Shown in pieces: positions 1 through 63,610 of a stretch of 63,610 nt of DNA (positions are counted from its first letter, which is position 1; each line of letters begins with the position of its first letter). A model generated the notes under the pieces. It was not told the DNA's origin, searched no databases, and saw nothing but the letters and a program-made list of their open reading frames with translations. The translations under genes were made by a program, and so were the position numbers. Source of the stretch: Thiofilum flexile DSM 14609 (GTDB taxonomy: Bacteria > Pseudomonadota > Gammaproteobacteria > Thiotrichales > Thiotrichaceae); contig NZ_KB904791.1 in the NCBI RefSeq assembly GCF_000380185.1, positions 127,254 to 190,863 of the forward strand. Direction: 5' to 3'.

Positions 1-370
1 CGCTGAGCAGGCCGCTTACAAGTATGGCTCTAAAGGTTACGAATCCCCATGCGGGGTTATGACAGTGCTCAAGGCTCAGGCCGCAAAGGAGACGCAACGA
101 GTTACGAATCCCCATGCGGGGTTATGACATTCAGTTATCAAAGTTCACATCGTTATCAAATCATGTTACGAATCCCCATGCGGGGTTATGACACGCTAAA
201 TAGCTCAGGATCGGGAGTCTCAAGGCGTGTTACGAATCCCCATGCGGGGTTATGACCAAATACGCAGCTCAGGCACATATGCCATGCCGCGCGTTACGAA
301 TCCCCTTGCGGGGTTATGACGAGATGGATGCCAGCGGCGGCGCTTACGAATCCCCATGCGGGGTTATGGC
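1..370 (+). CRISPR. CRISPR array, 28-nt repeat, trailer end
   Basis: Six repeats start at 36, 101, 165, 229, 293 and 343. Each is 28 nt, begins GTTACGAATCCCC and ends GCGGGGTTATGAC, with a CCCC/GGGG stem around ATGC. Full spacers are 36-37 nt. The repeat at 293 has one substitution (ccccTtgcgggg). The one at 343 starts with C, ends GGC and follows a spacer of only 22 nt. Degeneration at this side suggests it is the trailer end, so the leader and older array body lie left of the window. The repeat is unrelated to the type I-C repeat at the right edge, so this array must belong to another CRISPR system or be orphaned. The cas type cannot be told from here. Confidence 0.95.
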
Positions 371-952
371 ACTAAAAACCGCACTCTAACCCTCCATGCC
401 CCTTCAAAGTGAAGAAAAAACTAGCTGATTCTCATATAGAGTGATTATCAATTCTCAGAATTCAGGTATACTGATCATAAATACAAATGGACGTATCAAT
501 ATACAAAATAGGACTCGTCTCTAAACATTAAAAACAACTATGCTAATAAAGGCCGCAATAATATGAGAGAAAATACCTCGTTTAACACAAACCATACTAT
601 TTTAAATACCTATTATGTAATAGTTTCTCTCTATAACTAAAATAGCTTTTACCCTACTATCAATTTAGATCAACACCTTAAGTTAAAGATAATATCCTTT
701 TAAAACAAAACACTAATATTATGGCATTGAACCTATTGAGAGAGCCATCACTACTCATACTGGAGTGCCCCGATTGATAACCATCTTATCTTTCAGGCCG
801 GGCTTGTATTTTGCTCAAAAATACTGCATTTATAAAAGTATAGCCACAATGATAACTGTTAGAACACTTGGTTATTTCTTGTGGTTTATTCGCCTAGATG
901 AAAACCAAACACCCTTACTCCATAGCAATATTTAAAAAAAGGATCGTAACCT
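371..952. other. AT-rich intergenic region after the array
   Basis: A 582-bp stretch between the degenerate end of the CRISPR array and the first gene. I see no convincing ORF, RNA gene or terminator. It is clearly more AT-rich than the neighbouring genes. It would be the leader only if the array ran the other way, which the degenerate repeat at 343-370 argues against. Confidence 0.5.
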
Positions 953-1282
953 ATGCCCATGCAACCATTAACTATTGCCGACCTGTTTGAGCCTAAATCC
1001 AATCAATGGAATTTGCGCGGCGATGCCTACCTATGGGATGAACTACAAGCCTATTTTTCAGGCGTCCCCTTACCCGACAATAGTCAGGAATTGACGGAAC
1101 TGGTGATCGAAGCTTTTGAAGTCTTAACCAGTCGCCCCCTAACCGACGATAAAACTTTTTTTATCGATAAATTAGCCAAAGGTGAAATGATTAGCGGATG
1201 TGTATCGCCCCCCTTCTGGCGTGAGCGAGCCTTACCCCTATTACAATTACGTTATGAGTATGCTTATACGTTTGAACGCTAA
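953..1282 (+). CDS. hypothetical protein, 109 aa
   Basis: An ATG at 953 is preceded by AGGA at 940-943. A second ATG two codons later is possible. The product is a small soluble acidic protein with no signal peptide or membrane segment. It is rich in Leu, Trp and Phe and has a central stretch around residues 45-75 that looks helical. I do not recognise a family. It stands alone, with the YqaA-like membrane protein gene starting 55 bp downstream on the same strand, and could share its transcript. Confidence 0.6.
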   Translation: MPMQPLTIADLFEPKSNQWNLRGDAYLWDELQAYFSGVPLPDNSQELTELVIEAFEVLTSRPLTDDKTFFIDKLAKGEMISGCVSPPFWRERALPLLQLRYEYAYTFER

Positions 1283-1337
1283 ATAAACCACCGCAGTAGC
1301 GTTATACTAAGTTTGCTTAAACTCATACGAAATCATC

Positions 1338-1766
1338 ATGGCTTACTGGCTATTATTCTGGAGTGCCTTACTCGCGGCTACTCTCGTCCCTGCTCAATCC
1401 GAGGCATTACTTGCCGGACTCATTATAAATACCCCGGAGGCAGTAATGCTCCTAGTGATCACCGCCACTCTTGGCAACACCCTAGGATCGACGCTCAATT
1501 GGGGCTTAGGCTATTACGCCATGCACCTGCAAGAGCATAAATGGTTCCCGTTTAAACCTCCGACCATTGCTAAAGCACAGGCTTTTTTTCAACGCTATGG
1601 TGCGGGGATTTTATTATTCAGTTGGCTACCTATTATAGGCGACCCCTTAACCTTAGTCGCGGGCTTAATGCGTATGCCCTTTTGGCAATTTATTATGTTG
1701 GTACTCATAGCAAAAAGCTCACGCTATATAGTACTAGCTTGGTTGGTATTAAAGGGCTTGGAATAA
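1338..1766 (+). CDS. YqaA-like small membrane protein (SNARE-assoc/DedA-type)
   Basis: The 142-aa protein has several hydrophobic segments. A region around residues 45-60 (GNTLGSTLNWGLGYY) and a GAGILLFSWLPIIGDPL segment near residues 87-103 resemble the E. coli YqaA branch of the VTT/DedA superfamily. The length agrees with that branch, which is shorter than classical DedA proteins. Such proteins sit in the inner membrane. DedA relatives are linked to lipid-carrier scrambling, but no exact function is known for YqaA. The ATG at 1338 follows shortly after the previous gene. Confidence 0.75.
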   Translation: MAYWLLFWSALLAATLVPAQSEALLAGLIINTPEAVMLLVITATLGNTLGSTLNWGLGYYAMHLQEHKWFPFKPPTIAKAQAFFQRYGAGILLFSWLPIIGDPLTLVAGLMRMPFWQFIMLVLIAKSSRYIVLAWLVLKGLE

Positions 1767-1854
1767 AACTGAAAAAACAAGGTTTAGGGTAAATTAGCTT
1801 ATTTTTTAGTATGCTATCCCTCAATTAGAATAAAAATAAGTGGAGGGTGATGCC

Positions 1855-4800
1855 ATGACAGCTAAACTACCGCGTGCGCTGCTGGACGATAAATATACCA
1901 CGCTTAAAGGTCGTGCCTATATGAGTGGCACACAAGCTCTAGTGCGCTTACTCTTACTCCAAAAGGTACGCGATCACTTAGCGGGTCTTAATACCGCAGG
2001 CTTCGTTTCGGGCTATCGCGGTTCGCCCTTAGCCAGCATTGATCAGCAACTATGGCACGCACAATCCCACCTCTCCTCCCATAATATTGTCTTCCAGCCA
2101 GGCCTCAATGAGGATTTAGCGGCTACGGCCGTCTGGGGGTCGCAACAATTAAACCTCTACCCTCAGGCTAACTATCAAGGAGTCTTTGCACTCTGGTATG
2201 GCAAAGGCCCTGGCGCTGACCGTTCAACCGATGCCATTAAACACGCCAACGCTGCCGGAACCTCACCATACGGTGGAGTACTGATGGTGGTGGGTGATGA
2301 TCATGCCGCAAAATCGTCCTCCTTAGCCCATCAATCCGAGCACCTCTTAGCCGCCTGTGGTATCCCCGTTTTATATCCCTCTACTATACAAGAGATTATC
2401 GATTTTGGTCTGCACGGCTGGGCGATGAGCCGTTATTCTGGCCTCTGGGTGGGATTAAAATGTGTCACTCAAATCGTAGAAACCTCCTCCTCTATTGAAA
2501 TAGACCCTGAACGTATTCAGATCGTTTTGCCCGATGATTTTACCCTGCCACCGGAGGGCTTAAATATCCGTTGGCCTGATCCGCCTCTAGTGCAGGAAGC
2601 GCGGATGGTTAATTACAAATGGTATGCCGCCCTCGCTTATGTGCGGGCTAATCGTTTGAATCGTATTGTGATTGACTCCCCCCAAGCCCGTTTTGGCATT
2701 TTGACAGCGGGCAAAGCCTATCAAGATGTGCGCCAAGCCCTCAATGATTTAGGGCTTGATGTCGCCGCCTGTCGCCGCTTGGGCATTCGGATGATGAAAG
2801 TGGGCTGTGTCTGGCCTTTAGATGCACAGGATGCGCGGCATTTTGCCGAAGGGCTAGATGAGATTCTGGTAGTAGAAGAAAAACGTCAAGTATTGGAATA
2901 TGCCTTAAAAGAGGAGTTGTATAACTGGCGCGAAGATGTACGCCCCAATGTCTATGGCAAATTTGCCGCCCGCGATGGAGCCGGAGGAGAATGGTCTATT
3001 CCGCGCAGTGAATGGTTACTCCCTGCCACCGCCGAGCTATCCCCAGCGATAGTTGCCAAAGCCATCGCACGACGTTTACTGACGATGGTATTACCAGAGG
3101 ATATTCGTGCTCATGTTTTAGAACGCATTCATATTATTGAGCAAAAAGAGCGTGAAACCGCCCGCCCCCGTGTCACGACGGAACGCAAACCGTGGTTTTG
3201 TTCAGGCTGCCCGCATAATACCTCCACACGGGTTCCTGAAGGGTCGCGCGCACTGGCGGGTATTGGCTGTCATTATATGGTCAATTGGATGGATAGGAGT
3301 ACCGCGACCTTTAGTCAAATGGGCGGCGAAGGGGTGGCATGGTTAGGTCAAATGGCCTTTACTCAAGACCCGCATGTTTTTGCTAATCTCGGTGATGGCA
3401 CTTATTTTCATTCGGGGCTGTTGGCAATTCGCGCAGCGGTGGCAGCTAAAGCTAATATTACTTATAAAATTCTCTTTAATGATGCTGTAGCAATGACGGG
3501 CGGACAACCCTTAGACGGCATACTCACCGTGCCACTACTTGTCGCTCAGGTACAAGCCGAAGGTGTAGCTAAAACCGTTGTAGTGACCGATGACCCAAGT
3601 AAATATCAAGAGCCCAGCTATCGTTTACCGCCTGATATTAGCGTCTTTCATCGGGATGAATTAGACGCGGTACAAAAGCAATTACGCACCACCACCGGCA
3701 CCACTATCCTTATTTACGAACAAATGTGCGCTACCGAAAAACGCCGCCGGCGCAAACGGGGCACCCTACCGGAATCGACCCAACGGGTGATTATTAACCC
3801 AGCCGTCTGCGAGGGCTGTGGTGACTGCTCAACCCAATCCAATTGCTTATCCATTGAGCCGCTTACCACCCCATTGGGGACTAAACGCCACATCAATCAA
3901 TCGACCTGTAATCAGGATTTTTCTTGTGTGCAAGGGTTTTGCCCCAGCTTTGTTACCCTAGTAGGTGCTCAACTACGCAAACCAGAAGAGAATCAAGCTC
4001 CCAATATCACCCTAACCGAGTTACCGCCCCCACTGTTGCCTAGTTTGACCCATCCCTATCGGATTTTAATCACGGGAGTGGGGGGAACCGGCATTGTGAC
4101 CCTTGGTGCATTGCTGGGGATGGCGGCTCATCTCGAACATAAAGGGGTTACTGTATTAGATATGGCGGGTCTGGCACAAAAAGGCGGGGCGGTACTCTCC
4201 CATGTGCAAATCGCACAGGAACCGTCTCAACTCAATGCCAGTAAAATTGCGACGGGTGAGGCTAATCTCATCATCGGTTGTGATGCCATAGTATCGGCCT
4301 CAGCCGAAGCGCTCAGCCTGATTTTGCAAGGATTAACCCAAGGCGTTATTAATAGTAGTGCTACCCCTACCGCTGAATTTATTACCAATCAGCGCTGGGC
4401 TTTTCCGGGTGCTTCGATTACCCAAGATCTCCAAACCAGTATGGGCGCTGGCGTAGCTGAATTCTTAAATGCCAATGAGTTAGCCCTGAAACTCTTGGGC
4501 GATACCTTATTTGCGAATACGATGCTACTAGGTTATGCGTGGCAAAAGGGTTGGATTCCCTTAAAACGCGACAGCATTATACAAGCGTTGGCTTTGAATG
4601 CGGTTCAAGCCGACAAAAATGAGCAAGCCTTCGCATGGGGATGCTATTTCGCCCATTATGGCAATGCTCATGAATACTTAAATAGTTCACCCGCACAACC
4701 GACTGAAGAACTAGATCTAGCCGCTTTAATCCACTTACATCAGAACTGGCTCACCCATTATCAAAATAAGGCTTATGCCGAACGTTATGCAACCCTACTC

Positions 4801-5331
4801 CAGCCCTTACAATTAGCAGAGCAGCGCTTAGGCTTAGATAGCACCCTGCCCTTAACACGAACCGCCGCTAAAAACCTAGCGCATTTTATGGCCTATAAGG
4901 ATGAGTACGAAGTCGCTAGGCTTTATAGCGGTGCTGAATTTAAAGCACAACTTTCGCAAACCTTTGCGGGTGAATTAGGTAAGGATTATCAGCTAAAACT
5001 CCACTTAGCCCCGCCCTTTTTCACGAAAAAAGACCAAGAGGGCAAGCCACTGAAACAAACTTATGGTGCTTGGTTGTATAGACTATTTCCACTTTTAGCT
5101 CGGCTTAAAATACTCCGAGGTACGCCCTTGGATATATTCGGCTACACACAAGAACGGAGGCAAGAACGGGCTTTAATTCAGGAGTATAGCCAAGTAATCC
5201 AACAAGCAGCACAGACCTTAACTGCAGATACTTATCCTAAGCTATTAGAGCAACTCCGCGCTTATGATCACATTCGCGGTTATGGTCATGTAAAAACCGC
5301 CGCTATTCAACGCCTGCGCGGCAATAAGTAG
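1855..5331 (+). CDS. indolepyruvate ferredoxin oxidoreductase (fused IorA-IorB type)
   Basis: The start is taken as the ATG at 1855 because GGAGG at 1841-1845 lies 9 nt before it; an in-frame GTG at 1840 overlaps the RBS itself. The protein of 1158 aa has the order of fused 2-oxoacid oxidoreductases: an N-terminal pyrimidine-binding and transketolase-like part (SGYRGSPL, then GKGPGADRSTDA), a thiamine diphosphate part with WFCSGCPHNTSTR and NLGDGTYFHSG, a 4Fe-4S segment with CEGCGDCSTQSNC, and a C-terminal gamma part starting TGVGGTGIVTLGALLG. The family decarboxylates aryl or branched 2-oxoacids to acyl-CoA using ferredoxin, in aromatic or branched amino acid degradation. It is followed by palindromic repeat copy A. 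Confidence 0.93.
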   Translation: MTAKLPRALLDDKYTTLKGRAYMSGTQALVRLLLLQKVRDHLAGLNTAGFVSGYRGSPLASIDQQLWHAQSHLSSHNIVFQPGLNEDLAATAVWGSQQLNLYPQANYQGVFALWYGKGPGADRSTDAIKHANAAGTSPYGGVLMVVGDDHAAKSSSLAHQSEHLLAACGIPVLYPSTIQEIIDFGLHGWAMSRYSGLWVGLKCVTQIVETSSSIEIDPERIQIVLPDDFTLPPEGLNIRWPDPPLVQEARMVNYKWYAALAYVRANRLNRIVIDSPQARFGILTAGKAYQDVRQALNDLGLDVAACRRLGIRMMKVGCVWPLDAQDARHFAEGLDEILVVEEKRQVLEYALKEELYNWREDVRPNVYGKFAARDGAGGEWSIPRSEWLLPATAELSPAIVAKAIARRLLTMVLPEDIRAHVLERIHIIEQKERETARPRVTTERKPWFCSGCPHNTSTRVPEGSRALAGIGCHYMVNWMDRSTATFSQMGGEGVAWLGQMAFTQDPHVFANLGDGTYFHSGLLAIRAAVAAKANITYKILFNDAVAMTGGQPLDGILTVPLLVAQVQAEGVAKTVVVTDDPSKYQEPSYRLPPDISVFHRDELDAVQKQLRTTTGTTILIYEQMCATEKRRRRKRGTLPESTQRVIINPAVCEGCGDCSTQSNCLSIEPLTTPLGTKRHINQSTCNQDFSCVQGFCPSFVTLVGAQLRKPEENQAPNITLTELPPPLLPSLTHPYRILITGVGGTGIVTLGALLGMAAHLEHKGVTVLDMAGLAQKGGAVLSHVQIAQEPSQLNASKIATGEANLIIGCDAIVSASAEALSLILQGLTQGVINSSATPTAEFITNQRWAFPGASITQDLQTSMGAGVAEFLNANELALKLLGDTLFANTMLLGYAWQKGWIPLKRDSIIQALALNAVQADKNEQAFAWGCYFAHYGNAHEYLNSSPAQPTEELDLAALIHLHQNWLTHYQNKAYAERYATLLQPLQLAEQRLGLDSTLPLTRTAAKNLAHFMAYKDEYEVARLYSGAEFKAQLSQTFAGELGKDYQLKLHLAPPFFTKKDQEGKPLKQTYGAWLYRLFPLLARLKILRGTPLDIFGYTQERRQERALIQEYSQVIQQAAQTLTADTYPKLLEQLRAYDHIRGYGHVKTAAIQRLRGNK

Positions 5332-5334
5332 GTT

Positions 5335-5438
5335 AAAGTAGTCCGGTATTTCTGGAGCAGCCGCTGTGAATACCTCCCTGTACGCTACAAGGCGGCATCC
5401 TTGCCGCCAAGACTGTTCCAGAAATACCGGACTACTTT
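5335..5438 (+). repeat. palindromic intergenic repeat, copy A
   Basis: A 104-bp element with near-perfect outer arms (GTAGTCCGGTATTTCTGG... paired with CCAGAAATACCGGACTAC). The inner hairpins are CTGTACGCTACAAG-like and GGCGGCATCCTTGCCGCC. It shares its core with copies B to F and its right tail TTTGGCTCAAGTACTTA with copies D and F. It lies between two plus-strand genes. Confidence 0.9.
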
Positions 5439-5606
5439 GGCTCAAGTACTTAACTATCACTAATTAATCCAATCTGCTATAGAGGCTTTTTATCAAGGTG
5501 CTATGCTTTCACTAGCTATCCGTTTACTTTTGCTCTAGTTTTTGCATGATATTTACTCAATTTTTATCTACACTAAACTCTTAACGACGGCTATTAGAGT
5601 GAAATA

Positions 5607-7097
5607 ATGTATTTAAAACATTCATTAACCCTGCTTGCAGCTATATTATCTAGTTCAATAACCTGTACTTACGCCGAGACATTACCTGAAACCTATTCGC
5701 TTGATTTTGATCCTAATCATTACAAAATCAAAACCTTTAAGGTTCAGGGTCAATCCATTCAGGTGCGTGCCTTTGAGCATATTGTTTATGTAACACAGCC
5801 TGTTGATGTTCAATATCAACATATGCATGTGTATGTACCAGAGGCGTACTTTACGGGTAAAACCATAGGGTCATATAACATCACTACAGCGCCGATTTTT
5901 TTCCCTAATCGGGTAGGTGGCTATATGCCCGGCGAGGCGGATACGCCCAAGGTTGAGCGCGAGGGTAATGCTACCCTGCTGGCTTTGAGCAAGGGCTATG
6001 TGGTTGCAGCACCTGCCGCACGCGGACGCACCAATCAAGATGCCGAGGGTGGTTATATTGGTAAAGCCCCTGCCGCCATTGTTGACCTCAAAGCCGCCGT
6101 GCGCTATTTACGCTATAATGACAAAGCCATGCCCGGTGATGCTGAGAAAATTATTGCCAATGGCACAAGTGCGGGGGGCGCTTTAGCCACTCTATTAGGT
6201 GCTACGGGAAATAATTCCGACTATGTGCCCTACCTCACTGCACTGGGGGCGGCAAATGTCCGAGATGATATTTTTGCAGTATCAGCCTATTGTCCGATCA
6301 CGAACTTAGATCAAGCCGATGCGGCGTATGAGTGGCAATTTAATGGCTTGCATGATTATAAAAAGCTAGTCATTGCTAAAGGCACAGACTATCAAATCAA
6401 GCGCAAACTCGTGGCAGGCACCTTAACCCCGGAGCAAATCAAAGTTTCAGAGCGGCTCAAACCTATTTTTACCGCCTATCTCAATAGCCTCCATTTAAAA
6501 GATGCTAATGGGCAAACGTTAAGTTTAGATGAGCAAGGCAATGGCTCCTTTAAAGACAGTATTAAAACCTATGTTATGCGTTCGGCTCAGCAGGCTATAG
6601 ATCAGGGAAAAAACTTATCAACCCTAAAATGGCTGACTATTAATAATAAAAAAGTCATGGATCTCGATTTTAACCACTATCTTGCTTATATGGGACGCAT
6701 GAAAACTCCACCTGCTTTTGATGGCTTAGATTTAAGTAGCGGAGAAAATGAGTTATTTGGTACGGATGCTATTAATGCCCAGCACTTTACTGCCTTTGGC
6801 AAAGATCATTCTACGGTAGAAAGTAGTTTAGCTGATCCTTTGCTAGTCAAAATGATGAACCCGCTTTATTATCTGGGCATACCCGATACTAAAACAGCAC
6901 ACTATTGGCGCATTCGCCACGGCACTCTAGATAAAGACACGTCGTTAGCTATTCCCGTGATCTTAGCCACTTTGTTACAAAACAAAGGTTATCAGGTCGA
7001 TTTTGCCTTGCCTTGGGAGCGTCCGCATAGTGGAGATTACGATCTAGAGGAACTGTTTAGCTGGGTAGAGCACATTAGCCAAGGAGCGACACCATGA
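5607..7097 (+). CDS. secreted alpha/beta hydrolase, subtype B tannase-like
   Basis: The 496-aa protein has a signal peptide (residues 1-23, ending CTYA before ETLP). The nucleophile motif is GTSAGGA near residue 190. The long insertion after the nucleophile, the closing PWERPHSGDYDLEELF stretch with the catalytic His, and the length fit the 'subtype B tannase' annotation family of periplasmic or secreted esterases. The substrate cannot be read from sequence; tannin, feruloyl or other aromatic esters are the family examples. It overlaps the next gene by 4 bp (ATGA), so the two are translationally coupled, which may link ester breakdown to phosphorylation of a product. Confidence 0.8.
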   Translation: MYLKHSLTLLAAILSSSITCTYAETLPETYSLDFDPNHYKIKTFKVQGQSIQVRAFEHIVYVTQPVDVQYQHMHVYVPEAYFTGKTIGSYNITTAPIFFPNRVGGYMPGEADTPKVEREGNATLLALSKGYVVAAPAARGRTNQDAEGGYIGKAPAAIVDLKAAVRYLRYNDKAMPGDAEKIIANGTSAGGALATLLGATGNNSDYVPYLTALGAANVRDDIFAVSAYCPITNLDQADAAYEWQFNGLHDYKKLVIAKGTDYQIKRKLVAGTLTPEQIKVSERLKPIFTAYLNSLHLKDANGQTLSLDEQGNGSFKDSIKTYVMRSAQQAIDQGKNLSTLKWLTINNKKVMDLDFNHYLAYMGRMKTPPAFDGLDLSSGENELFGTDAINAQHFTAFGKDHSTVESSLADPLLVKMMNPLYYLGIPDTKTAHYWRIRHGTLDKDTSLAIPVILATLLQNKGYQVDFALPWERPHSGDYDLEELFSWVEHISQGATP

Positions 7098-7726
7098 CAG
7101 CGTCCGTTTTATCCTGCACTGAATTACTGACTCTAATTCGCCAACGTGATACTAAACAACGACAACTCATTGCACTTGCAGCGCCCCCCGCTGCGGGTAA
7201 AAGTACACTGGCACATCAATTGGTAATGGCGTTGAATCAGGGGCAAAATGAATGTGCTAAGGTAATTCCTATGGATGGGTTTCATTTAGATAATCGTATT
7301 TTAACCGAGCGTGGTTTACTGACACGCAAAGGCTCACCTGAAACGTTTGATGCGTTGGGTTTTATCCATTTAATTAAACGCTTAAAAACTGAAAAAGAAG
7401 TGATTATTCCCGTCTTTGATCGGGAACGTGATTTAGCATTAGCAGGGGCGGAAGTTGTACAAGAGCAGCATAAGATACTCATAGTCGAGGGTAATTACTT
7501 ATTATTACAGCGCGAGCCTTGGCAACAACTCCATGCTTTATGGGATTTAAGTGTTTGGATTGAGGCTGAGACTGCCCTATTGGAACGGCGTTTAATAGAG
7601 CGTTGGCTTGGCTATGGGCTGAGTGAGGAAACCGCGAAAAGTAAAGCATTACTCAATGACTTACCTAATGCGTATACGATTATTAACGAATCAAGGCCAG
7701 CCGATTATATACTAAAGGATTTTTAA
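7094..7726 (+). CDS. P-loop nucleoside/sugar kinase (YggC/FrcK-like)
   Basis: The 210-aa protein has a Walker A motif APPAAGKSTLAHQL near residue 30, then PMDGFHLDN and FDRERDLA. These are characteristic of the uridine kinase/pantothenate kinase-like family that includes E. coli YggC and the putative fructose-import kinase FrcK. The likely reaction is ATP-dependent phosphorylation of a small molecule in the cytoplasm. The start overlaps the stop of the tannase-like gene by 4 bp. Confidence 0.8.
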   Translation: MTASVLSCTELLTLIRQRDTKQRQLIALAAPPAAGKSTLAHQLVMALNQGQNECAKVIPMDGFHLDNRILTERGLLTRKGSPETFDALGFIHLIKRLKTEKEVIIPVFDRERDLALAGAEVVQEQHKILIVEGNYLLLQREPWQQLHALWDLSVWIEAETALLERRLIERWLGYGLSEETAKSKALLNDLPNAYTIINESRPADYILKDF

Positions 7727-7763
7727 AAGCGCTTTAAGCTTATACTCAAAGCGCTTATTAGGG

Positions 7764-8477
7764 CTAAGCCATATTCTGTGCAGCAAAATCCCAATTGATT
7801 AGTTTATCTAAAACAGCCGTGACATAATCCGCACGCTTATTTTGATAATCCAGATAATAGGCATGTTCCCAAACATCGATGGTTAATAAGGGTTTTAAGC
7901 CATCGGTTAAAGGGGTATTGGCATTGCCCGTTTTGACCACTTTAAGTTTATCACCGTCTTTTACTAACCATGCCCAACCACTACCAAATTGACTAGTAGC
8001 CGCCTTTTGTAGCTCGGCTTTGGCGGCATCCACACTGCCAAAAGACTCTTCTAATTTCGCTTTTAAAGCTGCTGGCGGTTCACCACCGCCATTAGGCTTT
8101 AAGCTATTCCAATAAAAAGTATGATTCCACACTTGTGCCGCATTATTAAAAATGGCGGTATTATCCTCTTTGCCCACGGTCTCAGTAATGATTTTCTCTA
8201 AAGTTAGATCAGCAAAGGGTGTACCTGGAATGAGTTTATTTAAGTTATCGACATAGGCTTTATGATGTTTGCCATAATGGAAGCCCATGGTATTCGCCGA
8301 AATCACTGGCTCTAGCGCATTATCCGCATAAGGTAAGGTGGGCAGTGTAATAGGCGTCGACTCAGCACGTGCCATTTTCGCCCACGACCCTAAAGTAGAA
8401 CCTGCGATTAAACCCGCGCCTAGCATTAAAAACTTACGCCGACTCATTATCGTATTCGGTACAGACAGGGTAGCCAT
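7764..8477 (-). CDS. sodB: superoxide dismutase, Fe-type, Tat-exported
   Basis: The ATG at 8477 is preceded by AAAGGAG. Residues 10-38 form a twin-arginine signal ([13 protein letters not shown]... ending ARAES). The mature part has all metal ligands: the His in [11 protein letters not shown], the His in [11 protein letters not shown], and the Asp and His in [13 protein letters not shown]. Gln/Gly patterning (GSGWAWLV) is typical of Fe/Mn SOD. It dismutates superoxide, here probably in the periplasm or envelope, whereas most SodB proteins are cytoplasmic. It is the last gene of a minus-strand run that starts upstream of dapA. Confidence 0.92.
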
Positions 8478-8641
8478 AATAAAACTCCTTTTTTAGTTCA
8501 TGAGGCCAACTAAGGTGACCTATGCAATAGGTGTGCATCCACAATACCCTATCACCTCTTTAGTTTATCCCATCAAAACCACTTGTGCTTATTACAGTAA
8601 TAAGACTAGGTTTAAAAGCCAGCCTGTTCTCACACCGCTCC

Positions 8642-9439
8642 CTAATACTCGCCGCGTTGAAGTTTGTGAATAGGTAAGGTGGCTTGATTACGCAAGGCAT
8701 GAGCCACAACAGTACTCAGTAATAATGCGCCACAGACCAAAGCAAATAGGCTGACAGTTATGCTCACCTGCCATTGATGTACTGTTATGGCAATAAAACC
8801 CCAAACTGCCACTAATGAGGCCTCACGCATATTGCGATACTGTGTCCACAATAAATAAGCACTCGTGATGGCAGCTAAAGCCAAGATGGCCCAAGTTTCG
8901 GCGCTAAATAGCGGCGGAGTGATAAAAGCGGTACTGAGTAATACGGCTATATTTAAGGGTAATGCTAAGGTAATCCAACCGATATAAATACAAATCGGCC
9001 ACCAGACCCAAAAGATAATTCTCACCGGCGCATCCCACAGCTCCAAGCGTAAACTCACAACCAATTGGAATAAAGCGCCCCACAGTCCTAAGATTAGCAA
9101 TGCCGATAAACCTATTTCATGATTAACCCAAGCGATAATCCATAGGGCATTCAATACATTACTCAATGCAAACCAGATAGAGGCCGGTTCTAAAGACTGC
9201 GCATCATCACCTTGTTGATGCGATTTCCATTGATAAGCTAGAAAGCCAATCAAGAGTAAATAAATGAGTCCCCAAATACTAAACGCATAACCTGCTGGCG
9301 TCAGTAGCGTGGTATAGCGAGCGCTAACCTCTGCCACATTTACGCCAAAACTGCCTGAACTCCCCGCGATATTAACCAAAATCATTAGGATAAAGGTGGC
9401 TATATTCAGCCACAATAAGTGAGTATTAGTAAGCTTCAT
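8642..9439 (-). CDS. TspO/MBR-related membrane protein
   Basis: The start is the ATG at 9439, with AGGA 7 nt upstream. The longer frame from 9475 has no RBS. The 265-aa protein has about eight hydrophobic helices and TspO-like features: GYAFSIWGLIYLLL near residue 50, ALWIIAWVNHEIGLS, and WWPICIYIGWITLAL. It is longer than classical 5-helix TspO (about 160 aa) and matches the extended 'tryptophan-rich sensory protein' relatives. Its ligand is unknown; relatives bind porphyrins and sterols. Confidence 0.75.
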   Translation of the reverse strand: MKLTNTHLLWLNIATFILMILVNIAGSSGSFGVNVAEVSARYTTLLTPAGYAFSIWGLIYLLLIGFLAYQWKSHQQGDDAQSLEPASIWFALSNVLNALWIIAWVNHEIGLSALLILGLWGALFQLVVSLRLELWDAPVRIIFWVWWPICIYIGWITLALPLNIAVLLSTAFITPPLFSAETWAILALAAITSAYLLWTQYRNMREASLVAVWGFIAITVHQWQVSITVSLFALVCGALLLSTVVAHALRNQATLPIHKLQRGEY

Positions 9440-9587
9440 AGCGATTCCTGTGTTGGGTAAATATGCTCTAAGCATAAGCTAATTTTTAGTGAATTATCGC
9501 TTATTATTGTGGTCACTCCATGAGCTAATAACAGCAAAGGAACACTAGGTTCCTTTGCTATCGATGTAGGGGATTAGACTCTACAAA

Positions 9588-10463
9588 CTAAACCAATAAC
9601 TCTAAATCCATCAAACATTGTTTGATTCTTGCTTTATTGACAGCACTTAATGGCAGCATAGGCAGGCGTACTTCTTCACTACATAAACCTAATAAAGACG
9701 CCGCATATTTAGCACCACTTGGATTAGGTTCACAGAATAAGGCTTGATGTAAGGGTACTAGGCGCTCGTGTATCGCTAAGGCTTGGCGATAATCGCCTTG
9801 AGCACAGGCGTTTTGTAATTGAGCACATAATTGTGGGGCAATATTGGCGGTTACTGAAATACAACCTTTCCCACCTAAGACATGATAAGCCAACGCATTC
9901 ATATCATCACCAGAGAAATAGGCAAAAGGTTTATGAATCAATTGGCGTTCTTGGCTAATCCGCGTTATATCGCCCGTGGCATCTTTTACTCCCATCACTC
10001 GCGGTAATTCAGCGATGCGTGCCATGGTTTCAGGCTTAATATCGACAATGGTGCGGGGTGGAATATTATAGATAATAATCGGTAAATCAGTGTGATCATG
10101 CAGGTATTTGAAATGCTGATATAAACCTTCTTGAGAGGGGCGATTATAATAACCTGCCACACATAATACCCCATCCGCCCCCTGCTCTTGTGCATATTGA
10201 GCATAATGCACGGCCTCTAGTGGGTTATTAGAACCCGCCCCGGCAAGCACGGGAATACGCCCTGCGACTTCCTCAATGACGATTTTCACGACTGCCTCAT
10301 GTTCCGCCGTGCTCACAGTCGAGGACTCGCCCGTCGTACCCATAGGAATCAGGCCATGAGTCCCCTGCTCAATATGCCAATTCACCATATGCCGTAAAGC
10401 TTTCTCGTCAACCTCGCCCTCACGAAAGGGGGTAATAAGCGCCACATACGAACCACTAAACAT
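9588..10463 (-). CDS. dapA: 4-hydroxy-tetrahydrodipicolinate synthase
   Basis: The 291-aa protein matches DapA in length. Motifs are the N-terminal GSYVALITPF, the active-site GTTGES near residue 43, YYNRPSQEG around residue 133, and the Schiff-base lysine in VMGVKDATGD near residue 160. It condenses pyruvate and aspartate semialdehyde in the diaminopimelate/lysine pathway. GAGG lies 9 nt before the ATG. A strong intrinsic terminator sits only about 32 nt upstream of the start codon, with a possible antiterminator before it, so expression may be controlled by attenuation. Confidence 0.95.
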   Translation of the reverse strand: MFSGSYVALITPFREGEVDEKALRHMVNWHIEQGTHGLIPMGTTGESSTVSTAEHEAVVKIVIEEVAGRIPVLAGAGSNNPLEAVHYAQYAQEQGADGVLCVAGYYNRPSQEGLYQHFKYLHDHTDLPIIIYNIPPRTIVDIKPETMARIAELPRVMGVKDATGDITRISQERQLIHKPFAYFSGDDMNALAYHVLGGKGCISVTANIAPQLCAQLQNACAQGDYRQALAIHERLVPLHQALFCEPNPSGAKYAASLLGLCSEEVRLPMLPLSAVNKARIKQCLMDLELLV

Positions 10464-10495
10464 TGTCTTATCCTCTACATCACTAAATTAACAGC

Positions 10496-10536
10496 AAAAA
10501 AAAAGCCTGACCTCGATTGCTGCGGTCAGGCTTTTA
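10496..10536 (-). terminator. intrinsic terminator upstream of dapA (possible attenuator)
   Basis: Read on the minus strand: GCCTGACC (10532-10525), an 11-nt loop, GGTCAGGC (10513-10506), then a run of about ten T (10505-10496). It ends 32 nt before the dapA ATG. It either ends the glycerate kinase transcript or acts inside the dapA leader. Confidence 0.85.
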
Positions 10537-10571
10537 TGTATTTGAGCATTATTAAATACGTAAGCTACCCA

Positions 10572-10646
10572 TCACCGCAGAGTATGCAGCGTTTGTTCTT
10601 CTTTGCGACAGTGGCTAAGAACACAAACATGAAGGGCTTTTTCCAT
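10572..10646 (-). CDS. possible leader peptide before dapA, 24 aa
   Basis: A 24-codon ORF (MEKALHVCVL..., ending TLR) starts about 12 nt after a predicted transcription start. Its last codons CTG CGG T (10580-10574) are exactly complementary to ACCGCAG (10527-10521), which overlaps the 5' arm of the terminator. I see no good RBS, and the codons are not lysine-rich, which weakens the case for a lysine-sensing leader. Confidence 0.3.
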   Translation of the reverse strand: MEKALHVCVLSHCRKEEQTLHTLR

Positions 10647-10664
10647 AGTTAATAAAGTGAGGGG

Positions 10665-10694
10665 AGTGTAAAACTATCCGTAGAACTTTGGCAA
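10665..10694 (-). promoter_or_regulatory. candidate sigma70 promoter of the dapA leader
   Basis: On the minus strand: TTGCCA (10694-10689), an 18-nt spacer and TACACT (10670-10665). Predicted transcript start is near 10658. It would give a leader of about 195 nt before dapA that contains the terminator. Confidence 0.4.
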
Positions 10695-10719
10695 GCGGCA
10701 TCACTCATTGATGGCTAAA

Positions 10720-11865
10720 TCACACCCCTAAACGGTTAGCTGCCGCCCAAACACTCCCCATAGCGTAAGCGGCTTGGGTTAAATTATGCGCTGTTTCCGG
10801 CAGTGCTTCGCTCAAACTCATGGGGCGCGGGGTAATACTAAATGCGGCATCAATGCCTAACTTATTTAACTCTATTGCATCAGTGCTCAAAGCACCCGCT
10901 ACAGCAATCACCGGTATGCCATAACGTTTAGCCCGCTGAGCAACCCCCAAAGGTGTCTTACCATAAGCGGTTTGATAATCTAAGCGTCCCTCGCCGGTGA
11001 TCACTAAATCAGCATCCTTGACTAAAGCATCAAATTGCATAGCATCTAAAATGAGATCAATACCCGGCTTTAATGTTGCCGGACAAAAGCCTAATAATCC
11101 CGCCCCCAAGCCCCCTGCTGCTCCGGCTCCGGCTAGAGTGCTGACGGTTTTTCCCGTCACGTGCTTAATAACAGCGCCCCACTGCGCCAAGGCTTGATCC
11201 AGTAATTGAACTTGCTCTGCTGTAGCTCCTTTTTGTGGCCCAAAAATCGCCGACGCCCCCGTCGTTCCCGTCAGAGGATTAGTCACATCACAGGCCACCT
11301 CAAACTGGCATTGTGCGATACGGCTATCAAAGTACTGAGTATTAATAGTCTGCAACTGAGCTAAAGCCGCGCCCCCGCGAGCTAACTCATGTCCTTGTTC
11401 ATCAAGTAGCTGCAAACCCAAGGCTTGTAATAGTCCTGCCCCACCATCATTGGTGGCACTACCCCCTAAACCAATAATGAAATGGCGCAAACCTTTGTCT
11501 AAGGCGGCTTTAATTAATTGCCCCATACCATAGGTCGTGGTCAATAGAGGATTACGTAATGCAACCGGCACTACATGCAAACCGGCAGCGGCGGCGGTTT
11601 CAATCACTGCTGTTTTGCCATTGCCAAGTATGCCCCATTGGGTTGTTAAGCGATGACCGAGCGGATCTGTTACTGTTTCAGTCACTAATTGCCCTTGAGT
11701 AGCTCGCACTAAAGCCTCGGTAGTCCCCTCCCCACCATCTGCCACGGGGGCGAGGATTAATTCGGCATTAGGAAGAGCTAAACGCAAACCCGCTGCCAGT
11801 GCTTCTGCCACACCTAACGCGCTTAAGCTTTCTTTAAAGGAATCGGGGGCAATCACAATCTTCAT
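10720..11865 (-). CDS. glycerate 2-kinase (GarK/GlxK family)
   Basis: The 381-aa protein starts MKIVIAPDSFKESLSA and carries PVADGGEGT near residue 42, GLGGSATNDGGAGLLQALG near residue 131, TGEGRLDYQTAYGKTP near residue 288 and the closing SITPRPMSL. Together these define type I glycerate kinase. It phosphorylates D-glycerate to 2-phosphoglycerate in glycerate/glyoxylate metabolism. Its ATG overlaps the stop of the upstream integrase gene by 4 bp, an unusual partnership. Confidence 0.93.
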   Translation of the reverse strand: MKIVIAPDSFKESLSALGVAEALAAGLRLALPNAELILAPVADGGEGTTEALVRATQGQLVTETVTDPLGHRLTTQWGILGNGKTAVIETAAAAGLHVVPVALRNPLLTTTYGMGQLIKAALDKGLRHFIIGLGGSATNDGGAGLLQALGLQLLDEQGHELARGGAALAQLQTINTQYFDSRIAQCQFEVACDVTNPLTGTTGASAIFGPQKGATAEQVQLLDQALAQWGAVIKHVTGKTVSTLAGAGAAGGLGAGLLGFCPATLKPGIDLILDAMQFDALVKDADLVITGEGRLDYQTAYGKTPLGVAQRAKRYGIPVIAVAGALSTDAIELNKLGIDAAFSITPRPMSLSEALPETAHNLTQAAYAMGSVWAAANRLGV

Positions 11866-12833
11866 ATAATAATCCGCTCCACCTCGGTAATAGAGATCGC
11901 ATCACTATTCCTATCGTATAGCTTCGTAGTGCGGGGTGACTCATGGGCAGCCATTTGCTGCGCTTTTTCGAGCGTGCCACCATTACTTAAATAGGTCGTG
12001 ATACCCGTGCCCCGAAACGAGTGATTACAAATCGGGGTATTAATCCCCGCCGCTACCGCCCGCCGGCGTACCATACTCCACGCACAGACTTGACGCATGG
12101 CGTTTTGCGTCATAATCCCACTATTGCCCTTAAACGTACGAAACAACGGCGTATTAGGCTGATCGGCAAGCTTTGCTGCTTGAATATACTGATCTAAATA
12201 CTGCTCTAGTTGATGGTGCGCGGGCATTTCATGGTACTTCCCCCCCTTTTCATGCAAACGAATCCACCAGCGCTTACCATTCGGGTAATAATCTTCTACC
12301 TGCATGGCTAAAGCGGCACCAATACGTGCAAAGCTGTAGACCATCAAGGCAATTAAAGCGCGATCCCGTAGCCCAATGAGTTCATCGGTAGGAATACTGT
12401 CCAAAAGTAAACGTGTATCTTCCGCACTCAAAATCGGCGTTTTGCCACGAGTCACCTGATGGCGTGGCCCGCGTACGGGATGCGCTGGATTATGCGCGAG
12501 TATTTGCCCGATCACTAACCAGTCAAATAAAGCCCGAATCGCGGCTAAATGTTGTTTGACCGTAGGGGCTGAGGTGTGGCGCTGTAAAGCCTCAATATAA
12601 GTGGCAATATGCACCGAACTGAGGGTCTCTAGGGCTAAGCCTTTGGAGTGCGCCCAGCTAAAAAACTGAGAAATTGCGGTGTGATAAGCGCGGCGCGTAT
12701 TGAGGTTGCGAATCGTAGCAGTAAAAAACTCAATAAACCGATACTGTGCCTCTTCACCTGCCTGAGTAATGAGCACCGGCAGGTTGTTTTGTGGAGCGAA
12801 CGAAAGCGTATTCACACGAGTACTTAGGGTCAT
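11862..12833 (-). CDS. tyrosine recombinase (phage-integrase family)
   Basis: The ATG at 12833 is preferred over a TTG at 12848. The protein has a SAM-like N-terminal core-binding domain (around residues 35-125; RRAYHTAISQFFSWA) and a C-terminal catalytic domain. Catalytic residues visible are the Arg in YSFARIGAAL, a Lys in HEKGGKYHEMP, NHSFRGTGITTYL (His-x-x-Arg), the second His in MAAHESPRTTKLYDR, and the Tyr in KLYDR. It lies in a 4-bp-overlap operon with glycerate kinase, with no attachment site or cargo visible. It may be a resident recombinase of the small-integrase type rather than a recent phage gene. Palindromic repeat copy B lies just upstream. Confidence 0.88.
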   Translation of the reverse strand: MTLSTRVNTLSFAPQNNLPVLITQAGEEAQYRFIEFFTATIRNLNTRRAYHTAISQFFSWAHSKGLALETLSSVHIATYIEALQRHTSAPTVKQHLAAIRALFDWLVIGQILAHNPAHPVRGPRHQVTRGKTPILSAEDTRLLLDSIPTDELIGLRDRALIALMVYSFARIGAALAMQVEDYYPNGKRWWIRLHEKGGKYHEMPAHHQLEQYLDQYIQAAKLADQPNTPLFRTFKGNSGIMTQNAMRQVCAWSMVRRRAVAAGINTPICNHSFRGTGITTYLSNGGTLEKAQQMAAHESPRTTKLYDRNSDAISITEVERIII

Positions 12834-12915
12834 AACGAGTTTTTCCAATACAACTAAACCACAGGATTGATGCTAAGCACCTGCTAACACCTTAGCAGTA
12901 CGAGGTGACTTGGTA

Positions 12916-13019
12916 AAGGTAAGCGGATAGTTCTTCCGCAGTCGCTGTAAATACATCCTTGTACGCTACAAGGCGGCATCCATGCCGCCAAGACTGCTCC
13001 AGAACTATCCGCTTACCTT
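12916..13019 (+). repeat. palindromic intergenic repeat, copy B
   Basis: A 104-bp element. The arms are AAGGTAAGCGGATAGTTCT and AGAACTATCCGCTTACCTT, perfectly complementary but different in sequence from the arms of copies A and C. The core is CTTGTACGCTACAAG followed by GGCGGCATCCATGCCGCC, as in the other copies. It ends 11 bp before the stop codon of the roxA-like gene. Confidence 0.9.
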
Positions 13020-13029
13020 CGCTGCTGCA

Positions 13030-13878
13030 TTAGCCATTCATCCTACGCAGCCACTCCCTAACCGTTGCTCGATCCGGTAAAGCCTCCATGACAAAATCGG
13101 TTAAGCGTTCTAAATCTGCCTCAGAAATCACGCTAGGGTCAGCCTGTAAATGACGCTTAGGATCGGTAAAGCGTTGTTGTGCTTCAGGTTGTTCAATCAA
13201 ATCCCCTAATAGCTCCTCTAATAAATCGGCTCGACTTGGCGCTCTAAACCCAACCGAATAGGTCATACACTCACCCAGAGCGACCCCATAATGCGGCACA
13301 TTAGGAGGCAAATAGAGCAAATCCCCAGCCTCTACTACCCACTCTTGTTCTGGCACAAAATCACGCATAATGCGTAAATCGAGATTAGGAATAAAATTTT
13401 CCTCACTCACCGCTTGAGTGCTAATTTGCCAACGCCGCTGCCCTAATCCTTGTAATAAAAACACATCATAAGCGTCAATATGTGGCCCTACTGAACCACC
13501 TTCGACTGCATAACTAATCATTAAATCGTCAATACGCCAATCGGGAATAAAACGAAATGGGGCAATAATAGCTTGTAATTCCGGCAGAATTTCATTCATA
13601 TCATTGACTAATAAAGTCCAGTGCGTCGCCGGTAGCTTTGTAAAATCGCGCTTGCGTAAGGGCGAATGATGCACTTCCCAAGGCGTTTTACCCCCCTTTT
13701 CCTGTACCAAACGCGCCGTATCCACATCGCAAGCAATACCCGCTAATTCATCGGGTGTGACGGGGCTAGTAAAATTCGGGAACACTTGGCGCATGAGCAG
13801 CGGCTTTTGCTGCCAATATTCCGCTAAAAACTGCTCAACAGAAATTTCGCCTAAATGAGTGAGAATCGTGTCAGACAT
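13030..13878 (-). CDS. roxA: JmjC/cupin ribosomal uL16 arginine hydroxylase (RoxA/YcfD-like)
   Basis: The protein starts EQFLAEYWQQKPLLMR. It carries PDELAGIACD near residue 35, PDWRIDDLMISYAV near residue 108, the Fe-binding HxD in GPHIDAYDVFLLQG, and SVGFRAPSRADLLE. These are hallmarks of the 2-oxoglutarate/Fe(II) oxygenase RoxA (YcfD) that hydroxylates an Arg of ribosomal protein uL16. At about 282 aa it is some 90 residues shorter than E. coli RoxA (373 aa) and seems to lack most of the C-terminal winged-helix part. The truncated end lies next to palindromic repeat copy B. An in-frame ATG at 13893 is an alternative start. Confidence 0.88.
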   Translation of the reverse strand: MSDTILTHLGEISVEQFLAEYWQQKPLLMRQVFPNFTSPVTPDELAGIACDVDTARLVQEKGGKTPWEVHHSPLRKRDFTKLPATHWTLLVNDMNEILPELQAIIAPFRFIPDWRIDDLMISYAVEGGSVGPHIDAYDVFLLQGLGQRRWQISTQAVSEENFIPNLDLRIMRDFVPEQEWVVEAGDLLYLPPNVPHYGVALGECMTYSVGFRAPSRADLLEELLGDLIEQPEAQQRFTDPKRHLQADPSVISEADLERLTDFVMEALPDRATVREWLRRMNG

Positions 13879-13950
13879 CACAGTAAACATCATGTTTAAA
13901 AAGTGTAGTATAATGACATAGGGCTAGATTCAGCTATAAGGAGCTTATGG

Positions 13951-14178
13951 GTGCGTGATTATAAAAATTTACAGGGGCAATCTGGTGTTAAACGTTATGC
14001 TATTGCAGATGACGCTATGCTTGTTGAATTTAACAGAGGCGGCATCTATCTCTATACTGCTGCCATGATAGGCGAGGAAAAGCTTGAGCAAATGAAACAA
14101 TTAGCGGAAATAGGTCAAGGCTTAAATACCTTTATTAGCCGCCATGTTGATCAAGCATTTAGTCATCGATTTGATTAG
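13951..14178 (+). CDS. small KTSC-like hypothetical protein, 75 aa
   Basis: It uses a GTG start at 13951; AAGGAG at 13938-13943 is 7 nt upstream, while the nearby out-of-frame ATG at 13947 is too close to the RBS. The protein contains AMLVEFNRGGIYLYT, which resembles the F-x-x-G-x-x-Y-x-Y core of KTSC-type small domains. It is divergent from roxA and is followed 9 bp later by a small membrane protein gene. Function unknown. Confidence 0.6.
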   Translation: MRDYKNLQGQSGVKRYAIADDAMLVEFNRGGIYLYTAAMIGEEKLEQMKQLAEIGQGLNTFISRHVDQAFSHRFD

Positions 14179-14187
14179 GGACTGACT

Positions 14188-14388
14188 ATGGGCTGGAGTC
14201 TTTTAGTTGCTATGGGTGTTATGTTAATTATTTTTGCCAGTGCGGTATTAGTCATTGGTGCGATTCGGCATTTTTTCCCTATGGTAGAACCCATGATTCC
14301 CGAATCCTTTAAAAAAGGTCTAAGTTTTCAATACGGTGCTTATTACCTCTTAGCAGGCTTATTACTGATGCTAATAGGCACAGCATAA
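14188..14388 (+). CDS. small membrane protein, 66 aa
   Basis: It has two hydrophobic helices: residues 3-25, and residues 49-65 ending LLLMLIGTA. The middle segment is amphipathic. It sits 9 bp after the KTSC-like gene and is likely co-transcribed with it. I do not recognise the family. Confidence 0.6.
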   Translation: MGWSLLVAMGVMLIIFASAVLVIGAIRHFFPMVEPMIPESFKKGLSFQYGAYYLLAGLLLMLIGTA

Positions 14389-14427
14389 ATAACTGCACCT
14401 AAGCGTATTTAAATCAAAAGAATCTAT

Positions 14428-14817
14428 TTACGGATGAATAGGTTCTATAAATCCAATCGATACATCTGAAGACGGGCAATCTGCTAACTTAGATACATTA
14501 ATATAGGAACCATCCGCTTTACGTATAAAGGTATATGCAAGATCTACCTCTTTATTGTTCAGCTTCAGCGACCAATAGGTTTCTCCACCCGACTCACTAG
14601 CGACAACCGCTAAGGATTTCACTACTTGTGGCTTTTGGCTAAAAAAATCTTTATCGCCACAAGGCTCACAAAACTCAATATAAGTACTATTTGGTTTAAT
14701 ATAATCTAGTGCCCTTGCCATTTGCTCTGGCTCAATTAGCTGGCATTGGTCGGCCTGTAGCGTAGGTGCTGACAACGCTACTGTGATCAGTAAACCCAGA
14801 ATTAATTTAGCTTTCAT
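14428..14817 (-). CDS. secreted hypothetical protein with paired cysteines, 129 aa
   Basis: It has a clear signal peptide (MKAKLILGLLITVALSAPTLQA, cut before DQCQ). The mature domain has four Cys (QCQL, EFCEPCGDK, ADCPSS), suggesting two periplasmic disulfides. A GGETYWSLKLNNKEVDLAYTF strand pair follows. Upstream on the minus strand is GAGG. I recognise no family. Confidence 0.65.
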   Translation of the reverse strand: MKAKLILGLLITVALSAPTLQADQCQLIEPEQMARALDYIKPNSTYIEFCEPCGDKDFFSQKPQVVKSLAVVASESGGETYWSLKLNNKEVDLAYTFIRKADGSYINVSKLADCPSSDVSIGFIEPIHP

Positions 14818-15544
14818 CCCCTCTACCTCCCTAAACTAAAAAACTATAATTGCATCGTATTTTAGTACGAAATCTACAGATTGCTTTACTAAATGAGGGT
14901 GAAATGTTAGAGCGTCATGTGGTGAACACATCTCTATTAGCAGAAAAATAAGGGGCAGCGTCCTTGCTGCCAAAATCGCTGTAGGTAGCTAGAGCTAAAC
15001 ATAAAAAACCCCCTATCATTGGCAATTTAATAGGGGTAGGGCAGTATACTCAGTTCAGCTCGTAAGCTACTGAGTGAACATAAACAAAAACTATCTCTAA
15101 AGGGGTATTTAAAACAAAAACACTAGCTACACAAAACACTATCAACAGTAAGTCACTAAATACTGACTCAAAGTCAGCGTTCATATTAACTAAAAAAATT
15201 AACAGTGTCTATTTAGTAGATTAAACTCAATAAAATTTTACTATTTCGGTAAATTATTTAAAGTTCCTAATCCACTGATGCTAATAATGACTAATTAATT
15301 GATATTTTTAAAGGAATAGAATTAGCAGGCCAAATAGTAAAATTTTCATGTTGATTTCTATATTTTAAAACCCTGCCAAATATAAATGACAAGTAGGGTA
15401 TTATAATTAACTATTTTGCAAAATTTCTGCGTGTATTTTTAACAAAAAATAAAGATATGCAAGCAATAATGGAGGGGTCTAAGCAGGTAACTTACCCTAA
15501 AATTATCAGCTAACTTTAGGGTATAGGGTCGTTGACTCCCCGTC
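14818..15544. other. 727-bp AT-rich intergenic region
   Basis: It contains a degenerate fragment of the palindromic repeat core (14953-14972, GGCAGC...GCTGCC) and a minus-strand terminator at 15003-15036. Between 15040 and 15540 I see only AT-rich sequence with no supported ORF. The terminator lies 510 bp beyond panD, so an unannotated minus-strand RNA is possible but not demonstrated. Confidence 0.5.
15003..15036 (-). terminator. intrinsic terminator, minus strand
   Basis: On the minus strand: CCCCTAT (15036-15030), a loop, ATAGGGG (15016-15010), then a T run (15008-15003). The nearest upstream minus-strand gene is panD, about 510 bp away. Confidence 0.6.
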
Positions 15545-15922
15545 TTAGGCTAAAGCGGGCGTTTTATCCCCTGCTTTTTCAGTTAGATACATGACAAAGC
15601 GATTATTTTTATCGACTAAAATAGCCTTAGGTTCAACAGGCTTATCAGACAGTTCAAAACCCATGACAATAATTTCTTCGCCCTGTTTGATCAGATGGGC
15701 TGCTGCTCCATTCACACACATTACCCCCGACCCGCGCTCCCCGCGAATAGTGTAGGTTTCCAGCCGTGCTCCTGAGGTATTACTCACCACTAGCACCTTC
15801 TCCCCTATATCCAGCCCGCATTGATCCAATAGATCCTCGTCAATGGTAATGCTCCCGACATACTCCACATTCGCCTCAGTTACCGTGGCTTTATGAATTT
15901 TAGAGCGTAAATACCAACGCAT
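15545..15922 (-). CDS. panD: aspartate 1-decarboxylase precursor
   Basis: The 125-aa protein starts [19 protein letters not shown] and has YVGSITID, where self-cleavage between Gly24 and Ser25 generates the pyruvoyl cofactor. It also has [16 protein letters not shown], the conserved C-terminal half. It makes beta-alanine for pantothenate and CoA. The gene stands alone here, away from panB/panC. Confidence 0.95.
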
Positions 15923-16045
15923 AATGGTGGACTCCTATTCTCAAGGTATTAAACAATAGGCAACATAGTACGGTAGCATCCGCACTGCAACAAATTACCC
16001 GTAATCAGTGGCTGCATAATAGACTCAACCATAGGAAATAATGAC

Positions 16046-16960
16046 GTGAAACACTTGCCAATACTGGCTTTCTGGCTGCTAGGATTCATCTGGGGCAGCA
16101 ATTTTATTTATATGAAACAGGCGTCAGTCCTGATTCTACCGGAGCAAATTGTATTACTACGGGTATTATTCGGATTCGTCCCCGTACTCACTTATGCCCT
16201 GCTCATTGGCGCTTTGCAACGGCGGCATTTACGTTATGCTCATCATTTTCTAGTCATGTCGGTATTAGCAACAGCGGCCTATTATTACGGGTTTGCTAAG
16301 GGGACAGCGCTACTACCCTCAGGGATTGCTGGAGCACTGAGTGGTTCCATTCCGATCTTTGCGCTCTTACTGGCTTTGCTTTTTATTCCTAATGAACGTG
16401 CTACTTGGCAGCGGGTGTTGGGACTGGTGGCGGGATTTTCTGGGGTGTTATTAATTGCCGATCCTTTTAGTGCTGATCTAGGGGGTGGTAAAGCCGCAGG
16501 GGTTCTCTACATGGTGCTAGGCTCACTGAGCTTAGGCGCTTCATTTATCTATGCAAAAAAATATCTCAGCCCATTAGGTATTGCACCAGCAGCACTAACC
16601 ACTTATCAGCTTGGGCTAGCGCTACCGATTTTAGGGTTTTTCACCCGCCTTGAGGGCATCGGTAATATTTTGCAAAGCCCTCAGGCTACTTGGGGATTGA
16701 TTATTGGACTGGGTCTGCTCGGCACGGGATTGGCCTATCTAATTTACTATTATATTGTTGATAAATTAGGAGCCGTGACCGCCGCTTCTGCGACTTATAT
16801 TCCGCCTGTAGTGGCACTTGCCATCGGAGCGATTATTGTGGGCGAGCCTATTACAGCAAAGGATTATTTAGCAGCCATTTTGATCTTTATTGCAGTAATA
16901 TTGATCAGCATGAAAACGCGCCCTGTTACCCTACCTGTAGCCGCTAAAGTCGCTGATTAG
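16046..16960 (+). CDS. EamA/DMT-family transporter
   Basis: It uses a GTG start with AGGA about 10 nt upstream; the ATG at 16041 runs into a stop after one codon. The protein of 304 aa has ten hydrophobic helices in two EamA repeats (FWLLGFIWGSNFIYMKQ at the N-terminus; GTGLAYLIYYYIVDKLGAV in the second repeat). It is probably an inner-membrane exporter of a metabolite. The substrate is unknown. Confidence 0.85.
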   Translation: MKHLPILAFWLLGFIWGSNFIYMKQASVLILPEQIVLLRVLFGFVPVLTYALLIGALQRRHLRYAHHFLVMSVLATAAYYYGFAKGTALLPSGIAGALSGSIPIFALLLALLFIPNERATWQRVLGLVAGFSGVLLIADPFSADLGGGKAAGVLYMVLGSLSLGASFIYAKKYLSPLGIAPAALTTYQLGLALPILGFFTRLEGIGNILQSPQATWGLIIGLGLLGTGLAYLIYYYIVDKLGAVTAASATYIPPVVALAIGAIIVGEPITAKDYLAAILIFIAVILISMKTRPVTLPVAAKVAD

Positions 16961-17206
16961 GTAAGACAAGGAACTCACCCCCCGTTACTAGGTATCACTT
17001 ATCGGCGAATTGATGTTGGCCTACTAGCGGGTGGAGCACAAACCCCAAAATTCCAGTGCCTTACTCCCCGTAAACAAGTACCCGTACTGATTGGAGGCAC
17101 TACCGGGCTGGATCATAATGGAGGGATAGAGTTACGGTTTACGGTTGAAGACTCGCTATTTATGCAACTCAAAGGGGCTAACCTCCAGCACTCAGAGCAT
17201 GTATAA
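16961..17206 (+). pseudogene. open-frame remnant after the EamA gene
   Basis: The frame stays open for 81 codons straight after the EamA stop and ends TAA at 17204-17206. It has no start codon at its beginning and no RBS. Its translation (VRQGTHPPLLGITYRR..., later PVLIGGTTGLDHNGGIELRF) looks protein-like. It may be the 3' end of a deleted gene. I do not recognise the parent family. Confidence 0.35.
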
Positions 17207-17305
17207 CCTCTATCATATAGGGAGTTAGCTAGTGAAACAGCTATAATTTCCTAACGATTACTAACAAACTAATCCGCCTTTTAAACACAATAGGGAACAA
17301 GCTTT

Positions 17306-17779
17306 ATGAATCAAGATGACCAAATGCTTCAGATGATTCGTGCTGCCTTTGCAGATTGCCCTCGACCGGAGCACTTCACCAATTACCAGCATTGTGAAGA
17401 GTGCTATGAACATGATGAAACGCTTCGCAACAATAACCTCGAAACCTTATCTATTGAGCAGGTTGGCAATACGGGCTGGGATCCTATCTGTTTTATCTCA
17501 CCTGCTGGCTTTGTTTATTACTTTCCAGCGTTAGCTCGTATTGCACTTGCTGAGTCACTCGACTATCCCTATCTGCTTCAATTACTGTTCCATCTCAACG
17601 ATCCAGTGGGCTACAAACATAGGTTACATTGCACACCTGTACAGCGAAAGGCTGTTATTGCATTTCTTGGTTATATAATCGACAGCAGAGCAGAGCTTCT
17701 TGATCACTATGACAGTAGCGATGAGGCTCTGTCCGCATGGGGGGCTTGGGCATCAGCTCCTAAAACAGACAATACCTAG
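17306..17779 (+). CDS. hypothetical protein, DUF6714-like
   Basis: This 157-aa soluble protein has an N-terminal RPEHFTNYQHCEECYEHDE motif (paired Cys, possible metal site) and GWDPICFISPAGFVYYFPALARIAL in the middle. The pattern resembles the DUF6714 family as I recall it. The family has no known function. It has its own ATG after a purine-rich stretch. The next gene starts 140 bp downstream. Confidence 0.6.
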   Translation: MNQDDQMLQMIRAAFADCPRPEHFTNYQHCEECYEHDETLRNNNLETLSIEQVGNTGWDPICFISPAGFVYYFPALARIALAESLDYPYLLQLLFHLNDPVGYKHRLHCTPVQRKAVIAFLGYIIDSRAELLDHYDSSDEALSAWGAWASAPKTDNT

Positions 17780-17919
17780 CCGATCTGCCACCGAATCCCG
17801 TATGCATAAATCAATCCCTCCCCTTCCACTGCCGGCATACCCCTGTTTATACACTAATAGACTGTTACAATAACGGTAGGGTATCTCTATCGTAGCTATG
17901 AACTTACCTTGCTTAGCGG

Positions 17920-18237
17920 GTGGGGAAACCGATCACTGTACCTGTGAGTGAGCCGCTCTATGATTTTGCGCCTGACATTAATGTCCTGCTACAAAGCCAT
18001 TTGTTTGGTGATCTATTTGGGCGCGGAATACTGGATTACAAAAATCGAGAACTTGTCACCATCTCCGCATTGGCGAGTGTTGCGGGTCTAGAACCACAGC
18101 TACGATCATACCTTAATGTTGGACTCAATACCGGCCTGACCAAAAAACAGCTAGCAGAACTAGGTAGTGTGATCGGGCAAGTTGTGGGTAAACCGGAGGC
18201 TACCAAGGTTGAACAACTACTACAGGCAATACAGTAA
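17920..18237 (+). CDS. carboxymuconolactone decarboxylase-family protein, N-terminally short
   Basis: It has a GTG start and 105 aa. The sequence (APDINVLLQSHLFGDLFGRG, then NRELVTISALASVAG and LRSYLNVGLNTGLTKKQL) is the core of the CMD/AhpD-like family. It lacks the second half and the usual N-terminal part of longer relatives, so it may be a shortened copy. A second, broken copy of its 5' part lies at 25355-25450, on the other side of the conflict-type island. Confidence 0.7.
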   Translation: MGKPITVPVSEPLYDFAPDINVLLQSHLFGDLFGRGILDYKNRELVTISALASVAGLEPQLRSYLNVGLNTGLTKKQLAELGSVIGQVVGKPEATKVEQLLQAIQ

Positions 18238-18426
18238 AGCCAGTACTCCCCTCTGAATTACAAAAGCTATTATGAAGTAATAGGCAGCTTTTCTTCATTC
18301 CGTATTTGGATGACCACAGAAAATGAAGCCGACTGCAAAAGTGTCGGGAATATTTTTTAACGCTCATGATGTTATAGGTTGATAATATTGGTTATGCTAT
18401 AGCCAATCGATCAAGGGAGTAGTGTC

Positions 18427-18747
18427 ATGATTAAGCTGGAATTATCAAGTGTTCTTGCTCAGTTACGTGAGGAAATTGCCGAGTCCCAACAGCAGGCTGA
18501 AGGTCAAGATATTCGTTTTAAGGTCAAGAATATCGATGTTGAGTTGCAGGTAGCGGTGGACTGGGAGTTTAGTGGTAAGGGTGGTGGCAAGATCAAGTTC
18601 TGGGTGGTTGATGTAAATGCGGAGGGTTCATCTAAATACACAAGAGCCAGAACGCACAAAATAAGATTGACGCTGGAACCGACGGACGCCAAAAATCCTG
18701 ATCGGGATGGCAATCCGGGTGAGTTGCTTACTCGTGATAAAGAATAA
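18427..18747 (+). CDS. trypsin-co-occurring domain 2 (trypco2)-like protein
   Basis: This 106-aa protein has an N-terminal helix (SSVLAQLREEIAESQQQA) followed by beta strands (FKVKNIDVELQVAVDWEFSG, GKIKFWVVDVNAEG, HKIRLTLEP). That is the layout of trypco2 domains, which occur next to trypsin-like proteases in NTP-dependent conflict systems. Its stop overlaps the next start (TAATG), supporting a joint operon with the trypsin-VMAP gene. It is probably a partner or regulator of that protease. Confidence 0.75.
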   Translation: MIKLELSSVLAQLREEIAESQQQAEGQDIRFKVKNIDVELQVAVDWEFSGKGGGKIKFWVVDVNAEGSSKYTRARTHKIRLTLEPTDAKNPDRDGNPGELLTRDKE

Positions 18748-20270
18748 TGGATACTCGGCTGATCGCCAAGGTATTGTCTACTGACAAGGATGGTGAATGT
18801 TCGGTTGGCACGGGCTACCCCATTGCTGAAAATCTGCTGATTACGGCATGGCATGTGGTGGTGTTTGCTGAGCGGGATGAGAGCATTCCTATTAGACTGG
18901 AGTGGCCTGATCTTGGGTATGAGGACGCTGAGGCAGAGATCATCTATGCAGGGGGGAGCCTTGAGTGTGATATTGCGGTTCTAAAATGTAAAACCCCGCC
19001 GAATATGCAGTTGCTACCATCTCTTCTGGCGCGACGGATGCCTAAGGAGCATGAACCTTGGGCGACACGCGGCTATCCACGCTTTAGCAAGTCACTGGAT
19101 ACTGGTGGTAAACGTAAATTATCTCCTGCAATGGGTACATTTTTCCCACCGGACCAGAACTGTCCAAAAAGTCATTTGCTCTCTCAAGGTAATCCGTTAG
19201 AAAAAGGAGACTGGAGTGGAATTTCTGGTGCGCCTGTGTTTCATGAGGAAACGCTTTACGGAGTAATTTCCAGCGTTCCGACACAGGTAGATGAGCGCTT
19301 TACGGTGATACTGATTCCTTGGTTGTTACAGGGTGATAATGCCCCTAAGTTTCAGCAAGCGATACAAGTAGCAACTGATGCTGCCATTGCCAAGCTCAGT
19401 GCTTATTTGAACAGACTGCTAATCGCTGAAATTGCGCGTGAAATTGCGAAGCCGGGGGCAGCTTTGCTGGACAAGTTTCGGGGGCATTTTGAGCGCCAAA
19501 ATGATTCCGCAGGTGATATTGCTGCTTATCTCGTCGATGGCAAGCAGATTGACTCAGTACAGCAGGCCATCATTCAGCTAAATCAGATGTCAACTAAACT
19601 CAGGCTTTGGGGGAAAGATAACCCGGTAGGTTGGAAATATTATTTACAGCAAATAGAAACGATTTGTGGCTGGTTATTGCTGAAAACCATATCACCGCAA
19701 TGGTGGTTGCAGCACGCAGAGGATTTTCAGGGTAAAAAGGGCAGTACCCTGACCCATCAGGTGGTGCTGGAGTCGCCTGCTTATATTGAAGTTTTGGTGT
19801 CTCGCAGTTTCGGACAGCCAGCACGTTATACACTCGATAAGTATCATAAGCCACGTCCATATGATGATGAGTATGATATTTTACTGTTTGATGCTAATGC
19901 CTGCAATGCAGTCAACTATGAGCTACTGATTCCCGTGCTAAAGGATTTGTACCACAATCCGCCCAGTATACGTGATTACGGAAACTCGGATTTAGAAGAT
20001 TTGCTGAGTGACATCGAAGATGCCGCCTTGGGTTTGGTAGAAGCCCGTGGTGGCAAGATTATCTATTATCTGGTTTCAAATGATTATTTGATGTTATTAA
20101 GGGAACAACATTGGTTTCCGAAGGCAGAAAAACGGCTGTCACCCTGCATACGCTTCATATGTTGCGGCAGTGCAGGGGATAATCATCATCATTCGCCGTG
20201 TGTGGAAAGTGAAAGTCAGCGTGAATTATTGCGTCAGGTGGGTACTTTGTTGCGCATGTCAAAGGAGTAA
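18747..20270 (+). CDS. trypsin-like protease with VMAP-like C-terminus
   Basis: The 507-aa protein has an N-terminal trypsin-like domain (residues 1-200). Its putative triad is His36 (LLITAWHVV), Asp75 (LECDIAVLK) and Ser160 (GDWSGISGAPVF). After a linker, residues 260-507 resemble the VMAP middle and C-terminal domains (WGKDNPVGWKYYLQQIE, YDILLFDANACNAVNYELLIP). VMAP proteins form ternary systems with MoxR ATPases and vWA proteins, and those two genes follow directly. Effector action by proteolysis after NTP-dependent sensing is an inference from the family. Confidence 0.75.
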   Translation: MDTRLIAKVLSTDKDGECSVGTGYPIAENLLITAWHVVVFAERDESIPIRLEWPDLGYEDAEAEIIYAGGSLECDIAVLKCKTPPNMQLLPSLLARRMPKEHEPWATRGYPRFSKSLDTGGKRKLSPAMGTFFPPDQNCPKSHLLSQGNPLEKGDWSGISGAPVFHEETLYGVISSVPTQVDERFTVILIPWLLQGDNAPKFQQAIQVATDAAIAKLSAYLNRLLIAEIAREIAKPGAALLDKFRGHFERQNDSAGDIAAYLVDGKQIDSVQQAIIQLNQMSTKLRLWGKDNPVGWKYYLQQIETICGWLLLKTISPQWWLQHAEDFQGKKGSTLTHQVVLESPAYIEVLVSRSFGQPARYTLDKYHKPRPYDDEYDILLFDANACNAVNYELLIPVLKDLYHNPPSIRDYGNSDLEDLLSDIEDAALGLVEARGGKIIYYLVSNDYLMLLREQHWFPKAEKRLSPCIRFICCGSAGDNHHHSPCVESESQRELLRQVGTLLRMSKE

Positions 20271-20276
20271 AGAAAA

Positions 20277-21326
20277 ATGGCAGGCACACTTCAATTAAAG
20301 AATTTTATTCCTGAGCAGCTAACGATCAAAAATCCAGCTAAAAATCTGCATCATGTTTTCGAGGAACAGGACTGCTATGCCCTATGGGCAGCCTATGCCT
20401 CAGGGAGACCGTTGTTATTACGCGGCGCACCTGGCACGGGCAAAAGCCAGATGGCAAAGGCCATTGCTGAGCAATTGGGTTGGGCGTTCGTGAGCGAGGT
20501 GATTCAGGGTAATACCGAGCTGAGTGATCTGCACTGGCATTTTGATGCGGTGGCAAGATTAGGTGAGGCACAGGTTCAAGCAGGGCAAGTTGATAGGGAT
20601 AAATTACAGGAGATCCTTAATCCACGTCGATTTTTAGCACCGGGCGCTTTCTGGTGGGCTTATGACTGGTGTTCTGCACGCAAGCAGTATCCGCAGTGTG
20701 CCACACAGTTGCGTCCAATGCCTGCTTGTCCTGAAAGCTGGGATGAGCAGCGGGGCGGAGTGGTGCTGTTGCTGGATGAGATTGATAAAGCCGAGCCAGA
20801 TTTACCGAATGGCTTGCTGGAAACACTGGGGCAGTATCAGTTTAATGTTCCGTTTTTAAGTCATGAATCATATAACAGCACAGACAAAGCAGATGTGCTG
20901 CACAACCCGATCAGGGCTGACCCCAAACGCTTATTGGTGATCATTACCACCAATGAGGAGCGCGAGTTACCGCGTGCCTTTGTACGTCGCTGTCTGGTAC
21001 ATACATTGAAAATGGAAAACTCTGATGAGTGGTATCAGGACGAACAACTTCTGAAATCACCTGAGCCGCGTCTCCAAAAGCGTCATCATTGGCTGATCGA
21101 GCGCGGACGTTTGCACTTTGGCGCAGCAGTTTCGGAGCAGGCTTATTTTCTGGCGGCAAAATTACTATGGGATGATCGGGATGCCAATCCGCATAGCCTA
21201 TACCCTCCCGGTCTAGCGGAGTACATTGATCTATTGACCGCTATACACACGCTTAAGCCATCCGAGCAGGAAGATCGATTGCGGAAGATTGCCGATTACG
21301 CACTGAAAAAAGAAGTGAATGTGTAA
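20277..21326 (+). CDS. MoxR-type AAA+ ATPase
   Basis: The 349-aa protein has Walker A GAPGTGKSQMAKAIAE near residue 49, an ELSDLHWHFD loop, Walker B VVLLLDEIDKAEPDLPNGLLE around residue 162, and sensor 1 LLVIITTNEERELPRAFVRR. It belongs to the MoxR branch that works with vWA partners. AGGAG lies in the 3' end of the upstream gene. The stop is directly followed by the ATG of the vWA/FGE gene. Confidence 0.9.
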   Translation: MAGTLQLKNFIPEQLTIKNPAKNLHHVFEEQDCYALWAAYASGRPLLLRGAPGTGKSQMAKAIAEQLGWAFVSEVIQGNTELSDLHWHFDAVARLGEAQVQAGQVDRDKLQEILNPRRFLAPGAFWWAYDWCSARKQYPQCATQLRPMPACPESWDEQRGGVVLLLDEIDKAEPDLPNGLLETLGQYQFNVPFLSHESYNSTDKADVLHNPIRADPKRLLVIITTNEERELPRAFVRRCLVHTLKMENSDEWYQDEQLLKSPEPRLQKRHHWLIERGRLHFGAAVSEQAYFLAAKLLWDDRDANPHSLYPPGLAEYIDLLTAIHTLKPSEQEDRLRKIADYALKKEVNV

Positions 21327-24197
21327 ATGGCCTGGAAACGTTTAGCACAAATCCAATTGGCGGGCGAACCGGCTGAAGTACTGGATCGTTTCTCGCAAGT
21401 ATTAGGTTATGAGGCGCGAACAAATAAAAATTCAGACAAGACCCAAGATGAGTATTTAGTACAAAACTTTAATACTTTCGACAAATCTGATGGTGAGCAA
21501 AAATCAAGCTTTCACACAGCAACTGCTCAGGATGCTAATGCGTGGTTTCTGCGTATTCGTAAAATCATTCGGAAACAACCAGCAGATGATACTCCTGCCT
21601 CTTATTTGTATGATCCAGATTGGCGGTTTACTGCGAAAGATCGTGAGCAGGAGGGTACATATCAGTTCGCCAGTCCACCCGCTTTATTCTCCATCTCTCG
21701 TCTAACACCCTTGTTACTAAATGCTCTCGGACAACAGCGTGCCGGTTCGCGACTGAATCATCGTTTATTAACACGGCGTATATCCAAGGGGTTGGTAGTA
21801 CGGCGGTTGCCGTATTTATTGCGCCAGCGCTGGGCGAAACGTTTGTTAATTCTGGTGGACTGTAACAAACATCTGGAGCCTTACTGGTCTGATTTTGCCT
21901 GGTTAGTGGGGCAATTACGTTGGCAGTTAGGGGAGGAAGCACTACAGGTCTTGCAATTTGATCAGGGGCGACGGGATACCCAACTATGGGTAAAGCCGTG
22001 GCCAGCGCAAAAGAAAAAATCGAAATCGACACGATCAATAACAACGTGGTCGCGCTGGCGCTGTGCACCAAGTGCTGTGCCCGTGTTGATTTTAAGTGAT
22101 TTGGGGGCAGGCGACTCGACGGGAAATGCTGTTGATTTCTGGCAACAGGTTGCAGTGTGTTTGCGTAATCATAATGCTGCTGTGCTGAACCTCAGTCCTT
22201 TGCCCCATTCGGTTCGCGACTATGCCATAACGCAGCATTTGCAGCCTACACCCTTCAATGATGGAGTGACCTTGCCGCGTTATCCGGCACGCACGGGCTT
22301 TACTCTGGATAATACAGCGATTGCCATGGATAAAATTCTGGCATGGCTGTCTGCTGTGCCGATAGTAGATGTAGGATTATTACGGCGCTTGCGTTTGTTG
22401 CTGTGCTGGGGAGCCAGCGATATAGAGGGGGTGATCTGGAATCATGCCGATATACAGCGCACGGCTTTGGGCATTCGGATACGCTCGAATGTTGCCGAAA
22501 AATATCAAGCCATTTACCAGAAAGAACTGGCGGGTTCGGAGGTGGCGCAGCATTTTTGGGATGTGGTGGAAAATCATCATCAGGGCGCTTTTACGGGTCT
22601 GAAGCGTCTTGAGCAATGGCATCATTGCTTGTTGGAACAGGGAGAAAATCAGGCAGTCCGCGATTATTTACAGCAGCTGGCAGCGAGCATTGCCCAAGGA
22701 AAGGAAACACAGGCACAGTACAACGCACTGTTGCAACAGGGGAAAAGCTTTTTGAGTAGCCTACCTGCATTGGTATGGCAGGGTGAGTTTAGTGATTTGG
22801 CATATGATCTGTATGCTCTGGTCAATGAGCAAGCGCTGCGGGCAGGACAACTACCTGAGATGCTACCCTCTGGCTTTGAGCTGGAACGTGCTATGCAGCG
22901 GGTACTATCACAGAAAGAAAAGCTGGAGCGAGAGCGCTGGCAAGTGGTGCAATGTGGTAGCGAGGGAGAGTTTAGCCTACGGCGCGAGCAGCAGTGGCCG
23001 GGTTTGCAGACAACGGTATTGGCTGAGATAGAGTCCTTGCGTGGTTTGCCACCTGTTTTGGATTACCCACCCATTAATGAGGGACGCAAGCAGATTGTTC
23101 GTCAGGGAGTGTGTTACACCTTGCCAGAGGGCTTAGTGGGTATTGAATCATCCTCACACTGGTTGGAGTTAGAGGTAGTCAGTAAACCCAGTTGGGCCAG
23201 ACGTATCTGGCGCAATGCCGAGGGCTTGTTTGCAGAAATCATGTTTGCCGGGCAGAGCTATCAGGTACGCTGGCAAGAGAGACTCGACCAAATCAGGGGC
23301 AGTTGGGACTGGACGGGTACACCCTTCGGTTATGATGCTGAGACCATCGATTTGCACCATCCCGATGTAAATTTCTACGCTGACCTTACCATCAAAAACA
23401 TCACCCAGCGCTTCCGCTGGATCGAGCCCGATACCTTCATGATGGGTTCGCCGAAAGATGAGGAAGGCCGATATGATAATGAGGATCTGCATCAAGTTAC
23501 CCTGACGCAGGGCTTCTGGCTAGCCGATACCACCGTGACTCAGGCCTTGTGGCAAGGCGTTATGGGTGATAACCCCAGCCACTTTAAAGAGAACTCGAAA
23601 AACCCAGTTGAGCAAGTCAGTTGGAATGATTGTCGGCAGTTTATCCGCAAACTCAATAACATGATGTCAGGACTGAACGCGCAGCTTCCTTCTGAGGCGC
23701 AATGGGAGTATGCCTGTCGGGCAGGGACTACAACACCTTTTTCTTTCGGCGGTAAAGGCGATTTGAATCAGGAGAAAGTCAATTATTCTGGCAAATGGGA
23801 TGCTGCTGATTCCAGCGGATCCACCAAACCTGTAAAAAGTTACCCACCGAATGATTGGGGCTTATATGAAATGCACGGTAATGTATTGGAGTGGTGTCAG
23901 GATGTTTGGCAGCCTCATTTAGGCAAGCCGGCAGTTACTGAACTGCAGGGGCAGTCGCACGTGATTCGTGGCGGCTCCTGGGCCAACAAGGGGCGAAACT
24001 GCCGTTCTGCCTTCCGCCTCTTCAGGAGCACGCCTGACGATCGCGACAGCTACCTTGGCCTACGTCTTTCCCTGGGTCACACTGAGTTCAAGCCGGGCGG
24101 AGGAGCCATAATGAGTGGAGTAAGTGTAGAGGTGAACAAGCAGCATCTGGCACAACGCTTGCAGATTCTATTGGGTAGATTCAGGGGTAAATCATGA
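21327..24197 (+). CDS. vWA-like and FGE-sulfatase domain protein
   Basis: The 956-aa protein has an N-terminal helical region. A degenerate vWA-like domain around residues 170-320 contains RLLILVDCNKHLEPYW, where the MIDAS DxSxS is replaced, and VPVLILSDLGAG. A long middle part follows, then a C-terminal formylglycine-enzyme-like (SUMF1) domain at residues 690-915 (FMMGSPKDEEGRYDNEDLHQ, QWEYACRAGTTTPFSF, MHGNVLEWCQDVW, RGGSWANKGRNC). The first catalytic Cys of true FGE is Asn here, so a formylglycine-generating role is unlikely. It completes the MoxR-vWA-VMAP set of this operon. Confidence 0.78.
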   Translation: MAWKRLAQIQLAGEPAEVLDRFSQVLGYEARTNKNSDKTQDEYLVQNFNTFDKSDGEQKSSFHTATAQDANAWFLRIRKIIRKQPADDTPASYLYDPDWRFTAKDREQEGTYQFASPPALFSISRLTPLLLNALGQQRAGSRLNHRLLTRRISKGLVVRRLPYLLRQRWAKRLLILVDCNKHLEPYWSDFAWLVGQLRWQLGEEALQVLQFDQGRRDTQLWVKPWPAQKKKSKSTRSITTWSRWRCAPSAVPVLILSDLGAGDSTGNAVDFWQQVAVCLRNHNAAVLNLSPLPHSVRDYAITQHLQPTPFNDGVTLPRYPARTGFTLDNTAIAMDKILAWLSAVPIVDVGLLRRLRLLLCWGASDIEGVIWNHADIQRTALGIRIRSNVAEKYQAIYQKELAGSEVAQHFWDVVENHHQGAFTGLKRLEQWHHCLLEQGENQAVRDYLQQLAASIAQGKETQAQYNALLQQGKSFLSSLPALVWQGEFSDLAYDLYALVNEQALRAGQLPEMLPSGFELERAMQRVLSQKEKLERERWQVVQCGSEGEFSLRREQQWPGLQTTVLAEIESLRGLPPVLDYPPINEGRKQIVRQGVCYTLPEGLVGIESSSHWLELEVVSKPSWARRIWRNAEGLFAEIMFAGQSYQVRWQERLDQIRGSWDWTGTPFGYDAETIDLHHPDVNFYADLTIKNITQRFRWIEPDTFMMGSPKDEEGRYDNEDLHQVTLTQGFWLADTTVTQALWQGVMGDNPSHFKENSKNPVEQVSWNDCRQFIRKLNNMMSGLNAQLPSEAQWEYACRAGTTTPFSFGGKGDLNQEKVNYSGKWDAADSSGSTKPVKSYPPNDWGLYEMHGNVLEWCQDVWQPHLGKPAVTELQGQSHVIRGGSWANKGRNCRSAFRLFRSTPDDRDSYLGLRLSLGHTEFKPGGGAIMSGVSVEVNKQHLAQRLQILLGRFRGKS

Positions 24198-24406
24198 AAC
24201 AAAAATTTTTTAAGATTTCCGTTGCTGATCCGCACTGGCGACACGAAAACTTTTGTGGAATGAAGGTAAGTGACCAGATCTTCATCCGGTCTTATCTTCC
24301 CTGGCAAGCAAAAAGCAAGGCAATCGGTACGTTAGTAATCTGTGTGGATGCATGGGTGAAAGCCTGTCAACTAGCCGACTTACCAGGGCACCGCCATGCC
24401 CCATAA
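24194..24406 (+). CDS. small ORF between the two FGE genes, 70 aa
   Basis: Its ATG overlaps the stop of the preceding gene (ATGA) and its end overlaps the next start by 11 bp. This favours a translated operon member. It is basic at the N-terminus (MKQKFFKISVADPHWRHE) and has a hydrophobic patch (AIGTLVICVDAWV). I recognise no family; it could also be a decayed spacer region. Confidence 0.4.
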   Translation: MKQKFFKISVADPHWRHENFCGMKVSDQIFIRSYLPWQAKSKAIGTLVICVDAWVKACQLADLPGHRHAP

Positions 24407-25199
24407 CCACCTTTCACCATCCGTCTTCCCCTACACCTGGGCCTCCGATTGGGGGCAGGATCAATACGGCTTGTGGCAGGCATTTACTTACAGAAATGTA
24501 CGCCATGCCTTCCGCTGGATACCGCCGGGTACATTCATGATGGGTTCGCCAGAAGATGAGGAAGGGCGTTACAACAGGGAAGATCTGCATCAAGTCACCC
24601 TGACCAAAGGTTTCTGGCTCGGTGAAACCACCGTGACTCAAGCCCTGTGGCAGGCTGTGCTACAGGAAAATCCTAGCCATTTTCAGGGCAGTGAGCACCC
24701 TGTCGAGCGTGTCAGTTGGGACGATTGTCAGCGATTCATTGGCGTTCTGCGTAACATGCACCCGGAATTACAAGTGCGTTTGCCATGGGAGGCCGAGTGG
24801 GAGTACGCCTGCCGGGCTGGCACGAAAACACCTTTTTATTTTGGCGGGAAAGCTGACCTGAGCAAGGAAAACGTGAACTATTCAGGTGACTGGGACAAGT
24901 GGGGCTATGAGGGTGAAACCAATCCAGTCAAAAGTTATCTACCCAATCCTTGGGGTTTGTATGAAATGCACGGCAATGTGCTTGAGTGGTGTCAAGATGT
25001 TTGGCAAGGGAGCTTGGGCAAGCAAACCGTCACTGATCCGCAGGGGCAAGCCGGAGGCGATCCGAAAAGGGCCAAGCGCATGTTTCGTGGCGGCTCTTGG
25101 CTCTATGGGGGGCGGCTCTGCCGTTCTTCCTTCCGCTTCAGGCGCGAGCCTGACTTTCGCTATTACAACCTTGGCTTGCGTCTTTCCCTAGGTCACTGA
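24396..25199 (+). CDS. FGE-sulfatase (SUMF1) domain protein
   Basis: This 267-aa protein consists of a short WASDWGQDQYGLWQAF segment, common before SUMF1 domains in conflict proteins, and a full SUMF1 fold (RWIPPGTFMMGSPEDEEGR, EWEYACRAGTKTPFYF, MHGNVLEWCQDVW, FRGGSWLYGGRLC). The first catalytic Cys position is Tyr, so it probably does not oxidise cysteine. It closely resembles the C-terminal domain of the 956-aa protein 200 bp upstream, suggesting internal duplication. The start lacks a clear RBS; coupling with the small ORF is possible. Confidence 0.8.
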   Translation: MPHNHLSPSVFPYTWASDWGQDQYGLWQAFTYRNVRHAFRWIPPGTFMMGSPEDEEGRYNREDLHQVTLTKGFWLGETTVTQALWQAVLQENPSHFQGSEHPVERVSWDDCQRFIGVLRNMHPELQVRLPWEAEWEYACRAGTKTPFYFGGKADLSKENVNYSGDWDKWGYEGETNPVKSYLPNPWGLYEMHGNVLEWCQDVWQGSLGKQTVTDPQGQAGGDPKRAKRMFRGGSWLYGGRLCRSSFRFRREPDFRYYNLGLRLSLGH

Positions 25200-25354
25200 G
25201 CGCAGGCCGGGCTGCGGAGCCACAGTGAGCGGCGAGCGTCATCGAGCGGAGGAACGGACAGCTCGGCACCGGGCAACGCCGTTCGGCTCTGAAATGACTA
25301 CTAAGAATTTGACGATAGGCTCTAGTAGTGCAAACCAAGCGGGTGGATCGCTCG

Positions 25355-25450
25355 GTGAGTAGACCAATATACGATTTTGCGTCTGACATCAATATCCTGC
25401 TGCAAAGCCATTTGTTTGGTGATCTGTTTGGGCGCGGAATACTCGATTAC
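25355..25450 (+). pseudogene. broken copy of carboxymuconolactone decarboxylase gene
   Basis: About 96 bp closely match the 5' part of the gene at 17920-18237 (encoding YDFASDINILLQSHLFGDLF and GRGILDY). The homology stops abruptly at the AATACTCGATTAC motif, where the sequence continues as the right tail of the palindromic repeat family. The frame then ends at TAG. Confidence 0.8.
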
Positions 25451-25468
25451 TTTGGCTCAAGTACTTAG
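25437..25468 (+). repeat. partial palindromic repeat (right tail only)
   Basis: The run GAATACTCGATTACTTTGG followed by CTCAAGTACTTAG equals the right ends of repeat copies D and F. Only this tail remains. Its TCA at 25457-25459 supplies the stop codon of the minus-strand VWA gene. Confidence 0.75.
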
Positions 25469-26626
25469 CACAATGCCCTCTTTTGCCGCCCACTGTCCTA
25501 GATCTTGTTTCATAAGCGTATGCGCCATTAGCTCTGGAAACTGATCTGGGGTACAGGCAAAAGTCGGTACGCCTAGTGCCGCATATTTGGCAGCCATATC
25601 ATGATCATAAAAGGGCGCTCCCTCATCACTAAGGGCTAATAGTGCGATCACCTGCACCCCTGAGTCCACTAGCTGCGCAGTACGCTTAAGCATTTCCTTA
25701 CTATTACCCCCCTCATATAGGTCACTGATTAGAATGAGTATGGTATCGTCGGGGCGGGAAATCAGCCCCTGACAATAGCCCAGAGCTCGATTGATATCAG
25801 TGCCCCCACCTAACTGTAAACCAAAGAGCAAATCGACCGGATCATCATGTAACTCATCGGTGAGATCAACAATCGAGGTATCGAATACCACCATTTTGGT
25901 ACTCAGTGCCGGAATCGAAGCCATCACGGCAGCAAAAATGCTGGAATATACCACGGAGGGAGCCATAGAACCGCTTTGGTCAATACATAACACAACATCC
26001 TTCAATGCGGCACGTTTGTGCTTGCGCCCATAGCCAATCAGTTTATCCGGTACTATGGTGTTGTAGTCGGGTAGATAATTTTTAATATTAGCGCGGATGG
26101 TGCGGTTCCAATCCATCTCTTGCAGGCGCGGACGACGATTGCGTACCGCTCGATTCAGTGCTCCCTTGATCGCCTGCTGCATAGGCTGCTCTAAACGGCG
26201 CAATAAATCCTCTACTACCTTATTCACTACCTGACGCGCACTAGCCTTAGTCTTAGCCGGAATCACATCTTTCAGGGAAATCAGGGTCGCCACCAGATGA
26301 ATATCAGCCTCGACCGCCTCCAGCACCTCCGGCTCTAGCAATAACTGCCGCAAGCCCAGCCGCTCAATAGCATCCTGCTGGATCACGCGCACGACCGAAG
26401 ACGGGAAATACTGACGAATATCGCCCAGCCAACGGGTGACATTCGGGGCAGAACTTCCCAGACCACCTCGTCTACTGCCATTCGCTTCATCGCCATAAAC
26501 GGCTGCTAGGCAATTATCCATACCCTGCTCAATAGCGCTTAGGCTACAGCCAATACCATCGGCCTCACCACCGCCTAAAATCAGTCGCCAGCGTTTTTCA
26601 TGTTGCTCAGTGGGTGTCGTGCTCAT
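25457..26626 (-). CDS. VWA domain protein (CoxE-like)
   Basis: The 389-aa protein has a helical N-terminal half and a C-terminal vWA domain with a complete MIDAS: CIDQSGSMAPSVVYSS, the Thr in LGGGTDINRALGYC, and ILISDLYEGGNS. It is last in a five-gene minus-strand operon and the natural partner of the MoxR ATPase encoded two genes upstream. Its last few codons (VLST and stop) come from the palindromic repeat tail, so the original C-terminus may have been altered slightly. Confidence 0.88.
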   Translation of the reverse strand: MSTTPTEQHEKRWRLILGGGEADGIGCSLSAIEQGMDNCLAAVYGDEANGSRRGGLGSSAPNVTRWLGDIRQYFPSSVVRVIQQDAIERLGLRQLLLEPEVLEAVEADIHLVATLISLKDVIPAKTKASARQVVNKVVEDLLRRLEQPMQQAIKGALNRAVRNRRPRLQEMDWNRTIRANIKNYLPDYNTIVPDKLIGYGRKHKRAALKDVVLCIDQSGSMAPSVVYSSIFAAVMASIPALSTKMVVFDTSIVDLTDELHDDPVDLLFGLQLGGGTDINRALGYCQGLISRPDDTILILISDLYEGGNSKEMLKRTAQLVDSGVQVIALLALSDEGAPFYDHDMAAKYAALGVPTFACTPDQFPELMAHTLMKQDLGQWAAKEGIVLST

Positions 26627-26646
26627 AGGTGTTGTGCTCCCTCTAA

Positions 26647-28938
26647 TTAGGCCGTTAGCCCCAGAATGGTGGCTATTAGTGGCAAGGCTGCGGCAGCTCG
26701 TGTGGTATCCCTATCGCTAACCACCGCTACAACAGGTGGCATAGCACCCTGCCCTTGTTTAACGCGCTCCCCCATTTGGCGACGTTCAGGTGCGGTGAAA
26801 GTAGCAAAGGTACGACGCAATACCGGCAGCAATTGCTGGAAGGTATCCGCATTTAAGCCACCCACCCATTGATCAATCAGCCTCCATAAGGCTTCGTCAT
26901 AAATCAGCAATTGCCCACTGTCACGCAGGAAACCATCCACCCAACTAGCAGCTTGAGCCGGATCATTAGCGGTGGAGAGTGCCAGACTAAAGCGCCGCGC
27001 ACTTTCTGCATCATCGAGTACACCGCTTTGTAGTAATAAGCGACAGCAGCGTCCCGCTAGCAGAGGATGCAATCCCTGCTGGTCAATCAGAATATGTAGG
27101 GTTCGAGTCCATTGCACCCGAAACTCGTCCTCCGCCAGCAGATTGATAGCTTCCTGCACCGCTTGAATATGCTTGAACATGGCCTCGGCGGCTTCTTCAT
27201 TTAAAGCGCTACAGGCATTGGGTAGCCCAATACAGATACGCGTAAGCATGCCATTGACGACCTGAGCCACTTGCTCCAGCGAGGTTTGACGCACATCACC
27301 ATAACGCAACAATCTAGCTAGTTCGGGCAGTGCTTGCATGAGATTTAGCATATCACTGCTGATAGCGGCTTCAGTCTCTAGGCGTTGCATTAGGCTATCT
27401 ACCGCTTCAGGCAGATTGGCATAAAGAGCATTGTGTACCATGCCCGCGAGCTGCTCTAGTGAAGCCGTATCACGAGCCTGACTAATCAGCCGATTACTAG
27501 CTGCCACCGCCAGCGTATTACCCCAAAAACCAGCCTCAATCAAGCAAATGGCAAACTCCGGCTGCCACAGGAGACGCCAGCTTTCCTTAAAAGTACCCTT
27601 ACCCCGTACTGCATCCCCGCCTTTGCCCCAAGGAATATCCAGTGCGACCAAACGGCGTAATAGGTAACTGCGCTCTAGCTCAGTGGGCTTACGCAAATCC
27701 AGTACTAGTTCGGTATCGCTAGCAGAGGGCTTGAGGCGGAGACGTTTTTGCTCTTGTGCTAAATCCTGCTGTAACGGGGTTTGGGGTGTATCCTCTGGCA
27801 CACTGCCCAACAGCTCACCCACTAACAGTTTGCGCTGCAATAACTGCATGGGAGCCGCATCACCGAATAGCATGACACTCTGCACTGCTTCGTTCATTTC
27901 GGTAAGCCCCGGAAGCGGTCGATTACGCATCGCTGCTAAGGTCTGTGCGAGGCGCACCGTCTCAATCACATGGGCGGATGAAATATCCAGCCCCTGCTCC
28001 CTGAAGGTATGGGCTATCCGTGTCAGCCAGCGGGTGGTGAGAGTGTTAGAAGAGTCAGGCTGTAACGTAGCCTGCCAAATATGCGCATACCAACCGGGAG
28101 CATCCACCCCCGCTCCATAACCACTCGCATTACTCAGGCGTTCATGCGTCCACGGTACCCAAGTAGCGGTGGTTTTAAGTTTGGGCAGATTTTTCAATAA
28201 GTCATTATCGGCCTTGGCAGCGGGTAGGATTTGCAAAGCGGGGGCATGCCATGCGCCACACACCACAGCTATGGTAGTGAATCCGTCTTTTTGCGCCTGC
28301 CGAATGCACTTACGCATATGAGCCTCGCGTAGCTGTTCGTGCTGACCCTCAGCAGAGTGATGCGGATAATGTGTATCTACCTCCTCACGTAAAGCGCTCA
28401 TGGCTTCCAGAATGGCCTGAAATAGCTCAGTAGAATCCTGACGCTCCTCGACCATATGCTCCCACCAACGTTCGCTATCCGCATAGCCCGCCGCCTCAGC
28501 CAATAAGGCCAGCGGATCACGCCGAATCAACACATCGTGCTCGGAGAGTGATACATCGGTAATGTCTGTTATGGTTGTAACAGGCTCATCCGGTGGATTA
28601 ACCATTTCCGCCGCTTTGTCGCGGGCAAAACGGTGGCTGACGGGCAAATCAATGAAACGTACGGGTATGTGCTGGCTCAGAGCATAGTGTATGGCCTGCC
28701 ATTCTGGTGAAAATGCGGCAAAGGGATAATACACCTCACGCTGCGGTTCTTCTGGTGCATAGACCAATAAGGCAACAGGGGGCTGCATTTGCTTATGACT
28801 AGCTAACGCTAGAATGTCATCAGCCTCAGGTGGCCCCTCAATTAGAATACAATCCGGCTGAAGCGCTTTTAGTGCTTGTAATAAGCTACGGGCAGAGCCA
28901 GGGCCGTGATGACGAATACCAAAAACGTGATGGGGCAT
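26647..28938 (-). CDS. DUF5682 family protein
   Basis: It starts HHVFGIRHHGPGSARSLLQA and continues DCILIEGPPEADDIL, then a VCGAWHAPAL motif near residue 230; together these are typical of DUF5682. About 763 aa. The N-terminal part resembles TraB/EreA-type folds (His-rich HHG plus EGPPE), suggesting a metal-dependent activity. The long C-terminal half is helical, repeat-like and adaptor-like. It is always reported next to MoxR and VWA genes, as here. The ATG at 28938 has GAGG 9 nt upstream; 28944 is an alternative. Confidence 0.85.
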   Translation of the reverse strand: MPHHVFGIRHHGPGSARSLLQALKALQPDCILIEGPPEADDILALASHKQMQPPVALLVYAPEEPQREVYYPFAAFSPEWQAIHYALSQHIPVRFIDLPVSHRFARDKAAEMVNPPDEPVTTITDITDVSLSEHDVLIRRDPLALLAEAAGYADSERWWEHMVEERQDSTELFQAILEAMSALREEVDTHYPHHSAEGQHEQLREAHMRKCIRQAQKDGFTTIAVVCGAWHAPALQILPAAKADNDLLKNLPKLKTTATWVPWTHERLSNASGYGAGVDAPGWYAHIWQATLQPDSSNTLTTRWLTRIAHTFREQGLDISSAHVIETVRLAQTLAAMRNRPLPGLTEMNEAVQSVMLFGDAAPMQLLQRKLLVGELLGSVPEDTPQTPLQQDLAQEQKRLRLKPSASDTELVLDLRKPTELERSYLLRRLVALDIPWGKGGDAVRGKGTFKESWRLLWQPEFAICLIEAGFWGNTLAVAASNRLISQARDTASLEQLAGMVHNALYANLPEAVDSLMQRLETEAAISSDMLNLMQALPELARLLRYGDVRQTSLEQVAQVVNGMLTRICIGLPNACSALNEEAAEAMFKHIQAVQEAINLLAEDEFRVQWTRTLHILIDQQGLHPLLAGRCCRLLLQSGVLDDAESARRFSLALSTANDPAQAASWVDGFLRDSGQLLIYDEALWRLIDQWVGGLNADTFQQLLPVLRRTFATFTAPERRQMGERVKQGQGAMPPVVAVVSDRDTTRAAAALPLIATILGLTA

Positions 28939-28949
28939 AATCATTTACC

Positions 28950-30047
28950 TCACAGCACTTCTTTACACGCCCGATATAAGTCCTTCCAAGCGCTACGCTC
29001 TTTCATCACCGTTTCGAGGTACTCCTTCCAAACCACGCTATCCTGTACCGGATCTTTAACCACGGCACCGATTAAACCAGAGGCTAAATCACGTGCTGTT
29101 AGGCTGCCATCACCGAAATGCGCCGCCAACGCCATACCGCTCCCCACCACCGAAATGGCCTCGGCGGTGCTCAGCGTACCAGAGGGGACTTTCAACTTAG
29201 TCTTGCCATCATCGGTCACACCCCCGCGCAATTCACGGAAGATAGTGACCACGCGCCGGATTTCAGCTAAAGCGGGTTTTTCTGCGGGTAATTCCAGCGC
29301 CCGACCTAGACTTGCCACACGTCTATCGACAATGGCAGCCTCTTCCTCCAGCGTTTCTGGAATCGGCAAAATCACGGTATTGAAACGACGCTTGAGCGCA
29401 CTGGATAACTCATTCACCCCTTTGTCGCGGTTATTAGCGGTGGCGATCAGGTTAAACCCCTTTTGGGCTTGGCATTCGGTATTGAGTTCGGGAATGGGAA
29501 GCATCTTTTCCGATAGGATAGTGATTAGGGTATCCTGCACATCCGCCGGAATGCGGGTCAGCTCCTCCACCCGCGCAATCAGACCATGTTGCATGGCATG
29601 CATAATAGGGCTAGCAATTAATGCATCCTGAGAAGGGCCTTTGGCAATCAGTTGGGCATAGTTCCAATTGTAACGCATGGTCTCTTCACCCGTACCCGCC
29701 GTACCCTGCACAATCAAAGTGGAGCGCCCAGAAATCGCGGCGGCTAAATGCTCTGATACCCACGACTTAGCAGTTCCCGGTAGGCCGTATAGCAATAGCG
29801 CACGATCCGTCGCGAGGGTGGAAATAGCAATTTCAATTAGGCGCGGATTACCGATATATTTGGGGGTAATTTCAATCCCGCCCTTGAGTGTGCCACCGAG
29901 TAGATAGGTACGTACCGCCCAAGGAGATAGCTGCCAATTAGGGGGACGCGCATGGTTGTCTTGCTCGCGTAAGGCGACTAACTCATGTGCAAATTCGGTT
30001 TCAGCGTGCTGGCGGAGGACGGCTTGAGCCTGATTATTCTCACTCAT
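28950..30047 (-). CDS. MoxR-type AAA+ ATPase
   Basis: The 365-aa protein has Walker A YGLPGTAKSWVSEHLA near residue 89, a LIARVEELTRIPADVQDTL Walker B-like segment, FNLIATANNRDKGVNELSSALKRRFN (sensor 1 and arginine finger region), and the MoxR-type C-terminal lid. It differs strongly from the MoxR of the neighbouring plus-strand operon. It overlaps the DUF5691 gene by 4 bp, so the two are coupled. Confidence 0.9.
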   Translation of the reverse strand: MSENNQAQAVLRQHAETEFAHELVALREQDNHARPPNWQLSPWAVRTYLLGGTLKGGIEITPKYIGNPRLIEIAISTLATDRALLLYGLPGTAKSWVSEHLAAAISGRSTLIVQGTAGTGEETMRYNWNYAQLIAKGPSQDALIASPIMHAMQHGLIARVEELTRIPADVQDTLITILSEKMLPIPELNTECQAQKGFNLIATANNRDKGVNELSSALKRRFNTVILPIPETLEEEAAIVDRRVASLGRALELPAEKPALAEIRRVVTIFRELRGGVTDDGKTKLKVPSGTLSTAEAISVVGSGMALAAHFGDGSLTARDLASGLIGAVVKDPVQDSVVWKEYLETVMKERSAWKDLYRACKEVL

Positions 30048-31606
30048 GGTTGATCCTTGGAAGCTATAGTTTTTAGTGCGCTCAGTGCCTCAGCACGGAA
30101 ACGCAAGAGGGATAAAATATCGGTTAAGATACGGTGAAAGGGATGATCTGTCGCTTGTAGTGGCTCTTGTAATAAATCAGCAAAATCGTCCACACAAACA
30201 ATATCAATACACAAAGCCAATTGGCGTAATGCGCCTTGGACACTATAGGGGTAAATATTGCGTTTGCGGGTAATGCGGGTTTGTAGCTGCTTTAAAATAT
30301 GCTGGGAAAAATCCAAGCTCCACGCGTGATGCAAGTGGGATAAAATATCCAGCAGCCCCAGACTGTCACTGTCCTGCAATAAAGCCCGTGCTGTAGCTTC
30401 GGCCTCGGCAGGTACCAGTACTTTCCACAAAGGTGAATGAAGCGGATCACTGCGAGCCAGCCAAACTTGCGCCCACTCACGATTAGGGTAATGTAATAAA
30501 GCCATTTCCCAACCCGCTAATAGGGCATCCTTCCAGTCGCTATCCTTTGCTAACACTAATAATTCAGCCGGTGTGAGTTGCCAATACTGGCTCCACCAGA
30601 TCGGCGGAACATAAATCAGTGCCTGCTCTAACCACCATGCCTTATTGCCCTTACCTCTGGGGGGCTTTTCCTCAATGCCATCACGCAACCATGCTTTGTC
30701 CCAGTTTTCGGGTACATTAGCCTGTAATTGTTTCTTACCCGTGAGCTTGCCCAATAAACCGGGTTTATTGCCTAAGACTAGCCAGCTTTCCAAGCGAGTA
30801 CGCATACGTTGGCTAAAGGCCGAATCCGGCAAGGCACCGAGTAATTCGGCCGCTAATTGACGCACCCCTTTGCTACGATCATCCAAACAGCTTTCCAGCC
30901 ACGCTTCATCCGCAAGACTCAGATTAATACGCCAAGCCTCCAGCAACTCTTGCCGGACGGAGGCAGACTCTTGTTTCCAGACAGCCTGCAAACACTCACG
31001 CGCGGCCAAGGGATTATGGCTACGCAAACGCTGTAAATACTCGCTGCGCTGCTCCAGACTACCCTCTTCCCAGATACTGACATCTTGCTCATCGTTTGGT
31101 GTTTGGGTCAAAATATTATGCCAATCGGCATTTTGCTGTATTAACCAGTGTCCGCGCTGACCGATCACCGTGCTAAGAGCCGCTCGGATAGCTTTACTCT
31201 GGCGAGCTTGCTCCATCAAACTAGGCATAAAACTTACGGGCACCCGCAAACTTTGCCCCGCTACCTGTACCAGCCACTCATTTAATAAGGGTCGTAGAGT
31301 ACTATCTGCCAACATGCGTCGCAGATGTATGTCGGCTGCAGTGGGGATCAAAGCTAGCTTGTGGCTATCATCGGGTAGTGGCAGAGTACCGCTAAAGGTC
31401 GCCGGTAAACGCCCCACCGCCTGATATTGCCCGACCAGTGCTACTGTATTTAGAAAAGCACGTTCGCGAGCCTCATCGGTCGGAACTTGTCCATTAGGAT
31501 AGAGTTGTATTAGGTAGGGCTGCACATTCGCATCCGCGTGCGGCACTTCTGTTTGACGCTCGGTTCCTAACAGGGCGATTTTAAGCAAATTTTGTTGTAA
31601 TGACAT
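30044..31606 (-). CDS. DUF5691 family protein
   Basis: The 520-aa protein starts LLKIALLGTERQTEVP and contains HEAT-like helical repeats (EECL-type pairs such as LAARECLQAVWKQESASVRQ and WLESCLDDRSKGVRQLAAEL). This matches DUF5691, the usual second gene of SWIM-DUF5691-MoxR-DUF5682-VWA operons. It is probably a scaffold. Function unknown. Confidence 0.82.
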   Translation of the reverse strand: MSLQQNLLKIALLGTERQTEVPHADANVQPYLIQLYPNGQVPTDEARERAFLNTVALVGQYQAVGRLPATFSGTLPLPDDSHKLALIPTAADIHLRRMLADSTLRPLLNEWLVQVAGQSLRVPVSFMPSLMEQARQSKAIRAALSTVIGQRGHWLIQQNADWHNILTQTPNDEQDVSIWEEGSLEQRSEYLQRLRSHNPLAARECLQAVWKQESASVRQELLEAWRINLSLADEAWLESCLDDRSKGVRQLAAELLGALPDSAFSQRMRTRLESWLVLGNKPGLLGKLTGKKQLQANVPENWDKAWLRDGIEEKPPRGKGNKAWWLEQALIYVPPIWWSQYWQLTPAELLVLAKDSDWKDALLAGWEMALLHYPNREWAQVWLARSDPLHSPLWKVLVPAEAEATARALLQDSDSLGLLDILSHLHHAWSLDFSQHILKQLQTRITRKRNIYPYSVQGALRQLALCIDIVCVDDFADLLQEPLQATDHPFHRILTDILSLLRFRAEALSALKTIASKDQP

Positions 31607-31607
31607 A

Positions 31608-32951
31608 TCACACCCTCCCCTGTGGTTGAGGCGTACCGCAAATGCTTAAGGTATTGCCGTCCCACTCACCAAATACGGACAACGTATGCCCCCCACTTTC
31701 ACCCAGTAAAATCCAGCCCTGCTCATCGCTGATACTCAAAGGGATAGCCTGTTGGGCATTATCCACTAATAACCACTGTGTCTCTTGACGCACCATATGC
31801 ACATGAGTCAGAGTGAAGGGAAATTGGCTCAGCCACGGATTTACGGTAAGCGCCTTGGCATAGGCACTGAAATTGTCGGCTAGAGTTATCGCCGGTATAG
31901 AGCTGTATAGTTCTTCTTGTAGGGGGGAATTAGGATAAATCGTCGTTTCATCTTCGCGCAGTAAAGCCCGCAAAGGTACTGCTGAGGGGTAAAACACCAG
32001 CTCACCTACTATGACCTGTCCTATGGCAGGGCGTAAAGTCATGGGCTGTTTTTGTACGGCAAAATCTAGCAATAAGGCATAGCGCTGCGACTGAGCACCG
32101 TATAACCAAGTGCGCTGGGTACGCATCTGCCCATCATCCTCTTGCACCTGACCTAATACCCACCAATGATCTGCCATCCCCGGTAAGACTAATAACTCGT
32201 CTTTGCTTTGGGTAAAGCCGATTTGTGTTAACACATCAGCCTGCAACTCAATGGGTAAACTGTCACGTCGTTGCCAAGCTTCTAATAACAGGTGTAATTT
32301 ACCCAGTTCGCTCAGTAGTGTTTGTTGCCATGCACCACCCTGATAACGCAGGCTAGCCGCAGCCTGCAAGCGACGTGCAAGGCCGGGAGCCTGTGCATCA
32401 ATCATGCGTGCTGCCATGCGTTGCCATTGGGCATCATCTTGCTGTGACAAGCCTTGGCGTATTTGATCAAAGAGCCACCGTTGCAACTCTGCAACCCCCG
32501 CATCAATCTTATCTTCACGCGCGGCATTGCGTTTTTGCTGAGCGGCGGTACGTTTTTGTTGGGTGGCCTCATCCACTGGCTCGTTTTGAGCGGCTGTTTT
32601 TTCGGCTTTTTTCTGGGCGCGTTGCTCACGCTTATCCAACCACTCCCATAACCAAGCCGGTGGCTCGCTGGCATTCAGAGCGCTCGGACTACTCGCCAAA
32701 ATCAAAGCTAACCCTAGGCCATGTTTACAGGGAAACTTACGGCTAGGACAGGAGCATTTAAAGGCAGGCTCCGCTAGTACAATAGCGGTTTGATAAGGAT
32801 TTTTACCACTCCCCTTAATTTCGCCCCAGAGTAAGCCCTCCATTTGCCCCAAGGTTTGCCATTGACGGGGCTGGCTGAGTTTTTCTCCGGCCTTCAGTGA
32901 GGCGGCATCAGGCGCGAGTGCTGTGACTTGTGCAGTTGTCCAGTGTGTCAT
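31608..32951 (-). CDS. SWIM zinc-finger protein
   Basis: This is the first gene of the five-gene operon, 447 aa. The SWIM finger is FKCSCPSRKFPCKHGLGLAL near residue 70 (CxCx(n)CxH). A charged, Gln/Lys/Ala-rich segment around residues 105-150 is probably coiled or disordered. The C-terminal half is a large domain without known function. SWIM fingers bind nucleic acid or proteins. The stop lies one base from the next start. Confidence 0.87.
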   Translation of the reverse strand: MTHWTTAQVTALAPDAASLKAGEKLSQPRQWQTLGQMEGLLWGEIKGSGKNPYQTAIVLAEPAFKCSCPSRKFPCKHGLGLALILASSPSALNASEPPAWLWEWLDKREQRAQKKAEKTAAQNEPVDEATQQKRTAAQQKRNAAREDKIDAGVAELQRWLFDQIRQGLSQQDDAQWQRMAARMIDAQAPGLARRLQAAASLRYQGGAWQQTLLSELGKLHLLLEAWQRRDSLPIELQADVLTQIGFTQSKDELLVLPGMADHWWVLGQVQEDDGQMRTQRTWLYGAQSQRYALLLDFAVQKQPMTLRPAIGQVIVGELVFYPSAVPLRALLREDETTIYPNSPLQEELYSSIPAITLADNFSAYAKALTVNPWLSQFPFTLTHVHMVRQETQWLLVDNAQQAIPLSISDEQGWILLGESGGHTLSVFGEWDGNTLSICGTPQPQGRV

Positions 32952-33243
32952 GCATTATCTTACTAGTTAGTCAGTAGTGATGTAGCACCATTCTACTATA
33001 AGGGTCGGTCAGAGGAGGTATAGGCTTAATAGTCATTAAAAGGTACTACACTATTTATAAATATAATTTTCCATGTATAAGAAAATTAATACCGCCCACG
33101 CACTGAGCTTATTACTCGGTCATTATTCCTCTGCATAATAACCAGAAATCCTACGCCTTAAGCCTAGTAGATTGCTGTTTTATCATTTCTTTATATAAAG
33201 AATGAACATATCCAAACCCTATTGACATAAGTGCTAAATCACC

Positions 33244-34410
33244 ATGCAACAAACTCCATATCTTTATAATCGGCTGCATTTTGATGACTACCTCACTGGT
33301 GGCGCTCATAAACTTGCTTATTTAGATTGGGGGCAATTACAGGGCGATTTAGCACCTTTTATTTATCAGCACTATAATAAACCCAAAGCGCTAAAACCTA
33401 AACGCCAACTCACTAAACCCTATCATGACCCGCAATTACTGCAAAGCTATAATATATTATGCCAGCAGTTAATTAATAAATCGGTCATTGCTTTAGAGTT
33501 TCCGGGAGGTTTTTATCGCAGTACGCTTAAACTATTATTAGATGATGGTAATAGCGTCATTGCCACCCGCCGTTTAAATGCCACCCGCTCCCGTTATGAA
33601 GCGCTCATTTTACAACGCCTTGCACGACATAGCGCCCCCATTCCCCAGCTTTATGCTTATAATGGTTTAGTCATGTTGCAAGAGGATCTCTCAGGACAAC
33701 GTTTGTCTGCGATGTTATTTCACGCCTCAGAAGCTGAATACTTACAATGGATGGACATGGCGCTCAATGCACTCCATCAAATTCACCTCTATGCCGATTA
33801 TGAAGAGCTGCATACTAGTACCCCTGTTATTGGCTATGAACATGAGTGGCTCATTACCTTGCTCGACCGTACCGCCGTCTTAGGTCAGTACTTTAATCTA
33901 CCCTGCCCTAAACTACCCGTGCAATCCCTTTATCATCAATTGCAATTATTAAATCCACGCTTTGTGAAATGGGATGCCCGCCCTAGTAATGCTATGCTGC
34001 ATAATGGTCAAGTGAGTTGGTTTGATTGGGAACATTGCGGAGCGCGCATGCCTTGTGACGATATGGTATGGCTACTCTGTGATGAAACGGTGCCAGACTA
34101 TCCTGATGCTGAAAATTGCCTGATTGATACTTGGTTAGATAATTTTGCCGGAAATATACCTAATCAAGTGGCCTATGAGTATTTACGTGCCTTTGGTGTG
34201 CATCATAGTTGTGTGCGCTTAGCGCGTATTCTAGACGCTAAGGGTAAACAAACTTGGGCTGAGTATGAGGGGCGCTTAGGTTTACAGGGCAAATTAGCAC
34301 CGATGGCACAGCGCTTATGTATTCGTGCCGCGCGTTGGGCCGAGCAAAATCCTCTTACTAAATCACTACAACCTTGGCTGTTGGAACTATCCGAAAAGGT
34401 GATAGTGTAG
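33244..34410 (+). CDS. APH-like phosphotransferase
   Basis: The 388-aa protein shows the kinase-fold pattern of the aminoglycoside phosphotransferase family: LVMLQEDLSGQRLSAML (hinge), catalytic loop KWDARPSNAML (HxDxxxxN-like with Lys-Trp in place of His), and WFDWEHCGARMPCDDMVWLL (DFG-like Asp). The loop variation leaves activity open. There is no obvious pathway partner; the gene is convergent with putA. Confidence 0.72.
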   Translation: MQQTPYLYNRLHFDDYLTGGAHKLAYLDWGQLQGDLAPFIYQHYNKPKALKPKRQLTKPYHDPQLLQSYNILCQQLINKSVIALEFPGGFYRSTLKLLLDDGNSVIATRRLNATRSRYEALILQRLARHSAPIPQLYAYNGLVMLQEDLSGQRLSAMLFHASEAEYLQWMDMALNALHQIHLYADYEELHTSTPVIGYEHEWLITLLDRTAVLGQYFNLPCPKLPVQSLYHQLQLLNPRFVKWDARPSNAMLHNGQVSWFDWEHCGARMPCDDMVWLLCDETVPDYPDAENCLIDTWLDNFAGNIPNQVAYEYLRAFGVHHSCVRLARILDAKGKQTWAEYEGRLGLQGKLAPMAQRLCIRAARWAEQNPLTKSLQPWLLELSEKVIV

Positions 34411-34420
34411 TATTGAATTC

Positions 34421-34450
34421 CAGTACTGTCTTCATATTCTGACAGTACTG
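34421..34450. terminator. bidirectional hairpin between kinase-like gene and putA
   Basis: A perfect 10-bp inverted repeat, CAGTACTGTC (34421-34430) and GACAGTACTG (34441-34450), lies between convergent gene ends. It lacks a T tract, so termination activity is uncertain. Confidence 0.5.
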
Positions 34451-34464
34451 AAACTGCTAAGAAC

Positions 34465-37400
34465 TCAAGTAGCCAAAGCGAGTAGTGACGCATTGCCTCC
34501 AGAGGCGGTGGTATCAATCGTCACGACTCGCTCTGTACAAAAACGCTGCCAGCCCTCTTTGAGCTGTAGCAATTGCACTCGTACCCCTGAACGCTGAGCC
34601 AATACTTGCCGCAGTGCTAATAAAGTCGTGTCATTCCCCTCTCGTGCCACTAGAGACAGTGACGGGAAGGTTTTAATAGGTTGCAGCTCATCCGAACCTA
34701 ACTCAACGACTCCCACTAAATGCTTATCTACACCAGATGCTTGCAATATAGTCACTAGATAGTGTGCCAAGGGGATATTTGGTAAGGCCACTGCATTACC
34801 TGCCGCTAATGCCAGTAGAGTTTGTACCACTAATGCACCATCAGGCCATTCTCCGCCCCCTAAACATAAGGCAATCCCCCGTCCATGTAAGGTTAAACGA
34901 TTCGACTCTCCGGTTGGACTAGGCAATTGTACCGCCGTTTGAACTCCGACTAATACTTGATCCAAAAGCGTGCCTATGACAGCAGCATAAGCCGGCGGGA
35001 GCTGCTTGAGAATTTGCTGACATATATGCACCCGTTGGGCTGGCGTTTTATCCCAAAGATGTTGTGCTTTTTTAGCACGGCTAACAAACGCCTCTATCGC
35101 CTGTGTTGTTACAGATTTATTCTCATTAGGAATATGACTCAGTGCTTTAAGATTAATCACTTCAGGCGCTTGTACAAAACGTAATAAATAATGCTCACCC
35201 CCCGCTTTAAACCCTGTTCCTGATAACCCCTCGCCCCCAAACGGTTGCACCCCTACCACTGCACCAATTTGATTACGATTCACATAGAGATTACCCACAT
35301 GGGCGGTTTGCATAATGCTTTCCATCCGATCATCCAAGCGAGTCTGTAACCCCATTGTCAGACCATAACCACTAGCATTAATGTGCTGCACCACCTCATC
35401 TATTTCAGCGGCATCAAACGCTATGATATGCAAGACGGGGCCAAATATTTCACGCTTTAACTCATTAAAATGGGTTAACTCGATCATCGTGGGAGCAACA
35501 AACAACCCTTGCGCTGTCTCGCCTATAGGATGCTGGAACAATACCTTACCTTGGGCATTAAATTCGGCACAATGCTCCTTAATGATTTGTTTAGCCTCTG
35601 CATCAATCACCGGCCCTACATCGGTGTCAGGCAGCCAAGGATTATCTATCCGTAATTCCTTTATAGCACCTATTAGCATCGCCACTATTTTGGGCTTAAT
35701 ATCGCGCTGTACCCATAAAACTCGTAAGGCTGAGCAACGTTGTCCCGCACTTTGAAAAGCCGAGTTAATAATATCGCGTACTGCGGCCTCTGGTAGGGCA
35801 GTTGAATCCACCAGCATAGTATTAATGCCCCCCGTTTCGGCAATCAAGGGAGCGGTCGCATTACCCGCATTAGCCATAGCACGATCAATGAGAGTGGCGG
35901 TATCTGTAGAGCATGTAAAACATACCCCGCCAATACGTGCATCACGAGTAAGAGCAGCACCTACAACCGCCCCCGCTCCGGGCAATAGCGCTAATACCTC
36001 GGCAGGCAAGCCGGCTTTTAGCATGAGTTGCACGGCAAACTGAGCAATTAAGGGCGTTTGCTCGGCAGGTTTGGCAATGACACTATTGCCCGCCACTAAA
36101 GCTGCTGCAATTTGTCCGGTAAAAATAGCGAGGGGGAAATTCCAAGGGGAAATACACACAAATACCCCAAGTCCCTGCATTTGCCCTAAGGACTTTCGGG
36201 CTTGATAAGCGTAATAGCGTAAAAAGTCGACCGCCTCCCGCACCTCTAGAATACCATCTAGACGTGTTTTTCCGGCCTCGCGGGACAAGAGCGCCATTAG
36301 CTCTCCCCTATTAGCCTCATATTGATCAGCAATAGCCTCTAGTAGTGCCGCTCGGTAGTCAACAGAGGTATCTCGCCAGCGCGGATAAGCATTTAAGGTC
36401 GTTTGTAATGCTAAATCTACCTGCTCTAAGGTAGCCTCGGTAACGGCACCCACTTGATCCTTATCATCGGCTGGATTAAACCTAGGATGAGTTTGCCCCT
36501 CGCCCATTTGTCCATTAATCAACGGAGCTGCTCGCCATTGCTGGCTCTGAAAGGCTTGCATGCCTTGCTCTAGCTCAGCCGCCATCTGGACTTGATTAAT
36601 ATTAAAACCTTTAGAGTTTAAACGCGGCTGCCCTTGCGCCTGAAATAAGGCAGGAGGTAAAGGGATATGGGGATGAGGAATAGCGTCTAGCTTTTCTGTA
36701 TATAAAATCGGATCGTATACTAGGGTGGCAATGGGTATTTCGGTATTCAGTAATTGATGGACAAAAGAAGAATTCGCGCCATTTTCTAATAAACGCCGCA
36801 CTAAATAAGCTAGTAAATCCTCATGTACCCCCACGGGTGCATAAATACGGGTACGGTGTCCAGTTTGAGTATGCACTAATTCGTGTAAAGCCTCTCCCAT
36901 GCCCTGTAAGCGTTGAAATTCAAATCCGCGCTGTTCGCCTGCCATCACCACGATAGCCGCCATAGTTTGAGCATTATGTGTGGCAAATTGTGGATAAAGG
37001 TAATCACACTGCTCTAGTAAAAAACGCGCACAAGCGAGATAAGACACATCGGTTGAGGTTTTACGGGTAAATACCGGATAAGCTGGCAAACCTAACACTT
37101 GGGCTTGTTTAATCTCGGCATCCCAATAGGCTCCTTTTACTAAACGCACCGCAATTTTACGTTTTAACTCAACGGCTAAGGCTTTAATCCAGTGTAAAGT
37201 GGGAAGCGCATGTTTAGCATAAGCCTGCACCACAATCCCAAATCCATCCCAGCCTTTAAGGTCGGGGGTGCGTAGTACGGCCTCAATGACGGTCAGCGAG
37301 AGATCGAGACGCTCGGCTTCTTCTGCGTCAATATTAAAACCAATATTCGCATTACGTGCCTGCTCGGCTAAGGCCGCCACACGCGGCACTAACTCCTGCA

Positions 37401-38193
37401 TGACCCGCTCCTGATTCACACTTTCATAACGGGGATGTAAGGCAGATAGTTTAACCGAAATACCCGGATTATCTTGTGCCTCAGATGCTTTAGCCTGTTC
37501 AGCAATCGCACTAATCGCTTTTGCATAGGCACGAAAATAACGCCTAGCATCGGCCTCGGTACGGGCAGCTTCGCCTAACATATCAAAAGAGTGTAGGTAG
37601 CCCTGCTCTAGCTGATGCTGCCCCCGTTTAAAGGCTTCCTCAATGGTTTGACCTAATACAAATTGCTGCCCCATCACTTTCATAGCCTGTCCTACGGCGG
37701 TACGCACGACGGGTTCACCCACACGTTGAATCATTTTACGCAAGGTATGGACGAGACTATGGCTGCTATTTTCTGTGCGGAAAATTTTCCCCGTCAACAT
37801 TAAAGCCCAAGTAGAGGCATTGACTAGCAGTGACTCCGAATCCCCGTCCGGTCGAGTCCAGGTGACCCCGCCAATTTTATCGCGGATTAGAGCATCTAAA
37901 GTGGGAGTGTCTGGTACACGCAAATAGGCCTCTGCCAGACACATTAAAGCAATGCCTTCATCCGTGGTTAGGCCATATTCGGCTAAAAAACTTTCCATTA
38001 AATTCGGGTTCGGATCAGCACGTAAGGCTTGCACCCATTGACTGGCATAATCCGTAATACGTTGTCGGGTCGCCGTATCTAGACCCTGCCCTGTCAGACG
38101 CGCTTTGACTACCTCGGTTTCATCACAAAACCAAGCCGCATTAATGGTACTACGTATTAAGGTAAGATCTGATAAGGACGTAACTGAGGACAT
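34465..38193 (-). CDS. putA: bifunctional proline dehydrogenase / P5C dehydrogenase
   Basis: The 1242-aa protein has a PRODH barrel ([39 protein letters not shown]), then an aldehyde dehydrogenase part ([26 protein letters not shown], catalytic Cys in [13 protein letters not shown]) and a C-terminal ALDH-like extension. It oxidises proline to glutamate at the membrane. The N-terminus begins near the alpha domain, without the ribbon-helix-helix DNA-binding region of E. coli PutA, so it is probably not an autorepressor. GGAGGGG precedes the ATG. Confidence 0.96.
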
Positions 38194-38259
38194 ATAAACC
38201 CCTCCGCTAAGAGCGTCAATAGAGTCAAGGTTAAATAAGAGACTTGTTATATTACCCTG

Positions 38260-38541
38260 TTAGTCTAATGAAAAATATGGAGGATAATAATGAATTAATC
38301 CTAACAAACGCATTATTCGGCTACACCTTAACTGAAGCCAAGTGGCTAAATGATTAAAGCGTTTAAAAGGTCTTTTTTGTTCATTATATAAATATAAATC
38401 TAATTTATGCTGAGTGCTATCAATCGCAATCACGGTAAAGCGAGATAAGTCGCTACTCCAGACCATAGGCGAAAATAAATAGAGTGCTAGAAATAACAAA
38501 ACCCCGAAGCTATATTGACGGTATAACATCATCATATCCAA
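38260..38541 (-). pseudogene. possible 5' fragment of a phosphodiester glycosidase (NAGPA-like) gene
   Basis: The 93-aa ORF has an N-terminal hydrophobic signal (FGVLLFLALYLFSPMVWS). It continues FTVIAIDSTQHKLDLYLYNE, like the opening strands of NAGPA-domain proteins, which normally run beyond 230 aa. After KRPFKRFNHLATWL the similarity is lost. It looks like a frameshifted or deleted remnant, but could be a short secreted protein. Confidence 0.4.
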
Positions 38542-38688
38542 CTAATTTAGTAAACTTAATAAAGCTTTAGCATAATTTGGCAGGTATATCCACGGTATCG
38601 CTACGCTAGTACAGTTTGTTTTTAGGTTGTGTCTGGGGTGTTTTATACTGATTGTATAGTTCTTAATAATTAATAATGAGAGTCTACA

Positions 38689-40098
38689 ATGCAAACACAA
38701 ATGGATCAAAGTTGGAAAGACTGGGTTCAGCTTAATATGTCGCGCGGTTGTGATAAGGATGGCATGATCAAAATCTTGCTTGAAGCAGGTTTTCATCCCA
38801 TCACCATTGTGAATGAAATGCAATACTTACCACAAACTGCCGGGTTGGGTACGCTGATGAATCAGGTGATAGAGCGCACTCTGCCCATTAAAAAGCCAGA
38901 GCCTGCAGTGTATCAAGCACTCGATGCGATTCAACTACCTCTTGCTACCCGTGTCGATTCGGATAAAGTCCATTTGTATTTGGTTGAGGATTTCTTGAGT
39001 GCTGAAGAGTGTGACGCACTAGCGGCTCAAATTAAGCATAGCTGCCGCCCCTCCACCATTACCAATCCCGATGAACCCGACAAATATTTTCGTACTAGCC
39101 AAACCTGCGAATTATCCAATGAGCCTAATGCATTCACTGACATGATTGATCAACGCATGGCGGAGTATATGGGCATTGAGCTAGAGCGCTCAGAAGGAAC
39201 ACAAGGGCAGTATTATCAAGTCGGGCAACAATTTAAAAAACATACCGATTATTTTGAGCCAAATACATGGGAATTTGAAAAATTTGCCAGTGATATGGGG
39301 CAACGCACTTGGACTTTTATGATTTACTTAACCGATGTGGAAGAAGGCGGCGAAACGCTTTTTACCGACATAGAGGTAGAAGTTAAGCCTAAACGCGGTC
39401 GGGCGGTGGTCTGGAATAATCTCACCGCTACAGGTGCGGTAAACCCCTATACCGCGCATTGGGCAAAACCCGTGATTAAGGGCGAAAAAATCATTATTAC
39501 TAAATGGTTTAGAACACAAGGCCTCATGACTACGCCTTTTAAATCCCTACCTTATAAACAACTCCCCCTTTTCACCCCTGAAGGCTTTAAGAAAACCCGT
39601 TTACCTGATGATTTATTTCAAACCATTACCGAGTTTTATCAACAAGGTAAAGCCAATATGGTATTAGAAGTTAATGACTCTATTGGTACTTATATTCAAA
39701 CCACGACTGAGCGGCATCCGGCAAAAATGATTGAGCTAAGCGATGCATTACGCCAAACCATCTTCACTACTATTTGCCCCCTATTAGAAGAATGGACTCA
39801 GCTCGAACTAAAGCCGAGTGCTATTTATGGTATTAGAGAATATCAACGCGGGGCTACCTTAAAAATGCATGTTGATCGTATTGATACCCATCAAGTTAGT
39901 ATGATTATTAATGTGGCTCAACAAGTCGATCAAGATTGGTTTTTACATATTGCAGATCATAAAGGCAAAATCCATAAGGTCACCATGCAGCCTGGTGATG
40001 TGATATTTTACGAGTCAGCACGCTTACAACACGGGCGTCCTGAGCCTTTAGAGGGTGAGTATTATGCTAATATTTTTGCCCACACCGCACCACTCTGA
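38689..40098 (+). CDS. 2OG-Fe(II) oxygenase, prolyl 4-hydroxylase-like, two domains
   Basis: The 469-aa protein starts with a short helical region. The first oxygenase domain (residues 85-280) contains FKKHTDYFEP (HxD), TYTFMIYL-like strands, GGETLFTDIEVEVKPKRGRA, and the distal His and Lys in TAHWAKPVIKGEKIIITKWF. A second region (residues 330-469) repeats the pattern with LKMHVDRIDTHQ and RLQHGRPEP. Both seem to keep Fe ligands, so this may be a tandem enzyme. Possible substrates are peptidyl proline or similar. Confidence 0.8.
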   Translation: MQTQMDQSWKDWVQLNMSRGCDKDGMIKILLEAGFHPITIVNEMQYLPQTAGLGTLMNQVIERTLPIKKPEPAVYQALDAIQLPLATRVDSDKVHLYLVEDFLSAEECDALAAQIKHSCRPSTITNPDEPDKYFRTSQTCELSNEPNAFTDMIDQRMAEYMGIELERSEGTQGQYYQVGQQFKKHTDYFEPNTWEFEKFASDMGQRTWTFMIYLTDVEEGGETLFTDIEVEVKPKRGRAVVWNNLTATGAVNPYTAHWAKPVIKGEKIIITKWFRTQGLMTTPFKSLPYKQLPLFTPEGFKKTRLPDDLFQTITEFYQQGKANMVLEVNDSIGTYIQTTTERHPAKMIELSDALRQTIFTTICPLLEEWTQLELKPSAIYGIREYQRGATLKMHVDRIDTHQVSMIINVAQQVDQDWFLHIADHKGKIHKVTMQPGDVIFYESARLQHGRPEPLEGEYYANIFAHTAPL

Positions 40099-40116
40099 TC
40101 TCTAATCGTATAGGTA

Positions 40117-40224
40117 AAAAAGTAAGTGGGTCTTTCTTCCGCAGTCGCTGTAAATACGTCCTTGTACGCTACAAGGCGGCATCCATGCCGCCAAGACTGC
40201 TCCAGAAAGACCCACTTACTTTTT
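40117..40224 (+). repeat. palindromic intergenic repeat, copy C
   Basis: A 108-bp element between the convergent ends of the 2OG oxygenase and argP genes. The arms AAAAAGTAAGTGGGTCTTTC and GAAAGACCCACTTACTTTTT are perfect complements but unique to this copy. The core equals copy B almost base for base. Confidence 0.9.
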
Positions 40225-40235
40225 AAAACTCCATA

Positions 40236-41129
40236 TCATAAAAAATGCACCTGTTTCGCCCCCGCTAAAATAATGCTATTTAGGCTACGCATTAATTCGG
40301 TTTCAATACCCCATTGATGCCAAAACAGCGGAATATCCAATGGCAAATCAGGAGTTAAATAAACTAGCTGCCCCTGCTCTACTAATTTACGCACCTGCAT
40401 TTCGGGTGCCATACCAAAACCCATACCTAAAATTAAACCCTGCACAAAACTCTCTGCCGAAGGTAGAATATGCTGAGCGAAATCCTCCCCTTCTAGTTGA
40501 AAATGCTGGCGTAAATAATAATGCTGTAAATCATCTTTTAAATTAAAACGTATCATAGGCGCGGTTAATAAGGTCTCTTTATTAACTCCCTTAGCAAAAT
40601 ACTCGGCATAAAACGCCGGACTCACCGTAAATTGATAACGCACCTTACCCAAAGGCGTACAACGACAGCCTTGACTGACCTTTTCTCTAGCAGAAATACA
40701 GGCTAATACCTCGCCTTGTTGTAATAAATGATGAGTTTGATCCTGATCATCCACCCGAATATCCAACAATACCCGCTGTACTTTACACCACGGAGCGAGG
40801 CACTCCAGTAACCAAGTCGCGAGAGTATCCGCATTCACCGCAATCGCCATATGCAGCCAGCCATGTTGCGCACTCGGCTGTAGATCATGCTCTAACATAT
40901 GCCCCAATTGCTCTAATTGCTGCCCATATTTTAACAGTGCCGTACCTGCCAATGTCGGGCGCACGGGAATACTGCGAATAACTAACGTCTGCCCTAACTT
41001 TTCCTCTAATAACTTTAAGCGCTGCGAAATAGCCGAGGGTGTAATGAATAAAGCTTGAGCCGCTCGATCAAAATTACCCTGACGTATAATCGCCATGAAG
41101 GCACTTAAGCCTTTGAGATCAATATCCAT
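40236..41129 (-). CDS. argP: LysR-type regulator ArgP
   Basis: The 297-aa protein starts DLKGLSAFMAIIRQGNFDRAAQAL. Its HTH FITPSAISQRLKLLEEKLGQTL matches ArgP (IciA). It is divergent from the LysE/ArgO-type exporter gene, the classical arrangement in which ArgP activates argO in response to arginine or lysine. The shared promoter lies in 41130-41240. Confidence 0.88.
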   Translation of the reverse strand: MDIDLKGLSAFMAIIRQGNFDRAAQALFITPSAISQRLKLLEEKLGQTLVIRSIPVRPTLAGTALLKYGQQLEQLGHMLEHDLQPSAQHGWLHMAIAVNADTLATWLLECLAPWCKVQRVLLDIRVDDQDQTHHLLQQGEVLACISAREKVSQGCRCTPLGKVRYQFTVSPAFYAEYFAKGVNKETLLTAPMIRFNLKDDLQHYYLRQHFQLEGEDFAQHILPSAESFVQGLILGMGFGMAPEMQVRKLVEQGQLVYLTPDLPLDIPLFWHQWGIETELMRSLNSIILAGAKQVHFL

Positions 41130-41240
41130 TATGCAAAGCCTTTAGAATAATTAAAGATAATGAAAAATTATTAAATTTACTAAATATTTTACACGCGGCA
41201 TAGTAGCACCTATCAATGATTCAATAGTGAGTAGTTCATT

Positions 41241-41867
41241 ATGTCCGGTTTAGCATTATTAAAAGGGTTTGGTATTGGTGGTAGTCTGATTGTGGCTATT
41301 GGATCACAAAATGCCTTTGTCTTAAGTAACTCCATTAAAAATCAACATATTGGTGCCATGGTAGCGGTATGTATTGCGATTGATGTGGCTCTGATTTGGG
41401 CGGGGGTATGGGGTTTAGGATCGTTGATTCAACACTACCCCTTATTAATTAATGTGGCTACTTGGGGTGGAGCGATCTTTTTAGCTTTATACGGTACTTA
41501 TGCACTACAACGCGCCCTCAAACCTCAGGCTTTGTCCACTCAAGAACTAAAACCGATGGCCTTAAAAACCACCGTGCTAACGCTACTAGCACTTAGTTTG
41601 CTTAATCCCCATGTCTATTTAGACACCGTGATATTGCTAGGTAGTATTGGCGGGCAACTACCAGCGCCACAGGGTTGGTGGTTTGCCTTAGGAGCGAGTT
41701 TAGCGTCCTTATGTTGGTTTGCGACTTTGGGCTGGGGTGGGCGTTTATTAGCACCTTGGTTTACTAATCCAAAAAGCTGGCGCATTCTCGACTTAATCGT
41801 GGCAGCGACTATGTGGATATTAGCTGCTTTATTAGTCATCAATAGTCTTAACGCTACGGCGGCATAA
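41241..41867 (+). CDS. argO: LysE/ArgO-family amino acid exporter
   Basis: The 208-aa protein has six hydrophobic helices. Its N-terminus GFGIGGSLIVAIGSQNAFVL and the later LSLLNPHVYLDTVILLGSIG are signature LysE/ArgO motifs. It exports basic amino acids, with regulation by the divergent argP inferred. A terminator follows. Confidence 0.9.
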   Translation: MSGLALLKGFGIGGSLIVAIGSQNAFVLSNSIKNQHIGAMVAVCIAIDVALIWAGVWGLGSLIQHYPLLINVATWGGAIFLALYGTYALQRALKPQALSTQELKPMALKTTVLTLLALSLLNPHVYLDTVILLGSIGGQLPAPQGWWFALGASLASLCWFATLGWGGRLLAPWFTNPKSWRILDLIVAATMWILAALLVINSLNATAA

Positions 41868-41880
41868 AACCCCTATCTAA

Positions 41881-41915
41881 AGGCAGATCTTACACTCTCT
41901 TAGTTCTGCCTTTTC
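41881..41915 (+). terminator. intrinsic terminator after argO
   Basis: AGGCAGA (41881-41887) pairs with TCTGCCT (41905-41911) and is followed by TTTT. Confidence 0.7.
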
Positions 41916-41919
41916 TCCA

Positions 41920-42360
41920 TTATACATCTAACATCAGCTTTAAAGGCTTACGCATACCCGCCATTTTACACGCTTGTTGGGCATAGCCATGGGGAAATAA
42001 TTGATATAAGTATTTGCGAGTCCCCTTATCCTCTCCCCATTGTTCGCGCATATATTTCAATAATTTACGCGCCTCCGGTACGGTAGCATTAGCCTCATAA
42101 TACTCACGGATAAACAATACAATGCTACGTTGCTCTGCGCTTAAAACAAGCGCTTGCTCAGTGGCTAATTGCTCCATGAGTGTTTCTGACCAATCGTCTG
42201 GATTTAATAAATACCCTTCATTATCACGCTTCACTGTTTGCAAAATACTAGGCATCGCTTTAAGCCCTGAATCAATTAATTCCCTCTCATTATCAAGGAA
42301 AAAGTTAAAATAACGTATAGGACTCTGGGGATATTCAAAATAATACATCCTTGTGGACAT
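41920..42360 (-). CDS. DsrC/TusE/RspA-family sulfur-related protein
   Basis: The 146-aa protein has the family core: GYLLNPDDWSETLMEQLA, LFIREYYEANATVPEARKLL, and the C-terminal arm KYLYQLFPHGYAQQACKMAG. DsrC carries two arm cysteines (CysB about ten residues before the penultimate CysA), and TusE carries CysA only. Here only the CysB position is present; the arm ends KPLKLMLDV without CysA. There is also an N-terminal extension of about 40 aa. It is a non-canonical DsrC paralogue, perhaps regulatory (RspA-like). Confidence 0.85.
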   Translation of the reverse strand: MSTRMYYFEYPQSPIRYFNFFLDNERELIDSGLKAMPSILQTVKRDNEGYLLNPDDWSETLMEQLATEQALVLSAEQRSIVLFIREYYEANATVPEARKLLKYMREQWGEDKGTRKYLYQLFPHGYAQQACKMAGMRKPLKLMLDV

Positions 42361-42418
42361 TGGCTATTTTACTAGTGGGTAATACCTTGAGCACTAATCC
42401 ATAATCTTAAATCAATTA

Positions 42419-42946
42419 CTAAGCATTGTGGCTTATTTTATAGAGGCAATGCTTATTTAAAGGATGTCCCTCAGCTAAATGAGGATGCGAGAAATCATGA
42501 TGATAGCTCATCCCTAGCCGTTGCATTACCGCTTGAGAACGTTGATTTTGTACCGCAGTAAAGGCAACTATTTCAGTTAACTGTAACTCTCCAAAGCCAA
42601 ACGCTAAAGCAGCTTGTGCTGCTTCGGTTGCATAACCATAGCCCCAAAAGGCGCGGGCTAAACGCCAACCTACCTCAATACAAGGATTAAACTCAAATGG
42701 AGCCGTGGGGCGATTAAGGCCAGTGAATCCTATAAAAGCTCCCGATGCTTTCAACTCTAATGCCCAAAAGCCCCAGCCTTGTTGTTCAATTAAGTGCTGT
42801 ATATGTTGTGCTCGTAAATGGCTTTCTTCTGATGTAAGGCAACTCGGAAAATACTCCATTACTTGAGGATCTGCATTTAATTGTGCAAAGGGTAAGTAAT
42901 CACTAGCTCTCCATTGGCGTAAAATCAAACGCTCTGTAGCTATCAT
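42419..42946 (-). CDS. GNAT acetyltransferase (RimJ/RimL-like)
   Basis: The 175-aa protein starts IATERLILRQWRASDYLPFA and has VGWRLARAFWGYGYATEAAQAAL (the acetyl-CoA loop) and AFTAVQNQRSQAVMQRLGM. This is typical of the RimJ/L-type N-acetyltransferases. The substrate is unknown. The ATG lies 28 bp from the ISL3-like MITE. Confidence 0.85.
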   Translation of the reverse strand: MIATERLILRQWRASDYLPFAQLNADPQVMEYFPSCLTSEESHLRAQHIQHLIEQQGWGFWALELKASGAFIGFTGLNRPTAPFEFNPCIEVGWRLARAFWGYGYATEAAQAALAFGFGELQLTEIVAFTAVQNQRSQAVMQRLGMSYHHDFSHPHLAEGHPLNKHCLYKISHNA

Positions 42947-42974
42947 CTGTTATACCTTGGTCGCAAAAAATTAT

Positions 42975-43128
42975 GGCTCTTCAGGATCTTCCGTGGTGAG
43001 AACCTTTCTCATTATTCTGTTGGATAATTCTGCTTAACGAAATCAACAAGTTGAGATGTTCAGTCTGCTAAATTTCGCTCTTAATATGATTAAAAATTCA
43101 GCATTACCACGGGAAATCCCAAAGAGCC
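42975..43128 (+). mobile_element. 154-bp MITE with ISL3-type ends and 8-bp target duplication
   Basis: The left end is GGCTCTTCAGGATCTTCCG; the inverted right end reads GGCTCTTTGGGATTTCCCG. The two agree at 19 of the first 23 positions. The element is flanked by identical AAAATTAT at 42967-42974 and 43129-43136. GGCTCTT ends and 8-bp duplications are typical of ISL3-family elements. The inside has no ORF, so it must be moved by a transposase elsewhere. It lies in the dusB upstream region. Confidence 0.9.
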
Positions 43129-43210
43129 AAAATTATACCAATATACCATTTCATTTATACCCTAACTAAACATCGCAAAAACCAAACCCATTTTGCTACA
43201 CTCTGCCCCC

Positions 43211-44239
43211 ATGAAAATAGGCTCTTATACCCTCACAAATAATCTGATCGTCGCCCCCATGGCAGGTGTTACGGATCGCCCCTTTCGCACCGTATGCAAA
43301 TACTTTGGTGCTGGGCATGCTATCAGCGAAATGATGACCGCTGATGCCACCTTATATGCTCAAAAAAAATCATTCTATCGTGCCAATTTTGCCGGGGAAC
43401 TTGCCCCCATTTCGGCGCAAATTGCCGGATCAGAGCCGGCTTTATTAGCAGAGGCGGCGCGGTATCAAGTGGCGAATGGTGCTCAGATTGTTGATATTAA
43501 TATGGGTTGCCCCGCCAAAAAGGTTTGTAAAAAACTAGCGGGATCAGCGTTATTACAAGACGAGGACTTAGTTAAGCGTATCCTAGAAACCGTCGTGGAC
43601 GCGGTAGATGTACCAGTGACATTAAAAACCCGCCTAGGCTTTGCTTATGGTAAAGAAAATATTATTAGAGTTGCCCAAATTGCTGAGCAAGCAGGCATTG
43701 CTGCTCTGGCTATTCACGGGCGCACTCGTGATCAAATGTACACTGGCAATGCGCGTTATGCTTTAATTGCTGAGGTGAAACAAGAGCTTAACATTCCAGT
43801 CATTGCTAATGGCGACATTGATAGCCCCGAAAAAGCTCAACAAGTATTAGCAGAAACCAACGCCGATGCACTGATGATTGGGCGAGCGGCACAGGGTCGT
43901 CCGTGGATTTTTCGCGAAATTCAGCATTATTTACAAACAGGCCAAGTACTTCCCCCACCAGAGCTTACTGAGGTACGTGAAATAGTGCTTAATCATCTCA
44001 ATGATTTATATAGCTTTTATGATGAATATATCGGCTGTCGTATGGCACGCAAACATATTGCTTGGTACACACAAGGCTTGCCTAATAGCAATACCTTTCG
44101 CGCTGCTATGAATGCCGAAACCAGTACCGCTAGGCAGGCACAAATAACCGATCAGTATTTAGCCGAACTCATTGCACAAGGGGCGAGTTTTAGTAGTGCT
44201 ACTCTTCCTGTAGATACTGCACAGGAACATGATCAGTAA
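43211..44239 (+). CDS. dusB: tRNA-dihydrouridine synthase B
   Basis: The start is the ATG at 43211; the in-frame TTG at 43193 has no support. The 342-aa protein has LIVAPMAGVTDRPFRTVCK, DINMGCPAKKVCKKLAGSAL (catalytic Cys), LAIHGRTRDQMYTG, NGDIDSPEKA and MIGRAAQGRPWIFREI. These are DusB signatures: it reduces uridines in the tRNA D-loop with FMN/NADPH. The fis gene that usually follows is absent. The 3' end overlaps kptA by 41 bp in convergent orientation. Confidence 0.95.
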   Translation: MKIGSYTLTNNLIVAPMAGVTDRPFRTVCKYFGAGHAISEMMTADATLYAQKKSFYRANFAGELAPISAQIAGSEPALLAEAARYQVANGAQIVDINMGCPAKKVCKKLAGSALLQDEDLVKRILETVVDAVDVPVTLKTRLGFAYGKENIIRVAQIAEQAGIAALAIHGRTRDQMYTGNARYALIAEVKQELNIPVIANGDIDSPEKAQQVLAETNADALMIGRAAQGRPWIFREIQHYLQTGQVLPPPELTEVREIVLNHLNDLYSFYDEYIGCRMARKHIAWYTQGLPNSNTFRAAMNAETSTARQAQITDQYLAELIAQGASFSSATLPVDTAQEHDQ

Positions 44240-44750
44240 GCCAAACGCCATTCTCTGAGCAATAAAATACCCCACCATCGCGCTGCATTTGTTCCGCATC
44301 AACCCTTAAAATCACTGGATTACCGTGGCGCATCCCAACCTTGCGGGCGGTGCTTGGCTCACTAGAGAGGTGAACATGTTGGCGCGAGCCTTTCACTAAA
44401 CCTTGTTCAAGAATCGAGCCTAGAAAACGGGTCGCCGTACCATGATAAAGGACTTTAGGTGGAATTTGGGGCACTAAACCCAGATCAATATGGGTTAACG
44501 AATGCCCTTGATTCGCCCGAATTTTAGTGTGATCCTGATTAAAGCTATAACGTTTTTTATTATTAGTCGCCACTATTTCCTCTAATTCCTCCCTAGTTAA
44601 GGCATGCTGGTGTTTAGCCAGTTGCGCCAATAACTCCGTCACAGCAGCCCAGCCCTCCTGATCAAGGGTGAGATTAATTTTACTCGGCTCATGGCGTAAT
44701 ATCAGGCTTAAAAACTTACCTTTGCGGATCTTCTCTTTTTCATTCATCAT
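44199..44750 (-). CDS. kptA: RNA 2'-phosphotransferase (Tpt1/KptA)
   Basis: The 183-aa protein has an N-terminal KGKFLSLILRHEPSKINL, then KKRYSFNQDHTKIRANQGHS, LYHGTATRFLGSILEQGL, HVHLSSEPSTARKVGMRHG and the closing SENGVWLTDHVPVQYLQ. These cover the Arg-His-Arg-Arg active-site set of KptA. It removes an internal RNA 2'-phosphate with NAD+. Its bacterial role is unclear, as bacteria mostly lack the matching ligase. It is convergent with dusB. Confidence 0.93.
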   Translation of the reverse strand: MMNEKEKIRKGKFLSLILRHEPSKINLTLDQEGWAAVTELLAQLAKHQHALTREELEEIVATNNKKRYSFNQDHTKIRANQGHSLTHIDLGLVPQIPPKVLYHGTATRFLGSILEQGLVKGSRQHVHLSSEPSTARKVGMRHGNPVILRVDAEQMQRDGGVFYCSENGVWLTDHVPVQYLQEE

Positions 44751-44758
44751 AGCATTGA

Positions 44759-45505
44759 TTACTTCACTTCAGCTAAATTAGCAAAAATACCCGTGGCGGC
44801 CCTCACTGATATGTTTTGATTATGCGCATAAGCACGGCCTGCACTGGCACGAATCGTATTGCTATCCTTACCTTTTAGCCAATCATTCACGGCATCACGC
44901 AGTATAAAAGCGCCGGGGTACATAAATTGTGTAGTTAAAAGTGTCGGCTTGCCACCTAAACTCTCAATACGACTTTTGAAATATTGCTTGCTTTGACAGG
45001 CTAATACCATGGCGGCGGGATTTTTATTTGTCTCTGAAGTAGTTGTTTGATCGGGAAGATTTAAATTAAAATCCATAAGACCATTATGACCAATGAATAC
45101 CACTAAATCATACTCATCATGCGCTAATGCCTGCTCAAAATCACTAATAGCCTGCTGCATATACGCACCATTATATGCTTTTGCAATCAGCTTAGCGGGG
45201 TATTGCTTACTTTGATAGACTCTAGTACGCAAAACCGCATGAGAGCTATCATTTTCTGATTTTTCAAGCAATGTCCAATATTTACTTTTATCAAAAATGG
45301 TTTTTAAACCATCCGCACTTCCCCAATATAAATTATTATCTGGATCTAAACCATTACCTAATTTTTTTGGTACGGGTACTAAACCTTGATGCTCATTATC
45401 CGCTAAGGCTACAAAAACCCCAATCGTTTTTTCTGCGGCAAAACTAGCGTTAAAAAAACCTAACCCCAACATTACCCCTAAAATCGCTATTTTTATTAAT
45501 TTCAC
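44759..45505 (-). CDS. periplasmic protein, possible caspase-like fold
   Basis: It starts at the GTG at 45505 with GGAGG 6 nt upstream; the signal peptide (KLIKIAILGVMLGLGFF, cut after FAA) then begins directly. The longer frame would start inside repeat copy D. The 248-aa protein contains YDLVVFIGHNGLMDF and PAAMVLACQSKQYF, resembling the His and Cys strands of clan CD (caspase/gingipain) peptidases. The family is not recognised, so peptidase activity is an inference. Confidence 0.7.
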   Translation of the reverse strand: MKLIKIAILGVMLGLGFFNASFAAEKTIGVFVALADNEHQGLVPVPKKLGNGLDPDNNLYWGSADGLKTIFDKSKYWTLLEKSENDSSHAVLRTRVYQSKQYPAKLIAKAYNGAYMQQAISDFEQALAHDEYDLVVFIGHNGLMDFNLNLPDQTTTSETNKNPAAMVLACQSKQYFKSRIESLGGKPTLLTTQFMYPGAFILRDAVNDWLKGKDSNTIRASAGRAYAHNQNISVRAATGIFANLAEVK

Positions 45506-45534
45506 CTCAGTCCTCCATAGGATAAGTAGGTATA

Positions 45535-45642
45535 CCAAAGTAAGCGGGTATTTCTGGAGCAGTCTTGGCGGCAAGGATGCCGCCTTGTAGCGTACAGGGA
45601 GGTATTCACAGCGACTGCGGAAGAAATACTCGATTACTTTGG
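45535..45642 (-). repeat. palindromic intergenic repeat, copy D
   Basis: A 108-bp element in the reverse orientation to copies A to C. Outer arms are CCAAAGTAAGCGGGTATTTC and GAAATACTCGATTACTTTGG, with two mismatches. The flanks TAAGTAGGTATA and CTCAAGTAACTTA extend the terminal inverted repeat as in copies E and F. Confidence 0.9.
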
Positions 45643-45713
45643 CTCAAGTAACTTAAGTAGGCAAGTAAGTATACCAAAAGACCTCTTGCAAGCGGTCTAA
45701 TTAAGCCTACCTT

Positions 45714-47000
45714 TTAGATTTTAGGTTTAGTGTCCGCAATTTTTTTACGAATCACATTCACATCCCAGCCGGTTAAACTAGCCGCGTTTTTAGCCTCCTC
45801 TTCCCAACGTCGCGGTAAGGTTTGCGTGACATAGGTTTTAGCCGCCGGACAAGCATTAGGTTTTACAGCAAAGGGATGATTAATAATATAACGCGCTTGG
45901 AAATTGTCCGTATTTCCAGTCACTTGAAAAGCTAAATCCTCTGGAAAAGTTTCACGATCATAACGTACATGCAGGCGAGTAATATAGGCGTCGGTTGGAC
46001 TATTATCGGTTAACCAAAAAGCACCTAACTCTCTTAATTGCTTATTATTTAAGGGAGTACCCACACAAGGATCACACCATGACATATTCCATGCATACTC
46101 TAAAAAGACGCCATCCTCATTTTTATTGACCTGTGTGTTAAATAAATCTCGATAGAAGCGACCAAATTGATTCATCGTTTTGACATAGGTAGGTATATTA
46201 AGATCGGTCGGTACTTTAGTAGTGCGATAATTAGTGGTTTCTATCCGACCTTTGCGGGTGATGCCGTAGACAAATAAATCTTGTTTACCCCGCGCATTTA
46301 CTGTTCCTAAGCGAATGGGCAGCATAAAGCGTTTTTCACGATAATTCACTTGAATCGGGCGTAGTTGAGTAAATCCGGTTTTGGAATATTCTTTTAAGTT
46401 CACCTTAGCAATAAAGAACTTCATGTTTTGCTTCAGGTAACTATTAATAACGGGTTCGGCACCTGCGGGGATTTTATATTTATTTTCATTCAACCATGTC
46501 ACTAATCCACCGCTGTCTTTGGCGGATAATACCATAATGTCATATTCGCCTAAGGTATAGGACGCCTCGATTTTTACCCCTAACTCTTTATTACGCGCCA
46601 TAGCAGGTCGCATCATAGGTCTAGGACGCACGACTGGCCTCGCTGCCATCTCCATTTCCATGGTACGACAAGGATCAGAATCATAATACTCCACCAAACG
46701 CGGGGCAGAAAAATCATCCAATTGTTTAATGGTGCTATTATTGACTAATTTCACCTGCTCTTTTTGCACCACTACTGGCACGGGTACCACCATGGCAAAT
46801 TCTTTTACATCACCCTTAAAATCACTGCCCATGGTTACAATACTGCGATCCCCATCGCGCACATATACCACTTGCGAGGATTGATTAAATAAACTAGTTC
46901 CGCCTTTAGCGACATAAAACCCACAAAAAGCCTGCACCGACAGGGGTAGACACATTGAACCTGCTGCGACTAGAACACTGTATACGAATAAGCGCCTCAT
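45714..47000 (-). CDS. DUF2330 family secreted protein
   Basis: The 428-aa protein has a signal peptide (MRRLFVYSVLVAAGSMCLPLSVQA) followed by FCGFYVAKGGTSLFNQSSQV, and then AMVVPVPVV with YDVMVL-type strands, as in DUF2330 proteins. A Met/Arg/Pro-rich stretch lies near residues 125-140. It is a periplasmic or surface protein of unknown role. Repeat copies lie at both ends (D downstream, E upstream). Confidence 0.85.
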   Translation of the reverse strand: MRRLFVYSVLVAAGSMCLPLSVQAFCGFYVAKGGTSLFNQSSQVVYVRDGDRSIVTMGSDFKGDVKEFAMVVPVPVVVQKEQVKLVNNSTIKQLDDFSAPRLVEYYDSDPCRTMEMEMAARPVVRPRPMMRPAMARNKELGVKIEASYTLGEYDIMVLSAKDSGGLVTWLNENKYKIPAGAEPVINSYLKQNMKFFIAKVNLKEYSKTGFTQLRPIQVNYREKRFMLPIRLGTVNARGKQDLFVYGITRKGRIETTNYRTTKVPTDLNIPTYVKTMNQFGRFYRDLFNTQVNKNEDGVFLEYAWNMSWCDPCVGTPLNNKQLRELGAFWLTDNSPTDAYITRLHVRYDRETFPEDLAFQVTGNTDNFQARYIINHPFAVKPNACPAAKTYVTQTLPRRWEEEAKNAASLTGWDVNVIRKKIADTKPKI

Positions 47001-47503
47001 AATTGACTCCAGATGTTAGGTATAGGGAGTTAAGTATTTGAACCAAAGTAATCTGGTATTTCTTCCGCCGCCGCTGTAAAAAAATCGTTTGGAGCGATTT
47101 TTCACGCCACGCAAGGATGCGCCGAATAATACCTCTCTGTACGCTACAAGGCGGCATCTCTGCCGCCAAGACTGCTCCAGAAACACCCGACTACTTCGCT
47201 ATATCTACTTAGCCAAGATTAAACTTATTCTTATTTAAGACCATACTTTTACTAAAAGATATCCTTCTTGATAAAAAATTATCTCTACCTAGTCAATAAA
47301 CCTATATTGCTCATAAGTTCAAACTAATCATCCTGTGACTTAGCCTCTTATTATCCGCTAGGAAGTCAAAGCGCATGCATTTTTCTCACCTAATCTGGTT
47401 CATTTAGTCGGTACGTGTGCTTTTTGCTAGAGCAGGCTCAGGCTCATGACACAAAGTACTTTTATTGGCAGTAAAATACGTTATTCTGATTAGGTGCTAA
47501 TAA
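47001..47503. other. 503-bp intergenic region between divergent DUF2330 and liv genes
   Basis: It contains repeat copy E (47045-47198), then about 300 bp of AT-rich sequence without ORFs that should hold the liv operon promoter. A TTGGCA at 47465-47470 is a possible -35, without a convincing -10. Confidence 0.5.
47045..47198 (+). repeat. palindromic intergenic repeat, copy E, with internal insertion
   Basis: It has the same core and right half as the other copies, but about 50 extra bases sit after GCTGTAAA. They include an additional AAAAAATCG...GCGATTTTT hairpin. The outer ends TTAAGTATTTGAACCAAAG and TATCTACTTAG match the extended ends of copies D and F. Confidence 0.85.
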
Positions 47504-47521
47504 TTGAAAGCTCACACCAAT

Positions 47522-48316
47522 ATGATTGAAGTAAAATCAGTATCTAAACATTTTGGCGGCTTGACTGCGGTCAACAATGCCTCACTCACCATTGAAACGG
47601 GTTCGATTACTGGATTAATCGGCCCTAATGGTGCAGGAAAATCCACTTTATTTAACCTCATTGCCGGCTTATTTCCCCCTAGTTCCGGTCAAATTTTTCT
47701 CAATGGCGAAAATGTCACGGGTCTAAAAGCTCATCAGCTCTTTCATAAGGGTTTATTGCGCACTTTCCAGATTGCCCACGAATTCTCCACTATGACGGTA
47801 TTAGAAAATCTGATGATGGTACCCTCTGGGCAGTTAGGCGAGAATGTCTGGAATGCGTGGTTTCATCGCCGCCAAATTCGCGCTCAGGAGGAGGCAGTCC
47901 GCGCTAAAGCCGAGGAGGTCATTCAATTTTTGAAAATTTCCCATGTCAAAAATGAAAAGGCCGGTAATCTATCCGGCGGGCAAAAAAAGCTCATTGAATT
48001 AGGTCGCACCATGATGGTCGATGCTAAGGTCGTGTTACTCGATGAGGTCGGTGCGGGTGTCAATCGTACCCTACTCGGCGAAATTGGCGAGGCCATTGTG
48101 CGCCTGAATCAAGAGCGCGGTTATACCTTTTGTATGATTGAGCATGATATGGATTTTATTTCTAAACTGTGTAACCCCGTGGTGGTGCTAGCTGAAGGCT
48201 CCGTCCTGATGCAAGGTACTGCTGAGGAAGTTAAAAATGATGAAAAGGTCATTGAGGCTTATCTAGGACGCGGTTTGAAAAATAAAAACCTTGCCAATCA
48301 AGGAGTCGCCGCATGA
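47522..48316 (+). CDS. livG: branched-chain amino acid ABC transporter ATPase LivG
   Basis: The start is taken at the ATG 47522 rather than the TTG at 47504. The protein has Walker A LIGPNGAGKSTLF, signature NLSGGQKKLIELGR, and Walker B VVLLDEVGAGVNRTL (Glu followed by Val-Gly rather than the usual Pro-Thr). The long insertion after the Q-loop (QIAHEFSTMTVLENLMMVP) marks the LivG type. It overlaps livF by 4 bp. It drives uptake of branched-chain amino acids or a related amide. Confidence 0.9.
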   Translation: MIEVKSVSKHFGGLTAVNNASLTIETGSITGLIGPNGAGKSTLFNLIAGLFPPSSGQIFLNGENVTGLKAHQLFHKGLLRTFQIAHEFSTMTVLENLMMVPSGQLGENVWNAWFHRRQIRAQEEAVRAKAEEVIQFLKISHVKNEKAGNLSGGQKKLIELGRTMMVDAKVVLLDEVGAGVNRTLLGEIGEAIVRLNQERGYTFCMIEHDMDFISKLCNPVVVLAEGSVLMQGTAEEVKNDEKVIEAYLGRGLKNKNLANQGVAA

Positions 48317-49020
48317 GCTATTTAATCGGCGAAAATATGGTCGGCGGCTATGGCAGCGGCCCTAGCATTTTAAATGGTTGCACCATTAGCGTAGATAAAG
48401 GCGAACTAGCCGTCATTGTAGGGCCTAATGGTGCCGGTAAATCGACTGCCATGAAAGCCATGCTCGGTATGCTAAAGCTCAGCCAAGGCTCGGTCAAACT
48501 CAATGGTAAAGATATTACCAGCCTCTCCCCACAAGCCCGCATTGCCGAAGGGATTGCCTTTGTACCGCAAACTGACAATGTGTTTACCACGATGACGGTG
48601 GAGGAAAATCTGGAAATGGGGGCGTTTCTACGCACCGATAATTTTCGCGACACCATTGACCAAATTTATCAACTCTTTCCCATTCTCAAAGAAAAACGCC
48701 ATCAATATGCAGGAGAATTATCGGGCGGGCAGCGCCAACAAGTCGCTGTAGGCCGTGCCATGATGACCCAGCCTACCGTATTGATGCTCGATGAGCCTAC
48801 GGCGGGGGTTTCTCCGATTGTCATGGATGAGCTATTTGATCGTATTTTAGAGGTTAAAGCCACAGGGATGGCGGTGCTGATGGTAGAACAAAATGCCCGT
48901 CAAGCCTTGGAAATTGCGGATAAAGGTTATGTTCTAGTGATGGGTGAAAATCGCCATACCGATACCGGACAAGCACTCTTGGCTGATCCTGACGTACGTA
49001 AATCATTTTTAGGAGGTTAA
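48313..49020 (+). CDS. livF: branched-chain amino acid ABC transporter ATPase LivF
   Basis: The 235-aa protein has Walker A VGPNGAGKSTAMKAMLGM, a VPQTDNVFTTMTVEENLEMG Q-loop, signature ELSGGQRQQVAVGRAMM and Walker B VLMLDEPTAGVSP. The short form without the LivG insertion identifies LivF. It ends 2 bp before livH. Confidence 0.92.
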   Translation: MSYLIGENMVGGYGSGPSILNGCTISVDKGELAVIVGPNGAGKSTAMKAMLGMLKLSQGSVKLNGKDITSLSPQARIAEGIAFVPQTDNVFTTMTVEENLEMGAFLRTDNFRDTIDQIYQLFPILKEKRHQYAGELSGGQRQQVAVGRAMMTQPTVLMLDEPTAGVSPIVMDELFDRILEVKATGMAVLMVEQNARQALEIADKGYVLVMGENRHTDTGQALLADPDVRKSFLGG

Positions 49021-49022
49021 CG

Positions 49023-50036
49023 ATGACCGATGTTTTAAATGCACTGGTATTGTTTGCCAATTTTATTTTCGTGCCGGCTCTCACCTATGGCTCACAATTG
49101 GCATTGGGTGCTTTGGGCGTGACTATGATTTATAGCGTACTGCGCTTTTCCAATTTTGCCCAAGGCGAAACCATGGCCTTTGGCACGGTAATCACTATTT
49201 TAGGCACTTGGGGTTTACAAGCCCTAGGGGTGAATTTAGGTTTCCTTCCCACCGCCTTATTAGCTCTTCCTTTGGGCATTGCGGTCACCGCAGGACTGCT
49301 CCTCCTCACCGATAAATATGTCTATCGTTATTACCGCACCCAACGCAGTGCTTCCATTACCTTTGTCATGGCCTCTTTGGGTGTGATGTTTATTATGAAT
49401 GGCCTAATCCGCTTGATTTTAGGCCCTGGCGATCAGAACTTTACCGATGGCGAGCGTTTCGTTTTAAGTGCCTCTGCTTTCAAAGAGTGGTCTGGTTTAG
49501 ACGAAGTACTAGTGATTCGTACCACGCAAGCCCTTACCGTTATCTTAGCTATTATACTAGTAGCCCTGTTATTTTGGTTTTTACAAAAAACTAAAACCGG
49601 CAAAGCCATGCGTGCCTATGCGGATAATGAAAACCTAGCGCTACTTTCGGGTATTAATCCTGATCGTATTGTCATGATTACATGGATTATTACCGCCGCG
49701 TTTGCGACCACAGCAGGGGTATTATATGGCTTAGATAAAGGCTATAAACCACTGGCCTATTTCCATTTATTACTACCTATTTTCGCTGCTGTTATTGTAG
49801 GCGGGATTGGGCGACCGATTGGGGCTATTGCCGGTGGGTTTATTATTGCTTTTTCAGAAGTCATTTTAACCTATGCCTATAAAAAATTCCTAGCCTATCT
49901 ACTCCCTAGCGATTTAGCCCCCGATGGCTTAGTCCAGCTTTTGTCTACTGAATATAAGCTTGCCATCTCCTTTATCATTTTGGTAGTAGTATTATTAATA
50001 AAACCGACTGGCTTATTTAAAGGTAAAGTAATATGA
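49023..50036 (+). CDS. livH: branched-chain amino acid ABC transporter permease LivH
   Basis: The 337-aa protein has about eight hydrophobic helices, with LRFSNFAQGETMAFGTVITI and GGIGRPIGAIAGGFIIAFSE, conserved in LivH. It overlaps livM by 4 bp. Confidence 0.9.
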   Translation: MTDVLNALVLFANFIFVPALTYGSQLALGALGVTMIYSVLRFSNFAQGETMAFGTVITILGTWGLQALGVNLGFLPTALLALPLGIAVTAGLLLLTDKYVYRYYRTQRSASITFVMASLGVMFIMNGLIRLILGPGDQNFTDGERFVLSASAFKEWSGLDEVLVIRTTQALTVILAIILVALLFWFLQKTKTGKAMRAYADNENLALLSGINPDRIVMITWIITAAFATTAGVLYGLDKGYKPLAYFHLLLPIFAAVIVGGIGRPIGAIAGGFIIAFSEVILTYAYKKFLAYLLPSDLAPDGLVQLLSTEYKLAISFIILVVVLLIKPTGLFKGKVI

Positions 50037-51433
50037 GTCAACGTCCACATGAAATAGCTCGTGGTAATTATTACTTACGTGTCATCGTCGTTTTTACCCT
50101 AATGGCGGGTTTATTAGCCCTCGTGGGATTTATGCAGTCGTGGTCGCTAGCCTTAACGATTGTTAATCTTTGCCTTATTTCTGCGGTCATGGCCTTAGGG
50201 GTCAATATTCAATGGGGCTTTGCCGGACTCTTTAATGTCGGGATTATGGGGTTTGCAGCTCTAGGAGGCTTGGCTGTTTTACTAGTGGCGATGCCGCCGG
50301 TAAAAGAAGCGTGGGCTGCGGGAGGAATACGGGTCATTTTTGCTCTTATCATTTTCACCGCTGCTATTGCATTGACCCTGCATACACATAAGCGCTTGAA
50401 AGGTAAACGGGGGCATGGCCTAGCCTTAAGTGCGATATTAATCGTTGGCATTATTATTAGTCGCTTTGTCCTAGACCCCGGTGTGGCTGCTATTGAAGCG
50501 GTTAATCCCTCTAGTACGGGCTATTTAGGTGGCTTAGGTTTGCCGGTGGTATTCGCTTGGTTAGTAGGCGGTGCATTAGCGGCGGGTGTGGCTTGGCTCA
50601 TTGGTAAGATTACCTTAGGTTTAAGAGCCGATTACTTAGCGATTGCGACCTTAGGGATTTCAGAAATATTAGTGGCGGTGATGCGTAATGAGGATTGGCT
50701 CACTCGTGGGGTTAAAAATGTGACTAATCTACCCCGCCCCGTCCCCTATGAGATTGAACTGCAACAAGCCCCTTGGTTTATCGATTTAGTCGCTCGCTGG
50801 AATGCGGATAGTTTAGGATTATTAGGTGAGTCTGCTCGTGCCTCTGCTTTGCAGCCCTTACTGATAGAAGGCTCTACTATCTTTGTAAAACTTTGTTATG
50901 CTGGATTATTTTTAGTGGTGTTATTGGTTATTTACCAATTAGCTGAACTAGCTCTCAATTCCCCTTGGGGACGGATGGTACGCGCTATTCGGGATAATGA
51001 AGTCGCCGCCGATGCTATGGGTAAGGATGTTACCGGACGCCATTTACAAATTTTCGTTTTAGGCTCGGCGGTCGTTGGTATTGCAGGAGCCATGCTGGTC
51101 ACACTAGATAGTCAGTTTACCCCCGGCTCTTATAATCCACTGCGCTATACCTTTTTAATCTGGGTTATGGTGATTGTGGGCGGCTCTGGTAATAATCTAG
51201 GTGCCATTATCGGCGGCTTTTTAGTGTGGTTTATTTGGGTTGAAGCCGAACCTATCGGTTTTTGGTTTATTAGTCTATTAACATCAGGCATGGGAGACGA
51301 TAACGGCCTACGTAAACATTTATTAGATAGCGCCCAATATATGCGCGTTATTATTATGGGTAGTGTATTACTGTTAGTCATGCGCTTTAGCCCTTGGGGT
51401 ATTTTGCCCGAACAAACAAAACAGTTTAAATAA
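50033..51433 (+). CDS. livM: branched-chain amino acid ABC transporter permease LivM
   Basis: The 466-aa permease has NIQWGFAGLFNVGIMGFAALG, LRADYLAIATLGISEILVAV, and the EAA-like loop WGRMVRAIRDNEVAADAMGK. It is longer than a typical LivM (about 320-420 aa) because of loops around residues 85-160 and 240-290. Confidence 0.9.
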   Translation: MSQRPHEIARGNYYLRVIVVFTLMAGLLALVGFMQSWSLALTIVNLCLISAVMALGVNIQWGFAGLFNVGIMGFAALGGLAVLLVAMPPVKEAWAAGGIRVIFALIIFTAAIALTLHTHKRLKGKRGHGLALSAILIVGIIISRFVLDPGVAAIEAVNPSSTGYLGGLGLPVVFAWLVGGALAAGVAWLIGKITLGLRADYLAIATLGISEILVAVMRNEDWLTRGVKNVTNLPRPVPYEIELQQAPWFIDLVARWNADSLGLLGESARASALQPLLIEGSTIFVKLCYAGLFLVVLLVIYQLAELALNSPWGRMVRAIRDNEVAADAMGKDVTGRHLQIFVLGSAVVGIAGAMLVTLDSQFTPGSYNPLRYTFLIWVMVIVGGSGNNLGAIIGGFLVWFIWVEAEPIGFWFISLLTSGMGDDNGLRKHLLDSAQYMRVIIMGSVLLLVMRFSPWGILPEQTKQFK

Positions 51434-51451
51434 CGATATGGAGTATATGGT

Positions 51452-52642
51452 ATGAAACGATTAGTTTTAGCAAGTGTTATTTTAGCCGGCTTATCAACCG
51501 CTGTATGGGCAGAAGAGGATGTGAAAATTGGGGTATTAATGGGTTTTACCGGCCCTATTGAATCCTTAGCTCCGACAATGGCAGGCTCAGCCGAATTAGC
51601 CCTTAAAGAAATATCCGACTCTGGTGCGTTTTTAGGAGGCAAAAAAATAGTTCCCGTGCGTGCAGATTCGTCTTGCGTAGATGCCGCTGCTGCGACTGCC
51701 ACGGCTGAACGTTTAGCGTCTTCTGAAAAAGTGGTCGCCTTCATAGGCCCTACCTGTTCGGGTGAAACCACTGCTGTGGTGAATAATGTGAGTGCGCCGA
51801 ATGGTATTCCTACCATCTCCCCCTCCGCCACCTCACCTGCATTAACCACCGTAGAAGACAAAGGGGTCTTTTTCCGTACTGCACCCTCTGATGCTCGTCA
51901 AGGCGAAGTATTAGCCCAAGTTGCTAAAGATCGTGGCATTAATGAAATCGCTATTACCTATACCAATAATGACTATGGTAAAGGCTTAAGCGAGTCCTTT
52001 TCTAAAGCCTTTGAAAAATTAGGTGGCAAAGTCACCATTAATGCCGCCCATGAAGATGGTAAAGCGGATTACTCTGCCGAAGTAGCGGCTCTTGCAGCCT
52101 CTGGTGCTAAAGATTTAGCGGTATTTGGTTATCTCGATCAAGGTGGGAAAGGTATTATACAAAATGCTTTAGACACCGGAGCCTTTAAACGCTTTGTCAT
52201 GGGTGACGGTATGGTGGGTGAGAAACTGGCTGCCGATCTCGGTAAAGACATGGAAGGTTCGTTTGGTACTATGGCAGGTGGCGAATATGCCGGCAGTGAA
52301 GCTTGGAATAAAATCGCCGAAAGCGCCAAAATCGATCCTAAAGGCGGCCCTTATCGAGCAGAGTCTTATGATGCCGCTGCTGTATTAGCCTTAGCGATGC
52401 AGGCTGCAAAATCAACCGACCGCGCGGCTATTATAGCGAAGATTAAAGAAGTGGCTAATGCTCCGGGTGAAAAAATCCTGCCCGGTGAATTAGGCAAAGG
52501 CTTAAAAATCTTAGCTGATGGCGGTGATATTGATTACGTTGGTGCGACTAATATTGAGTTTGATGATGTCGGTGATGTACCCGGTTCCTATCGTGAGATG
52601 GAAATTAAAGAGGGTAAGTTTGAATCAGTAAAAACGCATTAA
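51452..52642 (+). CDS. livJ: branched-chain amino acid-type substrate-binding protein
   Basis: The 396-aa protein has a signal peptide (MKRLVLASVILAGLSTAVWA) and type-1 periplasmic-binding fold motifs (IGVLMGFTGPIESLAPTM, FIGPTCSGETTAV, ITYTNNDYGKGLSESF). It is last in the liv operon. The ligand may be branched-chain amino acids, or amides or urea in related systems. Repeat copy F follows. Confidence 0.88.
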   Translation: MKRLVLASVILAGLSTAVWAEEDVKIGVLMGFTGPIESLAPTMAGSAELALKEISDSGAFLGGKKIVPVRADSSCVDAAAATATAERLASSEKVVAFIGPTCSGETTAVVNNVSAPNGIPTISPSATSPALTTVEDKGVFFRTAPSDARQGEVLAQVAKDRGINEIAITYTNNDYGKGLSESFSKAFEKLGGKVTINAAHEDGKADYSAEVAALAASGAKDLAVFGYLDQGGKGIIQNALDTGAFKRFVMGDGMVGEKLAADLGKDMEGSFGTMAGGEYAGSEAWNKIAESAKIDPKGGPYRAESYDAAAVLALAMQAAKSTDRAAIIAKIKEVANAPGEKILPGELGKGLKILADGGDIDYVGATNIEFDDVGDVPGSYREMEIKEGKFESVKTH

Positions 52643-52677
52643 ATAGCACCCCGCATTAAATAGGTAAGTAGGTATAG

Positions 52678-52783
52678 CAAAGTAATCGGGTAGTTCTGGA
52701 GCAGTCTTGGCGGCAGGGAAGCCGCCTTGTAGCGTACAGGGAGGTATTCACAGCGGCTGCGGAAGAAATACTCGATTACTTTG
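52678..52783 (-). repeat. palindromic intergenic repeat, copy F
   Basis: A 106-bp element in the same orientation as copy D. The left part AAAGTAATCGGGTAGTTCTGG pairs imperfectly with GGAAGAAATACTCGATTACTTT. It has the core hairpins GGCGGC...GCCGCC and CTTGTAGCGTACAG, with flanks as in copy D. Confidence 0.9.
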
Positions 52784-52830
52784 GCTCAAGTACTTATTAG
52801 CCAGCTATTGCAGCGCTTACCTATCTATAG

Positions 52831-52859
52831 ACTGTATCAGTATTTTATGCTGATACAGT
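52831..52859. terminator. perfect hairpin upstream of tag
   Basis: ACTGTATCAG (52831-52840) and CTGATACAGT (52850-52859) form a 10-bp stem with a 9-nt loop, followed by only two T's. It may be a terminator for the liv operon or an operator for tag. Confidence 0.45.
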
Positions 52860-52898
52860 TCCCGCCCCCTTAAAATTAAATGCTGTAATATTTGTGTT

Positions 52899-53567
52899 AT
52901 GGCACTAAAATCTCAAAATTTATTTAAAGCGATGCTTATGTCTAACTCTCCTAACTCTATACCTAATACTACTATTCGCTGTGCTTGGTTAAATCTGACT
53001 AAAAGCGATTATGTGCAATACCATGATGAAGAATGGGGGGTTCCTGTTTTTGATGATCGCTATTTATTTGAATGTTTATGTTTAGAAGCCAGTCAAGCGG
53101 GTTTGAGCTGGTATACGGTGTTAGTAAAACGCGAGGCTTATCGGCAGGCGTTTGATAATTTCGACCCGCTTAAAGTTGCGCAGTATGATACGGCTAAAAT
53201 TGATACCTTAATGACGAATGCAGGTCTCATTCGTCATCGTGGTAAATTTGAAGCGCTAATTAATAATGCCCGGCATTTTTTAGCTATTCAAAACGAGTTT
53301 GGTAGTTTTGCCCGCTACTTATGGGCATTTGTGGGTAATAAGCCTGAACAGCGTGAAATTCACGCCCCTGCAGATTATCGCAGTACGAGTCCAGAATCAG
53401 AGGCCTTAGCTAAGGATTTAAAACGCCGTGGGTTTAAGTTTTTAGGTGCCACCACCTGCTATGCCTATATGCAAGCCGTAGGATTAGTGAATGATCATCA
53501 ATGGGATTGCCATTGTCGGGAACGCATCCAGCGCCTAGGCGAAAACGGTATGCCTAGCCTAGGCTAA
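52899..53567 (+). CDS. tag: DNA-3-methyladenine glycosylase I
   Basis: The 222-aa protein has the zinc-binding set of Tag: Cys in IRCAWLN, His in YHDEEWGVPV, and the C-terminal DHQWDCHCRE. FECLCLEASQAGLSWYTVL forms the base pocket. It excises 3-methyladenine from alkylated DNA. The N-terminus is about 25 residues longer than usual; internal ATGs at 52932 or 52938 are possible starts. It overlaps the following minus-strand gene by 14 bp. Confidence 0.92.
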   Translation: MALKSQNLFKAMLMSNSPNSIPNTTIRCAWLNLTKSDYVQYHDEEWGVPVFDDRYLFECLCLEASQAGLSWYTVLVKREAYRQAFDNFDPLKVAQYDTAKIDTLMTNAGLIRHRGKFEALINNARHFLAIQNEFGSFARYLWAFVGNKPEQREIHAPADYRSTSPESEALAKDLKRRGFKFLGATTCYAYMQAVGLVNDHQWDCHCRERIQRLGENGMPSLG

Positions 53568-54162
53568 GCTCCATGGTCGTGGCAGCCTCGAAACCCAATA
53601 ACCAGCGCCGGTAATAAGCCAGTGAATGAGTCTTGGTTGCCACAAAGCCATAACGCTCATATAAGCGCCGTGCTTCAGTATTACGATTAATCACATTGAG
53701 CTGTAGAGTTTGCAAGCCTTGATGGCAAGCATAATCACGCAATTGATTTAATAATGCCGTACCAATCCCTAATCCACGCCAGTGAGGATGCACCACAATG
53801 CCCTCAATAGCGAGCACATCGTGAGTGTTTTCATGCTCATACCAGCTTAGAATACGATCCGCCCAATGCCCTTCCCAATAGCCTAAATGGGTTTGTAATG
53901 CTTCACGGTGTAGGCCATTAGTTAACGAGCCATGTAGCGTTTGAAAACCCGCTAAGCCTATTAAATGCCCCCCACTTAATGCACACACCGCAAAAGCCGT
54001 ATCAAAGGTTTGCGCTAATAAGTGAATGCGTTTAACCCGATTCGGCACCGCGCGTGTAATTTTAGCCCCAAAAGCTTGATCATAAAGCAGCGCTGCATCA
54101 TACCTTAATGCAGCAGGCAAGCCATGATAATATTCAATAATAGCGTATTTTGGTATTGTCAT
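53554..54162 (-). CDS. GNAT acetyltransferase
   Basis: The 202-aa protein has the GNAT motif A IVVHPHWRGLGIGTALLNQLRDYA and motif B LNVINRNTEARRLYERYGF. The N-terminal part resembles AAC(6')-like or ribosomal acetyltransferases, but no substrate can be assigned. It is convergent with tag. Confidence 0.82.
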   Translation of the reverse strand: MTIPKYAIIEYYHGLPAALRYDAALLYDQAFGAKITRAVPNRVKRIHLLAQTFDTAFAVCALSGGHLIGLAGFQTLHGSLTNGLHREALQTHLGYWEGHWADRILSWYEHENTHDVLAIEGIVVHPHWRGLGIGTALLNQLRDYACHQGLQTLQLNVINRNTEARRLYERYGFVATKTHSLAYYRRWLLGFEAATTMELSLG

Positions 54163-54250
54163 TTAGTCATCACTAGCAGCAACTTTTGCTGCTTATCAAT
54201 CCTTATTTAACCCCAGCCCACTATAACCATAAAAAAGTGGTTGTTTTTAG

Positions 54251-55204
54251 TTACTCTAATGGCTTTAAAAATGCGTCAAATACATACGCACTTCCATTTA
54301 ACCAAGTAATTTTCACCCAATGCCCCTTGAAACCACTGATGGAATCCGCTTTTATTTTTGCTTCTAACACCTGCACCTTACCGCCCTCTGGCACAGTACC
54401 TAGTTTTTTACCTGATATATCCGGTTTTTCACGTACCACTAACACAGGCTTCGCACTACTTCGATACCACTGCCCCGTTGTTACTGCATTAGTAGCGTCG
54501 GCAGTATGCTTAGCCTGCTTGAGCGCTTGCTCTAAGTGCTGAGTACGTTGTTGAATTGCTTGCAAAACACATTGCGTGATAGCCGGCGCATTCGCCGCAG
54601 GGGTGGTGGTTTCCAATTTGCCGCATTGAACATTGCGTTGATCCAGCCATGCCCGTTGCTCACTATCAAGCTGTTTATTTGCTAAACCATCGTAAGTCGC
54701 AGCGAGGGCTTGATAGGTTTGATTTAATTGCTTCTTAGCGGGGCGTAATACGTCATTGAGACAAGCCTCATTGTTTTCGATACCACACGCGGCAATATCC
54801 GCATGTAAGGACGCGGGCGCGGGTGTTGCAGAAGTAGCGGCGGGATGCGTGGTGGGGGTGGGATTAGTTTCACTAGGTACATGAGAGCAGACTGACACGG
54901 CAAAGGTATTATAAGTCGGCTTGGTATTACTTTGGCAACTCGCTAAACAGGATGCCTCAAATGCAGCACCTTGATAACTCGGATGATTAGAAAAAGCAAA
55001 TAACGCTTGCATAATAGTGCTGGGCAGTTGCGTTTGGGGCTTAACACAATCGGGATTAGTAGTTTTTACCGTTTTGCAGCTCTCTAAAGCTTGGTTATAT
55101 AACCACTCGCAATATTCATTAGGTAACGGTGTAGTAGTGGCATAAGCAACCGGAAAATATAAAACCCCTACTAATACCCATTTAAGCCGCTGATTCTGTT
55201 TCAT
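54251..55204 (-). CDS. secreted LprI/DUF1311 plus SH3-like protein
   Basis: The 317-aa protein has a signal peptide (VLVGVLYFPVAYA). A Cys-rich N-terminal domain follows, then a Thr/Pro/Ala-rich linker near residues 112-132. A lysozyme-inhibitor LprI-like domain comes next (ACLNDVLRPAKKQLNQTYQ and SEQRAWLDQRNVQC). The C-terminal bacterial SH3 domain runs from VLVVREKPDISGKKLG to VFDAFLKPLE. It is a periplasmic, cell-wall-associated protein. It is divergent from the CRISPR locus and probably unrelated to it. Confidence 0.8.
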   Translation of the reverse strand: MKQNQRLKWVLVGVLYFPVAYATTTPLPNEYCEWLYNQALESCKTVKTTNPDCVKPQTQLPSTIMQALFAFSNHPSYQGAAFEASCLASCQSNTKPTYNTFAVSVCSHVPSETNPTPTTHPAATSATPAPASLHADIAACGIENNEACLNDVLRPAKKQLNQTYQALAATYDGLANKQLDSEQRAWLDQRNVQCGKLETTTPAANAPAITQCVLQAIQQRTQHLEQALKQAKHTADATNAVTTGQWYRSSAKPVLVVREKPDISGKKLGTVPEGGKVQVLEAKIKADSISGFKGHWVKITWLNGSAYVFDAFLKPLE

Positions 55205-55254
55205 AAAGCCCTCCTTTATATTAATTGTTTAGCAATGAGCTTATTTAAATAGTG

Positions 55255-55369
55255 TAGCTCGATTATTACAAAGTCGTTAGTGCCTTATCGTGCGGGGTGA
55301 AATTTTTACTAGGGATGAGCTTTGTCATGGTATGAGGAATATTCATCCGCTATATTAGCTCGATTATTA
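55255..55369 (+). promoter_or_regulatory. duplicated 14-bp motif upstream of cas3
   Basis: TAGCTCGATTATTA occurs at 55255-55268 and again at 55356-55369, 101 bp apart, in the intergenic region that must contain the cas3 promoter. Possible operator pair or simple duplication. Confidence 0.45.
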
Positions 55370-55388
55370 ATCATGGATTGAAGTTGTT

Positions 55389-57641
55389 ATGAGTGATCGC
55401 CCCATTGCTCATGTGCGTTTTGATGCACAAGGAAAGCCCATTGAACATTGGTTAGATGAACATTTGCAGAAAGTGGCACAACTCGCTTCTGGTTATGCAA
55501 CTGATTTTAAGAGTCATGAGTGGGCTTATGTAGCAGGGCTTTGGCATGATCTGGGTAAGTATAATCCGGCCTTTCAAGACTATATCTGTGATAAAACAGG
55601 TTATGAACGTGAAAATGCTCATATTGAGCTGGCAAACAACAGTAAAGGTAAAGTCAACCACTCCGCAGCCGGTGCGCTCTATGCGGTTAAACAGCATAAG
55701 CAATTAGGCTTGCCACTGGCTTATTTAATTGCGGGGCATCATGCGGGTTTACCTGATTGGACTAAAACGGCTGAGTCTGAGGGGCGTTCGTTAGCTGAAA
55801 TACTTGAGGAAACTGAGCATCTAGACAAAGCCTTACAGGTAGATGTACCTAGCTCCATTCTTAAGCAACCGTTACCTAAAACAGCGCCTAGAGGTGAGTC
55901 TCATGAATATGCGCTGTGGATAAGAATGCTATTTTCTAGCCTTGTGGATGCCGATTTTCTGGATACAGAAGCGTTTATGCAGCCGCAGCAGTTTGCACAG
56001 CGGGGCAAATATCCTGATTTAGCCACCTTACTGCAGCGCTTTAATGAGCATATGCAGTCCTTTGCTGTACAAGCTCGACCTAGCAAGGTGAATGAACTGC
56101 GTACCCAAGTGCTACAACAGTGTCGAGCAGCAGCACAACAACCGAGTGGTATTTTCTCGCTCACTGTGCCGACGGGTGGGGGTAAAACGCTATCAGGTAT
56201 GGCCTTTGCTTTAGAGCAGGCGGTGAAATATCAGAAAAAACGCATTATTTATGCCATTCCCTTTACCAGCATTATTGAACAAACCGCCACCATCTATCGT
56301 TCAATTTTGGGGGACTGTGTCATTGAGCATCATAGCAATTTAGATGTGAGTGACCCCGAACGTGAAACGGCTCAAAGTCGGCTAGCATCTGAAAATTGGG
56401 ACGCCCCCATTATTGTCACCACGAATGTGCAGCTTTTTGAATCCCTATTTGCCAGTCGGACGAGCCGTTGTCGCAAATTGCATAATCTTGCCAATAGCGT
56501 AATTGTGCTAGATGAGGCACAACTGTTACCGCCGGAGTTTCTGAATCCCATTTTGAGCATAATGAAAAGCTTAGTAGCACATTATGGGGTGACATTTGTC
56601 TTGTCTACGGCTACACAACCTGCTTTGCAAAGCCTATATGATCCTTTTAATAAGCCTATTTTAAAGGGGTTTGACGCAAAGCAGGTTACTGAAATTATTC
56701 CTAATTGTGAGCAACTCTTTAATGATTTAGAGCGGGTTACGGTCGTCATACCAGATGATTTAAGTCTTGAGCGCAATTGGGAGGATATTGCAGCAGAGAT
56801 GATGGAGCATGAAGCGGTATTGGTCATTGTGAATACGAAAAGCCAAGCCGCTGAGCTGTGCCGTTTACTACCACCGGACACCTATTATTTGAGTACTAAT
56901 CTTTGTGGAGCGCATCGCTCGGAAAAACTACAAGAGATTCGAGATAAACTTAAAACGAAACAACCCTTACGAGTAGTCAGTACCCAATTAATCGAGGCGG
57001 GGGTTGATGTGGATTTTCCGGTCGTGTATCGAGCATTAACGGGACTCGATTCGATTGCTCAAGCGGCTGGGCGCTGTAATCGCGAGGGCTTATTAACAAA
57101 GGGTAAGGTTATCGTGTTTATTCCGCCCAATAATCATAAGCTCAAAGGGCATTTAGGATTATCGGCGAGTGTTAGCAAAAGTCTCTTGCCACTTTTCACT
57201 GAACCACCCTTATATTACCGCCATTTCAAAACCTATTTTGAGCACTATTACACTAAAACCAAATCACGGGATGCTCAGGGTATTGAAGAGCTACTCACTA
57301 AAGATGCTCGTAGTCTTAAGATTCAATTTCGTACCGCCGCCAATCGTTTTCGCTTGATTAAAGAAGAGGGTCATGCCGTGTTAGTCCCTTATGGTGAAGG
57401 TGAAAAACTAATTGAGCAACTCAAAATATTAGGCAGCTCACGCTGGCTGCTGCGTAAACTGCAACGCTATACCGTCACGATTCGTGAGCAAGATAAAAAC
57501 CGCTTACGAAATAACGGTGATATTCGTGAACTCAAGGAGTTAGCTGGGGTGTATGAGCTAGTGACGTCAGGGATTTATGACTCAAAGCTGGGTTTGATGA
57601 GTGACCCTTTTCAACTAGATCCTGAAGATTTACTTTGGTAA
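55389..57641 (+). CDS. cas3: Cas3 helicase-nuclease, type I-C
   Basis: The 750-aa protein has an N-terminal HD nuclease (HD pair at residues 53-54 in LWHDLGKYNP, later NHSAAGALYAV and IAGHHAGLPDW). The SF2 helicase has Walker A PTGGGKT near residue 263, DEAQ in VLDEAQLLPPEFL near residue 375, STATQPAL, and motif VI AQAAGRCNREG. It unwinds and degrades DNA marked by Cascade. It is the first gene of a type I-C operon; a 277-bp gap with regulatory structure separates it from cas5c. Confidence 0.96.
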   Translation: MSDRPIAHVRFDAQGKPIEHWLDEHLQKVAQLASGYATDFKSHEWAYVAGLWHDLGKYNPAFQDYICDKTGYERENAHIELANNSKGKVNHSAAGALYAVKQHKQLGLPLAYLIAGHHAGLPDWTKTAESEGRSLAEILEETEHLDKALQVDVPSSILKQPLPKTAPRGESHEYALWIRMLFSSLVDADFLDTEAFMQPQQFAQRGKYPDLATLLQRFNEHMQSFAVQARPSKVNELRTQVLQQCRAAAQQPSGIFSLTVPTGGGKTLSGMAFALEQAVKYQKKRIIYAIPFTSIIEQTATIYRSILGDCVIEHHSNLDVSDPERETAQSRLASENWDAPIIVTTNVQLFESLFASRTSRCRKLHNLANSVIVLDEAQLLPPEFLNPILSIMKSLVAHYGVTFVLSTATQPALQSLYDPFNKPILKGFDAKQVTEIIPNCEQLFNDLERVTVVIPDDLSLERNWEDIAAEMMEHEAVLVIVNTKSQAAELCRLLPPDTYYLSTNLCGAHRSEKLQEIRDKLKTKQPLRVVSTQLIEAGVDVDFPVVYRALTGLDSIAQAAGRCNREGLLTKGKVIVFIPPNNHKLKGHLGLSASVSKSLLPLFTEPPLYYRHFKTYFEHYYTKTKSRDAQGIEELLTKDARSLKIQFRTAANRFRLIKEEGHAVLVPYGEGEKLIEQLKILGSSRWLLRKLQRYTVTIREQDKNRLRNNGDIRELKELAGVYELVTSGIYDSKLGLMSDPFQLDPEDLLW

Positions 57642-57759
57642 TCAAGATGATGATTATGATAGCCACTAATATTCCCCAAAAGCGTGAAGCTGGCAGAGCT
57701 GTACAGAAAATACGTAGTTCTTTAATAATTTTTGAGTAATCAGTTTTTAGGCTATTCAT
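57532..57759 (-). CDS. candidate CreT-like small membrane protein, 75 aa
   Basis: The minus-strand ATG at 57759-57757 has AGGA (57769-57766) exactly 6 nt upstream. A promoter-like TTGCTT (57822-57817), 18-nt spacer and TATCAT (57798-57793) precede it. The N-terminal 40 residues lie in the cas3-cas5 gap: an amphipathic start (MNSLKTDYSKIIKELRIF) and a strong hydrophobic helix (FWGILVAIIIIILI). The remaining 35 residues are antisense to the cas3 end. The RBS and leader are covered by the site that matches the pseudo-spacer of the crRNA-like element. A toxin role is inferred from this arrangement; no homologue is recognised. Confidence 0.5.
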   Translation of the reverse strand: MNSLKTDYSKIIKELRIFCTALPASRFWGILVAIIIIILITKVNLQDLVEKGHSSNPALSHKSLTSLAHTPQLTP

Positions 57760-57764
57760 AACAT

Positions 57765-57783
57765 TTCCTAGTAATTGAAATTT
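57765..57783 (+). promoter_or_regulatory. TTC-PAM target site matching the pseudo-spacer
   Basis: TTC at 57765-57767 is followed by CTAGTAATTGAAATTT (57768-57783), identical to the first 16 nt after the pseudo-repeat (57837-57852). TTC is the canonical type I-C PAM and is placed on the correct side. The site covers the RBS of the minus-strand small ORF and lies just upstream of both predicted promoters. Confidence 0.8.
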
Positions 57784-57788
57784 AAGGC

Positions 57789-57797
57789 TGATATGAT
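57789..57797 (+). promoter_or_regulatory. extended -10 promoter reading into pseudo-repeat and cas5c
   Basis: TGATATGAT is a full TGnTATnAT extended -10. Transcription would start near 57804, inside the first bases of the pseudo-repeat stem, and can run on into cas5c. There is no good -35, as is usual for extended -10 promoters. The PAM-flanked target lies at about -36 to -21. Confidence 0.55.
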
Positions 57798-57799
57798 AG

Positions 57800-57903
57800 A
57801 ACCTCACTTGATAAAAAAGCAAGTGTGGGTTGAAACCTAGTAATTGAAATTTTCTCTCAATCGCTATGCGGGCATAGTAAATCTATGCCCACTTTTGAGC
57901 TGT
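57800..57903 (+). ncRNA. crRNA-like (CreA/Cas-autorepressor-type) RNA
   Basis: Pseudo-repeat 1 (57800-57836) keeps the I-C repeat layout: a 6-bp stem (CACTTG/CAAGTG) whose 3' strand sits in the same register as the array stem, and the 11-nt handle TGGGTTGAAAC, 10 of 11 identical to the array handle. The pseudo-spacer starts at 57837 and is about 30 nt. A second hairpin GGGCATAG/CTATGCCC (57870-57890) stands where repeat 2 would be, with a decayed handle. Cas5c cleaving at the stem base would release a guide whose first 16 nt match the TTC-flanked site at 57768. Confidence 0.72.
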
Positions 57904-57918
57904 TCTTAGGAGGTATTG

Positions 57919-58590
57919 ATGAGCTATAGCTTTTGTTTAGAGGTATCCGGTGACTTTGCTTGTTTCACTCGTCCTGAAATGAAGGTAGAGCGCGTGTCTT
58001 ATGATGTCATTACCCCATCCGCTGCTCGTGCGATCTTTGAAGCTATTCTGTGGAGGCCTGCTATTCGTTGGCATATACGCAAGATTGAAGTGCTTGAGCC
58101 GATTCGTTGGATGAATTTGCGCCGTAATGAAGTGGCTAGCGTTATCCCAACCGGAGCGGTCAAATCAGCCATGAAACAAGGCCAAGGACAACTCGGTTTA
58201 TATATCGAAGAAGACCGCCAACAACGCGCTGGATTGTTTTTGCGGGATGTGCGCTATCGATTACATGCTGATTTTGAATTGCTCAACCCCGATGCGGATA
58301 ACACCGCCATCAAATTTGCTGAAATGTTTAAGCGCCGTGCTGCCAAAGGGCAATGCTTTAATCAACCCTATTTAGGTACACGCGAGTTTTCCTGCGCTTT
58401 TCGTTTGATTGAAACAAAAGAGCCTAATAAGACACCGGGCGAGTTATTGGGAAAACGGGATTTAGGTTGGATGTTATATGACATGGATTTTACTGATACA
58501 GAAAATCCTATGCCGCGTTTTTTTCATGCGACTTTGCAAGATGGTGTATTAAATGTGCCTGCTTGGAATAGTGAGGAGATACGTGGATGA
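57919..58590 (+). CDS. cas5c: Cas5c (Cas5d), crRNA-processing subunit
   Basis: The start is the ATG at 57919 with AGGAGG at 57908-57913. The 223-aa protein opens MSYSFCLEVSGDFACFTRPE and has YDVITPSAARAIFEAILWRP, typical of Cas5d. In type I-C this protein replaces Cas6, cleaving pre-crRNA at the 3' base of the repeat hairpin and holding the 11-nt 5' handle. It overlaps cas8c by 4 bp. Confidence 0.95.
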   Translation: MSYSFCLEVSGDFACFTRPEMKVERVSYDVITPSAARAIFEAILWRPAIRWHIRKIEVLEPIRWMNLRRNEVASVIPTGAVKSAMKQGQGQLGLYIEEDRQQRAGLFLRDVRYRLHADFELLNPDADNTAIKFAEMFKRRAAKGQCFNQPYLGTREFSCAFRLIETKEPNKTPGELLGKRDLGWMLYDMDFTDTENPMPRFFHATLQDGVLNVPAWNSEEIRG

Positions 58591-60359
58591 TTTTGCAAGC
58601 CTTATACGACTATTACCAACGCAAAGCCCAAGACCCTGAATCAGCACTCGCTCCGTCTGGTTTTGAGTATAAAGAAATTCCTTTTATTTTAGAGCTGCGT
58701 GAGGATGGTAGTTTAAATCAAATTGAAGATACTCGTTTCATTGAAAATAAAAAGAAACGGGCAAAATCCGAGCGAGTTCCTCAGGGGGTAAAGAAAACCT
58801 CCGGTGTTGCTGCTAATTTACTATGGGATAACGCTGAATATGTATTAGGTATTGATACCAAAGGTAAACCAGAGCGAATCAAAGAGCAGCAAGCCGCTTT
58901 TTTAGAAAAAATCAAAGCATTAAATTTAGCAGATAAAGATAAAGGCATTGCAGCGGTTATTCATTTTCTAGAGCAGCTAGACCACACTGTTTTAGCGCAA
59001 AACCCACTCTGGGAAGAAATTGTTAAAACCAATCCTAATTTAACCTTTCGCTTACAAGGTCAAACCTATTTAGTTTGTCAAAGTCGTGTCGTGCAATCGG
59101 CTATAGCTGCTAATGAAAGTGATGAGACTAACAAAAGTATTTGTTTAATTACAGGTGAAGAGGCTGAAATTGAGCGTTTACACCCTGCTATTAGAGGAGT
59201 GTGGGGAGCACAAGTTGCTGGGGCTAATATTATTTCTTTTAATCTGAGCGCCTTTACTTCTTATGGTAAAAGCCAAAGCTTTAATGCACCTGTGAGTAAA
59301 GAAGCCGCCTTTGCCTATACCACAGCACTCAATCATTTATTAAGTAAAGATTCTAAACAGCGCATGCAGGTAGGAGATGCTTCAACAGTATTTTGGGCGA
59401 GCAAAGAGAATGCCTTAGAGGATAGTTTTGCTGCTTTATTTGGTGCAGGAGATAGTAATAAGGATGATCCTGATCGAAGTACGGCTGTAGTGAAATCCTT
59501 ATATGAAGCGGTTGAAAAGCATGGGCGTACACCCGTACTCAGTGAAGAAACCTTATTTTATATTTTAGGCTTAGCACCGAATGCGGCACGAATCAGTATT
59601 CGTTTTTGGCATGCGGCGACGGTACGAGAGGTCAGTCAGCGCATTGTTGAGCATTTTAAAAATTTAGAAATAATTCGTGGTGCTAATGATAAGGAGTATT
59701 TACCTCTATGGTTGCTTTTAAGATCTATTGCTCACTTGAATAAAGCAGAAAATGTACCGGCAGAGCTTGCTGGTGAGATTTTCCGACGTATTCTTTTGGG
59801 ACTACCTTATCCTGAAACTTTACTAACCTCAGCTCTTAGACGTAATTATGCTGAGCAAACTGTTACTTATGAGCGTGCTGCCATCATCAAAGCCTATTTA
59901 ATACGGAATTTAAAGGAGAAAGTAACTGTGTCATTAGATCGTAATAATACCCATATTGGGTATAATCTAGGTCGATTATTTGCCATATTGGAGCGGCTTC
60001 AAGCTGAAGCACATGAGCGTGATCTGAACTCTGATATTTCAGATGACTTTTATAGTTCTGCCGCAACTACACCCATTACAGTTTTCCCTACTTTAGTTAA
60101 ATTACATACACACCACCTAAGCAAATTAGCTAAAAAGAAGTATAAGCGTGCACAAGACTTTGAAAGTTGGTTTAGTGAAATTTATTCTTGTATATCTGCA
60201 CCAGCACCCAGTGTAGAGTGCGTTTACCCTAAAACCTTAAGTCTTGCTGAGCAGGGTAATTTTGCGGTGGGCTTTTATCATCAAAAAAAGGCTTTATCTC
60301 ATAGTTTTCAGAAAGCCATTGAACAAACCAATTCTATTATGCAAGGAGATATAGCATGA
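58587..60359 (+). CDS. cas8c: Cas8c (Csd1), Cascade large subunit
   Basis: The 590-aa protein opens [20 protein letters not shown] and contains [32 protein letters not shown] (the Csd1 signature) and [19 protein letters not shown]. It recognises the TTC PAM and may supply Cas11c from an internal start, as in other I-C systems. It overlaps cas7c by 4 bp. Confidence 0.95.
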
Positions 60360-61246
60360 GTTTGAATCATCGATATGACTTTGTTTTATTGTTTGATGTA
60401 AAAGATGGTAATCCTAATGGTGATCCTGATGCGGGCAACTTACCAAGGGTCGATGCAGAATCAGGACATGGCTTAGTCACTGATGTCAGTTTGAAACGTA
60501 AGATTCGTAATTTTGTAGGGATGATGTATGCAGAGCAACCACCTTATGAAATTTATGTAAAAGAAAAATCAGTTTTAAATCTTCAACATGTTCGTGCCTA
60601 TAAATCTTTGGATATGGAAGACTTATTGGAACCAGATAAAAATGGGCATTTAAAATCCAAAGGAAAAGCAGAAGATGCTGATAAGGCTCGCCGTTGGATG
60701 TGCCAAAACTTTTACGATGTGCGGACTTTTGGGGCTGTGATGTCCACAGGGGTAAATTGTGGTCAGGTACGTGGACCTGTACAAATGACTTTTGGACGCT
60801 CTATTGATCAAATTATTGTAAGTGAATTTGCAATTACACGTATGGCTGTTGCGACAGAAAAAGAAGCAGAAGACCAAAGTGGAGGGAATCGTACTATAGG
60901 ACGCAAATTCACCGTACCTTATGGTTTATATGTGGCACATGGTTTTGTCTCAGCGCATTTAGCCGATCAAACGGGGTTTTCTGAGGAAGACTTAGCGTTG
61001 TTATGGCAATCATTAGCTCAAATGTTTGAGCATGATCGTTCAGCCGCACGCGGCGAAATGGCAACTCGTGGGCTTTATGTATTTAAGCACGAAAGCAAGT
61101 TAGGCAATGCCCCCGCTTATGATTTATTTAAATGTATTAAGGCCGAAAAACAGGTCGATGTACCCCGTCATTTTGAGGATTATGTGGTGACGGTTGACAC
61201 CAGCCACTTACCGAGTGGTGTAGAGCTAAATCGACTAGTGGGCTAA
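60356..61246 (+). CDS. cas7c: Cas7c (Csd2), Cascade backbone
   Basis: The 296-aa protein has [31 protein letters not shown] and [13 protein letters not shown]-like segments ([20 protein letters not shown]), which define Csd2. It polymerises along the crRNA. Confidence 0.96.
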
Positions 61247-61250
61247 TGCG

Positions 61251-61880
61251 ATGACCGAACTCTACCCCATTATGCTCTCTGCACTACAACACTATAGTTA
61301 TTGCCCGCGTCAGTGCGCCTTAATCCATCAGGAACAAGTGTTTGAGGATAATGTATTTACCATTCGTGGACACTTAGCGCATGAGCGGGTCGATAGTGGT
61401 GAAAGTGGTGTCGAGTATGGTGTCAGGGTAGAACGGGCATTGCCTTTGTTTAGTGAGCGCTATGGCTTAGTGGGTAAGGCGGATGTGGTGGAATTTCTCG
61501 CCGATGGTACGCCTTATCCCATTGAGTATAAACAAGGCAAGCGCCAACAAAAGCTCCATGATGAGGTGCAATTAATGGCGCAAGCACTGTGTTTGGAGGA
61601 AATGCTAGATAAGCCGATTTCAGAAGGCGCTATTTTTCACCATAAAAGTCGGCGGCGACGGGTGGTAGCCCTCACTCCAGCCCTACGCGCCCACACCGAG
61701 CAGTTGATTAGTGAAGTACGTGAGCTATTACTCTCCGCTCACACGCCCCCACCCACCGAAGAGCGAACTTTATGCCCCAATTGTTCTCTGCTAGACGTTT
61801 GCCAACCCGATTTAGTGGCCTCAACGAAGGTGATTAAACGCTTGAGTCGTCAATTATTTAGCGTGGAGGATGAAGCGTGA
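61251..61880 (+). CDS. cas4: Cas4 exonuclease/adaptation factor
   Basis: The 209-aa protein has the N-terminal Cys pair YCPRQC (residues 18 and 22), the RecB-type nuclease motifs VGKADVVEF and PIEYKQGKRQ, and the C-terminal CPNCSLLDVC for the 4Fe-4S cluster. It trims prespacers and helps select the PAM. It overlaps cas1 by 4 bp (GTGA). Confidence 0.95.
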   Translation: MTELYPIMLSALQHYSYCPRQCALIHQEQVFEDNVFTIRGHLAHERVDSGESGVEYGVRVERALPLFSERYGLVGKADVVEFLADGTPYPIEYKQGKRQQKLHDEVQLMAQALCLEEMLDKPISEGAIFHHKSRRRRVVALTPALRAHTEQLISEVRELLLSAHTPPPTEERTLCPNCSLLDVCQPDLVASTKVIKRLSRQLFSVEDEA

Positions 61881-62911
61881 GACAGTTATTAAATACCTTA
61901 TACATTTCAACCGATGAGGCCTATTTACGCTTAGAGGGTGAAACTTTGGTTATGAACGTGGATAAGGTTAAACGCCATCAAGTGCCACTCCACCATTTAG
62001 GGGCGATTGTCTGCCTAGGGCGAGTGGGCATGAGTCCGCAGCTCATGGCACGGTGCATGAGTGATGGACGTAGCATTGTGTGGCTGGATGAAAACGGGCG
62101 GTTTCAGGTACGAGTAGAAGGACCTGTTAATGGCAATATCTTATTGCGTCAAGCACAGTTTCGGGCAGCGGATAATACGGCTAAAGCTTTAGACTTGAGC
62201 AAATGCTTTATTGTGGGAAAGTTGCGTAATAGTCGCAGTGTATTAATGCGTAGTGCGCGGGATAATCCTGATGCAGCCGAGCGTGAGCAATTGGCTAGGG
62301 CGGCAAAAGCGCTAGCGATCAATCTACGCAATTTAGAGCAAGCCCCCACACCTGATTCAGTATTAGGGTTAGAGGGCGATGCCGGGCGGGTTTATTTTGA
62401 ACAAATGAACACCATGATCAAGCCCGCAATGCGTAGCAGCTTTGAATATAAAGGCCGTAGTCGCCGCCCTCCCCGCGATAATGTGAATGCCTTGATTTCA
62501 TTTTTATACGCACTGATTCTCAATGATTGCCGTAGTGCATTAGAGGCGGTGGGGCTTGATCCGCAATTAGGCTTTTTTCATCAAGTGCGCCCCGGACGCC
62601 CTTCCCTAGCCTTGGATTTAATGGAAGAATTTCGTGCTGTTGCTGGGGATCGTTTGGCCTTGACGCTGATTAATCGCGGACAATTACAAAAAGAAGATTT
62701 TGATTATCGTGAGGGGGGCGCGGTTTATTTGAATGATAAAGGGCGTCAGACCGTCGTGCGTGCCTATCAAGAGCGCAAAAAAGAAACTGTGCAGCATCCC
62801 GTCTTAGAAACCGCCGTGGAAATAGGGTTGTTGCCCTTATTACAAGCCCGGATGCTAGCTCGCTATTTACGTGGGGATGTCGAGGCGTATATCCCGTTCT
62901 TTAACAAATGA
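61877..62911 (+). CDS. cas1: Cas1 integrase, type I-C
   Basis: It has a GTG start and 344 aa. The catalytic residues are the Glu in LGLEGDAGRVYFEQM, the His in LGFFHQVRPGRPSLA, and the acidic LDLMEEFRAV. It inserts spacers with Cas2. Confidence 0.96.
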   Translation: MRQLLNTLYISTDEAYLRLEGETLVMNVDKVKRHQVPLHHLGAIVCLGRVGMSPQLMARCMSDGRSIVWLDENGRFQVRVEGPVNGNILLRQAQFRAADNTAKALDLSKCFIVGKLRNSRSVLMRSARDNPDAAEREQLARAAKALAINLRNLEQAPTPDSVLGLEGDAGRVYFEQMNTMIKPAMRSSFEYKGRSRRPPRDNVNALISFLYALILNDCRSALEAVGLDPQLGFFHQVRPGRPSLALDLMEEFRAVAGDRLALTLINRGQLQKEDFDYREGGAVYLNDKGRQTVVRAYQERKKETVQHPVLETAVEIGLLPLLQARMLARYLRGDVEAYIPFFNK

Positions 62912-62990
62912 GTTTTAGCTTTTCCTCACTCCTACCCTACTCTCCAATACCCTGAGGATTTTGGTAGGCGTGTGGTGTTATGGGGTAAGT

Positions 62991-63281
62991 ATGTTGATTT
63001 TAGTGAGTTATGATGTATCGACTGAGACTGCCGCCGGGCGTAAACGGCTGCGGCGAGTGGCGAAAGCCTGTCAAAACTATGGGCAACGGGTACAAAAATC
63101 GGTGTTTGAGTGCAAAGTCGATGCAGCAACCTATGAGCTATTAAAGGATGCCGTACTCAAGGAAATTAGTTTAACGGAGGATAATTTACGGATTTACCGT
63201 TTAACAGAGCCTTTGACTAAAAACGTGCAAGAGTTTGGTAAATTTCGAGCCACTGATTTTGATGCACCTTTGATTTTATAG
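62991..63281 (+). CDS. cas2: Cas2, type I-C
   Basis: The ATG at 62991 is preferred over an upstream frame start at 62961 because the conserved N-terminus [11 protein letters not shown] begins here and GGGGTAAGT precedes it. 96 aa; the conserved Asp is in SYDVST, followed by [20 protein letters not shown] and KSVFEC. It forms the integrase complex with Cas1. Confidence 0.96.
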
Positions 63282-63298
63282 GGAATTTTAAGGTTTTA

Positions 63299-63307
63299 TG
63301 GTATAAT
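63299..63307 (+). promoter_or_regulatory. extended -10 promoter in the array leader
   Basis: TGGTATAAT is a perfect TGnTATAAT 18 bp after cas2. It is a plausible promoter for the pre-crRNA, about 190 bp before the first repeat. Confidence 0.5.
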
Positions 63308-63323
63308 TACCAAGTTTTCTGGA

Positions 63324-63454
63324 GCGCGAACCTAGAGCGATGGCTAAAATCCTTGAGGGTTCGCGCATGGTTTAACTATTTGATTATGATTGGATAATAG
63401 AATGTTCACCCTCCGCGAACCTCCATTTCTATCCCCCGCCACTAGGGTTCGCGC
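63324..63454 (+). promoter_or_regulatory. I-C leader with nested inverted repeats
   Basis: GCGCGAACC at 63324-63332 is inverted as GGTTCGCGC at 63358-63366. A second pair is CGCGAACC (63414-63421) and GGTTCGCGC (63446-63454). The leader lies between cas2 and the first repeat; the motifs may be sites for adaptation factors. Confidence 0.6.
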
Positions 63455-63500
63455 AACCTCGCATAATTTTTCTGATATTTTAAGCCCTTACACACGGGCC

Positions 63501-63610
63501 ATTCTCCCAGCTAATTAAGTTGGGAGTGGATTGAAACTATCATCCTTAGTTAAATACATCTCTAGTTGATATTCTCCCAGCTAATTAAGTTGGGAGTGGA
63601 TTGAAACCGT
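63501..63610 (+). CRISPR. type I-C CRISPR array, leader end
   Basis: Two 37-nt repeats at 63501-63537 and 63571-63607 are separated by a 33-nt spacer. The stem CTCCCA/TGGGAG is followed by TGGATTGAAAC, the usual I-C-type 3' tail. The array runs on beyond the window. It lies directly downstream of cas2 in the same orientation, so this is the leader-proximal end. Confidence 0.96.

What the first reader, a model, noticed from the sequence alone, without database searches (positions are those of the whole stretch)
57765..57903. Self-targeting crRNA-like element with correct PAM between cas3 and cas5c of a type I-C locus
Seen: a degenerate repeat at 57800-57836 keeps the stem register and 10 of 11 handle bases of the local I-C repeat, although the stem sequence is replaced by a different complementary pair. 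The next 16 nt (57837-57852) are identical to 57768-57783, which is preceded by TTC. A second hairpin follows at repeat-like spacing. Known: type I-C uses TTC; Cas5c leaves an 11-nt handle; partial seed matches let Cascade bind without Cas3 cleavage; CreTA modules in type I-B and crRNA-like autorepressors use this design. Inferred: this is a type I-C member of that class, with Cascade repressing promoters inside the locus.
Basis: partly seen in the sequence, partly recalled or inferred. Interest (0 to 1): 0.95.

Follow-up and report, generated by a model that had tools for sequence, protein, structure and literature searches.

The report
CRISPR-guided guard of membrane peptide gene
Inside this bacterium's CRISPR defence locus sits a decoy guide RNA gene that appears to steer the CRISPR complex onto a nearby promoter to keep a small, phage-related membrane protein (probably a self-poison) switched off, so that losing or blocking CRISPR would release it.

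Summary
Between cas3 and cas5c of a type I-C locus, a degenerate repeat (10/11 handle bases, replaced stem) is followed by 16 nt identical to a TTC-flanked site 69 nt upstream. Of 116 non-redundant I-C cas3-cas5 junctions, 36 have a gap of at least 100 nt; 19 of these 36 carry such an element with TTC and their own sequences (no other trinucleotide exceeds 2 loci). Guide-target mismatches fall at positions 6 and 12 (28 of 32), the rule shown experimentally for CreA antitoxin RNAs.

ORFs of this type lie at 14 of the 19, whichever way the cassette faces cas5; close pairs show protein-level selection, and the family resembles a phage small-protein family (phrog_6632).

Best reading: a CreTA-like guard module, not found described for type I-C in my searches, with a phage-related membrane protein as candidate toxin; repression of the cas5c promoter is possible too. 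Expression, repression and toxicity are untested.

The parts
55389..57641 (+). cas3 (Cas3c)
   Evidence: PADLOC Cas3c E 1.7e-223
57532..57759 (-). candidate creT: 75-aa small membrane protein ORF, divergent from the guide gene (C-terminal part overlaps the cas3 3' end in antisense)
   Evidence: ORF of this type at 14 of 19 TTC-type loci; dN/dS 0.31 against L003; two predicted helices; phage family match, E 6e-4 for the window protein alone and profile-profile
57764..57769 (-). Shine-Dalgarno-like AGGAAA of the small ORF, overlapping PAM and first target bases
   Evidence: sequence
57765..57767 (+). PAM TTC
   Evidence: TTC enriched over all other trinucleotides
57768..57783 (+). target (protospacer part matched by the guide; a full 33-35 nt protospacer would end near 57802)
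57789..57797 (+). extended -10-like TGATATGAT for the guide gene (and possibly cas5c), inside the protospacer
   Evidence: by eye; not reported by the -35/-10 consensus scan
57800..57836 (+). degenerate repeat (psi-R1): stem 57805-57810/57820-57825, handle 57826-57836
57837..57869 (+). pseudo-spacer; first 16 nt match the target
57870..57890 (+). second hairpin at repeat-like spacing (psi-R2 or terminator-like; no strong T run)
   Evidence: folds of the downstream stretch in 14 elements mostly show a strong hairpin at similar distance, not in L050
57919..58590 (+). cas5c (presumed processing enzyme of the guide RNA)
   Evidence: PADLOC Cas5c E 8.9e-70
58587..60359 (+). cas8c
60356..61246 (+). 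cas7c
63501..63607 (+). start of the CRISPR array (two 37-nt repeats; contig ends at the window end)

Best explanation
A type I-C CRISPR-guarded toxin-antitoxin-like module. The 57800-57890 gene makes a short crRNA-like RNA (a CreA). Cas5c would cut it at the degenerate repeat (type I-C has no Cas6, recalled), the Cas5c-Cas8c-Cas7 complex would carry it, and its seed would pair with the TTC-flanked site at 57768. Pairing stops at 16 nt, so the complex should bind without Cas3 destruction. Bound there it covers both the promoter of the guide gene (which reads on towards cas5c) and the start region of the divergent small ORF, and keeps the small phage-related membrane protein silent. If Cascade is lost, titrated or blocked by an anti-CRISPR, the ORF is released and would harm the membrane. 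Shown here: anatomy, covariation, the 6/12 mismatch rule, co-occurrence and protein-level selection in close pairs. Inferred: expression, Cas5c processing, repression, toxicity, addiction.
For: 16-nt PAM-flanked self match. 19 of 36 non-redundant I-C gaps of at least 100 nt carry a TTC element; TTC 19 loci, every other trinucleotide at most 2. The 80 clusters with shorter gaps have no room for one, and a whole-locus two-strand scan of their 83 loci found none at the cas3-cas5 junction. 28 of 32 guide-target mismatches within positions 1-12 are at 6 or 12 in 21 elements, as found by mutation for I-B CreA (PMC8501985 section 15). Hairpins next to the handle are longer than in shuffles on average (5.8 against 3.3 over 21 elements; 9 of 21 at 5% or below) though their sequences differ. 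At 14 of 14 TTC loci with this ORF type the ORF is divergent from the guide gene with the target between, in both orientations relative to cas5. The ORF family hit 5 of 369 class genomes, all five among the 35 with Cas5c, lying between cas3 and cas5. dN/dS 0.31, 0.28, 0.18, 0.05 in four close pairs. Profile match to phage proteins, probability 97.9, E 3.2e-13. Two predicted helices, one hydrophobic. Apparent joint decay of guide and ORF in L007 and L027. Other I-C gaps hold PhdYefM/PIN-like TA pairs.
Against: No expression, binding or toxicity data. 3 of the 19 TTC elements (L032, L057, L069) have no ORF of this kind and 2 (L143, L147) have a different small ORF, so guard duty over this family is not the only use. 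17 of 36 long gaps lack a TTC element. L003, L083, L141 and L038 have a seed mismatch (positions 3, 7, 10, 11). The hairpin is no better than shuffles in L066, L069, L100 and L156, and only 9 of 21 reach the 5% level. L027 keeps an ORF without any element found. L066, L067 and L100 join the ORF family mainly by position, a shared R-F and a hydrophobic segment. dN/dS is 0.74 for L003/L017. The clearest promoter-like element in the window points to cas5c, not to the ORF, and it was found by eye.
Confidence: 0.7

Rival explanations
1. Pure cas autorepressor (CreR-like): the guide shuts the promoter of its own gene and of cas5c-cas8c-cas7, sensing free Cascade; the small ORF is incidental or a CRISPR accessory.
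For: The extended -10 at 57789-57797 (by eye) reads into the element and then towards cas5c with no terminator found between. L032 (Entotheonella) and L050 (Nitrospira) have the element with no divergent membrane ORF seen. CreRs are reported in I-B, I-E and V-A (PMC13131331 passage).
Against: The ORF is conserved as protein in close pairs and co-occurs with the guide in both cassette orientations, so cas5 is not the constant partner.
Confidence: 0.15
2. Both at once: one Cascade site on a bidirectional promoter controls the toxin-like ORF and the cas5c operon together. (This overlaps with the best explanation; the odds are not exclusive.)
For: The protospacer overlaps the guide/cas5c promoter-like element and the ORF's ribosome-binding region. 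In inverted loci the ORF reads towards cas5.
Against: Read-through into cas5c is not shown; other promoters may serve cas5c.
Confidence: 0.4
3. The small membrane protein is not a toxin but a phage-related accessory (for example superinfection exclusion or a defence effector) that Cascade keeps silent until it is disabled.
For: Phage homologues sit as small extra genes in lysis or tail regions; no convincing match to a known toxin family (Pfam, NCBIfam and PHROGs for 14 members, PADLOC for the window protein only).
Against: Same design as guarded toxins, and TA pairs occupy the same gap elsewhere; neither is proof.
Confidence: 0.2
4. Chance or a decayed remnant of an old array.
For: Only 20 of 37 repeat positions are kept.
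Against: Covariation, TTC specificity and the 6/12 pattern.
Confidence: 0.02

Closest known systems
CreTA of Acinetobacter type I-F (PMC10097628; section 6, search passages and start of abstract seen)
   Same: Sits in the gap between cas3 and the effector operon; degenerate repeat pair; PAM-flanked partial match; divergent ORF beyond the target
   Different: I-F with Csy4 and a CC PAM; CreT is a bactericidal small RNA with a 33-bp mini-ORF, not a conserved 38-75 aa membrane protein
CreTA of haloarchaeal type I-B (PMC8501985, section 15 and passages; PMC9458426, abstract)
   Same: Seed 1-5 and 7-11 needed, 6 and 12 free; TTC PAM; degenerate first repeat
   Different: Cas6-processed; the toxin RNA sequesters a rare tRNA; creT and creA of H. 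hubeiense form one operon
CrePA (review PMC12737573, passages seen)
   Same: Protein toxin with a phage-derived domain guarded by a crRNA-like RNA
   Different: CreP carries a KilA-N domain and acts on FtsZ; here a small membrane protein
CreR (reviews PMC12737573 and PMC13131331, passages; the primary paper did not turn up in the library)
   Same: crRNA-like RNA aimed at a promoter in its own cas locus
   Different: CreR is generally not coupled to a toxin gene; PMC13131331 names I-B, I-E and V-A
phrog_6632, phage small proteins of unknown function
   Same: Homologous N-terminal motif and membrane segment
   Different: Carried by phages near lysis or tail genes; no cas genes among the annotated neighbours

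Membership tests
CreTA/CrePA-type guarded module | crRNA-like gene with degenerate repeat outside the array | tested here: met
CreTA/CrePA-type guarded module | PAM-flanked partial match, seed 1-5 and 7-11 | tested here: met
   window 16/16; 28 of 32 mismatches at 6/12 in 21 elements
CreTA/CrePA-type guarded module | target in the promoter of an adjacent toxin gene | tested here: inconclusive
   target lies between guide and ORF at 14 of 14 TTC loci with this ORF type; start sites unknown
CreTA/CrePA-type guarded module | partner gene is toxic | not testable with these tools
   needs an expression test
CreTA/CrePA-type guarded module | repression depends on Cascade but not on Cas3 | not testable with these tools
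   needs cas knock-outs
CreTA in the strict sense (RNA toxin) | CreT acts as RNA | tested here: not met
   dN/dS 0.05-0.31 in four close pairs and a conserved peptide point to a protein; indirect, but enough to file it as a variant and not as strict CreTA
CrePA | KilA-N domain toxin | tested here: not met
   no such Pfam match among 14 members
CreR | no coupled toxin-like gene | tested here: not met
   conserved divergent ORF
CreR | target in the promoter of the cognate cas operon | tested here: inconclusive
   extended -10 reads towards cas5c, by eye

The most novel reading that the evidence does not exclude
A widespread, undescribed class of CRISPR guard in type I-C: Cas5c-made guide RNAs hold down phage-derived two-helix membrane peptides from a bidirectional promoter that also feeds the cas5-8-7 operon. 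An anti-CRISPR or loss of Cascade would then both raise cas expression and release a membrane-acting killer.
Probability: 0.45. Interest if true: 0.88.

Novelty: new variant of a known kind. Interest (0 to 1): 0.8.

Why it matters
[quoted passage not shown] type I-C lacks cas6 (recalled), so this group could easily have been missed. If true it extends CRISPR addiction to type I-C, supplies a candidate protein toxin family related to phage genes, explains many of the long cas3-cas5 gaps in I-C loci, and offers a simple reporter for anti-CRISPRs against I-C.

Tried and rejected
Chance match: disfavoured by shuffles, PAM specificity and covariation. Rfam: no family at E up to 1 in 57500-58100. 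Consensus sigma-70 and terminator scans of 57500-58000: one promoter-like site (57700-57729) and no terminator, neither above shuffles. Pfam, NCBIfam and PADLOC gave no convincing family for the small ORF. Phylum search: 3 of 398 genomes; besides the window, L113 and L114 have no cas match in the 3 kb held and look like chance hydrophobic hits. A first scan that looked for targets on one strand only missed L143 and L147; the two-strand scan is. L144 (read by eye) looks like a further element but lay outside the scanned stretch and is not counted. A Racr-like solitary phage repeat was considered and set aside because the element lies in a bacterial cas operon with its own target.

Selection in the counts: the scan asks for 9 of 10 seed matches and leaves positions 6 and 12 free, which favours mismatches there. 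The earlier 9-of-12 scan without that bias gave, over 19 gap hits (two of them secondary, off-register hits in L057 and L067), position 6: 8, position 12: 13, the other ten positions of 1-12 together: 8. All 21 elements have at most 3 mismatches in 1-12. Related loci (for example L017/L018, L083/L141) are not fully independent. One search skipped stretches under 150 nt, so it did not test the short gaps; one search scanned the 83 short-gap loci whole (812,606 bases, both strands): 7 loci had a hit somewhere, none at the cas3-cas5 junction; six lie far from it and look like arrays or other repeats (not checked one by one), and one (L029) lies inside cas3 with a poor handle. Stem control: 9 of 21 at or below 5% of shuffles; L066, L069, L100 and L156 no better than shuffles.

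Rows dropped: seven loci as duplicates; 126 loci merged into 121 clusters at 95%, 116 of them with a cas3 end found. L013, L014, L122 and L123 had no Cas5 match with the window query and were not scanned; G144's partial hit was not fetched. In the class sample, 7 of 35 Cas5c genomes carry an element by the scans (G000, G004, G017, G312, G262, G136 with TTC; G197 with GTT); in G197 the cas3 match ends about 1.2 kb before cas5.

Full report
What is there. The window ends with a type I-C locus: cas3 (55389-57641), a 277-nt gap, cas5c, cas8c, cas7c, cas4, cas1, cas2 and the first two repeats of an array cut off by the contig end. In the gap, TTC at 57765 is followed by 16 nt that recur at 57837-57852, directly after a repeat-like stretch whose last 11 bases match the array handle at 10 positions while the rest matches at 10 of 26. 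The stem has been replaced by another complementary pair ending where the handle begins. Shuffled gaps never reached 16; the best of 2000 was 12.

Is it conserved as a unit? After removing duplicates and clustering Cas5c at 95%, 116 clusters have both cas3 and cas5; 80 have less than 100 nt between them and 36 have more. 19 of the 36 contain a handle-like sequence followed by a guide whose seed matches a TTC-flanked site in the same gap. Taking every trinucleotide in turn as PAM, TTC gives 19 loci and every other at most 2. The short gaps have no room for the element, and scanning those 83 loci whole found none at the cas3-cas5 junction. One further locus has TTT (L050, Nitrospira) and one GTT (L156). 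Guides and targets differ from locus to locus while the match is kept, so this is covariation and not one shared sequence. Over the 21 elements, 32 mismatches fall in guide positions 1-12 and 28 of them at 6 or 12; the scan favours this somewhat, but an earlier scan without that bias shows the same pattern (details in Tried and rejected). In haloarchaeal I-B, positions 1-5 and 7-11 of CreA are needed and 6 and 12 are free by mutation (PMC8501985, section 15). The window and L067 match over 16 of 16 and then stop. Hairpins beside the handle are on average longer than in shuffles (5.8 against 3.3), but individually clear in only 9 of 21, and absent or weak in L066, L069, L100 and L156.

What does it aim at? 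On the other side of the target, divergent from the guide gene, lies a small ORF. In the window it starts at 57759 on the minus strand, 9 nt from the target, and its Shine-Dalgarno-like AGGAAA overlaps the PAM. The same kind of ORF is present at 14 of the 19 TTC loci, in each divergent from the guide with the target between: in 6 the guide gene reads towards cas5 and in 8 away from it. Two more loci (L143, L147) have a different-looking small ORF of 50-51 aa (hydropathy peak 1.5 and 2.4) followed by the guide in the same direction, with the target on the opposite strand. Three (L032, L057, L069) have no such ORF that I could see. Since the cassette is found in both orientations, the ORF and not cas5 is the more constant partner of the guide. 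L066, L067 and L100 are the weakest members of the ORF family by sequence.

What is the ORF? It encodes 38-75 residues with a consensus near MDWxxxxxExRLLLxQLPxxRFWG followed by a hydrophobic segment. A low-confidence AlphaFold2 model (mean pLDDT 70.6) gives two helices, 3-21 and 24-52. Close pairs show protein-level selection: dN/dS 0.31, 0.28, 0.18 and 0.05, with synonymous sites saturated in a fifth pair; of two more distant pairs L003/L017 gives 0.74 and window/L017 0.13. In 369 class genomes the family was found in 5, all among the 35 with Cas5c and lying between cas3 and cas5. In 398 phylum genomes only the window and two chance-like hits appeared. Seven of 14 members match phrog_6632, a phage family of unknown function, at the loose limit of E 1 (best 2.4e-6, window 6e-4), and a profile comparison with six phage members (two nearly identical) gives probability 97.9 and E 3.2e-13. 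In the eight phage records looked at, the gene lies between lysozyme and Rz in three and among tail or baseplate genes in five. A phage-related membrane protein held under a repressor is most simply a toxin, but this is inference.

Decay and substitutes. In L007 the guide region appears to be interrupted by a short element with inverted ends, and the ORF homologue is broken. In L027, whose cas5 is at least 95% identical to that of L028, no guide was found and the ORF reads from GTG with no ATG in frame at the usual place (by eye). Eight clusters with gaps of 754-800 nt have two ORFs that look like an antitoxin and a PIN toxin in the same place; I tested one antitoxin and two PIN proteins by Pfam, all three positive. 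So this gap is a repeated home of TA-like modules in type I-C, which fits an addiction role.

How it probably works. Cas5c is the processing enzyme of type I-C (recalled), so the guide RNA should be cut at the degenerate repeat, load into Cas5c-Cas8c-Cas7 and bind the target. The protospacer covers the extended -10 of the guide gene (57789-57797, by eye) and the start region of the ORF. In this orientation the guide promoter also reads towards cas5c, and the scan found no terminator between, so the cas5c operon may be controlled too. If Cascade fails, the ORF is released. Expression, processing, repression and toxicity were not tested.

Comparison. It works like CreTA and CrePA. The nearest layout is the I-F CreTA of Acinetobacter, in the gap between cas3 and csy1 with a divergent mini-ORF (PMC10097628, section 6), but that CreT is a small RNA. 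A review names I-B, I-E and V-A for CreRs (PMC13131331, passage). My searches listed no paper on such a module in type I-C or with a small membrane toxin; only open-licence papers are held, the lists were capped, and I did not see the primary CreR and first CreTA papers. Since the partner looks like a protein, I file it as a new variant and not as strict CreTA.

Noticed in passing
L026, L031, L039, L041, L048, L072, L132, L133, L134, cas3-cas5 gaps: ORF pairs that look like PhdYefM antitoxin and PIN toxin sit in the same cas3-cas5 gap of other I-C loci; L009 looks like a remnant of one. Three of these proteins were checked by Pfam.
   Followed up: partly
L143 and L147, cas3-cas5 gap: A second small ORF type (50-51 aa, GVQ...KGKV...FWG) followed by a guide gene in the same direction, with the target on the opposite strand near a TTGACA; mismatches again at 6 and 12.
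   Followed up: partly
L032 (Entotheonella) 7827-7991 and L050 (Nitrospira) 7591-7988: Elements with no divergent membrane ORF seen, with TTGACA upstream: candidates for type I-C CreR-like autorepressors.
   Followed up: partly
L057 and L069, cas3-cas5 gap: Good guide-target pairs but no membrane ORF seen; the partner could be an RNA toxin or a tiny ORF.
   Followed up: no
L110, L111, L112, L115-L119: phrog_6632-like small membrane proteins in phages, between lysozyme and Rz or among tail and baseplate genes, of unknown function and sometimes unannotated.
   Followed up: partly
L007, 1050-1492: Guide region split by a short element with inverted ends AGGAAGTTCCAAG; ORF homologue broken (by eye).
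   Followed up: no
L144, upstream of cas5: Probable further element: guide ACGTTATGTTT on minus, TTC-flanked match on plus, mismatch at 12; read by eye and not counted.
   Followed up: no
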